From Rhodococcus triatomae BKS 15-14 (lineage in GTDB: Bacteria > Actinomycetota > Actinomycetes > Mycobacteriales > Mycobacteriaceae), in NCBI GenBank assembly GCA_000341795.1, contig AODO01000041.1, positions 1 to 41,587 on the forward strand: a DNA stretch of 41,587 nucleotides. The letters are read 5' to 3'. This document shows positions 1 to 41,587 of this stretch, one piece after another. The stretch's first letter is position 1, and every line of letters begins with the position of its first letter. The notes under the pieces were generated by a model. It was not told where the DNA came from, did not search any database, and was given only the letters and a program-made list of their open reading frames with translations. Position numbers and translations under genes: made by a program.

Positions 1-37
1 CACCACGTAGAACCGGCTCCACAACGATTCCCCCTCG

Positions 38-79
38 CGACTCGGCCCCGGCGACCTGACGGTCACCGGGGCCGAGTCG
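38..79 (-). terminator. Terminator-like hairpin after the cholesterol oxidase gene
   Basis: Arms 38-51 and 66-79 are perfectly complementary over 14 bp (CGACTCGGCCCCGG against its complement), and inner bases 53-56 and 61-64 (GACC/GGTC) can extend the stem to a tight tgac loop. It lies 17 bases past the stop of the leftward oxidase gene. No clear U-tract follows on either strand, which is common for actinobacterial terminators. It could also serve a rightward gene ending before position 38, of which nothing recognisable remains in the window. Confidence 0.75.
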
Positions 80-95
80 TGCGCGGGGACGATCG

Positions 96-1700
96 TCAGA
101 CGAGGGTTCCGACGTCCTCCGCGACGATGTTGTCCATCGCGCGCTCCGCGACGGCCGCGATGGTCATGGAGGGGTTGCAGGCGGCCGTCGTGCCGGGAAG
201 CAGCGCGCCGTCGAGGACGTACAGACCGGGCTGACCCTCGACGCGACCGTCGAGATCGCAGACGGTGCCCATGCAGGCTCCGCCAAGGCCGTGCCAGGTG
301 GAGTTCACCACGAGGTTGGTGTCGGTGAGAATTCCGGTGGGCCCGGCGATCTTTCGCGCGGTCGGGCCGATGGCGGAGTTCTGGATCTCCGCGTCGCCGG
401 TCGCCGGCCAGAACAGCCGGGCCTCGTCCGCGCCGGCGTCGTAGGCGAAGTGCCCGCGGTCCCGGCTCACTCCGTATCCCACCATCATGGTGCTGCGCAG
501 ATCCATCGCGAGGCCGGGGATCGACGCCTGGATGAGGGTGTGCGCGCGGGCGGGGTCGTCCCAGTTCAGGCTGCCGTAGACGACCGGACCGCCCTGCGAC
601 GGTCCGAACTCGTTCGCGGGATCGGACCACACGTAGATCCGGTCGGCGTTGGTTCCCCAGCCGCCGCCCAGTCCGTCGGGCAGGTCGGTGACGGTGCCGC
701 GGGCGCCCGCTCGAACCAGGAGTTTGGTGGTGTTCATGCTGCCGGCCGCCATGATCAGGGCCTTGGTGGTGAGCACCTTGTTCTCGAGGACCGTTCCGTT
801 CTCGTCGGTGCGATCGACGCGGACGATCCACCGGCCGTCGGGTGCCCGCTCCACGTCGGTCACCTCGTGCATCGTCTCGACCGTCGCCAGTCCGGTCGCC
901 TCGGCCGCGGCGATGTAGGTCACGTCGACGGAGTGCTTGCCGCCGTTGTTCACGCCCATCGCGCCCGAGCCGTCGGTGTAGGCAGGCGCCATCTCGCCGC
1001 GCAGTTCGGCGAGCGCGTAGTTCCAGTCGATGGGCATCGGGATCTTGGACACGGGAAGTCCGGCTTCCCGCGCTCGCTGGGCGAACACCCGCGGCGCCTT
1101 GTACGGGGCGCTCTCGATCAGTTCGTCGGGCGCGGTCGCGAGCCTCAACATCTTCGCGACCCGGGGGTAGTGGACCCGGTCCATCAGCCCCCAGTCCAGT
1201 TCGTTCGGAAAGTACTCGTTGAACACGGCCTCGGCCGGTTGCAGCGACATGCCCTGGTAGACCAGGGATCCGCCGCCGACACCCGCGGCGCAGAGCGCGG
1301 TCATGTTCTGTCCGACGATCGCCTCGACCAGCCCGACGTAGGGGTCGAAGACGGCGGGCCGGCCGAACAACTGCGGATCCGACCTGTGCCACAACAGGCG
1401 TTTGTCGGGGGAGAGGACGTTCGCGAAGGTCTTGGCATTGGGTCCGGTGGGCCAGCGCTTGCCGCGCTCGAGCACCAGGACGGGCACGCCCGCCTCGGTG
1501 AGGCGCAGCGCTGCGACGCCGCCGCCGAAGCCGGAGCCGACGATCACGACGCGGTGTTCTTCGTGTGTGATCGGCACCCGGCGGACCGTGGCGCCGATCC
1601 CGGTCGTGGCCTGGGCCGGTCCGGCGCCCAGGGCGAGACCGGCGGTGGCGGTGGCCGCTGCGGCAGCGGCGAAGAAGGATCGGCGAGTGATCCCGGACAT
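96..1700 (-). CDS. choE: Tat-exported class I (GMC-type, non-covalent FAD) cholesterol oxidase
   Basis: Oxidises and isomerises cholesterol to cholest-4-en-3-one with O2, outside the cell. The 534-residue product opens with a twin-arginine signal (TRRSFF at residues 5-10, then an alanine-rich hydrophobic stretch ending near AQA, residue 31). The FAD dinucleotide-binding motif GSGFGG is at 55-60. The C-terminal part carries STWHGLGG and a later AACNPSMTIAA block; these match the active-site His and Asn of Streptomyces and Brevibacterium cholesterol oxidases. The start at 1700 is chosen over an upstream in-frame start at 1802 because it has GGAGG 7-8 bases upstream and begins exactly at the Tat signal. 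The family is close to ChoE of Rhodococcus equi as I remember it. It differs clearly from the ChoD-type protein at 32601, which lacks a signal peptide. Function is a strong family inference; actual sterol specificity is not shown. Confidence 0.88.
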   Translation of the reverse strand: MSGITRRSFFAAAAAATATAGLALGAGPAQATTGIGATVRRVPITHEEHRVVIVGSGFGGGVAALRLTEAGVPVLVLERGKRWPTGPNAKTFANVLSPDKRLLWHRSDPQLFGRPAVFDPYVGLVEAIVGQNMTALCAAGVGGGSLVYQGMSLQPAEAVFNEYFPNELDWGLMDRVHYPRVAKMLRLATAPDELIESAPYKAPRVFAQRAREAGLPVSKIPMPIDWNYALAELRGEMAPAYTDGSGAMGVNNGGKHSVDVTYIAAAEATGLATVETMHEVTDVERAPDGRWIVRVDRTDENGTVLENKVLTTKALIMAAGSMNTTKLLVRAGARGTVTDLPDGLGGGWGTNADRIYVWSDPANEFGPSQGGPVVYGSLNWDDPARAHTLIQASIPGLAMDLRSTMMVGYGVSRDRGHFAYDAGADEARLFWPATGDAEIQNSAIGPTARKIAGPTGILTDTNLVVNSTWHGLGGACMGTVCDLDGRVEGQPGLYVLDGALLPGTTAACNPSMTIAAVAERAMDNIVAEDVGTLV

Positions 1701-1851
1701 CGACAACCTCCGTTGGACTGCAAACGACGTGGTGGCTTGGTGGTGGGGGGTGCCCCTGGGCAGACGACACCCCACGACACGACATTTCGAGCCCCCCGAC
1801 ACGGTCGACCGGAATGGGTGACCGTGATTACATCCTCGCCAGGACGGGACA

Positions 1852-1881
1852 AAACTAGACAGAAGTTGGCAAAAGTGTCAA
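1852..1881 (-). promoter_or_regulatory. Sigma-A-like promoter of the cholesterol oxidase gene
   Basis: Reading leftward, TTGACA (complement of 1876-1881) is followed after 18 bases by TAGTTT (complement of 1852-1857), a full -35 consensus and a TANNNT -10. The predicted transcript starts near 1845, giving a leader of about 145 bases before the start codon at 1700. No other promoter this good is seen in the 283-bp divergent gap. Confidence 0.6.
1866..1881. promoter_or_regulatory. Inverted repeat (candidate operator) in the divergent choE / LVIVD gap
   Basis: TTGGCA-AAAG-TGTCAA forms an imperfect palindrome (5 of 6 arm pairs). It covers the -35 of the leftward oxidase promoter and sits just before or over a weak rightward promoter (TCAATA at 1878-1883, 17 bases, TAGCGT at 1901-1906). 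A repressor here would silence both directions. The regulator is unknown; the site does not look like the KstR steroid-regulon box. Confidence 0.35.
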
Positions 1882-1983
1882 TAAGACCGATGGAATGCAC
1901 TAGCGTCGGGGCGGCGATGTGACAGGTGGCCCGAGAGTGCGTGCTCGGAACCGTCATGTGGGGACCATCGGAGGGGGCGAACG

Positions 1984-3552
1984 ATGAACACGGACAACGG
2001 AGTTCGACGACGGATCACACTCGGTCTGACCGCCGTCGCGCTGCTGCTGCCGCTCGGTGCGGTCGCGGCCGCCGCGCCGGCCCGGGACACCGCGGGAGTG
2101 GTGCGGGAGAACCTCGACGTCGGGCGCGTCGCCGCGGCCCGAGCCGACTGCGGTCGGGGCTCACGGCCCGAAACCGGTGTGCAGGGCGACGTGCCCGCCG
2201 CCGACCGGGACAGCGGCCGCAGCACCCAGGGGTACGACTGCAACATCACCCGGATCGGGGGATACGCGGGGCTGGGCACCGGCATCGTCTCGGCCGCCCA
2301 CGACCACTGCGCGTACCTGGGATCCGTCTTCCCCAGTGCGCTTCTCGGACAGTCGCCGGGTGTGCAGGTGGTCGACGTCGCGGACCCGGCGAACCCCTTT
2401 CCCACCGTGGCGTTGACGGAACCGGCGATGGTGGCCGGGACCTGGGAGAGCCTCAAGGTGCACGACGGTCGGAAACTGTTGGTGGGCACCGGAGTTCCCG
2501 CCCTGATCGGGGCCGGTGTGCTGTCGGTCTACGACATCTCGGACTGCGCCAATCCCCGGCTGCTCAACCCCGGGCCCGGCACCAGTCTCCAGATGCCCCT
2601 GCCGATCACCGCACACGAGGGCGGCTTCTCCCCGGACGGCAGGACCTACTGGACCTCGGGTGTCGAGGGTGTGCTCAGCGCGGTGGACCTGGCCGACCCG
2701 ACAACACCGAAGGTGATCTGGCAGGGGTGGATCGGACTGTCCGGCCACGGATTCGGGATCAGCCCCGACGGCAACCGGCTGTACCTGTCGAACAACTTCG
2801 GCGGTCTGACCGTCCTCGACACCAGCGCGGTGCAGCGGCGGGACGTCAACCCGCAGGTGCCGCAACTGTCCACGATGTCGTGGACCGACGGCTGGGCCAC
2901 CCAGCACAGCATCCCGGTCACCTACGACGGGCATCCGTATCTCTTCACCGTGAACGAAGCCGGATCGGGTGGAGTCAAGCTCGTCGACGTCGCCGACGAC
3001 GCGAACCCCGAGGTCGTGAACTCGATCAAGCTGGAGATCAATCTGCCCGAGAACGTCGACAGTCAGGTGGCGTCGGGAATGGGTGGTTCGCTGTTCGCCT
3101 ACGAGTCCCACTACTGCGCCGCGGACCGGCCGCAGAATCCGACCGCTCTCGCGTGCGGCTGGTTCTCGTCCGGTGTCCGCGTGTTCGACGTGCGCGATCC
3201 GTTCGACGTCCGCGAGATCGCCTACTACAACCCGCCGGCGATGACGGGCCGCAGCCCCGAACGCGCGAACTCGGCCCACGCCCTCGCCTCACTCCTCGGG
3301 GTTCCGTTGCTCAGCCTGCCCGCCGTGATCCAGTCGGTCGGCACCGGACAGTTCGATCCGGGAGAGGCCACGAGCCGGCGGTCGGGCATGGTCGCGGGCG
3401 GTGACCTGTCCACCGACTGGTGCTCGTCGCCGCCCGAGTGGCGTGGAGACGAACTGTGGGTCGCGTGCTCCGACAACGGCTTCATGGCGCTGCGACTCGA
3501 CCCCGACACATACACCCCGCCCGCCGACCAGCAGTCGACGATCGGGTCATGA
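1984..3552 (+). CDS. Exported LVIVD-repeat beta-propeller protein
   Basis: The 522-residue product starts with a basic n-region and a hydrophobic core (about residues 8-35, ending in an AAAAPA-type cleavage region), so export by Sec is likely. The rest contains recurring blade signatures of the LVIVD type, such as VQVVDVADPANP, LSVYDISDCANP, LSAVDLADPTTP, VKLVDVADDANP and VRVFDVRDP, spaced some 45-60 residues apart. That pattern predicts a seven-bladed beta-propeller on the cell surface or in the envelope. No catalytic residues are recognised, and the ligand is unknown. The start is supported by GGAGGGGG at 1970-1977. The stop overlaps the start of the DUF305 gene (ATGA), so the two are translationally coupled and probably act together. 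Confidence 0.8.
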   Translation: MNTDNGVRRRITLGLTAVALLLPLGAVAAAAPARDTAGVVRENLDVGRVAAARADCGRGSRPETGVQGDVPAADRDSGRSTQGYDCNITRIGGYAGLGTGIVSAAHDHCAYLGSVFPSALLGQSPGVQVVDVADPANPFPTVALTEPAMVAGTWESLKVHDGRKLLVGTGVPALIGAGVLSVYDISDCANPRLLNPGPGTSLQMPLPITAHEGGFSPDGRTYWTSGVEGVLSAVDLADPTTPKVIWQGWIGLSGHGFGISPDGNRLYLSNNFGGLTVLDTSAVQRRDVNPQVPQLSTMSWTDGWATQHSIPVTYDGHPYLFTVNEAGSGGVKLVDVADDANPEVVNSIKLEINLPENVDSQVASGMGGSLFAYESHYCAADRPQNPTALACGWFSSGVRVFDVRDPFDVREIAYYNPPAMTGRSPERANSAHALASLLGVPLLSLPAVIQSVGTGQFDPGEATSRRSGMVAGGDLSTDWCSSPPEWRGDELWVACSDNGFMALRLDPDTYTPPADQQSTIGS

Positions 3553-4184
3553 CCCGGATCGCCCGCGGACTCGCCCTCGCCTCACTGGTGCTGCTGCTGC
3601 TCGTGGTGGGGGCTGCGCTGCGCCCGCTGGTGATCCCCGAGCGGTCCGGCGCGGGTCCCGTGCTGGACGACGTCGAGGTCGGATTCGTGCAGGACATGGC
3701 CGCGCACCACCAGCAGGCGCTGGCAATGGTGAATCGGCTCGCACCCGACGTCGATCCCACCGTCGCCGCTCTGGCCCGGCAGATCGGCGACGCACAGCGG
3801 ATCGAGATCGGCACCCTGCAGGGCTGGCTGCGGCTCGCCGAGGCCGCTCCGACGAATCCGACCCCGATGAACTGGATGGTGGAGGGGGCAGGGCACCGGC
3901 ACGACGCGGTGTCGACCGGGCCCGGCGTCGCGATGCCCGGAATGGCGACCACGGCCGAACTCGACGGCCTCTCGTCGGCACACGGCCGCGACGCCGAGGT
4001 GCTGTTCCTGCAGTTGATGGAACGACACCACGCCGGTGGCGTCGAGATGGCCCGGGCGGCGGACCGGCTGCTGACCGGAGGTCCGGTCAAGGAGGTCGCC
4101 CGCGGCGCGATGCAGTCGCAGAGCCAGGAGGCGGGGCTGATGGGTGTCATGCTGGCCCAGCGCGGCGCGTCCACCACGCAGTGA
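3549..4184 (+). CDS. DUF305 family exported/membrane-anchored four-helix protein
   Basis: The 211-residue product has an N-terminal hydrophobic segment (LALASLVLLLLVVGAAL) and then the two DUF305 halves. Their hallmark sequences are visible: FVQDMAAHHQQALAMV in the first half and FLQLMERHHAGGVEMA in the second, each with a paired His. DUF305 proteins are ferritin-like helical bundles; some members bind copper, which fits the His and Met pairs here (also a MPGM stretch between the halves). The start ATG at 3549 lies in the ATGA overlap with the LVIVD gene. An upstream in-frame extension from 3420 is rejected because it would run deep into that gene and lacks a signal peptide. Role beyond envelope metal binding is not known. 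Confidence 0.82.
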   Translation: MTRIARGLALASLVLLLLVVGAALRPLVIPERSGAGPVLDDVEVGFVQDMAAHHQQALAMVNRLAPDVDPTVAALARQIGDAQRIEIGTLQGWLRLAEAAPTNPTPMNWMVEGAGHRHDAVSTGPGVAMPGMATTAELDGLSSAHGRDAEVLFLQLMERHHAGGVEMARAADRLLTGGPVKEVARGAMQSQSQEAGLMGVMLAQRGASTTQ

Positions 4185-4192
4185 GCGGTGGG

Positions 4193-4219
4193 GTCGGAGG
4201 CGCCCGGCGAGCCTCCGAC
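4193..4219 (+). terminator. Hairpin terminator after the LVIVD-DUF305 operon
   Basis: GTCGGAGGC (4193-4201) pairs perfectly with GCCTCCGAC (4211-4219) across a 9-base loop, 9 bases after the DUF305 stop codon. Confidence 0.6.
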
Positions 4220-4303
4220 GCCGTGACCGCGGTCGTTGTTAGCGTGCGAAGTGGTCCCGGCACGCACAGCGTGCGACAACCTCCCTTCGAGTAGGTGCTC
4301 TCG

Positions 4304-4513
4304 ATGGCCACAGCCCCGTCCCCCTCGAACAAGGTCCTCCCGAAGATCGTCGGTACCTGTGTCTTCCTGGCCGGCCTGGTGGGTGCCGCGATCGGCATTT
4401 GGACACTCGACGTCGTCACCGCCGTGGTCTGGCTCGTCGTCGCCACCGTCTCCGGCTTCTATCTGCTGAAGCTGCGGGCCGAAGCGCGCGGCCGACTCGA
4501 TTCCTCGACGTGA
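4304..4513 (+). CDS. Small two-helix membrane protein, unknown function
   Basis: Sixty-nine residues: a short polar N-terminus (MATAPSPSNK), two closely spaced hydrophobic helices (roughly residues 14-31 and 36-53) and a basic C-terminus. A GTG nine bases upstream (4295) is a possible alternative start, and neither start has a convincing ribosome binding site. GC-rich third positions support coding. It stands alone between the DUF305 terminator and the rplM promoter, with a small hairpin (GCACGC-ACA-GCGTGC) upstream. Function not recognised. Confidence 0.6.
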   Translation: MATAPSPSNKVLPKIVGTCVFLAGLVGAAIGIWTLDVVTAVVWLVVATVSGFYLLKLRAEARGRLDSST

Positions 4514-4529
4514 GGCGCGCTACCTCGCT

Positions 4530-4558
4530 TTGACCCGCTGTGGGCCGGCCGGTAAGGT
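4530..4558 (+). promoter_or_regulatory. Strong sigma-A promoter of rplM-rpsI
   Basis: TTGACC (4530-4535) and TAAGGT (4553-4558) are separated by exactly 17 bases. This is the best spaced housekeeping promoter in the window, as expected for a ribosomal protein operon. Predicted transcription start is near 4565. Confidence 0.75.
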
Positions 4559-4564
4559 TGTCCG

Positions 4565-4693
4565 CTGGCGTGCGAAACGTCGCGCACCCTCGGGTGCCGT
4601 CATCACGCGGGTCCTCGGGTCTCCACTGGCCGCCGGGGACGACTCCGCATCGCAGCCGCGGCCAGCAGTGAACTAGTTGACGAGGAAGTAGCT
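4565..4693 (+). promoter_or_regulatory. Structured 5' leader of rplM (candidate L13 autoregulatory leader)
   Basis: The roughly 130-base leader contains GCACCC (4584-4589) pairing with GGGTGC (4592-4597), and a longer-range stem CTGGCCGC (4626-4633) with GCGGCCAG (4658-4665), followed by a GAGGAAG ribosome binding site at 4682-4688. Ribosomal protein operons are often feedback-controlled through such leaders. That L13 binds here is an inference only. Confidence 0.35.
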
Positions 4694-5137
4694 GTGTCTA
4701 CCTACGCCCCGAAGGCTGGTGACGTGACCCGACAGTGGTACGTCATCGACGCCACCGACGTGGTGCTCGGCCGCCTTGCCGTCCAGGCAGCGAACCTGCT
4801 GCGCGGCAAGCACAAGCCCACCTTTGCCCCGAATGTTGACGGCGGCGACTTCGTCGTCATCATCAACGCCGACAAGGTTGCCATCTCCGGCAACAAGCGC
4901 ACGGACAAGTTCCTGCACCACCACTCCGGACATCCGGGTGGCCTCAAGTCCCGCTCCGTCGGCGAGGTGCTCGAGAACAACCCCGATCGTCTCGTGGAGA
5001 AGGCCGTCGTCGGCATGATCCCGAAGAACAAGCTCGGCCGCGCGATCGCAGGCAAGCTGAAGGTCTACGCAGGCCCGAATCACCCCCACGCCGCGCAGCA
5101 GCCGGTTCCGTTCGAGATCAAGCAGGTGGCCCAGTGA
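4694..5137 (+). CDS. rplM: 50S ribosomal protein L13
   Basis: The 147-residue protein is the normal length for bacterial L13, an early-assembling protein of the large subunit. Typical L13 blocks are visible: [15 protein letters not shown] near the N-terminus, [38 protein letters not shown], and [12 protein letters not shown] with [16 protein letters not shown] at the C-terminus. It starts with GTG at 4694 behind GAGGAAG. The stop overlaps the rpsI start (GTGA), giving the standard L13-S9 operon with coupled translation. Confidence 0.98.
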
Positions 5138-5652
5138 GCGAGCAGAACGAGACCCCCGAGGTCGAGACCGCCGAGGTCGTCGTCGAGGAGTTCGCCGCCG
5201 AGCCCGAGGCCGTCGAGGAGTACGTGGCCGAGGAGGCTGTCGCCCCCGCCGCCCCGATCTACATCGATCGCCCGATCCAGACCGTCGGTCGTCGCAAGGA
5301 GGCGGTCGTCCGCGTCCGCCTGACCCCCGGCACCGGTGAGTTCAAGCTCAACGGCCGCACCATCGAGGACTACTTCCCGAACAAGGTGCACCAGCAGCTG
5401 ATCAAGGCTCCGCTGGTCACGGTCGAGCGGACCGAGTCCTTCGACATCACCGCTCTGCTGACCGGTGGCGGCCCGTCCGGCCAGGCAGGCGCCCTGCGTC
5501 TGGCCATCGCCCGCGCACTGATCGAGGTCACCCCCGAGGACCGCCCCGCTCTCAAGAGCGCCGGCTTCCTCACCCGTGACGCGCGCGCCGTCGAGCGCAA
5601 GAAGTACGGCCTGAAGAAGGCCCGCAAGGCTTCGCAGTACTCGAAGCGCTGA
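5134..5652 (+). CDS. rpsI: 30S ribosomal protein S9
   Basis: The conserved S9 domain begins near residue 48 ([13 protein letters not shown]) and runs to the canonical SQYSKR C-terminus, whose tail reaches the P-site tRNA. Conserved blocks [19 protein letters not shown] and [19 protein letters not shown] are complete. The 172-residue product carries an extra 45-residue acidic N-terminal extension rich in Glu and Ala, a feature of S9 in mycolata. It overlaps rplM by four bases. Confidence 0.98.
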
Positions 5653-5701
5653 TGTGGCACCGGCCCCGCCCCCGAGGCGGCGGCCGGGACCTGTTCACCT
5701 G

Positions 5702-5736
5702 AGAGCAGGCGTCCAGCAACACCGGACGCCTGCTCT
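5702..5736 (+). terminator. Terminator after rpsI
   Basis: AGAGCAGGCGTCC (5702-5714) and GGACGCCTGCTCT (5724-5736) form a perfect 13-bp stem with a 9-base loop, 50 bases past the rpsI stop. It separates the ribosomal operon from glmM. Confidence 0.85.
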
Positions 5737-5792
5737 TGGCGTAGAAATACGAAATCGCCGAGAACACCACGAACGGCAAGGGGTCTTCATTC

Positions 5793-7136
5793 ATGGGTCG
5801 AATGTTCGGTACGGACGGTGTGCGGGGTCTCGCCAACGCGGATCTCGACGCGGAGCTGGCGCTGCGGATAGCGAGCGCGGCAGCATCGGTGCTCGCACTG
5901 TCCGAGCGGGGCACACCCCGGCCGACCGCCGTCGTCGGCCGTGACCCCCGGGCCAGCGGCGAGATGCTGGCGGCCGCCGTCACCGCCGGACTGTGCTCGG
6001 CCGGAGTCGACGTCGTCGACGTCGGAGTGCTCCCGACCCCCGCGATCGCCCATCTGACCGGCGCCTACGACGCGTCGCTCGGCGTGATGATCTCCGCCTC
6101 CCACAACCCCATGCCCGACAACGGCATCAAGATCTTCGCGGCGGGCGGACACAAGCTCGACGACGAGTCCGAGGACCGGATCGAGGCGGCGCTCGCGGAC
6201 CACGACCTGATCCCGCGGCCGACCGGCGCCGCCATCGGGCGTCTCGTCCGCGCCGAGGACGCGGAATCGCGCTATCTGGCGCACCTCGGCCGTGCCCGGG
6301 GCGATCGCGCCCTCGACGGCATCACCGTCGTCGTGGACTGCGCCAACGGCGCCGCATCCGAGGTCGGGCCCGCCGCCTACCGCGCGGCAGGCGCCACCGT
6401 CGTCGAGATCCACAGCGCGCCCGACGGCTACAACATCAACGAGGGGTGCGGGTCCACGCACCTCGAAGACCTGCAGGCCGCCGTCGTCGCGCACGGCGCC
6501 GACCTCGGACTGGCGCACGACGGCGACGCCGACCGCTGCCTCGCCGTGGACGCGAACGGCACCGTCGTCGACGGCGACGCCATCATGTCCGTCCTCGCCG
6601 TCGCGATGCGCGAGTCGGGCGAGCTCGCGGGCAACACCCTCGTCGCCACGGTGATGAGCAATCTCGGTCTGCACATCGCGATGCGGGAAGCCGGCATCGA
6701 GGTGCGCACCACCGCCGTCGGCGACCGCTACGTCCTCGAAGAGCTGCGTTCGGGCAGCTTCAGCCTCGGTGGAGAGCAGTCGGGGCACGTCGTGCTGCCC
6801 GGATTCGGCACCACCGGCGACGGCGTGCTCACGGGGCTCCGCCTCATGGCGCGTATGGCTCGGACGGGCCGCGCCCTCGCCGAACTGGCGGCCGTCATGC
6901 AGACCCTCCCGCAGGTTCTCGTGAACGTGAAGGTCACGGACAAGGCTGCGGTGGCCGTCTCGCCGCAGGTGCTCGCCGCGGTCGCCGACGCCGAACGTCA
7001 ACTCGGCGACACGGGCCGGGTCCTGCTGCGGCCGTCCGGCACCGAGCAGCTGGTCCGCGTCATGGTCGAGGCGACCGAGATCGAGATCGCCCGGGCTCTC
7101 GCCGACGGCCTGGCCGACCGCGTCGCCTCCGTCTGA
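5793..7136 (+). CDS. glmM: Phosphoglucosamine mutase
   Basis: Converts glucosamine-6-phosphate to glucosamine-1-phosphate in the cytosol, on the way to UDP-GlcNAc for peptidoglycan. The 447-residue length is typical. The N-terminal MFGTDGVRG signature, the phosphoserine loop [12 protein letters not shown] (catalytic Ser at residue 103), the metal loop DGDADR near residue 243 and the C-terminal phosphate-binding [12 protein letters not shown] are all intact. AAGGGG at 5778-5783 precedes the ATG. Its partner enzyme GlmS is encoded 5 kb downstream on the same strand, the spacing being filled by the ESX-like and hydrolase genes. Confidence 0.97.
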
Positions 7137-7237
7137 CCCGCCTGGAGGACTCCGCGTCCGACTCGTCCGCTGGACATGGGGAACCGACGCGACCTCTGCT
7201 GCGTCTGAACCAGTGACCGGCAGGCAGGGAGTGGGAC

Positions 7238-7495
7238 GTGGGCGGGGAACTGAAATTCGAGGACGCGACGGTGCGGTCGGTGGCGGCAGCGCTCGTCGAC
7301 TCGGCGGGTGAGCTGGCGTTGCTCGCGGACCGCGTGGAGTCGGCGGTCGAACACGATTGCGCTCCACTGGCGGACGGTATCCGTCAGTGGGCTCGGCGCA
7401 CCGCGACCGACGCCGCGCTCCTGTCCGCGACCGCCGACAGGTATCGGGAACAGGACGTGGCCGCTGCCGCGAGCATCGGGAGTCTGGCGCTGTGA
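7238..7495 (+). CDS. Small type VII secretion substrate-like (EspC-like) protein
   Basis: Eighty-five residues, all predicted helical, with two amphipathic helices. The C-terminus carries YREQD, which fits the general ESX secretion signal YxxxD/E, in a context (ATADRYREQDVAAAASIG) like that of the EspC/T7SS-target family. The start is GTG at 7238 behind a GGCAGGGAG-type site. The stop overlaps the next gene by GTGA. M. tuberculosis has a small gene in this position after glmM (Rv3440c, from memory). I infer that the product pairs with the next protein as an exported helical dimer. No ESX core genes are in the window, so the secreting apparatus would be elsewhere. Confidence 0.65.
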   Translation: MGGELKFEDATVRSVAAALVDSAGELALLADRVESAVEHDCAPLADGIRQWARRTATDAALLSATADRYREQDVAAAASIGSLAL

Positions 7496-8373
7496 CCGGC
7501 GCCCTGCCCGCCGCGGAGGCGGCAGGACTCGCCTACCTCGTTCGCGTCGGCGGCAGGGCCGGGATCGGCGCAGAGGTGGAACGTTTCCTCGACCACTACC
7601 GGGCCACCCCCGCACTCGACTCCGATGCGCTCCACGCCGACGCGGAGGTACTGCGGTCGGCCGCGGCGGTCATGCGGGCTCACCTCCTGGCGCAGGAGCA
7701 GGCGGTGGCGCGTCTGCGCGCAGCCTGGGCCGGTGGCGCGGCGGATGCCGCCCTCGCGACGCTGACCCGACACCACGAGTTCGCGCGCGCCGACTGCGTC
7801 GCGGTCCTCGCCGCCGCGCAGACACTCGACGACGCGGGTGATCTGATCCGCGACGCGGCAGCGGCGAGAACGGAACTGGTCGGCAGGATGTTCGGACAGC
7901 GGAGCCCGGACACAGACCCGGACGGGTCCCCGGCGGTGCTCACCGCACATGCGACGGCCTGCCTGACGGCGATGACCGATCTGATCGTCGCCGTCGACGA
8001 CATCGTCGAGGAGGTGCGTCGCACGGTGGAGTCGGCAGTGGACACGATGTGCGTGCGGGTCGCGCAGGGTCCGGAGTCGACCCCGGCGCCCGTTCCCGCC
8101 GTCGACACCGGCGCTCTGGCGCCGGATGCGGCGCGGCCGACCGTCGATCACGCCGCACCCGAGACCGTCGCGCCGCCCGCCGTCCGGGACGTGCCGGTGG
8201 TGGACGGACCGGCCGACACCCCCGGGGCGCCGGGACCGGGTTCCGGGCCCGAGATGCGGCGGGTTCGTGGCAGGGAGCGGGACCCCGCGGCGGTCGAGAC
8301 CCCCACGCCCGATGTCGGCACCGGAGCCGAACTGGCCGGGGCCGGGCCGTTGGCCGGAACGGACCCGCTGTGA
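7492..8373 (+). CDS. WXG-containing helical protein with Pro/Ala-rich tail
   Basis: The 293-residue product has a helical N-terminal half (about 1-190) in which W79-A80-G81 sits between two long helices, as in WXG100 and PPE-type proteins. The C-terminal 100 residues are low-complexity Pro, Ala, Gly and Asp. No signal peptide is present. GTG at 7492 overlaps the stop of the EspC-like gene, and this gene's stop overlaps the next start in the same way. It corresponds by position and composition to the Ala/Pro-rich protein Rv3439c of M. tuberculosis (from memory). A start further upstream at 7357 would lie inside the preceding gene and is rejected. Function unknown; a secreted partner of the previous product is the working inference. 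Confidence 0.65.
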   Translation: MTGALPAAEAAGLAYLVRVGGRAGIGAEVERFLDHYRATPALDSDALHADAEVLRSAAAVMRAHLLAQEQAVARLRAAWAGGAADAALATLTRHHEFARADCVAVLAAAQTLDDAGDLIRDAAAARTELVGRMFGQRSPDTDPDGSPAVLTAHATACLTAMTDLIVAVDDIVEEVRRTVESAVDTMCVRVAQGPESTPAPVPAVDTGALAPDAARPTVDHAAPETVAPPAVRDVPVVDGPADTPGAPGPGSGPEMRRVRGRERDPAAVETPTPDVGTGAELAGAGPLAGTDPL

Positions 8374-8606
8374 GTCTCGAGGGGCTGCGCGCGGCGCTGG
8401 CGTCGGCAGTGAGTCGGGCGGAGGCGGCGATCGACGCCGCCGATCGTGCAGCCGACGGCGTCCACACCACCGGCGCGGAGACCGACGGTGCGGAGGGTCC
8501 CGCGGGAGACCTCTCCGCCGGCGGCACCCGGGGCGTCCGACCCGCAGGTTCCGAAGTGGGGCCGGGCGCGGCCGAGGTCTACCCCCGCAGCAGGTGGCTG
8601 GTCTGA
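8370..8606 (+). CDS. Small hypothetical helical protein, third gene of the ESX-like trio
   Basis: Seventy-eight residues beginning MSLEGLRAALASAVSRAEAAID, an amphipathic helix, followed by a Gly/Ala/Glu-rich unstructured tail. The GTGA overlap with the preceding gene argues that it is translated as part of the same message. Its 3' end overlaps the convergent hydrolase gene by 28 bases, which is unusual and makes the exact end worth checking. No family recognised. Confidence 0.45.
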   Translation: MSLEGLRAALASAVSRAEAAIDAADRAADGVHTTGAETDGAEGPAGDLSAGGTRGVRPAGSEVGPGAAEVYPRSRWLV

Positions 8607-9409
8607 TCCTCGTCCTCCGACTCGGGAACCAGGGTCGTGTGCGGGATCTCGACGTCCGGGGTCGCGAACGGCGCGTACTCGGTGTCACCGGTCAGGTGGT
8701 AGAGCAGGTACCCGGTGAGCAACGCCCGGGTCACGCGTTGGGTTCCACGCTCCGACTTCCCGAGCCCCAGCGCGCCCAGCAGTGCCCTGCCCTCGAGCAG
8801 TCCACCGGCCGAGGCCTTGTCGACGCTCCGCAGGATGGTCTGCCCACCCCACGCGGCAGCGAGGGAGCGGGCGTTGCAGTTCATCGAGTCGAGGTCACGG
8901 GCTGGAGCGAGCACCAGCGCCGGACCGCTCTGACGGGCGGCGAACGTCTCGGCGGACGGTGCAGTGGGCGCGGGGAAGATCGCGGCGACCGCAGGCGATC
9001 CGTGCTCGGCGGCGGCGATCACGGCGGCGCCGGCGCCCATACCGTGCCCGGCGAACGCCACCCGATCGGCGGCGACGCTGATCATGCCGGGGCCCAACCG
9101 GACCCCGGCCACGATGTCGGCGGCGCTGCGCAGATCCGCGGCCAGCGCGAGAGGAGATGCGACGGGCGACCGCCGGGTGTCCGGTACGGCCGCGACGAGG
9201 CCCCACGAGGCCAGGTGGATCATCGTCTCGCGGTACCGGGCCGCGCTGGTCATCCACCCGTGCCCGAAGACCACCGCGGGGAGGGCGAAACCCTCGGCCG
9301 GCGTGTACACGGACCCGGGCAGCCCGGCCAGTGCCAGATCGCCGTGCAACACCGGATTCGGTCCACGCTTGGACAGTCGGGTGACCAGGTTCTTGGGAGT
9401 CGGCGCCAC
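8579..9409 (-). CDS. Alpha/beta hydrolase (dienelactone hydrolase/lipase-like)
   Basis: About 276 residues, cytosolic (no signal peptide). The alpha/beta hydrolase landmarks are an oxyanion-loop FGHGWMTSAARY, a nucleophile-elbow region FAGHGMGAGAAV, and LVLAPARDLDSM near the expected acidic residue. The elbow reads G-H-G-M-G rather than G-x-S-x-G, so the usual Ser nucleophile is replaced by Gly, as I recall for the Rv3438-type relatives next to glmS. It may therefore be inactive as an esterase or use another chemistry. The GTG at 9409 is my best start, giving VAPTPKNLVTRLSKRGP at the N-terminus; a GTG at 9454 is possible and the ribosome binding site is weak at both. Divergent from the next hydrolase. 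Confidence 0.72.
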   Translation of the reverse strand: MAPTPKNLVTRLSKRGPNPVLHGDLALAGLPGSVYTPAEGFALPAVVFGHGWMTSAARYRETMIHLASWGLVAAVPDTRRSPVASPLALAADLRSAADIVAGVRLGPGMISVAADRVAFAGHGMGAGAAVIAAAEHGSPAVAAIFPAPTAPSAETFAARQSGPALVLAPARDLDSMNCNARSLAAAWGGQTILRSVDKASAGGLLEGRALLGALGLGKSERGTQRVTRALLTGYLLYHLTGDTEYAPFATPDVEIPHTTLVPESEDEDQTSHLLRG

Positions 9410-9569
9410 GAGCAGAACCGTATCCGATCGGCCGGTCCCCGTGCGAGGCCGCACGTGTGCGCACGCACGGGACGGCGCGTCCGCCGGGACGGCCGCGGCC
9501 GGGCGTGTTCTAGGGTCGTCGGGAGCAGGTGCGGGTGGGAACGAAGACGGTGGTTCTGGAGTGATGGTG

Positions 9570-10652
9570 ATGGGCGGGTTGACGGTTCCGGTACCGCGGA
9601 ATCTGTCGCGGGCGGCGGCGAACGTGCGAGCCCGACTCGGTTCGGACGGACTCGCGGACCTGCGCCCGACCGACTCGACGGTGGTGGACTCGACCCCCGA
9701 GCGCACGATCCGGCGGTTCCGGCCGTCGAACGGAGTGACCGTGGGCGCCCCGATCCTGCTCGTTACCCCGCTGGCGGCCACGTCGATCGCGTTCGATCTG
9801 CGCCGCGGATGCAGCTTCGTGGCACATCTCGCCGAAACCGGCCGCGACGTGTACGTGGTCGACTACGGGCCGGTGAACTTCGAGGATCGCTCCCGCGGAA
9901 TCGAACACTGGGTCGACGACGTCGTTCCCGATGCGGTGCGGGTCGTCAGCGCCGATGCAGGCGGCGTCGACGTGCACCTGGCCGGCTGGTCGCTGGGCGG
10001 CATCTTCGCGGTCTTCGCCGCGGCGGCCCATCCCGAACTGCCGCTGCGGTCGGTGACGCCGATCGCCAGCCCCTTCGACCTGCGCCGGGTGCCGCTGTTC
10101 GCCACGCTTCGCCCACTCGACCGGATGTTCGGGCCCTACACCGTCGCGCCGTTCTACCGGTTGCTCGGCATCGTTCCCGCGCCCCTCACCAGCCTCGGGT
10201 TCAAGATCGCCAGTGCGGACAAGTACCTCACCCGACCGTGGGCCGTACTGACCAACCTCGACGATCGGGACCATCTCGAACAGATCGAGGCGGTCGACCG
10301 CTTCATGAACAGCATGTACGCGTATCCGGGGCGAACCTTCGGTCAGCTCTACCACGTCATCATGCGGTCGAACGAGTTCGCGACCGGTCACATGCGGATC
10401 GCCGGCCGGGACGTCGATCTCGGCGCGATCGACGTCCCGGTGATGGTGATCGCCGGTTCCGGTGACGGTCTCGCACCCGAACCAGCGGTGCGGCACCTCG
10501 TCGACCTCGTCGTCGGCGCCCCGGAGGTGCGATTCGGGGCGTATCCCGGCGGTCATCTCGGAGTGCTCACCGGACGCCGGGCCCGGGACACGATGTGGCC
10601 CGCCCTCGCCGGCTTCCTCGCCGACTGCGACGAGGGCGAATCGAACGGGTGA
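9570..10652 (+). CDS. PhaC/PhaZ-like alpha/beta hydrolase
   Basis: The 360-residue product resembles the alpha/beta core of polyhydroxyalkanoate synthases and related acyl hydrolases: ILLVTPLAATSIAFDLRRG, then YVVDYGPVNFEDRSRGIEHWVDD, then a nucleophile elbow GWSLGG (Ser, where true PHA synthases have Cys), a late Asp in GSGDGLAP and a His in YPGGHLG. The triad Ser-Asp-His is thus complete, which suggests an esterase or lipase rather than a polymerase. Start 9570 is preferred because GGAG (9558-9561) lies 8 bases upstream; ATG 9564 and GTG 9561 are too close to it. It is divergent from the Gly-for-Ser hydrolase. Confidence 0.75.
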   Translation: MGGLTVPVPRNLSRAAANVRARLGSDGLADLRPTDSTVVDSTPERTIRRFRPSNGVTVGAPILLVTPLAATSIAFDLRRGCSFVAHLAETGRDVYVVDYGPVNFEDRSRGIEHWVDDVVPDAVRVVSADAGGVDVHLAGWSLGGIFAVFAAAAHPELPLRSVTPIASPFDLRRVPLFATLRPLDRMFGPYTVAPFYRLLGIVPAPLTSLGFKIASADKYLTRPWAVLTNLDDRDHLEQIEAVDRFMNSMYAYPGRTFGQLYHVIMRSNEFATGHMRIAGRDVDLGAIDVPVMVIAGSGDGLAPEPAVRHLVDLVVGAPEVRFGAYPGGHLGVLTGRRARDTMWPALAGFLADCDEGESNG

Positions 10653-10745
10653 ATTCGCCGTTACGCCACCGCGTCACCCGATCTCTTGTTTGAATGACTC
10701 GGCTGTTCGACATCCCGGTACCCGTGGACGCGAAAGACGGTGGAC

Positions 10746-11906
10746 ATGCGGCGAGCGCTTCGTGGTCTGGTTCTGGTTCTCGCTCTCGTGTCAGCGGTGG
10801 TCGCTCCACCCGCACTCACCGGCCCCATGGTCGCCGGCGCACAGGTAGCGGCACCGGAACCGGCGGTGCTCGGTGTCGGCCAGTATCCGCGCCTGGCCCG
10901 GCTCGACTCGGGTGCCATCGTCGCGTCGTTGACCACTCGGGACGCCGGCGGCGATTTCACGCAGATCATGGAGAGCACCGACGAGGGCGCCACCTTCCAT
11001 CCGATCGGCGCGGTCCGGGACCCCGAGGCCGTCCACGGCCAGTGCTGCGCAACCCTCTTCGAGATGCCGCAGCAGGTCGGATTCCTGCCCGCGGGAACGT
11101 TGTTGTGGGCGGGGACCGTCGGTTACCTCCCGGGACCCGACTCGAAGGTCGCCATCAAGGTCTGGTCGAGCGGTGACGGTGGTCGCACCTGGGCGCCGCT
11201 CGGAGTCGCGGCACGGTCGCCCGGCGGTGGTGGGGTGTGGGAACCCGAGTTCACCGTCGACGCGGGATTGCTGTGGCTCTACTACGCGGACGAGACCGAG
11301 GGCGCGCACTCGCAGGTCATCAGCCGGGTCGCCACGATCGACGGCGTGAACTGGTGGGGACGGCACGTGGTGCAGGCGAACGGCGAACACAACCTGCGAC
11401 CCGGGATGGCGACGATCGCGCGCCTGCCCGACGGGCGGCTCGCCTCCACCCACGAGATGTGCGAGATCGGGCAGGACCGCTGCACGCCCTACCTGCGGTT
11501 CTCCGACACCGGGCTGTGGTGGGGGAACGGTGTGCTCGACCAGGGCATCCAGGTGATCGCCTTCGACGGGAGCAGGCTCAAGCACTCGCCGTACCTGACG
11601 GCGCTCGCGGGTGGCCCTCTCGGTACCCGCCTCGTACTCGGCGGCCAGGCGCTGATCGACCGCGACGGCCGGCGCGATCCCCGCAGCGGCAAGGTGCTGC
11701 TCGTCAACGACAGCCTCGGCGCGGGGCCGTGGTTCGAGATCGCGGCCCCGGTCCCGGTGACCGACCCGCAGTCCGACACCTGCGCGAACTACAGTTCGCC
11801 GCTCCTGCCGGTCGACGGCGGCACGAACATCCTGCAGATCGCCGTCACCCTGAAGGACGGCGTCTGCACCGCTCGATTCGGCAAGGGCCCCGCGGGACCC
11901 CGCTGA
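10746..11906 (+). CDS. Secreted sialidase-like (BNR-repeat) protein
   Basis: The 386-residue product has a Sec signal (RRALRGLVLVLALVSAVVAPPAL, cleavage around residue 34). The body predicts a six-bladed propeller with an Asp-box-like SSGDGGRTWAPL, a degenerate first repeat (MESTDEGATFHPIG) and an RLARLDSG block near the start. The sialidase RIP motif and the catalytic Tyr/Glu pair are not obvious, so enzymatic activity is not claimed. Fungal and bacterial members of this superfamily act on glycans outside the cell. ATG 10746 fits the signal peptide; a GTG at 10740 is an alternative. Predicted to be transcribed alone or with the preceding hydrolase (93-bp gap). Confidence 0.7.
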   Translation: MRRALRGLVLVLALVSAVVAPPALTGPMVAGAQVAAPEPAVLGVGQYPRLARLDSGAIVASLTTRDAGGDFTQIMESTDEGATFHPIGAVRDPEAVHGQCCATLFEMPQQVGFLPAGTLLWAGTVGYLPGPDSKVAIKVWSSGDGGRTWAPLGVAARSPGGGGVWEPEFTVDAGLLWLYYADETEGAHSQVISRVATIDGVNWWGRHVVQANGEHNLRPGMATIARLPDGRLASTHEMCEIGQDRCTPYLRFSDTGLWWGNGVLDQGIQVIAFDGSRLKHSPYLTALAGGPLGTRLVLGGQALIDRDGRRDPRSGKVLLVNDSLGAGPWFEIAAPVPVTDPQSDTCANYSSPLLPVDGGTNILQIAVTLKDGVCTARFGKGPAGPR

Positions 11907-11975
11907 GCGCGGGACGGGTCGATGGATGTGGCCCAGCGCTCCCACCTCGGGGCACTTGTGGTCCCCGGTTCCCAG

Positions 11976-11981
11976 TAGGCT
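11976..11981 (+). promoter_or_regulatory. -10 box for a predicted leaderless glmS transcript
   Basis: TAGGCT is followed by 8 bases and then the glmS ATG, and no Shine-Dalgarno sequence precedes the ATG. In mycobacteria a TANNNT box at this distance marks leaderless transcripts. The -35 is not recognisable. Confidence 0.5.
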
Positions 11982-11989
11982 TGTCCACC

Positions 11990-13852
11990 ATGTGCGGAAT
12001 CGTGGGATACGTCGGCCACCGCCAGGCTCTCGACGTCGTCGTGAAGGCGCTGCGGCGGATGGAGTACCGCGGATACGACTCGGCCGGGATCGCGATCCTG
12101 GACGGAGCGGGTGGGCTCGCCGTCGAGCGCAAGGCGGGCAAGCTGGACAACCTGACCGCCGAACTCGACGAGTCCGGTGTCGACAGGTTCACCGGCAACG
12201 CCGGCATCGGACACACCCGGTGGGCGACGCACGGGCGCCCGACGGACCGGAACGCGCACCCGCACCGCGACGCGAGCGGCAAGCTCGCCGTCGTGCACAA
12301 CGGCATCATCGAGAACTTCGCTCCGCTGCGGCACGAACTCGAGTCCGCGGGCGTCGAGCTGCGCAGCGACACCGACAGCGAGGTCGCCGTTCACCTCGTT
12401 GCCCAGGCGTACGCCGAGGGCGACACCGCCGGGGACTTCGTGGCCAGCACCCACAAGGTGCTGCGGCGGCTCGAAGGCGCGTTCACCCTGGTGTTCACGC
12501 ACGCCGATCACCCCGACACCATCGTCGCGGCCCGCCGGTCCACGCCGCTCGTCGTCGGCGTCGGCCACGGGGAGATGTTCGTCGGCTCGGATGTCGCGGC
12601 ATTCATCGAGCACACCCGGGACGCGATCGAGCTCGGACAGGACCAGGTCGTCGTCATCACTGCGGACGAGTACCGGATCACCGACTTCGCCGGAAACGAG
12701 TCGGCAGGTCGTCCCTTCCGCATCGACTGGGATCTCGAGGCCGCGGAGAAGGGCGGCCACGACTACTTCATGCTCAAGGAGATCGAGGAGCAGCCCGCCG
12801 CCGTCGGCGACACGCTCCTCGGCCACTTCGAGCAGGGCCGGATCGTCCTCGACGAGCAGCGGCTGTCCGACCAGGAGCTGCGCGACGTCGACAAGGTGTT
12901 CGTCGTCGCCTGCGGCAGCGCCTACCACTCGGGCCTGCTCGCCAAGTACGCCATCGAGCACTGGACCAGGCTCCCCGTCGAGGTCGAGCTGGCCAGCGAG
13001 TTCCGCTACCGGGACCCCGTCCTGGACCGGTCGACGCTCGTCGTCGCGATCTCCCAGTCGGGTGAGACGGCGGACACGCTGGAGGCGGTCAAGCACGCGA
13101 AGGACCAGAAGGCCCGGGTCCTGGCGATCTGCAACACCAACGGCGCCCAGATCCCGCGTGAGGCGGACGCCGTCCTCTACACGCGGGCCGGTCCGGAGAT
13201 CGCCGTCGCGTCGACGAAGGCGTTCCTCGCCCAGGTGACCGCGAACTACCTCGTCGGACTGGCGCTCGCGCAGGCGCGCGGCACCAAGTACCCCGACGAG
13301 GTGGCCCGCGAGTTCGCCGAGCTCGAGGCGATGCCCGCCCTCGTCACGCGGGTGCTCGAGACGGTCGAACCCGTGCGAGCGCTGGCCCGCGAGTTCGCGG
13401 ACGCGTCGACCGTGCTGTTCCTCGGCAGGCACGTCGGGTACCCCGTCGCGCTCGAGGGTGCGCTCAAGCTCAAGGAGTTGGCGTACATGCACGCGGAGGG
13501 CTTCGCAGCGGGTGAGCTGAAGCACGGTCCGATCGCCCTGATCGAGGAGGGCCTGCCGGTCATCGTGGTGATGCCGTCCCCGAAGGGACGCGCGGTGCTG
13601 CACTCGAAGCTGGTCTCCAACATCCAGGAGATCAAGGCGCGTGGTGCCCGGACGATCGTGATCGCCGAGGAGGGTGACGAGATGGTGCGTCCGCACGCGG
13701 ATCACCTGATCGAGATCCCGGCGGCGCCGACGTTGCTGCAGCCGTTGCTGTCGACCGTGCCGTTGCAGGTGTTCGCCGCCGAGATCGCCCGCGCCCGCGG
13801 CTACGACGTCGACAAGCCCCGCAACCTGGCGAAGTCCGTCACAGTCGAATAG
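11990..13852 (+). CDS. glmS: Glutamine-fructose-6-phosphate aminotransferase (isomerizing)
   Basis: Makes glucosamine-6-phosphate from fructose-6-phosphate and glutamine, the first committed step to UDP-GlcNAc. The 620-residue product starts MCGIVGYVG, where Cys2 becomes the N-terminal nucleophile of the glutaminase domain (about 1-220) after Met removal. Two SIS sugar isomerase domains follow (signatures VACGSAYHSGL, AISQSGETADTLEA, FLGRHVGYPVALEGALKLKE, EGFAAGELKHGPIALI), and the C-terminus ends in the near-universal KSVTVE. No glmS ribozyme lies upstream: the proposed transcript has no leader. Confidence 0.98.
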   Translation: MCGIVGYVGHRQALDVVVKALRRMEYRGYDSAGIAILDGAGGLAVERKAGKLDNLTAELDESGVDRFTGNAGIGHTRWATHGRPTDRNAHPHRDASGKLAVVHNGIIENFAPLRHELESAGVELRSDTDSEVAVHLVAQAYAEGDTAGDFVASTHKVLRRLEGAFTLVFTHADHPDTIVAARRSTPLVVGVGHGEMFVGSDVAAFIEHTRDAIELGQDQVVVITADEYRITDFAGNESAGRPFRIDWDLEAAEKGGHDYFMLKEIEEQPAAVGDTLLGHFEQGRIVLDEQRLSDQELRDVDKVFVVACGSAYHSGLLAKYAIEHWTRLPVEVELASEFRYRDPVLDRSTLVVAISQSGETADTLEAVKHAKDQKARVLAICNTNGAQIPREADAVLYTRAGPEIAVASTKAFLAQVTANYLVGLALAQARGTKYPDEVAREFAELEAMPALVTRVLETVEPVRALAREFADASTVLFLGRHVGYPVALEGALKLKELAYMHAEGFAAGELKHGPIALIEEGLPVIVVMPSPKGRAVLHSKLVSNIQEIKARGARTIVIAEEGDEMVRPHADHLIEIPAAPTLLQPLLSTVPLQVFAAEIARARGYDVDKPRNLAKSVTVE

Positions 13853-13896
13853 CCGGGCGGGGCGACCCGTCCGGTGATCCGAGCAGGAGGGTCCCG

Positions 13897-15336
13897 GTGC
13901 GCGAGTTCCACACGGTCGATCGGGTTCGGGCGGCCGAGGCACCGCTGCTGGCCACTCTGCCGGAGGGCACGTTGATGCGGCGCGCCGCACACGGCCTCGC
14001 CGGGGTGGTCACCGCCGAATTGCGCTTGCGCACAGGTGGTGTGGCGGGCCGGTCGGTGGCGCTGCTCGTCGGCTCCGGCGACAACGGTGGCGATGCGTTG
14101 TGGGCCGGTGCGATGCTGCGACGTCGCGGTGTCGCGGTGACGGCGGTCCTGCTGGATCCGCCTCGTGCCCACGTCGCCGGACTCGCAGCACTGCGGGCCG
14201 CAGGCGGCCGGGTCGCGGCGGAGGTGGGGGAGCCGGACCTGGTGCTGGACGGCATCGTGGGCATCTCCGGCCGTGGTCCGCTGCGTCCCGCGGCGGCGGC
14301 CCTCGTCGCCTCGGTCGACGCCCCGATCGTCGCCGTCGACCTGCCCAGCGGCGTCGACCCGGACACCGGAGCGGTGACGGGCCCCGCGGTGACCGCTGCG
14401 GTGACGGTGGCGTTCGGCGCCCTCAAGCCCGTGCACGCGCTCGCCGGAAGTAGTTGCGGGCGAATCGAGTTGATCGACATCGGGCTCGACCTCCCGGCCG
14501 CCGACCTCGCTGCTCTCACGCCGGCCGAGGTCGGTGAGCGGTGGCCGCTGCCGGGTGCCGTCGACGACAAGTACAGCCAGGGGGTCGTGGGCGTCGTGGC
14601 CGGTAGCTCGGGGTATCCGGGAGCCGCGGTCCTGTCCTGCGGCGGAGCGGTCGCGGCGACATCCGGGATGGTCCGGTACGTCGGATCGGTGGCGTCCGAG
14701 GTGCTCGCGCGGTGGCCCGAGGTGGTCGCGGCGGACGACCTCGCGTCCGCCGGCCGGGTGCAGGCATGGGTGGTCGGACCGGGAATCGGGACGGACCGGG
14801 GCGCACATGCCCTGGTGCGCGACGTACTCGCGACAGACCTGCCGGTCCTCGTCGACGCCGACGGACTCACCGTTCTCGCCTCCGATCCGGCACTCGTCCG
14901 GGGCCGCACGGCGCCGACCCTGCTCACTCCGCACGCGGGGGAGTTCGAGCGGCTGACGGGCGTCGACCCGGCCGACGACCGCGTCGGGCGCACCCGCGAC
15001 CTCGCCGCGCAGTGGGGCGTGACGGTGCTGCTCAAGGGGCGGGCGACGGTGATCGCGGGCCCGGACGGGCGGGCGCTGGTCAACGACGCCGCGGGCTCGG
15101 CCGCCGCGACCGCAGGCTCGGGCGACGTTCTCTCCGGGGTGGTCGGAGCGCTGCTCTCGACGGGACTCGGTGCCACCACCGCCGCGGCGATGGGTGCCCG
15201 AGCTCACTCGCTCGCCGCGGCCCTGGCCGCCGGAGACGGAACCGAGGTGGTCGCGCCGATCTCCGCCGGCGAATTGTTGTCGCAGGTCAGAGCGTCGATT
15301 CGGGTTCTTCGTGCGCAAACGGTGCTCGGAATGTGA
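13897..15336 (+). CDS. nnrD: Bifunctional NAD(P)H-hydrate epimerase / ADP-dependent NAD(P)H-hydrate dehydratase
   Basis: Repairs hydrated NADH and NADPH: the N-terminal YjeF_N-like domain (about 1-215) interconverts R and S epimers and the C-terminal ribokinase-like domain (about 225-479) dehydrates the S form. Visible are GSGDNGGDALWAG in the epimerase, the AVDLPSGVDPDTG block, and in the dehydratase LTPHAGEFERLTG, LLKGRATVIAG and ATAGSGDVLSGVVGAL with its catalytic Asp. The GTG start at 13897 has AGGAGG at 13885-13890. It follows glmS by 44 bases and is probably cotranscribed with it. Confidence 0.95.
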   Translation: MREFHTVDRVRAAEAPLLATLPEGTLMRRAAHGLAGVVTAELRLRTGGVAGRSVALLVGSGDNGGDALWAGAMLRRRGVAVTAVLLDPPRAHVAGLAALRAAGGRVAAEVGEPDLVLDGIVGISGRGPLRPAAAALVASVDAPIVAVDLPSGVDPDTGAVTGPAVTAAVTVAFGALKPVHALAGSSCGRIELIDIGLDLPAADLAALTPAEVGERWPLPGAVDDKYSQGVVGVVAGSSGYPGAAVLSCGGAVAATSGMVRYVGSVASEVLARWPEVVAADDLASAGRVQAWVVGPGIGTDRGAHALVRDVLATDLPVLVDADGLTVLASDPALVRGRTAPTLLTPHAGEFERLTGVDPADDRVGRTRDLAAQWGVTVLLKGRATVIAGPDGRALVNDAAGSAAATAGSGDVLSGVVGALLSTGLGATTAAAMGARAHSLAAALAAGDGTEVVAPISAGELLSQVRASIRVLRAQTVLGM

Positions 15337-15396
15337 CCCGAACCGCGGGCCGGGCCATTGGGGCGAAACGGCACCCGGTGGCAGTATCGAAGGATC

Positions 15397-16632
15397 ATGA
15401 TCATCGCCGCGCACAGTGACCGACCGACACCCGTCCCCGAGGCGGGTGCCTTTTCGTTGGCGCCCGCAGCGCACGCGGTGCCGCCCGGACCTGCACCGCA
15501 GGCGGAAGCCGTGATCGACCTCGACGCCGTCGCACACAACGTCCGGTTGCTGTGCGAGCACGCCGGGAACGCGGGAGTGATGGCGGTCGTCAAGGCCGAC
15601 GCCTACAACCACGGCGCCCTCGCCGTCAGCCGGGCCGCGCTCGCCGCCGGAGCGACCGAACTGGGCGTCACCACGGTCGAGGAGGCCGTCGCGCTGCGCG
15701 AGGCCGGGATCACCGCGCCGGTGGTGTCGTGGCTGCACACACCCGACACCGACTTCCGCGCCGCCGTCGCCGCGAACGTCGAGATCGCGGTGTCCTCGCC
15801 GCGGCACCTGGACGCGGTGGTCGCCGCTGTTCGCTCGACGGGTACGACGGCCGCCGTGTCGATGAAGGTGGACACCGGGCTGAACCGCAACGGTGTGTCC
15901 GCCGTCGAACTCGACGACCTGCTGGACGGGCTGGCCCGTGCGCAGGCCGAGGGTGCGATCCGCTTCGGCGGCGTGTTCTCGCACCTCGCGCACGCCGACG
16001 AGCCGCACAATCCCGTGATCGACGTGCAGGCGGAAGTACTGCGCGACGCGGTCGCCCGCGCCGAGCGGCTCGGCCTGCGCGCCGACCGGGTGCATCTGGC
16101 CAATTCCGCGGCGACACTGACCCGGCCCGACCTGCGGTTCGACATGGTCCGTCCCGGAATCGCGCTGTACGGACTCTCGCCCGTGCCCGAGCTGGGCGGC
16201 TTCGGGCTGCGCCCCGCCATGACGCTGCGGGCGCGCATCGCCCTGGTGAAGAAGGTTTCCGCCGGTGCGGGCGTGTCGTACGGGCACACCTGGATCGCCC
16301 CCCGCGACACCACCGTCGCGCTGCTTCCGGTCGGCTACGCCGACGGGGTGCCCCGGGCGCTGAGCGGTCGATTCGACGTCCAGATCGGCTCCCGCCGGTT
16401 CCCCCAGATCGGTCGGGTGTGCATGGACCAGGTCGTGGTGGACCTCGGTCCCGATCCGGGTTCCGTCGCGGAGGGCGACACCGCCGTCCTGTTCGGTCCC
16501 GGAGACGACGGCGGACCCGTCGCGCAGGAATGGGCCGATGCGCTGGACACCATCCACTACGAGGTGGTCACCGGCGTGCGGGGCCGGGTGGCGCGCGGTT
16601 ACGTCGGCGGCACCGGATCGGGCGTCCGATGA
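15397..16632 (+). CDS. alr: Alanine racemase
   Basis: PLP enzyme converting L- to D-alanine for peptidoglycan cross-links. The 411-residue length is slightly above average because of about 35 extra N-terminal residues. The PLP lysine lies in [10 protein letters not shown] (K66), the catalytic tyrosine in GVSYGHTW (about residue 293), and [23 protein letters not shown] and [13 protein letters not shown] are all present. The ATG at 15397 is preceded closely by AAGGA; an upstream GTG (15379) cannot be excluded. Stop and next start overlap as ATGA. Confidence 0.96.
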
Positions 16633-17705
16633 CGCCGCTGGGGCGGCGGAGCGTGCTCGGTGGCACCGGTGTCGCGACCGCGGTGGGCGCGTTCGCGGGG
16701 GTGCGGGCGGTTCGCACCAAACCGGAGAAGTCGCGGCGTGGCCGCGACCGGTACGCAGACGAGGACTTCGGCCTGCTCGACAGCGACCGTGGGAGCCTCG
16801 TCGTCGCGGACGACGGCGTGACCCTGGCGGTGCGTGAAGTGGGTCCGGCGACCGCGCCGCTGACGGTGGTCTTCGTCCACGGGTACTGCCTGCGGATGGA
16901 TTCCTGGCACTTCCAGCGGAAACAGTTGCACCGACGGTGGGGCGACGGGGTCCGGATGGTGTTCTACGACCAGCGTGGGCACGGGCGCTCGGGAACCCCG
17001 AGTGCCGAGTCGTGCACGATCGGTCAGCTGGGCCGGGACCTGCACGCGGTGCTCCGGGCGGTGGCGCCGACCGGCCCGGTCGTGCTCGTCGGGCACTCGA
17101 TGGGCGGCATGTCCATCCTCGCGTTGGCCCGGCAGGTGCCGGAGCTGTTCGGTGGCCGGGTGATCGGCGTCGGCCTGCTGGCGACGGCCGCAGCGGGCCT
17201 GAACAAGACCGGCCTCAGCCGTAACCTGGACAACCCGGTCATCGACGCGTTCCGGCTCGCGGTGCGCACCGCACCCGGGCTGGTGCAGTTCGGCCGGGGC
17301 GCGGCTCGTGCGATCATCGCCCCGATCATGCGTGCCGCGTCGTTCGGTACGGAGGTGAGCCCGTCGTTGCACCGCTTCTCGGATCGGATGCTGAACGAGA
17401 CGTCCGTGACGACCATCGTCAACTTCCTGAAGTCGATCGAGTTGCACGACGAGTCGGCGGCGATCCCCGTGATCGCGGACCTGCCCGCGCTGGTGCTGTG
17501 CGGTGACGCCGACATGGTGCTGCCGTTCTCCCAGTCGGAGACGCTCGCCGACGCGTTGACGAACTGCGAACTGGTGCGGGTGGTTTCGGGTGGACACCTC
17601 GTTCAGCTGGAGTTCCCCATCCGATGTACGGATGCGATCGACCGGCTGGTGACCCGTGCCGCCGAGGCCGTGGACTACGAGCGAGAGGCGGGGATCGGTG
17701 GCTGA
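16629..17705 (+). CDS. Membrane-anchored or exported alpha/beta hydrolase
   Basis: The 358-residue product begins [24 protein letters not shown], a short twin-arginine-containing hydrophobic segment that could be a Tat signal or an anchor. The hydrolase fold follows with [25 protein letters not shown], the nucleophile elbow GHSMGG (Ser), a late Asp in [14 protein letters not shown] and a His in [11 protein letters not shown], so the catalytic triad is complete. It is coupled to alr (ATGA overlap) and overlaps tsaE by 8 bases. Substrate unknown; an acyl ester hydrolase of the envelope is plausible. Confidence 0.82.
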
Positions 17706-18192
17706 CCGCGAGGACGCACTGCGTGAGCACGCGGTGATCCACCTGCCGACGGTCGAGGACACCGAGGCGTTCGGTCGCCGGCTGGCGGTCGACCTGGTCG
17801 CCGGGGACCTCGTCGTCCTCGACGGACCTCTCGGCGCCGGCAAGACCGCCCTGGCCAGGGGAATCGCGGCCGGGCTCGGAGTCGAGGGCCGAGTCAGCTC
17901 GCCGACCTTCATCATCGCCCGCGAGCACCGGGCCGGCGAGCGCCCCGACGGCGGCGCGCCGGTCGCGATGGTGCACGTCGACGCCTACCGGCTGGGCCTC
18001 GGCGCCGACCGTGCCGCGACCTTCGACGAACTGGACGCCCTCGACCTCGACACCGACCTCGCCGACGCGGTGGTCGTCGTCGAGTGGGGCGAAGGGATCG
18101 TCGAGCACCTGACGGACCGGCATCTGCTGGTTCGGCTGCGCCGCGAACCCGAGTCCGACGTGCGGACCGCGCAGTGGGGTCGGGTCTCGTGA
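17698..18192 (+). CDS. tsaE: tRNA t6A biosynthesis ATPase TsaE
   Basis: ATPase that supports TsaB-TsaD in making threonylcarbamoyladenosine at position 37 of ANN-reading tRNAs. The 164-residue protein has the P-loop GPLGAGKT at residues 43-50, then SSPTFIIAREH, VHVDAYRLG and VVVVEWGEGI, all standard TsaE blocks. The GTG start at 17698 overlaps the hydrolase stop by 8 bases; earlier in-frame starts would sit within that gene. Its stop codon runs into the 28-bp palindrome before tsaB. Confidence 0.95.
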   Translation: MADREDALREHAVIHLPTVEDTEAFGRRLAVDLVAGDLVVLDGPLGAGKTALARGIAAGLGVEGRVSSPTFIIAREHRAGERPDGGAPVAMVHVDAYRLGLGADRAATFDELDALDLDTDLADAVVVVEWGEGIVEHLTDRHLLVRLRREPESDVRTAQWGRVS

Positions 18193-18218
18193 ATACCCAC
18201 ACTGACGTGCGGGTATTC
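18191..18218. promoter_or_regulatory. 28-bp near-perfect palindrome over the tsaB -10
   Basis: Arms GAATACCC (18191-18198) and GGGTATTC (18211-18218) are fully complementary and, after one mismatch, CAC/GTG continue the symmetry inward, giving 11 of 12 paired positions around the centre. The left arm starts within the tsaE stop codon and the right arm ends inside the TATTCT -10 of tsaB. It could be an operator, or an RNA hairpin ending the alr-tsaE message; there is no U-run after it. Confidence 0.6.
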
Positions 18219-18219
18219 T
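18214..18219 (+). promoter_or_regulatory. -10 box for a predicted leaderless tsaB transcript
   Basis: TATTCT is followed by 8 bases and the GTG start of tsaB, with no ribosome binding site between. It is embedded in the right arm of the palindrome, so a protein bound there would block RNA polymerase. Confidence 0.55.
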
Positions 18220-18227
18220 GGTAAACC

Positions 18228-18872
18228 GTGCTCGTACTCGCCGTCGATACCGCCACCCCAGCCGTCACCGCGGGGGTGGTCCGCCTGGACGGCGGTGCCC
18301 CCCGGACCCTGGCGTCCCGGGTCACCGTCAACGCCCGCGCCCACGCCGAGGTCCTGACCCCGCACATCATGGAGTGCCTCGGGGAGGCCGGTCTCGCGCC
18401 CACCGACCTCGACGCCGTCGTCGTCGGTATCGGACCCGGCCCCTTCACGGGCCTGCGGGTGGGGATGGCGACCGGCGCGGCGTTCGGTGACGCGCTCGGC
18501 CGCCCCGTGTTCGGTGTCTGCAGCCTGGACGCGATCGCCGCGGATGCCGCCGACGACCGCGACCTGCTCGTGGTCACCGATGCCCGCAGGCGCGAGGTGT
18601 ACTGGGCCCGGTATTCGGGTGGCGCCCGGGTGGCGGGCCCCGGTGTCGACAAGCCGGCCGACCTCGAGCCGCAACCGTCGGTCGTGGTGGCGGGTTCGGA
18701 GGCGCACGTCGCGCTGTTCGACCTGCCCGTCGTGGGGGCGCCGTCGCCGTCGCCGGCCGGGCTGGTGGCGGTGGCCGCCGCGGACCTCCTCGCCGGAGCC
18801 GAGCCGAAACCGCTGGTGCCGCTGTACCTTCGGCGCCCGGATGCCGTCGAGACGGCGGACCGGAAGAAATGA
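18228..18872 (+). CDS. tsaB: tRNA t6A biosynthesis protein TsaB
   Basis: Non-catalytic partner of TsaD in the threonylcarbamoyl-transferase complex. The 214-residue product starts MLVLAVDTATPAVTAGV and contains the ASKHA-fold blocks HAEVLTPHI, VVVGIGPGPFTGLRVGMATG and LVVTDARRREVYWARY, typical of TsaB/YeaZ. The GTG at 18228 is the only sensible start. The stop overlaps the rimI start (ATGA). Confidence 0.96.
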   Translation: MLVLAVDTATPAVTAGVVRLDGGAPRTLASRVTVNARAHAEVLTPHIMECLGEAGLAPTDLDAVVVGIGPGPFTGLRVGMATGAAFGDALGRPVFGVCSLDAIAADAADDRDLLVVTDARRREVYWARYSGGARVAGPGVDKPADLEPQPSVVVAGSEAHVALFDLPVVGAPSPSPAGLVAVAAADLLAGAEPKPLVPLYLRRPDAVETADRKK

Positions 18873-19357
18873 GCGACACACTCACGGCGATGCGTCCGGA
18901 GGACGCGGAGCGTTGTGCCGACCTCGAGTCGCTGCTGTTCGCCGGGGACGGGCCGTGGAGTGCGGACGCGTTCCGCTCCGAACTCGATCACGCGCACAAC
19001 CGGTACGTCGTGGTGCGTGACAGCGAGGGCGTCGTCATCGGGTACGCGGGGATCGCGTTGCTGGGCAACACGTTCGCGCCGGAGGCCGAGGTCCACACGA
19101 TCGGTGTCGATCCGGAGCACCGCCGCCGCGGACTGGGTTCCCTGCTGCTCGCCGAGCTGCTGCGCCTCGCGGACCGGCACGGAGGTCCGGTGTTCCTCGA
19201 GGTCCGCACCGACAACGACGCCGCGCTCGCGCTGTACCGCCGCGAGGGTTTCGAGGTCGTCGGAACCCGACGCAACTACTACCAGCCCAGTGGGGCCGAC
19301 GCGTACACGATGCGTCGGCCGCATCCGTCGAGCGTGTCCGAGGAGCAGCAGCCGTGA
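18869..19357 (+). CDS. rimI: Ribosomal protein S18-alanine N-acetyltransferase (GNAT)
   Basis: A 162-residue GNAT protein with motif [20 protein letters not shown] (residues about 76-94) for acetyl-CoA binding, and the C-terminal RimI signatures [23 protein letters not shown] and RRNYY. It N-terminally acetylates S18 and in mycobacteria perhaps other proteins. It is translationally coupled both to tsaB and to tsaD, the usual tsaB-rimI-tsaD order of actinobacteria. Confidence 0.93.
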
Positions 19358-20400
19358 TCGTGATGGGAATCGAGAGCTCCTGCGACGAAACGGGAGTCGG
19401 CATCGTCCGATGGCACGAGGACGGCACTTGTGAACTGCTCGCCGACGAGGTGGCCTCGAGCGTCGACCAGCACGCCCGCTACGGCGGTGTGGTCCCCGAG
19501 GTCGCGTCGCGGGCCCATCTGGAGGCGATCGTGCCGACGATGCGTCGCGCGCTCGCGCAGGCCGGCATCTCGAAGCCGGACGCACTCGCCGTCACCATCG
19601 GACCCGGTCTCGCCGGTGCGCTGCTCGTCGGCGCCGCTGCGGCGAAGGCGTACGCCGCTGCCTGGGACGTGCCGTTCTATGCCCTCAACCACCTCGGCGG
19701 CCACGTCGCCGTCGACACGCTCGAGCACGGACCGATGCCGTCGTGCGTGGCACTTCTCGTTTCCGGCGGGCACACCCATCTGCTGCACGTCCGCGACCTC
19801 GCGCAACCGATCGAGGAACTCGGTACCACCGTCGACGACGCCGCAGGAGAGGCGTTCGACAAGGTCGCGCGCCTGCTCGGGCTCGGTTTCCCCGGGGGGC
19901 CGGCCCTCGACGTCGCGGCCCGCGACGGCGACCCGAAGGCCATCGCGTTTCCCCGCGGCATGACCGGTCCCCGCGACGCCCGTCACGACTTCTCGTTCTC
20001 CGGCCTGAAAACGGCCGTCGCCCGGTACGTCGAGTCGAGGGAGCGAACGGGTGAGCCGTTGCCGATCCCGGACATCGCGGCCTCGTTCCAGGAAGCCGTC
20101 GCCGATGTGCTGACCATGAAGGCGGTTCGCGCGGCGACCGACGTCGGAGTGGACACGCTGGTCCTCGGCGGTGGCGCGACCGCGAACTCGCGGATCAGGT
20201 CGCTGGCGCAGGAACGGTGCGACGCGGCCGGTCTGACGCTTCGCATCCCGAAACCGCGTCTCTGCACCGACAATGGCGTGATGATCGCTGCACTGGGCGC
20301 ACACGTCATCGCGGGCGGCGCGACACCGTCCCCGCTCACCGTCGCCACCGACCCCGGACTGTCCGTCACCGTCAGTCAGTCCCGGGTCGATGGCGACTGA
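19354..20400 (+). CDS. tsaD: tRNA N6-adenosine threonylcarbamoyltransferase
   Basis: Catalytic subunit that transfers the threonylcarbamoyl group to A37. The 348-residue protein has the start signature [26 protein letters not shown], the metal-binding H-x3-H in NHLGGHVA (about 112-118), VSGGHTHL, the large [14 protein letters not shown] block and the nucleotide-site [11 protein letters not shown]. It begins with GTG inside the rimI stop overlap. Its last 11 bases overlap the following channel gene. Confidence 0.97.
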
Positions 20401-20941
20401 CCGGCTCGGGGACCTGCCGCACAAGGAGCGGCGCCGGCTCTTCCGGCGCGCCCTGGTGCGGCCGCTGGCCACGGTGGTGATCCTGCTCGGCGTGTACTTC
20501 GCCGTGCCGATGGAAGGGGTCGAGTCGCTGACGGCGCTGGGCGCCGTGCTGCTGTGCCTGGTGGTCGTCGTGGCGGTCTTCGTCTGGCAGGTGCGGCGCA
20601 TCCTCGCCGCGCCGTATCCGGCGTTGCAGTCCATCGAGGCACTGGCCGTGTCGGTCCCGACCTATCTGTTCGGTTTCGCGACGATCTACCACCTGGTGTC
20701 CGTCGGGTCGGCGGGCAGTTTCTCCGAGGAGATGTCCCGGATCGACTCGCTCTACTTCACCCTCGTGTGCTTCTCTACGGTCGGTTTCGGTGACATCGTC
20801 GCGAAGTCGGAGGCCGCGCGTGCCCTGGTCAGCGTGCAGATCGTCGGTAACCTGGTGCTCATCGCGGCCGGCGTGCGGGTGGTCACCGCGGCCGTTCAGG
20901 AAGCGCGTCGGCGTCGCGAGACGGAGGCGGAGGGCGGCTGA
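20390..20941 (+). CDS. Potassium channel family protein
   Basis: The 183-residue product predicts four membrane helices (about 25-43, 47-68, 80-103 and 141-165), with a pore loop between the last two carrying the selectivity filter TVGFGD at 130-135, as in the two-pore-helix Ion_trans_2 family. The N- and C-termini are Arg-rich and cytoplasmic; there is no RCK/TrkA-N domain. It overlaps tsaD by 11 bases and must be cotranscribed with the t6A genes. A functional link to tRNA modification is not evident. Confidence 0.85.
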
Positions 20942-20976
20942 TCCGACGTGAGCGGCGTCGCCCGGGTTTCCCTCGA

Positions 20977-20993
20977 TCCCGGCGGGGCCGGGA
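20977..20993. terminator. Short hairpin between the K+ channel gene and nsrR
   Basis: TCCCGGC (20977-20983) and GCCGGGA (20987-20993) pair around a 3-base loop, between two convergent genes. It is short but GC-rich and may act in both directions. Confidence 0.45.
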
Positions 20994-20998
20994 CCAGG

Positions 20999-21442
20999 TC
21001 AGGACGGGATCGTCAGCTGGAACAGCACGGTGCCGGCCGACGACGTGACCAGGTCGTCGACGGTGATGGAGTCGAGGGACTCGTAGAAGGCGTTCTGGGC
21101 GCGCCGCAGGGCGCCGCGCAGTCGGCAGTCCCCGCGCAGCGGGCAGGGGGTCGCGCCCTCACAGGTGACGACCTCGTCGTCGCCTTCGAGTTGGCGCGTG
21201 AGCCAGCCGATCGACGTGGATCGGGCGTTCTCGGTGATCGAGAGCCCGCCGCCCCGACCACGGCGGGCCTCGACCATACCGAGTTCCTTCAGGCGGAGCA
21301 CCACCTTCGTGGTGTGCGTGTACGGAATCGACATCTCGTCCGCCACCTGAGCGGTCGTCAGGCCTCCGCCTCCGGGAGCGACGGCAAGTCGCATCATCAC
21401 GCGCAGCCCGAGATCGGTGAACTTGGTGAGCTGCACGCGCAC
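20999..21442 (-). CDS. nsrR: Rrf2-family nitric oxide-sensing repressor NsrR
   Basis: The 147-residue protein begins MRVQLTKFTDLGLRVMMRLA, the winged-helix start typical of NsrR, and carries three cysteines at 94, 100 and 106 (C-x5-C-x5-C), the spacing of the [4Fe-4S] NsrR of Streptomyces coelicolor. Loss of the cluster with NO releases DNA, normally derepressing flavohaemoglobin hmp and nsrR itself. No hmp gene lies in the window. The GTG at 21442 comes 6 bases after a TAATAT box, with no ribosome binding site, so it is predicted leaderless. A second GTG at 21436 is less likely. Confidence 0.9.
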   Translation of the reverse strand: MRVQLTKFTDLGLRVMMRLAVAPGGGGLTTAQVADEMSIPYTHTTKVVLRLKELGMVEARRGRGGGLSITENARSTSIGWLTRQLEGDDEVVTCEGATPCPLRGDCRLRGALRRAQNAFYESLDSITVDDLVTSSAGTVLFQLTIPS

Positions 21443-21448
21443 GACGCT

Positions 21449-21473
21449 ATATTAGTTGCATCCCGGGTGCAAC
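21449..21473 (-). promoter_or_regulatory. nsrR promoter with a palindromic operator between -35 and -10
   Basis: On the minus strand the -10 TAATAT (complement of 21449-21454) lies 6 bases before the nsrR start. Directly upstream is a 19-bp palindrome, GTTGCATCCCGGGTGCAAC on the plus strand (21455-21473), with 8 of 9 pairs matching around a central C. It occupies the whole spacer, the usual place for a repressor, and autoregulation by NsrR is the simplest reading. Confidence 0.6.
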
Positions 21474-21498
21474 AATCAGCGAATGTGATCTTCGCTGG

Positions 21499-23244
21499 TC
21501 ACGACCACGGGGACGGCAGGAGCAACTCCGTGTTGTGGTCGATCGTGCCTCCCAGTCGAGCCGGGTCGGCGTGGATGTCGTTGAACGACAACTCGCGATA
21601 CAGCGACGCCAGGCCCGTGGGCGAGAAGTCGCCGTGGCGCGCCTCGTAGGGGCTGTCGGCCTCGATCAGCGTCGTCAGCAGCGACAGTGTGCCGTCGGCG
21701 TTGTCGACGATCTCCACGATCCGGGCGTGCTGTGGAAAGTCGACGTGCGAGGCGGTGTTGATCTCCCAGAACCCCTGTGCGGGAGTCGGTCCCGGGTGTG
21801 GCGTGATCCGGTTCTCGTGGGTGTGTCCGTTGACCCAGGCGAGGACGTTCGGAAACCGCATCAGCAACGCCACGAGTTCGGCGCCCCCGTGCCGTGCCTC
21901 GAACGGGTTCGCCGGGTCGGGAATCAGGTTGTCCATCGTCGTGCTGGTGTGGTGGCTGAACAGCAGGAAGAGGGTGTCCTGTCGGCTCTGCTCGACGACG
22001 CGGCCGTCCACGTCGACGTACCGGCTGCTGCCCTCGACCAGCGTCCGTTCGATCCACCGGAACTGGGCTTCGCCGAGGGAGCCGTCCACGAATCCGGCCG
22101 GGTTCGTGGAGTCCATGCTGATCCCGACCACGCCGGGCGCGATCTCGAACGAGTAGTAGCCGATCCCCGTCTCGGCGGCGTCCGGCGCGAACCCGTGCCC
22201 GACCGGACCGGGACCCGTGTTCGCGGGATCGAGGTGGGCGGCGATGTACTGCCGAGGCGTGAAGGGCGCCCGGGACGGGTCCGGGGTGACGTGACGCGGG
22301 GGAGAGGTGATGGCGGCGAGTGCGTTCAGGACGGCGCCCGGCCCGGACTTCATGGCCATCGCCACCGACAGCGACTCCTCGGGGGAGGCGGGCACCTCGA
22401 TCTTCAGGTCGCCCGTGTACATCGCGTCCAGTGGGCCGATGCCGCTCGGGAGGGTCCCCGACACCGAGTCGTCGTGATTGCCGAAGACGCTGAACCAGCG
22501 CGTGTCCAGGCCGGGGCTCGTCACCGGCACGAGTGCCGCGCCGAGCAGTCCCGGGATCTCCGGGAAACCGGCCTGCTTGTAGATGTCCGGGATGGACGAC
22601 TCCGGATTCCAGAACAGGTCCGAACCCGAGTTCTGCACGCCCTCGTAGCGGTCCGCGGCTCCGGTGTTCGGGACGAACGTGCCACCGTTCAGTGCGGTGA
22701 GGAACCAGCCGAGTTCGGCGTGTTCGTGATTGTCGGTGTTGTCGCCCGTCGACACCACCGCGTCGAACGCGCGTCCGGTGTGCGGGCCTGCCGCGACGGA
22801 ATTGACTCGCCGCACCAGGGACACCAGGCCCTGGGTCGTCAACGTCTCGTGTGGACGGAACGCCGACCCGTTGAACGGCGCGATGTACTCGAACCGAAGG
22901 GGGCACTGCGCGTCGATCACGTGCACGTCGGTGAGCTGGACCAGCGACGCCAGCGCCGTTCGGCGATCCTCGCGTCCCGACTTCGCCTCGGCCAGTTCGC
23001 CGCGGACGATCGTGGGCCACCCCGGTCCCGCGGTGAGCGTGCGGTATCCACTCGAACCGATCGGTGTCGCCACGGTTTCCAGTGTCGTTCCCGCGAACGA
23101 GGCGGGTAGCTCCGCGGCGCCGGCGTGCCACGTTCCCCACGGGGACCGCCCGAGGGCTCCGGCGCCGAACACTCCGACGCCGAGGGCGCCTGCTGCGCCG
23201 ATGCCTGCGAGTCCGAGAAAATCGCGCCTGTTCAGGTTGGCCAC
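21499..23244 (-). CDS. Tat-exported metallophosphoesterase (TIGR03767-like)
   Basis: The 581-residue protein starts with a twin-arginine signal (LNRRDFLGLAGIGAAGALG). The calcineurin-like metal motifs occur in order: QLTDVHVID, STGDNTDN, FGNHDD, LFSHHT and NGHTHEN, so both metals should be bound. The size and the unusual long insert between GDNTDN and GNHDD agree with actinobacterial exported phosphoesterases of the TIGR03767 group. The GTG start at 23244 is set by the signal sequence. It ends 56 bases before nsrR begins, and the nsrR promoter lies in that gap, so the two are separate units. Physiological substrate unknown. Confidence 0.85.
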   Translation of the reverse strand: MANLNRRDFLGLAGIGAAGALGVGVFGAGALGRSPWGTWHAGAAELPASFAGTTLETVATPIGSSGYRTLTAGPGWPTIVRGELAEAKSGREDRRTALASLVQLTDVHVIDAQCPLRFEYIAPFNGSAFRPHETLTTQGLVSLVRRVNSVAAGPHTGRAFDAVVSTGDNTDNHEHAELGWFLTALNGGTFVPNTGAADRYEGVQNSGSDLFWNPESSIPDIYKQAGFPEIPGLLGAALVPVTSPGLDTRWFSVFGNHDDSVSGTLPSGIGPLDAMYTGDLKIEVPASPEESLSVAMAMKSGPGAVLNALAAITSPPRHVTPDPSRAPFTPRQYIAAHLDPANTGPGPVGHGFAPDAAETGIGYYSFEIAPGVVGISMDSTNPAGFVDGSLGEAQFRWIERTLVEGSSRYVDVDGRVVEQSRQDTLFLLFSHHTSTTMDNLIPDPANPFEARHGGAELVALLMRFPNVLAWVNGHTHENRITPHPGPTPAQGFWEINTASHVDFPQHARIVEIVDNADGTLSLLTTLIEADSPYEARHGDFSPTGLASLYRELSFNDIHADPARLGGTIDHNTELLLPSPWS

Positions 23245-23323
23245 GCGGTGAACTGTAGGTCACCGTCGGATGACGCGGGGGGATCTCGTCGGGAACGACG
23301 GGAAGTGTCCGCACACTCCTCCC

Positions 23324-23352
23324 TTGAGTGCTGGCACTCGCATGTATAGAGT
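23324..23352 (+). promoter_or_regulatory. groES-groEL1 promoter
   Basis: TTGAGT (23324-23329) and TAGAGT (23347-23352) are 17 bases apart, a housekeeping-type promoter. The -10 and spacer are covered by the CIRCE element. The leader to the groES GTG is about 125 bases. Confidence 0.65.
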
Positions 23353-23357
23353 GCTAG
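23331..23357 (+). promoter_or_regulatory. CIRCE operator (HrcA binding site)
   Basis: CTGGCACTC-N9-GAGTGCTAG, one arm mismatch from a perfect inverted repeat, matches the CIRCE consensus TTAGCACTC-N9-GAGTGCTAA. It overlaps the groES promoter, so HrcA would repress the operon until heat shock. Confidence 0.92.
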
Positions 23358-23485
23358 TTGGCGCTGACCCGGTCACGGCACCCGCGACGACGCGATCGGG
23401 GGACAGGGCCACATGCGTGAAAAGACGACACGCCCAGGGGAACAGCCCCGGGGCGTCCGAAATCCCCGAAAGTGGAGGGCTCATC

Positions 23486-23788
23486 GTGGCGAGCGTGAAC
23501 ATCAAGCCGCTCGAGGACAAGATCCTCGTCCAGGCCAACGAGGCCGAAACGACGACGGCCTCTGGCCTGGTCATCCCGGACACGGCCAAGGAGAAGCCGC
23601 AGGAGGGCACTGTTGTCGCAGTCGGCCCCGGTCGCTGGGACGAAGACGGCGAGAAGCGCATCCCGCTCGACGTCCAGGAGGGCGACACCGTCATCTACAG
23701 CAAGTACGGCGGAACCGAGATCAAGTACGCCGGCCAGGAGTACCTGATCCTGTCGGCACGCGACGTGCTGGCTGTCATCTCCAAGTAG
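23486..23788 (+). CDS. groES: Co-chaperonin GroES
   Basis: The 100-residue protein is almost identical along its length to mycobacterial GroES as I remember it ([19 protein letters not shown], the mobile loop [49 protein letters not shown]). It caps the GroEL ring. The start is GTG at 23486 with GGAGGG six bases upstream; longer upstream readings would run through the CIRCE region. First gene of the CIRCE-controlled operon. Confidence 0.98.
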
Positions 23789-23796
23789 CCACATGC

Positions 23797-23834
23797 ATCC
23801 GCCCCGGTGTTCCGTCCACGGACCCGGGGCGGAT
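23797..23834 (+). terminator. Hairpin between groES and groEL1 (attenuator or processing site)
   Basis: ATCCGCCCCGG (23797-23807) and CCGGGGCGGAT (23824-23834) form a perfect 11-bp stem, with an inner GTCC/GGAC stem (23814-23817, 23820-23823). It begins nine bases after the groES stop, 62 bases before the groEL1 start. It may end part of the transcripts or protect the groES part of the message. Confidence 0.6.
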
Positions 23835-23842
23835 CGCGTTGA

Positions 23843-25513
<1,671 letters not shown>

Positions 25514-25524
25514 GCGCAGCCGAA

Positions 25525-25558
25525 GAGAGCCCCGGGCGGTCATCCGCCCGGGGCTCTC
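25525..25558. terminator. Strong bidirectional terminator between groEL1 and whiB3
   Basis: A perfect 15-bp stem (25525-25539 with 25544-25558, GAGAGCCCCGGGCGG and its complement) with a TCAT loop lies between the convergent stops of groEL1 and whiB3, 11 bases past groEL1. Confidence 0.9.
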
Positions 25559-25576
25559 CTCGTTGCGTGGCCTTCG

Positions 25577-25870
25577 TCAGGAGGCGATCTTCTGGCGGAA
25601 GCGGCGTGTGTGCGCCTCCCGCTCGGCTTCGGACATCCCACCCCAGATTCCGTACGGCTCGCACACGGTGAGGGCGTGATTGCGGCACTGCGCGAGCACG
25701 GGGCATTGCCGGCACATCTCCTTCGCCCGCATCTCGCGCTGGGCGCGGGCCCGTCCACGCTCGCCGTCGGGGTGGAAGAACATCGAGGAGTCGACGCCGC
25801 GGCAGAGTCCGTGCATCTGCCAGTCCCAGATGTCGGCGTTGGGGCCGGGGAGGTGATTTGGTTGCGGCAT
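25577..25870 (-). CDS. whiB3: WhiB-family iron-sulfur redox regulator WhiB3
   Basis: The 97-residue protein starts MPQPNHLPGPNADIWDWQ and has the four cluster cysteines C23, C53, C56 and C62 and the GIWGG turn at 74-78 that binds region 4 of the main sigma factor. The N-terminal sequence and the position beside groEL1 match M. tuberculosis WhiB3, a regulator that senses O2 and NO and controls lipid and redox balance. ATG 25870 has AGGAG upstream; a 50-residue in-frame extension to a TTG at 26020 is rejected because it lies in the leader and is not family-like. The C-terminus lacks the longer basic tail of the tubercle protein. Confidence 0.93.
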   Translation of the reverse strand: MPQPNHLPGPNADIWDWQMHGLCRGVDSSMFFHPDGERGRARAQREMRAKEMCRQCPVLAQCRNHALTVCEPYGIWGGMSEAEREAHTRRFRQKIAS

Positions 25871-26021
25871 TCCATCTCCTGACGTCGGCGGCTCGGGTAC
25901 TGATCCCACCCCGGGGGGTGTTGCGTCGACCTCACGGTGGACGCTCCCGGTGGGTGAGGTGCCCGGTGAGCGAGTACAACCGTGAAGATCGTTCACATCC
26001 GTACTCAATTTCAACAGCAAC

Positions 26022-26049
26022 GTTATAGTCGGCGTGGAAATCGAGTCAA
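26022..26049 (-). promoter_or_regulatory. whiB3 promoter
   Basis: Reading leftward, TTGACT (complement of 26044-26049) and TATAAC (complement of 26022-26027) are 16 bases apart. The transcript would begin near 26014 and have a leader of about 145 bases with several GC-rich inverted repeats, for example CACCCC-GG-GGGGTG near 25911-25924. Confidence 0.6.
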
Positions 26050-26438
26050 CAGTTCCGCGCGTGGTGATTTACATACCCCGAAGCCGAGAAATTAACTCTC
26101 CGTTCATCGACATCGACGCTATTTCGTGATTCTTTGGATGGAGGGTATGTGCGGAGATCCAGTACGGACGTACTTCGTAGATATGGCGTTTGTGCTGCGG
26201 CTTTGTTCCCGTCGAGCGCGCGCTGACGGTGCTGGAGCGGCGGGGTGGGCGCCTCGCGCGTCCCGGAGCGCACACGCACTCGCCCGTGTTGTTATCGGCA
26301 ATTGATCGTCGGCGATTGTGTTCAATAATTACGCAAGTCGAAATCGTAATGTGACCGATACTGTCGGCGAACCTCCCGGTAACAAATGAACCCGGGCGCG
26401 GGTGACCGGTTCCGTGCACCGGCACCGCCGGGTCCCAC

Positions 26439-26444
26439 TACCCT
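26439..26444 (+). promoter_or_regulatory. -10 box for a predicted leaderless transcript of the TPR-like gene
   Basis: TACCCT is followed by 6 bases and the GTG start at 26451; no ribosome binding site is present. Confidence 0.45.
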
Positions 26445-26450
26445 TGCCCG

Positions 26451-27257
26451 GTGCTCGCAACTCTCACCGCCGACCGCCTCGCCGACATCGCGTTCGGATC
26501 GGCCCCCGGCGCGCCCGTCCCGCCTGCGGCGGACAGTCCGCATGATCGCTGGCTCCGCGCCGTCGCGCGCGGTGGTCAGGGCAGGTACGCGGCCGCTCGT
26601 GCCGAACTCGCGCGCCTGCGCAGCGCCGGGGGCGGTGCCGTCCTCGACTCCCTCGCGGCCAGCACCGAGGCATCGTTGCTGCGCCAACTCGGGTGGCATC
26701 GCATCGCGTCCGGCCACGACGGCCGTGCTCTCGCGGTCCTGGGTGCCGCGCAGACGGTGGCGGCGCGAATCGCCCGGTGCGACGCTCTGACCGGACTGGC
26801 TGCCGACGCGCTCGGCTGTGGCCGGCTCGATCTCGGTTTCCGCCTGCTCGAACGGTGCGCCGATCAGCTCGCCGAGGACGACCCCGCCCTGTGGCGCCAG
26901 CGGATCAGGCTGCACTGGGTCACGGCCGAGATGTCGCTGGCGGCGGGCGATTCCGTCCGCGGCCGCGACGACGCGGCGCGCGCCGTGGAGCTTGCCGATG
27001 CGTCGCCGTCGGTGCGGCACCAGGTGAAGTCCGAGCTTCTGCTCGCAGCGGCGACGAGTGCGGGACCCGATCCCGCCGCGGCGGCCGAGCCCGCTCGCCG
27101 CGTGCTCGCGAGATGCACCGAGCACAACCTCATCCCATTGCGTTGGGCTGCCTCGATGCTGCTCGGCGGCATCGAGCCCGGCGCGGCGGTCGAGTTGGTG
27201 CGCCTGGAGTCCGAGGCCGCCATCGTGGCGGCGGGTGGGCGATTCCGGGAGTGGTGA
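26451..27257 (+). CDS. TPR-like helical repeat protein of unknown function (Rv3415c-like)
   Basis: The 268-residue product is Ala-, Leu- and Arg-rich and consists of paired helices in TPR-like repeats (for example WLRAVARGGQGRYAAARAELARL, WHRIASGHDGRALAVLGAAQTV, AADALGCGRLDLGFRLLERCADQL, VTAEMSLAAGDSVRGRDDAARAVELAD). No signal peptide or membrane segment. By position before sigD it corresponds to M. tuberculosis Rv3415c (from memory). It may be a protein-interaction adaptor for the SigD pathway, but nothing in the sequence shows this. Confidence 0.75.
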   Translation: MLATLTADRLADIAFGSAPGAPVPPAADSPHDRWLRAVARGGQGRYAAARAELARLRSAGGGAVLDSLAASTEASLLRQLGWHRIASGHDGRALAVLGAAQTVAARIARCDALTGLAADALGCGRLDLGFRLLERCADQLAEDDPALWRQRIRLHWVTAEMSLAAGDSVRGRDDAARAVELADASPSVRHQVKSELLLAAATSAGPDPAAAAEPARRVLARCTEHNLIPLRWAASMLLGGIEPGAAVELVRLESEAAIVAAGGRFREW

Positions 27258-27350
27258 CCAAAGGTCGCTATCCTTCAAACGTTCCGCCAACCGGTCGGGA
27301 GCGCTCCACAACACAGGCGCGCCACTGTAACGCCAGGACTTTGTCTGTCG

Positions 27351-27929
27351 ATGAGTAGTACGAGCGAGGATTTGGACTCAGCCGTCGCTGCGGCAGCGCA
27401 GGGCGATCGGGTTGCCTTGGCTCAGGTTCTGGAGTTTGTCCGACCCATGGTTGTGCGATATTGCCGATCACGGGTCGGAGCCGCGGAACGGGGGCACCTG
27501 TCCGCGGACGACGTGGCGCAGGAGGTGTGCCTGGCTGTGATGACCGCTCTACCCCGGTATCGGGACCAGGGGCGGCCGTTCATGGCATTCGTGTACGGGA
27601 TCGCCGCGCACAAGGTGGCCGACGCGCACCGGAGCGCAGGGCGTAACCGATCCGAGTCCATGGCCGAAGTACCCGACATCGTCTCCGCAGACGAGGGCCC
27701 CGAGAAACTCGCCCTCGACTCCGAAACGAGCCGACAGGTGAACGCCCTGCTCGGCACACTGTCCGACAAGCACCGAGAAATCGTCATCCTTCGACTGGTA
27801 GTGGGTCTGTCCGCGGAGGAGACGGCAGCCGCCGTGGGGAGTACGGCGGGAGCAGTACGAGTAGCCCAACACCGGGCGCTCGCCAAGTTGAAGACAGAAG
27901 TAGCGAAAGCGGGTGAGATGTATGGCTAG
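27351..27929 (+). CDS. sigD: RNA polymerase sigma factor SigD (ECF)
   Basis: A 192-residue ECF sigma factor. Region 2 spans about residues 24-95 (LSADDVAQEVCLAVMTALPRYRDQGRPFMAFVYGIAAHKVADAHR, including the -10 recognition and core-binding helices) and region 4 about 128-180 (LSDKHREIVILRLVVGLSAEETAAAVGSTAGAVRVAQHRALAKLK). It sits between the TPR-like gene and the anti-sigma gene rsdA, whose start overlaps its stop by 8 bases. A TATCCT box at 27269-27274 could be its -10. In M. tuberculosis SigD has a role in starvation and stationary-phase expression. Confidence 0.94.
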   Translation: MSSTSEDLDSAVAAAAQGDRVALAQVLEFVRPMVVRYCRSRVGAAERGHLSADDVAQEVCLAVMTALPRYRDQGRPFMAFVYGIAAHKVADAHRSAGRNRSESMAEVPDIVSADEGPEKLALDSETSRQVNALLGTLSDKHREIVILRLVVGLSAEETAAAVGSTAGAVRVAQHRALAKLKTEVAKAGEMYG

Positions 27930-28935
27930 GGGGAGCAAGCGTGGCCACCGTGACTGGTCGCGGAAACACGATGCGTCCGACGCCGACCTCACCCCGCAGG
28001 GTGATCCGTTGGCCGGAGAGACGAACGAGGGCGAGCCCTTCGACCTCGCCGCGGTCCAGCGCGACGACGCCCTCATCGACGCTCTCGCCAGCGGAGGCGA
28101 CGTGCCCACCGCCACGGCGGAGGAGTACCGGCTCGCGGCGCTGCTGGCGGGGTGGAGGGCCGAGATCGTCGAGCCCGCGTTGCCTGCCGGCCCCACCCTC
28201 GACGAGGTGGCCGCAGCCGTCGACGCCGAGATCGCTCGCGAACGTGCGCCCAAACGCGGTTCGCTGCACCTGCTCCGGCCTGTCGCCGGCGCCGCCGCCG
28301 CGATCGCGGTCGTGATGGCGGGCCTCACCGTCGGGTCGTACAACGCGCAGCCCGGTGATCCGCTGTGGCGGGTCAAGGAGGTCGTGTTCACCGAACGCGC
28401 CAACTCGACCGTCGCCAGCATCGACACCACGAACAACCTCGAGGAGGCCGAGCGGATGCTCCGTTCGGGCGACTCGCAGGGCGCGATGGCGGTGCTGGAG
28501 TCCGCGAGCAAGCGGGTGGGCTCGGTCAGCGACGCGGCGAAGCGCGACGAGTTGAACGCCTGGTACGACCGGCTGCTCGCCGACGCCACGAGCGTGCTCC
28601 CGGTTCCGCCGCCGGCCGTGTCGGGCGTGGTGACGACGCCTGCCGCGCCGGTCGAGACGACGCTGCCGGCAGTTCCCCCGTCGAGTGGCCCGCAGTACCC
28701 GACCGGCGGGATCGTCGCGCCGACGCAACCTCCCGTGACGCAGCTGCCCCTCGACACGACCGTCCTGCCGGCCTCGCCGCTCACGACGATCCCGACACCG
28801 GGACCCGAGGTCGCCGTGACCCCGGATCCGGGCTCGACCGGGCCCGGACCGACGTCCATCCTCGTGCCCGTGCCGACCTCGCAGAAGGTCACGACCGAGA
28901 CGCGGCAGCTGATCCCGAGCCAGCCCACCAGCTAG
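27922..28935 (+). CDS. rsdA: Anti-sigma-D factor RsdA
   Basis: The 337-residue protein has a cytoplasmic N-terminal sigma-binding segment (FDLAAVQRDDALIDALASGG, about residues 41-60), a single membrane helix (about 113-133, GAAAAIAVVMAGLTVGS), and an extracytoplasmic part with a small helical domain (to about 225) and a Pro/Thr/Ser-rich tail. This matches RsdA (Rv3413c), a membrane anti-sigma released by regulated proteolysis. ATG 27922 is within sigD, giving coupled translation; the GTG at 27913 is an alternative start. Confidence 0.9.
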   Translation: MARGSKRGHRDWSRKHDASDADLTPQGDPLAGETNEGEPFDLAAVQRDDALIDALASGGDVPTATAEEYRLAALLAGWRAEIVEPALPAGPTLDEVAAAVDAEIARERAPKRGSLHLLRPVAGAAAAIAVVMAGLTVGSYNAQPGDPLWRVKEVVFTERANSTVASIDTTNNLEEAERMLRSGDSQGAMAVLESASKRVGSVSDAAKRDELNAWYDRLLADATSVLPVPPPAVSGVVTTPAAPVETTLPAVPPSSGPQYPTGGIVAPTQPPVTQLPLDTTVLPASPLTTIPTPGPEVAVTPDPGSTGPGPTSILVPVPTSQKVTTETRQLIPSQPTS

Positions 28936-31206
<2,271 letters not shown>

Positions 31207-31261
31207 CCGGACGCTTCCCCAGTTCTCGCTTCACCCCACACAATCGAAGAAAGGGGCGCGC

Positions 31262-32401
31262 GTGCGCGACCTCGTTGAGATCGGTATGGGCCGAACCGCC
31301 CGTCGCACCTACGAGCTGGACGACATCGACATCGTTCCGTCCCGCCGTACCCGCTCGTCGAAGGAGGTGTCGACGACCTGGCAGATCGACGCCTACCGGT
31401 TCGACATCCCGCTGCTCACGCATCCGACGGATGCGCTGGTCTCGCCGTCCTTCGCGATCGAGCTGGGCCGGCGTGGTGGTCTCGGAGTCATCAACGGCGA
31501 GGGGCTGTGGGGCAGGCACGCGGACGTCGAGGCGAAGCTCGCCGAGCTCGTGCACCTGGCGGAGACGGACGACGATCCGGATGCGCCGATCGCCCGGCTG
31601 CAGGAACTGCACGCCGCGCCGATCCAGCCGAACCTGCTGGCCGCCGCGGTCGCCCAGGTGCGGGACGCGGGCGTGACGACGGCGGTTCGGGTGAGCCCGC
31701 AGAACGCACGTGCGCTCACCCCGGAGCTCGTCAAGGCGGGTATCGACCTGCTGGTCATCCACGGGACGATCATCTCCGCGGAGCACGTCGCGAACAGCGG
31801 GAGTGAGCCGCTCAACCTCAAGACGTTCATCTCCGAACTCGACGTGCCCGTCGTCGCGGGCGGCGTCAGCGACCACCGCACCGCGCTGCATCTGATGCGC
31901 ACGGGCGCCGCGGGCGTCATCGTCGGCTACGGCTCGACCGAGGGCGCGACGACGACCGGCGAGGTGCTCGGGATCGGCGTCCCGATGGCGACGGCGATCG
32001 CGGACGCGGCGGCGGCCCGCCGTGACTACCTCGACGAGACCGGTGGCCGGTACGTCCACGTGATCGCCGACGGCGACATCGCGACGTCGGGGGATCTGGC
32101 CAAGGCGATCGCGTGTGGCGCTGATGCGGCCGTCCTGGGTGCGCCGCTCGCTGCCTGCGCCGAGGCTCCCGGTGGTGGCTGGTACTGGCCGTCCGCGGCG
32201 GCACATCCGTCGGTGCCGCGGGGTGCGCTGCTGCCGGTGTCCTTCGGGGAACGTCCGAGCCTCGACCAGGTCCTCACGGGTCCGTCGGACGACCCGTTCG
32301 GTTCGTTGAACCTGGTCGGCGGGCTGCGTCGGTCGATGGCGAAGTCCGGTTACTCGGATCTCAAGGAGTTTCAGAAGGTGGGTCTGACGGTCCGCGCCTG
32401 A
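31262..32401 (+). CDS. guaB3: GuaB3 family IMP dehydrogenase/GMP reductase-like protein
   Basis: The 379-residue paralogue starts VEIGMGRTARRTYELDDIDIVPSRRTRS, the GuaB3 signature, and keeps the barrel (VVAGGVSDHRTALHLM, VIVGYGSTEGATTTGE, HVIADGDIATSGDLAKAIACGADAA) but has no CBS domains. Where GuaB2 has GPGSICTTR with the catalytic Cys, GuaB3 has GYGSTEGATTT with none; the only two cysteines are in the IACGAD and AACAEAP segments. It therefore cannot form the usual covalent XMP intermediate at that place. It is 55 bases after guaB2 and cotranscribed. Its reaction is not established from sequence. Confidence 0.93.
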   Translation: MRDLVEIGMGRTARRTYELDDIDIVPSRRTRSSKEVSTTWQIDAYRFDIPLLTHPTDALVSPSFAIELGRRGGLGVINGEGLWGRHADVEAKLAELVHLAETDDDPDAPIARLQELHAAPIQPNLLAAAVAQVRDAGVTTAVRVSPQNARALTPELVKAGIDLLVIHGTIISAEHVANSGSEPLNLKTFISELDVPVVAGGVSDHRTALHLMRTGAAGVIVGYGSTEGATTTGEVLGIGVPMATAIADAAAARRDYLDETGGRYVHVIADGDIATSGDLAKAIACGADAAVLGAPLAACAEAPGGGWYWPSAAAHPSVPRGALLPVSFGERPSLDQVLTGPSDDPFGSLNLVGGLRRSMAKSGYSDLKEFQKVGLTVRA

Positions 32402-32423
32402 TCTCATCTCGATCGCCCGTCGT

Positions 32424-32466
32424 GAACGGACCGTTGGGGTTCCCCGTGAACCCGAACGGTCCGTTC
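32424..32466 (+). terminator. Terminator after guaB3 (arms are themselves palindromic)
   Basis: GAACGGACCGTT (32424-32435) pairs with AACGGTCCGTTC (32455-32466), and inner GGGTT/AACCC lengthen the stem. Each arm is also a small palindrome (AACGG-A-CCGTT and AACGG-T-CCGTT, centres 30 bases apart), so a double protein-binding site upstream of the next gene is an alternative reading. Confidence 0.7.
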
Positions 32467-32600
32467 TCGTATGTCGGGGACGGAATGAGCTGCGTTTCTG
32501 GTACTTCGCGTTACGGTTAGGGCACCCTTGTGGGCGCGGTCACAGTTCAGGCGTGCATACTGGCGAGTAACTACCAGGGTCGCAGCAGTGGAGGTACCTG

Positions 32601-34343
32601 ATGGGCAAGCGAGAGACGGATTTCGACGTCCTCATCGTCGGTTCCGGATTCGGAGGCAGCGTCACGGCGCTGCGCCTCGTCGAGAAGGGCTACCGCGTCG
32701 GAGTGCTCGAGGCGGGGCGGCGCTATGCCGACTCGGATTTCGCCAAGACCAGCTGGGACCTCAAGCGCTTCCTGTGGGCGCCCGCCCTCGGCTGCTACGG
32801 CATCCAGCGGGTGCACCTGCTCCGCGACGTGATGATCCTCGCCGGTGCGGGCGTCGGCGGCGGGTCGCTGAACTACGCCAACACCCTGTACAAGCCGCCG
32901 TCGTCGTTCTTCCAGGATCCGCAGTGGCGGGACATCACCGACTGGGACGCCGAACTCAGCCCCTTCTACGACCAGGCCCGCAAGATGCTCGGCGTCGTCC
33001 AGAACCCGCACATGACACCCGCGGACGAGGTGATCAAGTCCGTCGCGGACGACATGGGCGTCGGTGACACCTTCATCCAGACGCCCGTCGGCGTGTTCTT
33101 CGGTGAGCCGGGGAAGACTGTCGCGGACCCGTACTTCGGTGGCGTCGGCCCCGAGCGGACGGGCTGCATCGAGTGCGGTGAGTGCATGACCGGATGCCGG
33201 CACGGCGCCAAGAACACCCTCGTGAAGAACTACCTCGGTCTCGCCGAGAAGGCCGGCGCGACGATCGTGCCGATGACGACGGTCACCGGCCTGCGCGAGG
33301 CCACCGACGGCACCTGGAACGTCACGACGCGGCGGACCGGCGCCAAGGTTCGCAGGGGGGAGCGCACCTACACCGCCGAGAACGTCGTCCTGGCGGCCGG
33401 AACCTGGGGGACCCAGCACCTGCTGCACGCCATGAAGGACAGCGGCGCACTGCACAAGCTGTCGCCCACCCTCGGTGAACTCACCCGTACCAACTCCGAG
33501 GCGCTGCTCGGTGCGGCGAAGTTGGAGGTCGATCCCGGAATGGACCTGACGAGGGGCGTCGCGATCACCTCGTCGTTCCACCCGGCGTCCGACACCCACA
33601 TCGAGCCGGTCCGCTACGGCAAGGGCTCCAACTCGATGGGTCTGCTCCAGACCCTGATGACGGACGGTGGCGGAAGCACGCCGCGAATCATCAAGCTGCT
33701 CAAGACGATTGCCGCGAACCCCGGTCAGATGCTGCGGATGCTCAGCGTGAAGAACTGGAGCGAACGGACGATCATCGCGCTGGTCATGCAGAATCTCGAC
33801 AACTCGATCACCACGTACACCAAGCGTGGGTTGTTCGGTCGCCGGAAGGTCACCAGCAAGCAGGGGCACGGCGAACCGAATCCGACGTGGATCCCGATCG
33901 GCAACGAGGCGACCCGCCGGATCGCCGACAAGATCGACGGTGTCGCGGGCGGTACCTGGGGTGAGGTCTTCAACATTCCGCTGACCGCGCACTTCCTCGG
34001 CGGGTGCGCGATCGGCGTGGACGCGTCGCGAGGTGTCATCGACCCGTACCACCGGGTGTACGGCTACCCCACGCTGAGTGTCGTGGACGGAGCGGCGGTG
34101 TCGGCGAACCTGGGTGTGAATCCGTCGCTGACGATCAGTGCGCAGGCCGAGCGCGCGGCGTCGCTGTGGCCGAACAAGGGGGAGCAGGACGCCCGGCCCG
34201 AGCAGGGGGAGGGCTACCGGCGACTGAACCCGGTGCAGCCCGTCGCGCCGGTGGTTCCCGCCGGGGCTCCCGCCGCGCTGGTGTTGCCGATCGTCGAGAT
34301 CCGCTCCGGGCAGCCGTCGCCGTCGGGCAGCGACGTGGCCTGA
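32601..34343 (+). CDS. choD: ChoD-type GMC/FAD oxidoreductase with a Cys4 motif
   Basis: The 580-residue cytosolic flavoprotein has VLIVGSGFGGSVTALRL at the N-terminus for FAD, ILAGAGVGGGSLNYANTLY, and the C-terminal TAHFLGGCAIG and VVDGAAVSANLGVNPSLTISAQAERAA. It is close along its length to M. tuberculosis ChoD (Rv3409c), long annotated as cholesterol oxidase, though mycobacterial cholesterol oxidation is mainly done by another enzyme. Four cysteines C189, C192, C195 and C199 (CxxCxxCx3C) form a ferredoxin-like motif. GGAGG at 32590-32594 sets the start. It sits between guaB3 and guaA, separated from each by a terminator, so its presence in the purine block is conserved but unexplained. Confidence 0.88.
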   Translation: MGKRETDFDVLIVGSGFGGSVTALRLVEKGYRVGVLEAGRRYADSDFAKTSWDLKRFLWAPALGCYGIQRVHLLRDVMILAGAGVGGGSLNYANTLYKPPSSFFQDPQWRDITDWDAELSPFYDQARKMLGVVQNPHMTPADEVIKSVADDMGVGDTFIQTPVGVFFGEPGKTVADPYFGGVGPERTGCIECGECMTGCRHGAKNTLVKNYLGLAEKAGATIVPMTTVTGLREATDGTWNVTTRRTGAKVRRGERTYTAENVVLAAGTWGTQHLLHAMKDSGALHKLSPTLGELTRTNSEALLGAAKLEVDPGMDLTRGVAITSSFHPASDTHIEPVRYGKGSNSMGLLQTLMTDGGGSTPRIIKLLKTIAANPGQMLRMLSVKNWSERTIIALVMQNLDNSITTYTKRGLFGRRKVTSKQGHGEPNPTWIPIGNEATRRIADKIDGVAGGTWGEVFNIPLTAHFLGGCAIGVDASRGVIDPYHRVYGYPTLSVVDGAAVSANLGVNPSLTISAQAERAASLWPNKGEQDARPEQGEGYRRLNPVQPVAPVVPAGAPAALVLPIVEIRSGQPSPSGSDVA

Positions 34344-34358
34344 TCCGCCGAGTGTGCG

Positions 34359-34388
34359 CGGCCTCCGACCGAATCAGGTCGGGGGCCG
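34359..34388 (+). terminator. Terminator after choD
   Basis: CGGCCTCCGACC (34359-34370) pairs with GGTCGGGGGCCG (34377-34388), with one T-G wobble, around a GAATCA loop, and is followed by TGTCGTCTTTCG. It begins 15 bases after the choD stop. Confidence 0.8.
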
Positions 34389-34577
34389 TGTCGTCTTTCG
34401 GGAGAGGATCGAGCATTCACGTCCGGTTGTTTCCGGGTGCGGCCCGCCGGTTCGGAGGCGTCCGAGCGGGGGCTGGTGGTCGACGAACTGCCGGACACCG
34501 CGACCGGCCCGAGGCTCGCGAACACGAACCCCGAGCCACCCTCCGGGCGCGAGGACGGGGTGGGCGCGGCCACACAT

Positions 34578-34583
34578 TAGACT
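34578..34583 (+). promoter_or_regulatory. -10 box for a predicted leaderless guaA transcript
   Basis: TAGACT is followed by 6 bases and the guaA GTG (34590), with no ribosome binding site. Confidence 0.5.
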
Positions 34584-34589
34584 GGGCGG

Positions 34590-36176
34590 GTGGCAGACAC
34601 CCAGCATTCCGGCCCCAGCCAGCAGAATCCGGTCCTCGTCGTCGATTTCGGCGCGCAGTATGCGCAGCTGATCGCGCGCCGGGTCCGTGAGGCCAGCGTC
34701 TACTCCGAGGTGGTGCCGCACACGGCGACCGTCGAGGAGATCGTGGCACGCAAGCCTGCGGCGGTGATCCTGTCGGGCGGCCCGTCGAGCGTCTACGCAG
34801 ACGGCGCGCCGCAGCTCGATCCCCGTCTGTTCGATCACGACATCCCGGTGTTCGGTATCTGCTACGGCTTCCAGGCGATGGCGGGCGCGCTGGGCGGCAC
34901 GGTCACCCACACCGGCACGCGCGAGTACGGGCGCACCCAGCTCAGCGTCGACGGCGGCGTGCTGCACGAGGGGCTGCCGGTCACCCAGCCGGTGTGGATG
35001 AGCCACGGTGACGCCGTCACGGACGCACCGCAGGGCTTCGAGGTGACGGCGACCAGCGCCGGCGCGCCGGTCGCAGCCTTCGAGGATCGCGCGCGCCGTC
35101 TGGCCGGCGTCCAGTACCACCCGGAGGTGCTGCACTCGCCGCACGGCCAGCAGGTCCTCACCCGATTCCTCCGGGAGATCGCGGGCATCGCTCCGACCTG
35201 GACGGCGGCGAACATCGCCGAGGCGCTGATCGACCAGGTCCAGCAGCAGATCGGCGACGGCAAGGCGATCTGCGGACTGTCCGGCGGCGTCGATTCCGCA
35301 GTGGCCGCCGCACTGGTGCAGCGAGCGATCGGGGATCGGCTGACCTGTGTGTTCGTCGACCACGGACTGCTGCGCGCCGGCGAGCGCGAGCAGGTCCAGC
35401 AGGATTTCGTCGCCTCGACGGGCGCGAAGCTGATCACCGTCGACGCGGTCGACACGTTCCTGACGGAACTCGACGGCGTCTCCGATCCGGAGGCGAAGCG
35501 CAAGATCATCGGGCGTGAGTTCATCCGTTCGTTCGAGGGTGCCGTGACGGAGGTGCTCGGCGAGTCCGCCGCGCACGGTGAGGCCGTCGACTTCCTGGTG
35601 CAGGGCACGCTGTACCCGGACGTCGTCGAGTCGGGCGGCGGCACCGGCACTGCGAACATCAAGAGCCACCACAACGTCGGTGGCCTGCCCGAGGACCTGC
35701 AGTTCTCCCTCGTCGAGCCGCTGCGGCTGCTCTTCAAGGACGAGGTCCGCGCCGTCGGGCGTGCGCTGGGCCTGCCCGAGGAGATCGTCGCGCGCCAGCC
35801 CTTCCCCGGCCCGGGTCTGGCGATCCGCATCGTCGGCGAGGTGACGCGCGAGCGGCTCGAGCTGCTGCGGCAGGCCGACGCGATCGCTCGCGAGGAGCTC
35901 ACCGCCGCCGGTCTGGACGGCCAGATCTGGCAGTGCCCGGTGGTACTGCTCGCCGATGTGCGCAGCGTCGGTGTCCAGGGCGACGGCCGCACCTACGGGC
36001 ATCCGATCGTGCTGCGTCCCGTCTCCAGCGAGGACGCGATGACCGCGGACTGGACGCGACTGCCGTACGACGTGCTCGAGCGGATCTCCACCCGCATCAC
36101 GAACGAGGTGCCCGAGGTCAACCGAGTCGTGCTCGACGTGACCAGCAAGCCGCCGGGAACCATCGAGTGGGAGTGA
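34590..36176 (+). CDS. guaA: GMP synthase (glutamine-hydrolysing)
   Basis: Aminates XMP to GMP. The 528-residue protein has an N-terminal class I glutaminase ([20 protein letters not shown]; nucleophile C91 in FGICYGFQ; His and Glu in GVQYHPEV), the PP-loop [13 protein letters not shown] near residue 230 in the ATP pyrophosphatase domain, and the C-terminal dimerisation domain ending [12 protein letters not shown]. It finishes the pathway begun by guaB2, although it has its own promoter and is separated from it by choD. Confidence 0.98.
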
Positions 36177-36189
36177 CCCACTCACGCTG

Positions 36190-36226
36190 ACGAGGGCCGT
36201 CGACGCGTGGCGTCGGCGGCCCTCGT
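36190..36226 (+). terminator. Terminator after guaA
   Basis: ACGAGGGCCG-T-CGACGC (36190-36206) pairs with GCGTCG-G-CGGCCCTCGT (36210-36226) around a GTG loop, a 17-step stem with one wobble, followed by a T-rich GTGTTCTTTG. Confidence 0.9.
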
Positions 36227-36352
36227 GTGTTCTTTGCCTGGTCCCGGAGAGGTTGTTGCTGTCAGTCTGCTGTGGAAGTCTGCGAATCCTGCCAGCCGAT
36301 CACCAGGTCGGTGCGGTTCACTGGTTCGATGCGAGGCACGAGAGGAACAACG

Positions 36353-36826
36353 ATGACGGGGGACGGGTCCGGTGCGGCGTACCGGGTGCTCGAACGCGGC
36401 GCCTGGGGAGCGCGCCGCGAGGAGGTGATGGATCGGGGCGCCCTGTCCGTGCTGCGCGACGCGAGCCGGACACTGGTGACGCGGATGTGCCGCGCCGAGT
36501 TGGGATCGTCCCTCGGGACCTCCGTGGCCGATTCGGTTGCCGCGCAGGTCCTTCCGGCGGCCATCGCGGCGATGGTCACCGACCGGGAGCGGTCCCCGCT
36601 CCGGGTCGTCTACAACGAGACGGTGCTCGGCGTCGAGGCCGCGCGACCGTACCGCTCGGCCTCGACGCCGATGGACGGATTGTCGCGGAGCGAACGGGAC
36701 GTCCTCGTGTTGCGAACCGCGGTGGGCCTCAGCGCCGCCCAGGCGGGTGAGGCGCTCGGGTGTTCGGTGGAGAAGGTGCGCCTCGACCAGCATTCGGCCC
36801 TGCAGAAGCTCAGGGCATCGGCGTGA
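36353..36826 (+). CDS. Sigma-factor-like helix-turn-helix protein
   Basis: The 157-residue product ends with a clear sigma region 4-type helix-turn-helix (LSRSERDVLVLRTAVGLSAAQAGEALGCSVEKVRLDQHSALQKLRAS), while the preceding 100 residues show only a weak resemblance to region 2. AGAGGA lies 6-7 bases before the ATG at 36353; an upstream in-frame reading from 36227 would overlap the guaA terminator and is rejected. It may be a degenerate ECF factor or a sigma-like regulator. Its target is unknown, and it lies convergent to the Esr-like genes. Confidence 0.7.
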   Translation: MTGDGSGAAYRVLERGAWGARREEVMDRGALSVLRDASRTLVTRMCRAELGSSLGTSVADSVAAQVLPAAIAAMVTDRERSPLRVVYNETVLGVEAARPYRSASTPMDGLSRSERDVLVLRTAVGLSAAQAGEALGCSVEKVRLDQHSALQKLRASA

Positions 36827-36860
36827 TCGGGTAGCGCTTCCGCGACGATCGGTCCGGTGG

Positions 36861-37079
36861 TCACTTCCGCCTGCCGGGAGCGACCACCAGGACCACGCCG
36901 ACGACGACGGCGGCCGCGATGAACAGCCACTTCGCGTGGCCTCCCGTGACGGCGTCGATGCCGACGGGCCCCACGAACGCCCACAGGCTGACGAGGAGGG
37001 CGGCCAGTCCTGCGAGGAGCAGGCCCGGTGACGGTCGGCGACGGGCGGTGGTGGTGTCGGTGTCGGTGTTCTCAGCCAC
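36861..37079 (-). CDS. Small two-helix membrane protein in the Esr-like module
   Basis: Seventy-two residues: a polar Thr/Asp-rich N-terminus, two membrane helices (about 19-37 and 50-66) and a basic GRRK end. The GTG start at 37079 overlaps the stop of the preceding PspC gene by 8 bases, so it is translated from the same message. No family recognised; by context it belongs to the envelope-stress module. Confidence 0.68.
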   Translation of the reverse strand: MAENTDTDTTTARRRPSPGLLLAGLAALLVSLWAFVGPVGIDAVTGGHAKWLFIAAAVVVGVVLVVAPGRRK

Positions 37080-38496
37080 GGTGAACCTCCAGATTTCCCA
37101 TGCGGCCGTTCATGTTCAGGGTCAGCACCGGACCGTCGGTGCCGTCCGGGCCGCCGGTCAGCCCTTCGGGCAGGCACTGTGCGTCGCCCACCGTCATCGA
37201 GCAGTGGTTGACGACGTTCATGTTCTCGGGAACCAGAACCGTGAACGACCCCATGCGCAGGTCGACGTCGACGGTCTTGTTCTCGGTCAGTTCGAGTGCA
37301 CTCAGGTCCAGCGTGAACTCTCCGAACCGGCCCGTGTACTCCGATTGGATGTCGGCCGCGGTCGCGGGCGTCCAGGTACGGGTGCCGACGTTCTCCGAGT
37401 CCCAGTCGATCGGCCCCACCAGGGACGCGAGAACGACGAAACCGGTGAGTGGCCCGGTGACGACCAGCAGGCCGTACCCGCGTCGCAGGAAGGCCCCGAC
37501 GACGAGTCCGATTCCGATCACGGCGAGTCCGACGGCGCCGATCCGGGCGGGCGACAACCACTCCCATCCGGTCGCGGCGGCGACGGCCCACGCGGCGGCG
37601 GTCGCGAGGATGGCCAGACCCAGCACCACCGACGTCAGGCGGGACTTCGGGCGTTCCGTGCGCGCTGTGGGCGGCTTCGGGGCGGGTGCGGGTTCGGGCA
37701 GATCCCACGCGAACGGTGCGACACCGAGAGGGTCCCAGGCAGGCGGGGCGGTGACATCCGTGGGCGCTCCGGCGTCGGCACCGATGCGGCCCGAGGCCTC
37801 CGGGTCGCCCGACGGCGGTGCCGTCGCGGTGTTCGGTGTCTGCGTTGCGGCCGCGACATCCGATGCCTGCTCCGCTGCTGCTGCACCCGGCGTCGCCTCG
37901 GCCGGAGCCGCACCGAAGGGGGACGGCTCGTAGGTCTTCGGCAGCGTCGCGAACACACCCGGCGAGGCGTAGGCAGAGGTGCCGTACCCGGCGGACGGGG
38001 GGTAGCCGGGCGGTGGCGTCGTGATGCCGGCCCAGGGATCCGAGTCGTGCAGAGGTGCCGGGGGGTTCGGGCGACGCTGGAACAGCAACCAGAGCCCGCC
38101 GAGCATCAGGGCCAGACTGAACAGCCCGGAACCACCGAAGCTCACGCCCAGTGGACCGAGCGTGCTGGCCGCGATCATGAGTGCGACCACCAGGACGATC
38201 GTCTTCGTGCTCGATTCGGAGCTCTGGCCGCGACCGAGCAGGGACTCCGCCGCGGAGGTGTCGTCGCCGGCGCGGGGGAGCAGCAACCATGCGGCGAGAT
38301 AGAGGACGATGCCGGCGCCGCCGAAGATGGTCGAGACGACGAACGCGATCCGGATCAGGACGGGGTCGACGTCGTAGCGGCGGCCGACACCGGCGGCCAC
38401 ACCGGCGATCGGGCCCCGGCGCGGGAGTCGCACGGGCCGGGTTCGCCACAACTGGTTCAGCTGCTCGGAGAAGGTCGCTGTGCTCATGCCGTCCAT
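37072..38496 (-). CDS. PspC-domain membrane regulator (EsrI-like)
   Basis: The 474-residue protein has an N-terminal PspC domain (about residues 25-75: RRGPIAGVAAGVGRRYDVDPVLIRIAFVVSTIFGGAGIVLYLAAWLLLP), further membrane helices, a long Pro/Ala/Thr-rich cytosolic linker (about 145-270), another membrane bundle, and a C-terminal domain like the LiaF/DUF2154 fold (VDLRMGSFTVLVPENMNVVNHC and a final LNMNGRMGNLEVHRG). It is divergent from a PspC-domain histidine kinase, the arrangement of EsrI-EsrSR in Corynebacterium glutamicum, where EsrI holds the kinase off. ATG 38496 has GAGG six bases upstream; ATG 38487 is an alternative. Confidence 0.82.
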   Translation of the reverse strand: MDGMSTATFSEQLNQLWRTRPVRLPRRGPIAGVAAGVGRRYDVDPVLIRIAFVVSTIFGGAGIVLYLAAWLLLPRAGDDTSAAESLLGRGQSSESSTKTIVLVVALMIAASTLGPLGVSFGGSGLFSLALMLGGLWLLFQRRPNPPAPLHDSDPWAGITTPPPGYPPSAGYGTSAYASPGVFATLPKTYEPSPFGAAPAEATPGAAAAEQASDVAAATQTPNTATAPPSGDPEASGRIGADAGAPTDVTAPPAWDPLGVAPFAWDLPEPAPAPKPPTARTERPKSRLTSVVLGLAILATAAAWAVAAATGWEWLSPARIGAVGLAVIGIGLVVGAFLRRGYGLLVVTGPLTGFVVLASLVGPIDWDSENVGTRTWTPATAADIQSEYTGRFGEFTLDLSALELTENKTVDVDLRMGSFTVLVPENMNVVNHCSMTVGDAQCLPEGLTGGPDGTDGPVLTLNMNGRMGNLEVHRG

Positions 38497-38523
38497 CGTG
38501 GGCCTCGTGCGTCCGCCACCGCA

Positions 38524-38540
38524 TCAGGGATCGACCCTGA
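38524..38540. promoter_or_regulatory. Inverted repeat, candidate EsrR-like response regulator box 1
   Basis: TCAGGG-ATCGA-CCCTGA is a perfect 6-bp inverted repeat with A and T extending it by one pair. It is 28 bases upstream of the EsrI-like start. The same arms recur in box 2. Confidence 0.65.
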
Positions 38541-38567
38541 TATTTCGGGTGCGGCGGGCGGTCGGAG

Positions 38568-38584
38568 TCAGGGTTGTGCCCTGA
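38568..38584. promoter_or_regulatory. Inverted repeat, candidate EsrR-like response regulator box 2
   Basis: TCAGGG-TTGTG-CCCTGA has the same arms and 5-base spacer as box 1, and its centre is 44 bases away, about four helical turns. It is 36 bases before the kinase start. Identical arms with unrelated spacers are what selection on a dimer-binding site leaves. Confidence 0.65.
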
Positions 38585-38620
38585 TGCGCGCGGCCGCGGC
38601 CGCGTGCCACCATCGACGGT

Positions 38621-39934
38621 GTGCAGCCGATCCCACGTGCCCAGACGCCGGTGACGGCCCCCGCGCCGCCGTCGATCGAGGGTCCACCTCGGCTCGAGCG
38701 GCGAGTCGGTGGCCGGGTCATCGGTGGTGTCGCGGGTGGGCTCGCCGATCACCTCGGAGTCGACGTGTTCAAGGTCCGCGTGGCGTTCGTGCTGCTCGGT
38801 GCTCTCGCAGGTGCGGGTATCACCGCGTACGGCCTGCTGTGGATCTTCACGCCACCCGGCACCGACACCGAGCGTCCCAGTCGCGCCGAACGTCAGCGCG
38901 CGCTCGGTCTCGCCGTCCTCGGCCTCGCGCTGGCCGCGGTGCTGGGGATTCTGGCGAGCGGTACGGCCGCCGAGGTGCTGGTCCCCGTCATCGTCGTCGC
39001 GGTCGGTGCGGCACTGGTGTGGCGGGAGTACGACTCCGACGGGCCCCGCTCGGTGTTCGGGCTGCCGCAGAGTCCGACGGTCCTCACGTGGGCGCGGATC
39101 CTCGGCGGCATTTCCTTGATAGTCCTCGGTCTCGGTGTGGTGGTTCTCGCCCAGGTCGATCTCGCGTCGCTGCGTTCGTCGCTCCTGGCGGTGGTGGTCA
39201 CCCTCGTCGGGATCGGCCTCCTGACGGTGCCGCTGTGGCTGCGGATGTGGCGCGATCTCGGGCGCGAACGCGCCGCCCGCATCCGGAACGAGGAACGCGA
39301 GGAGATCGCCTCGCACCTGCACGACTCGGTGCTCCAGACGTTGGCATTGATCCAGAAGCAGGCCGACTCGCCCCTGCAGGTGCAACGCCTCGCCCGCAGT
39401 CAGGAACGGGAGCTGAGGAAGTGGCTGTTCGGTGAGGGCGAGGCCGCGCACGCGAGCCTCGCGGAGGCGTTGCGCACCATCGCAGGCGAGGTCGAGGACC
39501 AGTACGGGGTGGCGGTCCAGACCGTCACCGTCGGCGACGTCCGGCTGGACCTTCCCGAGACCGAGTCGGGGATCACCACGGAGGCGGTCACCGCGGTTCT
39601 CGGTGCCACTCGCGAGGCGCTGGTCAACGCCGCGAAGCATTCCGGCGAGTCGAGCGTCGACGTCTTCGCGGAGGCGGGCACCGCCGAGCTGAACGTCTTC
39701 GTCCGGGATCGTGGTGTCGGATTCGACGTCGACGCGATCGCCGGCGACCGGCAGGGGTTGGCGAGGTCGATCCGGGCGCGGGTGGAGCGTCGCGGGGGCG
39801 AGGTCGCCGTCGACTCCACCGTGGGACGGGGCACCGAGATCCGGATCACGATGCCACTGGGTCCCGAGGAGGGCGACGAGGGTGGCCTAGAGTGGTCGGA
39901 GCAGTCGGCCCGACCCAAGGAGCAGCCCCGGTGA
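38621..39934 (+). CDS. PspC-domain sensor histidine kinase (EsrS-like)
   Basis: The 437-residue kinase has an N-terminal PspC domain (RRVGGRVIGGVAGGLADHLGVDVFKVRVAFVLLG, about 27-80), a further set of membrane helices to about 205, a HisKA_3 dimerisation helix with phospho-acceptor H234 in EEIASHLHDSVLQ, and a HATPase domain (ATREALVNAAKHSG and DRGVGFD, GRGTEIRITMP). It belongs to the LiaS/NarX-type kinases that sense envelope damage. Start is GTG at 38621. The stop overlaps the response regulator start. Confidence 0.9.
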   Translation: MQPIPRAQTPVTAPAPPSIEGPPRLERRVGGRVIGGVAGGLADHLGVDVFKVRVAFVLLGALAGAGITAYGLLWIFTPPGTDTERPSRAERQRALGLAVLGLALAAVLGILASGTAAEVLVPVIVVAVGAALVWREYDSDGPRSVFGLPQSPTVLTWARILGGISLIVLGLGVVVLAQVDLASLRSSLLAVVVTLVGIGLLTVPLWLRMWRDLGRERAARIRNEEREEIASHLHDSVLQTLALIQKQADSPLQVQRLARSQERELRKWLFGEGEAAHASLAEALRTIAGEVEDQYGVAVQTVTVGDVRLDLPETESGITTEAVTAVLGATREALVNAAKHSGESSVDVFAEAGTAELNVFVRDRGVGFDVDAIAGDRQGLARSIRARVERRGGEVAVDSTVGRGTEIRITMPLGPEEGDEGGLEWSEQSARPKEQPR

Positions 39935-40641
39935 CGTCCCCCGGTAGCAACCACGCCGTGCGAGGCCAGGGGGATCACCCCGAATCCGGTTCTCCGGACA
40001 CCACTTTCCGAGTGTTTCTCGTCGACGACCACGCCGTCTTCCGGTCGGGTGTTCGGGCCGAGCTGGCGACGGAGCCGGACATCGTGGTGGTGGGTGAGGC
40101 CGGTGGTGTCGCCGAGGCGATCGCCGGAATCGACGCCACCGCCCCGGACGTGGTTCTGCTCGACGTCCACATGCCGGACGGGGGTGGCGTCGCGGTCCTC
40201 ACGGGCATCGCGGCCGGACCGGTGTGCCTGGCGCTCAGCGTGTCCGATGCCGCGGAGGACGTCATCGCGGTGATCCGGGCCGGTGCCCGGGGGTACGTCA
40301 CCAAGACGATCTCGGGCCGCGAACTCGCGGACGGTGTCCGCCGGGTGGCCGGCGGCGACGCGGTGTTCAGCCCCCGCCTCGCCGGGTTCGTGCTGGACTC
40401 GTTCACCGGTCGATCCGCGGTTCCGGAGCCTGCACTCGACCCGGAGCTCGACTCGCTGACGCCCCGTGAACTGGAGGTGCTGCGCCTGCTCGCCCGCGGA
40501 TACACCTATCGGGAGATCGCCGAGACACTGGTGATCTCGGTGAAGACCGTCGAGACGCACGCCTCGAACGTGCTGCGGAAGACCCAGCAGTCCAATCGGA
40601 ACGCCCTCACCCGGTGGGCCCATCGCCGCCGGATCGAGTGA
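39931..40641 (+). CDS. LuxR/NarL-type response regulator (EsrR-like)
   Basis: The 236-residue protein has a receiver domain with the acidic pair D32-D33 (LVDDHAVFRSG), phospho-acceptor D78 in VVLLDVHMPDG, and a C-terminal LuxR-type helix-turn-helix (LTPRELEVLRLLARGYTYREIAETLVISVKTVETHASNVLRK). A 20-residue polar N-terminal extension precedes the receiver. The GTG at 39931 overlaps the kinase stop as GTGA and has AAGGAG at 39917-39922; an upstream start at 39892 is less likely. By context it binds the two inverted repeats between the divergent genes. Confidence 0.92.
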   Translation: MTSPGSNHAVRGQGDHPESGSPDTTFRVFLVDDHAVFRSGVRAELATEPDIVVVGEAGGVAEAIAGIDATAPDVVLLDVHMPDGGGVAVLTGIAAGPVCLALSVSDAAEDVIAVIRAGARGYVTKTISGRELADGVRRVAGGDAVFSPRLAGFVLDSFTGRSAVPEPALDPELDSLTPRELEVLRLLARGYTYREIAETLVISVKTVETHASNVLRKTQQSNRNALTRWAHRRRIE

Positions 40642-40654
40642 ACGGAACCGTTCA
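40639..40654. repeat. Perfect 16-bp palindrome at the response regulator stop
   Basis: TGAACGG-AA-CCGTTCA starts with the TGA stop of the response regulator. It resembles the palindromic arms of the guaB3 terminator (AACGG-N-CCGTT). It may be a short terminator between convergent genes or a protein site. Confidence 0.45.
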
Positions 40655-40659
40655 TGCGG

Positions 40660-40910
40660 TCAGAGCGGAGCGAACGGTGGTTCGCCGCCCGGCGTGGTGC
40701 CGGCCGTGGCGGTTCCGCCGGCTCGGGCGCGGCGCACCACCCAGGCCAGGGCGAGCGTGGCGAGGAGCAGCGCTGCGGGCACGGGCACCAGCAGGGAGAC
40801 GCAAGCGTCGCCACCAGGACGAGCATCGGGACGAGCAGGGTGCCGGGGTCGGGGCGACGGATCGGGACGACCTGTCGTCCGAGCCAGGCGGGCGCCGGGC
40901 CGGCCCTCAT
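40660..40910 (-). pseudogene. Small two-helix membrane protein gene, apparently frameshifted
   Basis: From the ATG at 40910, which overlaps the ctaD stop as ATGA, the first frame gives [20 protein letters not shown] and a hydrophobic helix TLLVPMLVLVATLA. It then turns into Cys/Pro/Arg-rich nonsense that runs past the next gene. A -1 shift near 40805-40812 restores a second helix (VSLLVPVPAALLLATLALAWVVRR) and a natural C-terminus with TGA at 40660. Both halves have GC-biased third positions in their own frame. A sequencing error, a true mutation or a programmed shift are all possible. Confidence 0.5.
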
Positions 40911-41587
40911 GACTCGACCTGTGCGTGTTCGACGGTGTGACCGCGGCCGACGTGCGCCTCGGCGTGCATCCGCTCGACCATGTGCGGGTAGTGCAACTCG
41001 AACGCGGGGCGTTCGGACCGGATCCGCGGCAGCTCGGTGAAGTTGTGCCGCGGCGGCGGGCAGGTCGTCGCCCACTCCAGCGAGTTGCCGTAACCCCACG
41101 GGTCGTCGACCGTGACGACCTCGCCGTACCGGTAGCTCTTGAAGACGTTCCAGATGAACGGCAGCGTCGAGGCACCGAGGACGAACGCGCCGATGGTGGA
41201 GATCGTGTTCAGCGTGGTGAACCCGTCCGACGGCAGGTAGTCGGCGTAGCGGCGGGGCATGCCCTCGTTGCCGAGCCAGTGCTGCACCAGGAACGTGGTG
41301 TGGAAACCGATGAACGTGGTCCAGAAGTGCCACTTCGCGAGGCGCTCGTCCATCATCCGGCCCGTCATCTTCGGGAACCAGAAGTAGATGCCGGCGTAGG
41401 TCGCGAACACGATGGTGCCGAAGAGCACGTAGTGGAAGTGCGCGACCACGAAGTACGAGTCGGTGACGTGGAAGTCGAGCGGCGGGCTGGCGAGCAGGAC
41501 GCCGGACAGGCCACCGAAGAGGAACGTCACGATGAAGCCGACGGAGAACAGCATCGGCGACTCGAACGTCAGCTGTCCCTTCCACAT
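40907..41587 (-). CDS. ctaD: Cytochrome c oxidase subunit I (3' half, cut by window edge)
   Basis: The 226 visible residues cover the last third or more of aa3 oxidase subunit I, the proton-pumping terminal oxidase of the cytochrome bcc-aa3 supercomplex. The helix X motif [11 protein letters not shown] contains the two adjacent ligands for haem a3 and haem a; [15 protein letters not shown] and [15 protein letters not shown] are also typical. The C-terminus is hydrophilic and His/Glu-rich ([17 protein letters not shown]). The gene continues past position 41587, so its true start is outside. Confidence 0.95.

Follow-up and report, generated by a model that had tools for sequence, protein, structure and literature searches.

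How a divergent envelope-stress locus might drive both its own amplification and its own shut-off is the question raised by a short gap in the DNA of Rhodococcus triatomae BKS 15-14, within the 41,587-nucleotide stretch analysed here as a whole (contig AODO01000041.1, hereafter the window). A PspC/LiaF-type membrane protein is encoded there on the minus strand opposite a PspC histidine kinase and NarL/LuxR-type regulator on the plus strand, and two inverted repeats with the same arms lie between them. The minus-strand gene (37072–38487) specifies an EsrI-like inhibitor of 471 residues with an N-terminal PspC domain (63.5 bits against Pfam) and a LiaF-like C-terminal domain scoring 20.9 bits, under the LiaF-like_C cut-off of 29. 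The plus-strand genes are that of an EsrS-like sensor kinase (38621–39934, GTG start), whose N-terminal PspC (60.9 bits) and HATPase_c (34.9 bits) domains both exceed their cut-offs and whose HisKA_3-like match is weak (20.8 bits against a cut-off of 24), and, directly downstream and overlapping it by 4 nt, that of an EsrR-like response regulator (39931–40641), with receiver and LuxR/GerE DNA-binding domains (Response_reg and GerE both above the Pfam cut-off). The original prediction had named these genes as an Esr-like set of PspC/LiaF inhibitor, PspC kinase and LuxR-type regulator, and this identification holds, with the inhibitor start corrected to 38487. A 72-residue minus-strand ORF with a GTG start and hydrophobic stretches (36861–37079, by ORF arithmetic) overlaps the 3' end of the inhibitor gene, is probably part of the same operon, and is possibly a LiaI-like partner. 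Past the end of that operon, the product of ORF 36335–36826 matches the sigma-70 region 4 model of Pfam and not that of region 2, and could be a sigma factor of a degenerate or unusual type.

The first repeat, site 1 (ATCAGGG-ATCGA-CCCTGAT, 38523–38541), has seven-base arms (ATCAGGG/CCCTGAT) around the six-base-arm core TCAGGG-ATCGA-CCCTGA (38524–38540), and its centre lies about 45 bp upstream of the inhibitor start. Site 2 (TCAGGG-TTGTG-CCCTGAT, 38568–38585; core TCAGGG-TTGTG-CCCTGA, 38568–38584) is centred about 45 bp upstream of the kinase start. Re-reading the sequence thus returned both predicted copies of TCAGGG-N5-CCCTGA where they had been placed, with different spacers and with centres 44 bp apart. 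The exact pattern is found at two places in the whole genome (5,822,735 bases), both within this 62-bp stretch of the gap, while a reversed pattern of the same composition has no exact place in the same 5,822,735 bases. Allowing up to two mismatches makes the pattern common, with 206 places and 145 for its reversed control, so that a match has to be exact or nearly so to carry information. The search of this genome and its relatives that had been proposed along with the repeats comes to two exact places here and an exact match in 90 of 251 genomes drawn from the host family, the reversed control being non-zero in 16 of the 251.

Measured outward from the repeats, the order of elements is identical on both strands: a CCCTGAT half-site, 22 nt, a CANNAT hexamer, 7 nt and a start codon. 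The hexamers, predicted as -10 elements from the form [CT]ANNAT at 21–22 nt from the half-site, are CACGAT for the inhibitor promoter (38495–38500, minus strand) and CACCAT for the kinase promoter (38608–38613, plus strand), and they look like main-sigma-factor -10 elements with another base in place of the first T. The kinase GTG at 38621 lies 7 nt past its hexamer. For the inhibitor, the upstream ATG at 38496 overlaps the predicted hexamer at 38495–38500, so the start is better placed at 38487, judging by this geometry, where an ATG (38485–38487, minus strand) again lies 7 nt past the hexamer and would begin a leaderless transcript. If the hexamers are indeed -10 elements, both transcripts would be leaderless and the site centres would fall near -45. 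A scan of positions 38400–38700 for a sigma-70-type promoter gave no match, which is weak evidence, since shuffled sequences gave none either. Because either promoter has its predicted -10 element 22 nt away from a palindrome of its own, the arrangement is, on the reading of these distances, one of two mirrored single-site promoters, each palindrome serving its own. The original prediction had envisaged a paired dimer site serving both directions and thereby making a self-amplifying, self-limiting circuit; a single shared bidirectional site was given up for two mirrored sites once the distances were measured, while the layout fits activation on both sides and the circuit itself is still likely.

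Whether this layout is particular to the window was judged from orthologous gaps. The kinase query found a match in 59 of 61 genomes, and after nine weak or partial matches had been left out, the remaining 50 loci were all turned to one orientation. The layout was scored as CCC(C/T)GAT or CCCGAT followed by [CT]ANNAT, with 19–25 nt allowed between the two, and the same scoring was applied to 100 dinucleotide shuffles. It is present in 27 of the 50 gaps on the kinase side and in 21 of the 50 on the inhibitor side, always with a spacing of 21 or 22 nt, against shuffle means of 0.17 and 0.19 loci and maxima of 1 and 2, respectively. Within the host family the layout occurs on the kinase side in 27 of 33 loci and on the inhibitor side in 17 of 33; in other families the counts are 0 of 17 and 4 of 17. 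The full site, on either strand, is present in 36 of the 50 gaps. A further reading covered 28 named loci from Rhodococcus, Nocardia, Hoyosella, Skermania, Smaragdicoccus, Speluncibacter, Aldersonia, a Nocardiaceae metagenome and one Corynebacterium, using a pattern that allowed 20–23 nt and was looser at one hexamer position; the layout together with an ATG or GTG was found in 27 of the 28 on the kinase side and in 9 of the 28 on the inhibitor side, with spacings of 21–23 nt, a count made without a shuffle control. These loci come partly from the same contigs as the earlier genome set and include near-identical species, and related genomes are not independent counts. Support is thinner on the inhibitor side than on the kinase side. 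As to the genomes lacking the kinase, no match to the query was obtained in 2 of the 61, or in 25 of 242 in the genus of genome G007, and some others gave weak matches only.

An alignment of seven rows, the window included (one of two identical rows was dropped, as were columns with fewer than five letters), places the conservation in the arms: the counted arm columns score 1.00, the two spacers 0.66 and 0.74, and the stretch between the sites 0.69. Thirteen of the 14 arm columns of site 1 are invariant, the A at 38526 being left uncounted since most rows are gapped there, and all 13 of site 2 are invariant in the same rows. The exact strings are kept less strictly: of the six genus members compared, two retain an exact site 1 and four an exact site 2, the non-exact sites having ATCGGG as their left half or a 4-nt spacer. 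Common variants are ATCGGG-N5-CCCTGAT for site 1 and a 4-nt-spacer form for site 2. The proposed comparison of the intergenic region thus finds the arms retained in orthologous gaps, in the layouts and in the invariant columns alike, and supports the repeat as a motif, although exact TCAGGG-N5-CCCTGA is not the conserved unit, as spacers are of 4 or 5 nt and right halves read CCC(C/T)GAT or CCCGAT.

The same observations bear on the notion that the repeats act in RNA, as a hairpin or a pair of terminators, and are not protein sites. The stretch does fold better than its shuffles (z -4.74), as a pair of palindromes would, but both repeats lie upstream of the predicted transcript starts, their position is fixed relative to the hexamer, and forms with 4-nt spacers and unequal arms are conserved. 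A terminator search over the repeats gave no match, and on this ground, together with their position upstream of the predicted starts, the RNA reading was rejected as almost certainly wrong.

That the repeats are binding sites for a protein, and very probably the activator sites of the EsrR orthologue encoded at 39931–40641, is the reading preferred here. Exact palindromes as such do not lead to further promoters of the same build. With one place counted per multi-place genome, 24 of 44 loci holding an exact palindrome in other genomes have neither the kinase nor the inhibitor gene alongside, and the 20 of 45 exact places, in 19 genomes, that were judged to lie outside the kinase gap and read in detail had neither a kinase or inhibitor gene nearby nor [CT]ANNAT or TANNNT at 22 nt. 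For these reasons the palindrome by itself does not mark a regulon, and such places in other genomes were rejected as regulon members. Two of the loci, L116 and L117, are apparently one gene in two genomes, read as coding, with CATGAT at 19 nt. The window's own genome has 13 one-mismatch places (L083–L095), among them L088, which looks like the L116/L117 gene, and L084, where TACGCT stands at 22 nt behind a half-site lacking GAT.

The original prediction had put the arms forward as a regulon motif, and the motif is indeed not limited to the gap: variants of it are found ahead of two other genes, one for a stand-alone PspC protein and one for an ABC transporter. The genome contains three PspC domains, two at the locus and the third in the stand-alone gene (G000:C5:69789-69983), whose promoter reads TCAGGG-CGTCA-CCCGAT, 22 nt, CAAGGT, 6 nt, ATG. 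The sequence TCAGGGNNNNNCCCGATG occurs exactly once in the genome, and the one place is this promoter. In its four closest relatives (L151–L154) the half-sites are CCTGAT, CCGGAT, CCGGAT and CCCGAT, with a [CT]ANNNT hexamer again at 22 nt. Among 41 stand-alone PspC promoters, a set from which L194, L155 and loci resembling the kinase or inhibitor were left out, the full site is present in 14 on either strand and in 11 on the sense strand. A second TCAGGG, a direct repeat, lies 12 bp upstream in the promoter of the window's genome. Several genomes (L183, L184, L189, L197, L199 and others) have additional small PspC genes, some with full or half-sites upstream and others with none, which suggests that this target has been gained and lost among genomes.

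The second promoter emerged from a genome search with one mismatch, as TCAGGG-TGGT-CCCTGATG at G000:C13:104752. Written out in the same order it is TCAGGG-TGGT-CCCTGAT, 22 nt, AAGTAT, upstream of an ABC transporter ATPase gene (G000:C13:104752-105623). The ATPase comes closest to the MacB and LolD models, with both scores under the cut-off, and a long ORF behind it is a permease by its look. The full site is found in 16 of 29 close orthologue promoters, in none of 20 paralogue promoters and in none of 100 shuffles, locus L309 having been left out (contig end) and the paralogue L344 being nearly as close to the query as its orthologue. All 16 orthologue sites are followed by NANN[ACT]T, at 22 nt in 13 and at 23 nt in three, where shuffled downstream letters would give 0.83. 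When the search was widened to 20 more genomes, 16 of them of other families, the best transporter match in each was without the full site (0 of 20). In three from other families (L353, L359, L360) there is a TCAGGG-N3/4-CCCTGA palindrome without the final T, a form seen in none of the 20 paralogues, and these may be diverged forms of the same site. A joint loss of kinase and transporter site was also considered and dropped: four of the 20 genomes are without an orthologue-grade kinase and lack the site, but so do the other 16 (one with a partial kinase match only), and since kinase-bearing genomes among the 20 lack the site too, no conclusion on co-loss can be drawn.

Taken as activator sites, with positive autoregulation and induced inhibition as the outcome, the repeats suggest the following course. 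A dimer of the phosphorylated regulator would bind about 45 bp upstream of each transcription start, beside the would-be -35, and recruit RNA polymerase to a promoter whose -10 (CANNAT) is weak and in which no -35 can be recognised. Site 2 would serve the kinase-regulator operon and site 1, in mirror image, the operon of the PspC/LiaF-type inhibitor, whose role as an inhibitor of the kinase is assumed by analogy with C. glutamicum. Under envelope stress the inhibition would be lifted and the regulator would increase its own amount, so amplifying the response, and newly made inhibitor would then shut the kinase off again and set the limit; the same regulator would also turn on the stand-alone PspC protein and the MacB-like ABC transporter. 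The sites with their rarity and conservation, their constant spacing to a conserved hexamer and the two additional promoters are what was observed; binding, phosphorylation, activation rather than repression, the -10 role of the hexamers and leaderless transcription are what we infer from this arrangement.

The same regulator might instead use the sites as operators through which one promoter or both are repressed, which would make the autoregulation negative. Polymerase can be obstructed by a site near -45, and EsrISR of C. glutamicum is reported to repress its target nlpC during envelope stress (PMC9960051). Against this stands the position of the site, which does not reach the hexamer and is located upstream, equally far from it in four promoters of the genome, and it is this placement that makes activation the better fit. 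Data from C. glutamicum also argue against repression, in so far as esrI is given as up 2.31-fold in one of two secretion-stress conditions, being unchanged in the other (0.80, not significant; PMC6975037). Repression by the regulator is on balance quite improbable.

Activation by the EsrR orthologue must also be weighed against the possibility that another envelope-stress regulator binds the sites and that the neighbouring one is not the actor. Adjacency to a regulator gene is circumstantial, and the genomes without the kinase gave no decision. An inverted repeat with arms of 6–7 bp suits a LuxR-type dimer, however, and the sites are kept beside the gene pair from Rhodococcus to Corynebacterium. 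The further site-bearing promoters are those of genes that the Esr regulon is reported to include, or of genes of such types, and the DNA-binding domain of the regulator is conserved alongside the sites, its KTVETH motif being kept in all 32 orthologues found by pattern among the 50 loci. A different regulator is therefore highly improbable as the actor, and activation by the EsrR orthologue is retained.

From the four promoters and their relatives a single strict rule can be put forward for EsrR-type promoters in Rhodococcus and its relatives, and we consider it likely: TC(A/G)GGG-N4/5-CCC(C/T)GAT, 22 nt, NANNNT (mostly CANNAT), often leaderless and without a -35, which would control a small core regulon of the regulator operon, the inhibitor, the stand-alone PspC protein and, as a conserved effector, the MacB-like ABC transporter. 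The PspC-kinase envelope-stress systems of Rhodococcus, Nocardia and their relatives would thereby gain a regulator site that can be searched for, set in a fixed promoter geometry, which makes their regulons predictable and testable. That amplifier and brake appear to be wired with the same promoter layout leads to the prediction that they are induced jointly, and the conserved ABC transporter is pointed to as part of the envelope-stress response. No published EsrR motif came to light in the literature search, which did not extend to Kleine et al. 2017 (doi 10.1111/mmi.13839), and the site motif itself is not claimed as new; the new element of this analysis is the mirrored site-to-start layout (site, 22 nt, CANNAT, 7 nt, start).

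Among known systems, LiaFSR of Bacillus and its relatives likewise combines a membrane inhibitor bearing a LiaF-type C-terminal domain with a NarL-type kinase and regulator in the service of envelope stress. The LiaF-like domain of the window inhibitor stays under its cut-off of 29 at 20.9 bits. The window kinase differs in carrying a PspC domain and in reaching 38.7 bits with Strep_LiaS, the only LiaS model that it matches, far below the cut-off of 450. A second candidate is MacRS of Streptomyces coelicolor, described as a NarL-type system acting on membrane proteins (PMC9739842). MacS is the nearest curated kinase family by score, yet the 100.2 bits of the window kinase are well under the MacS cut-off of 300. 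The MacR consensus, which we take to be TGAGTACnnGTACTCA, has no match in the gap with up to three mismatches and, in the window, one match with three mismatches, no better than chance. Membership in MacRS was rejected on the MacS score (100.2 against 300 bits) and on the absence of this consensus from the gap.

The closest counterpart is EsrISR of Corynebacterium glutamicum (cg0706, cg0707, cg0709), one mark of which is induction by lipid II-cycle antibiotics, and it could be compared in sequence through genome G331 (a 3,309,401-base contig), in which the kinase frame has 423 residues, the regulator 230 residues and the acceptor aspartate position 52. Since the same values are given for CgtS7 (Cg0707) and CgtR7 (Cg0709), namely 423 and 230 residues and aspartate 52 (PMC3353115), G331 is taken to be C. 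glutamicum. Identity with the window proteins is 65% for the regulator, 45% for the kinase, and 34% and 30% over two segments of the inhibitor. In G331 the kinase side reads TCAGGG-TCTT-CCCTGAT, 23 nt, CATGAT, 7 nt, ATG, and the inhibitor side, read by eye, TCAGGG-CTTT-CCCCCAT, 22 nt, CACAAT, 7 nt, ATG. The 423-residue kinase frame of G331 begins in the inhibitor-side site (L230:2881-2964), whereas by the promoter geometry its start would be at codon 28. Corrected gene starts are therewith suggested, including, if the identity of G331 is true, that of the C. glutamicum kinase, whose present start would lie inside the regulator's own site. A stand-alone PspC gene of G331 near 1.23 Mb has a CCCCGAT half-site upstream and is taken for cg1325, which is listed as an Esr regulon member (PMC6975037). 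Its own locus, heat-shock genes, ABC transporters and rosR are all reported as direct targets of EsrISR, so that autoregulation of this system, of which the window locus is a relative, is already on record (PMC7283102).

The two systems differ in the inhibitor, which has diverged, and in the sites, which are exact palindromes with N5 spacers in the window, whereas the C. glutamicum-like gap has 4-nt spacers and the inhibitor half-site CCCCCAT. They share the divergent gene order, the PspC domain on both kinase and inhibitor, the LuxR-type regulator, and sites standing 22–23 nt from CANNAT on both sides of the gap. The assignment of the locus to the Esr type, as a PspC kinase and LuxR regulator opposite a divergent PspC protein, is thus borne out, with regulator and kinase retaining 65% and 45% identity to their C. 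glutamicum-like counterparts.
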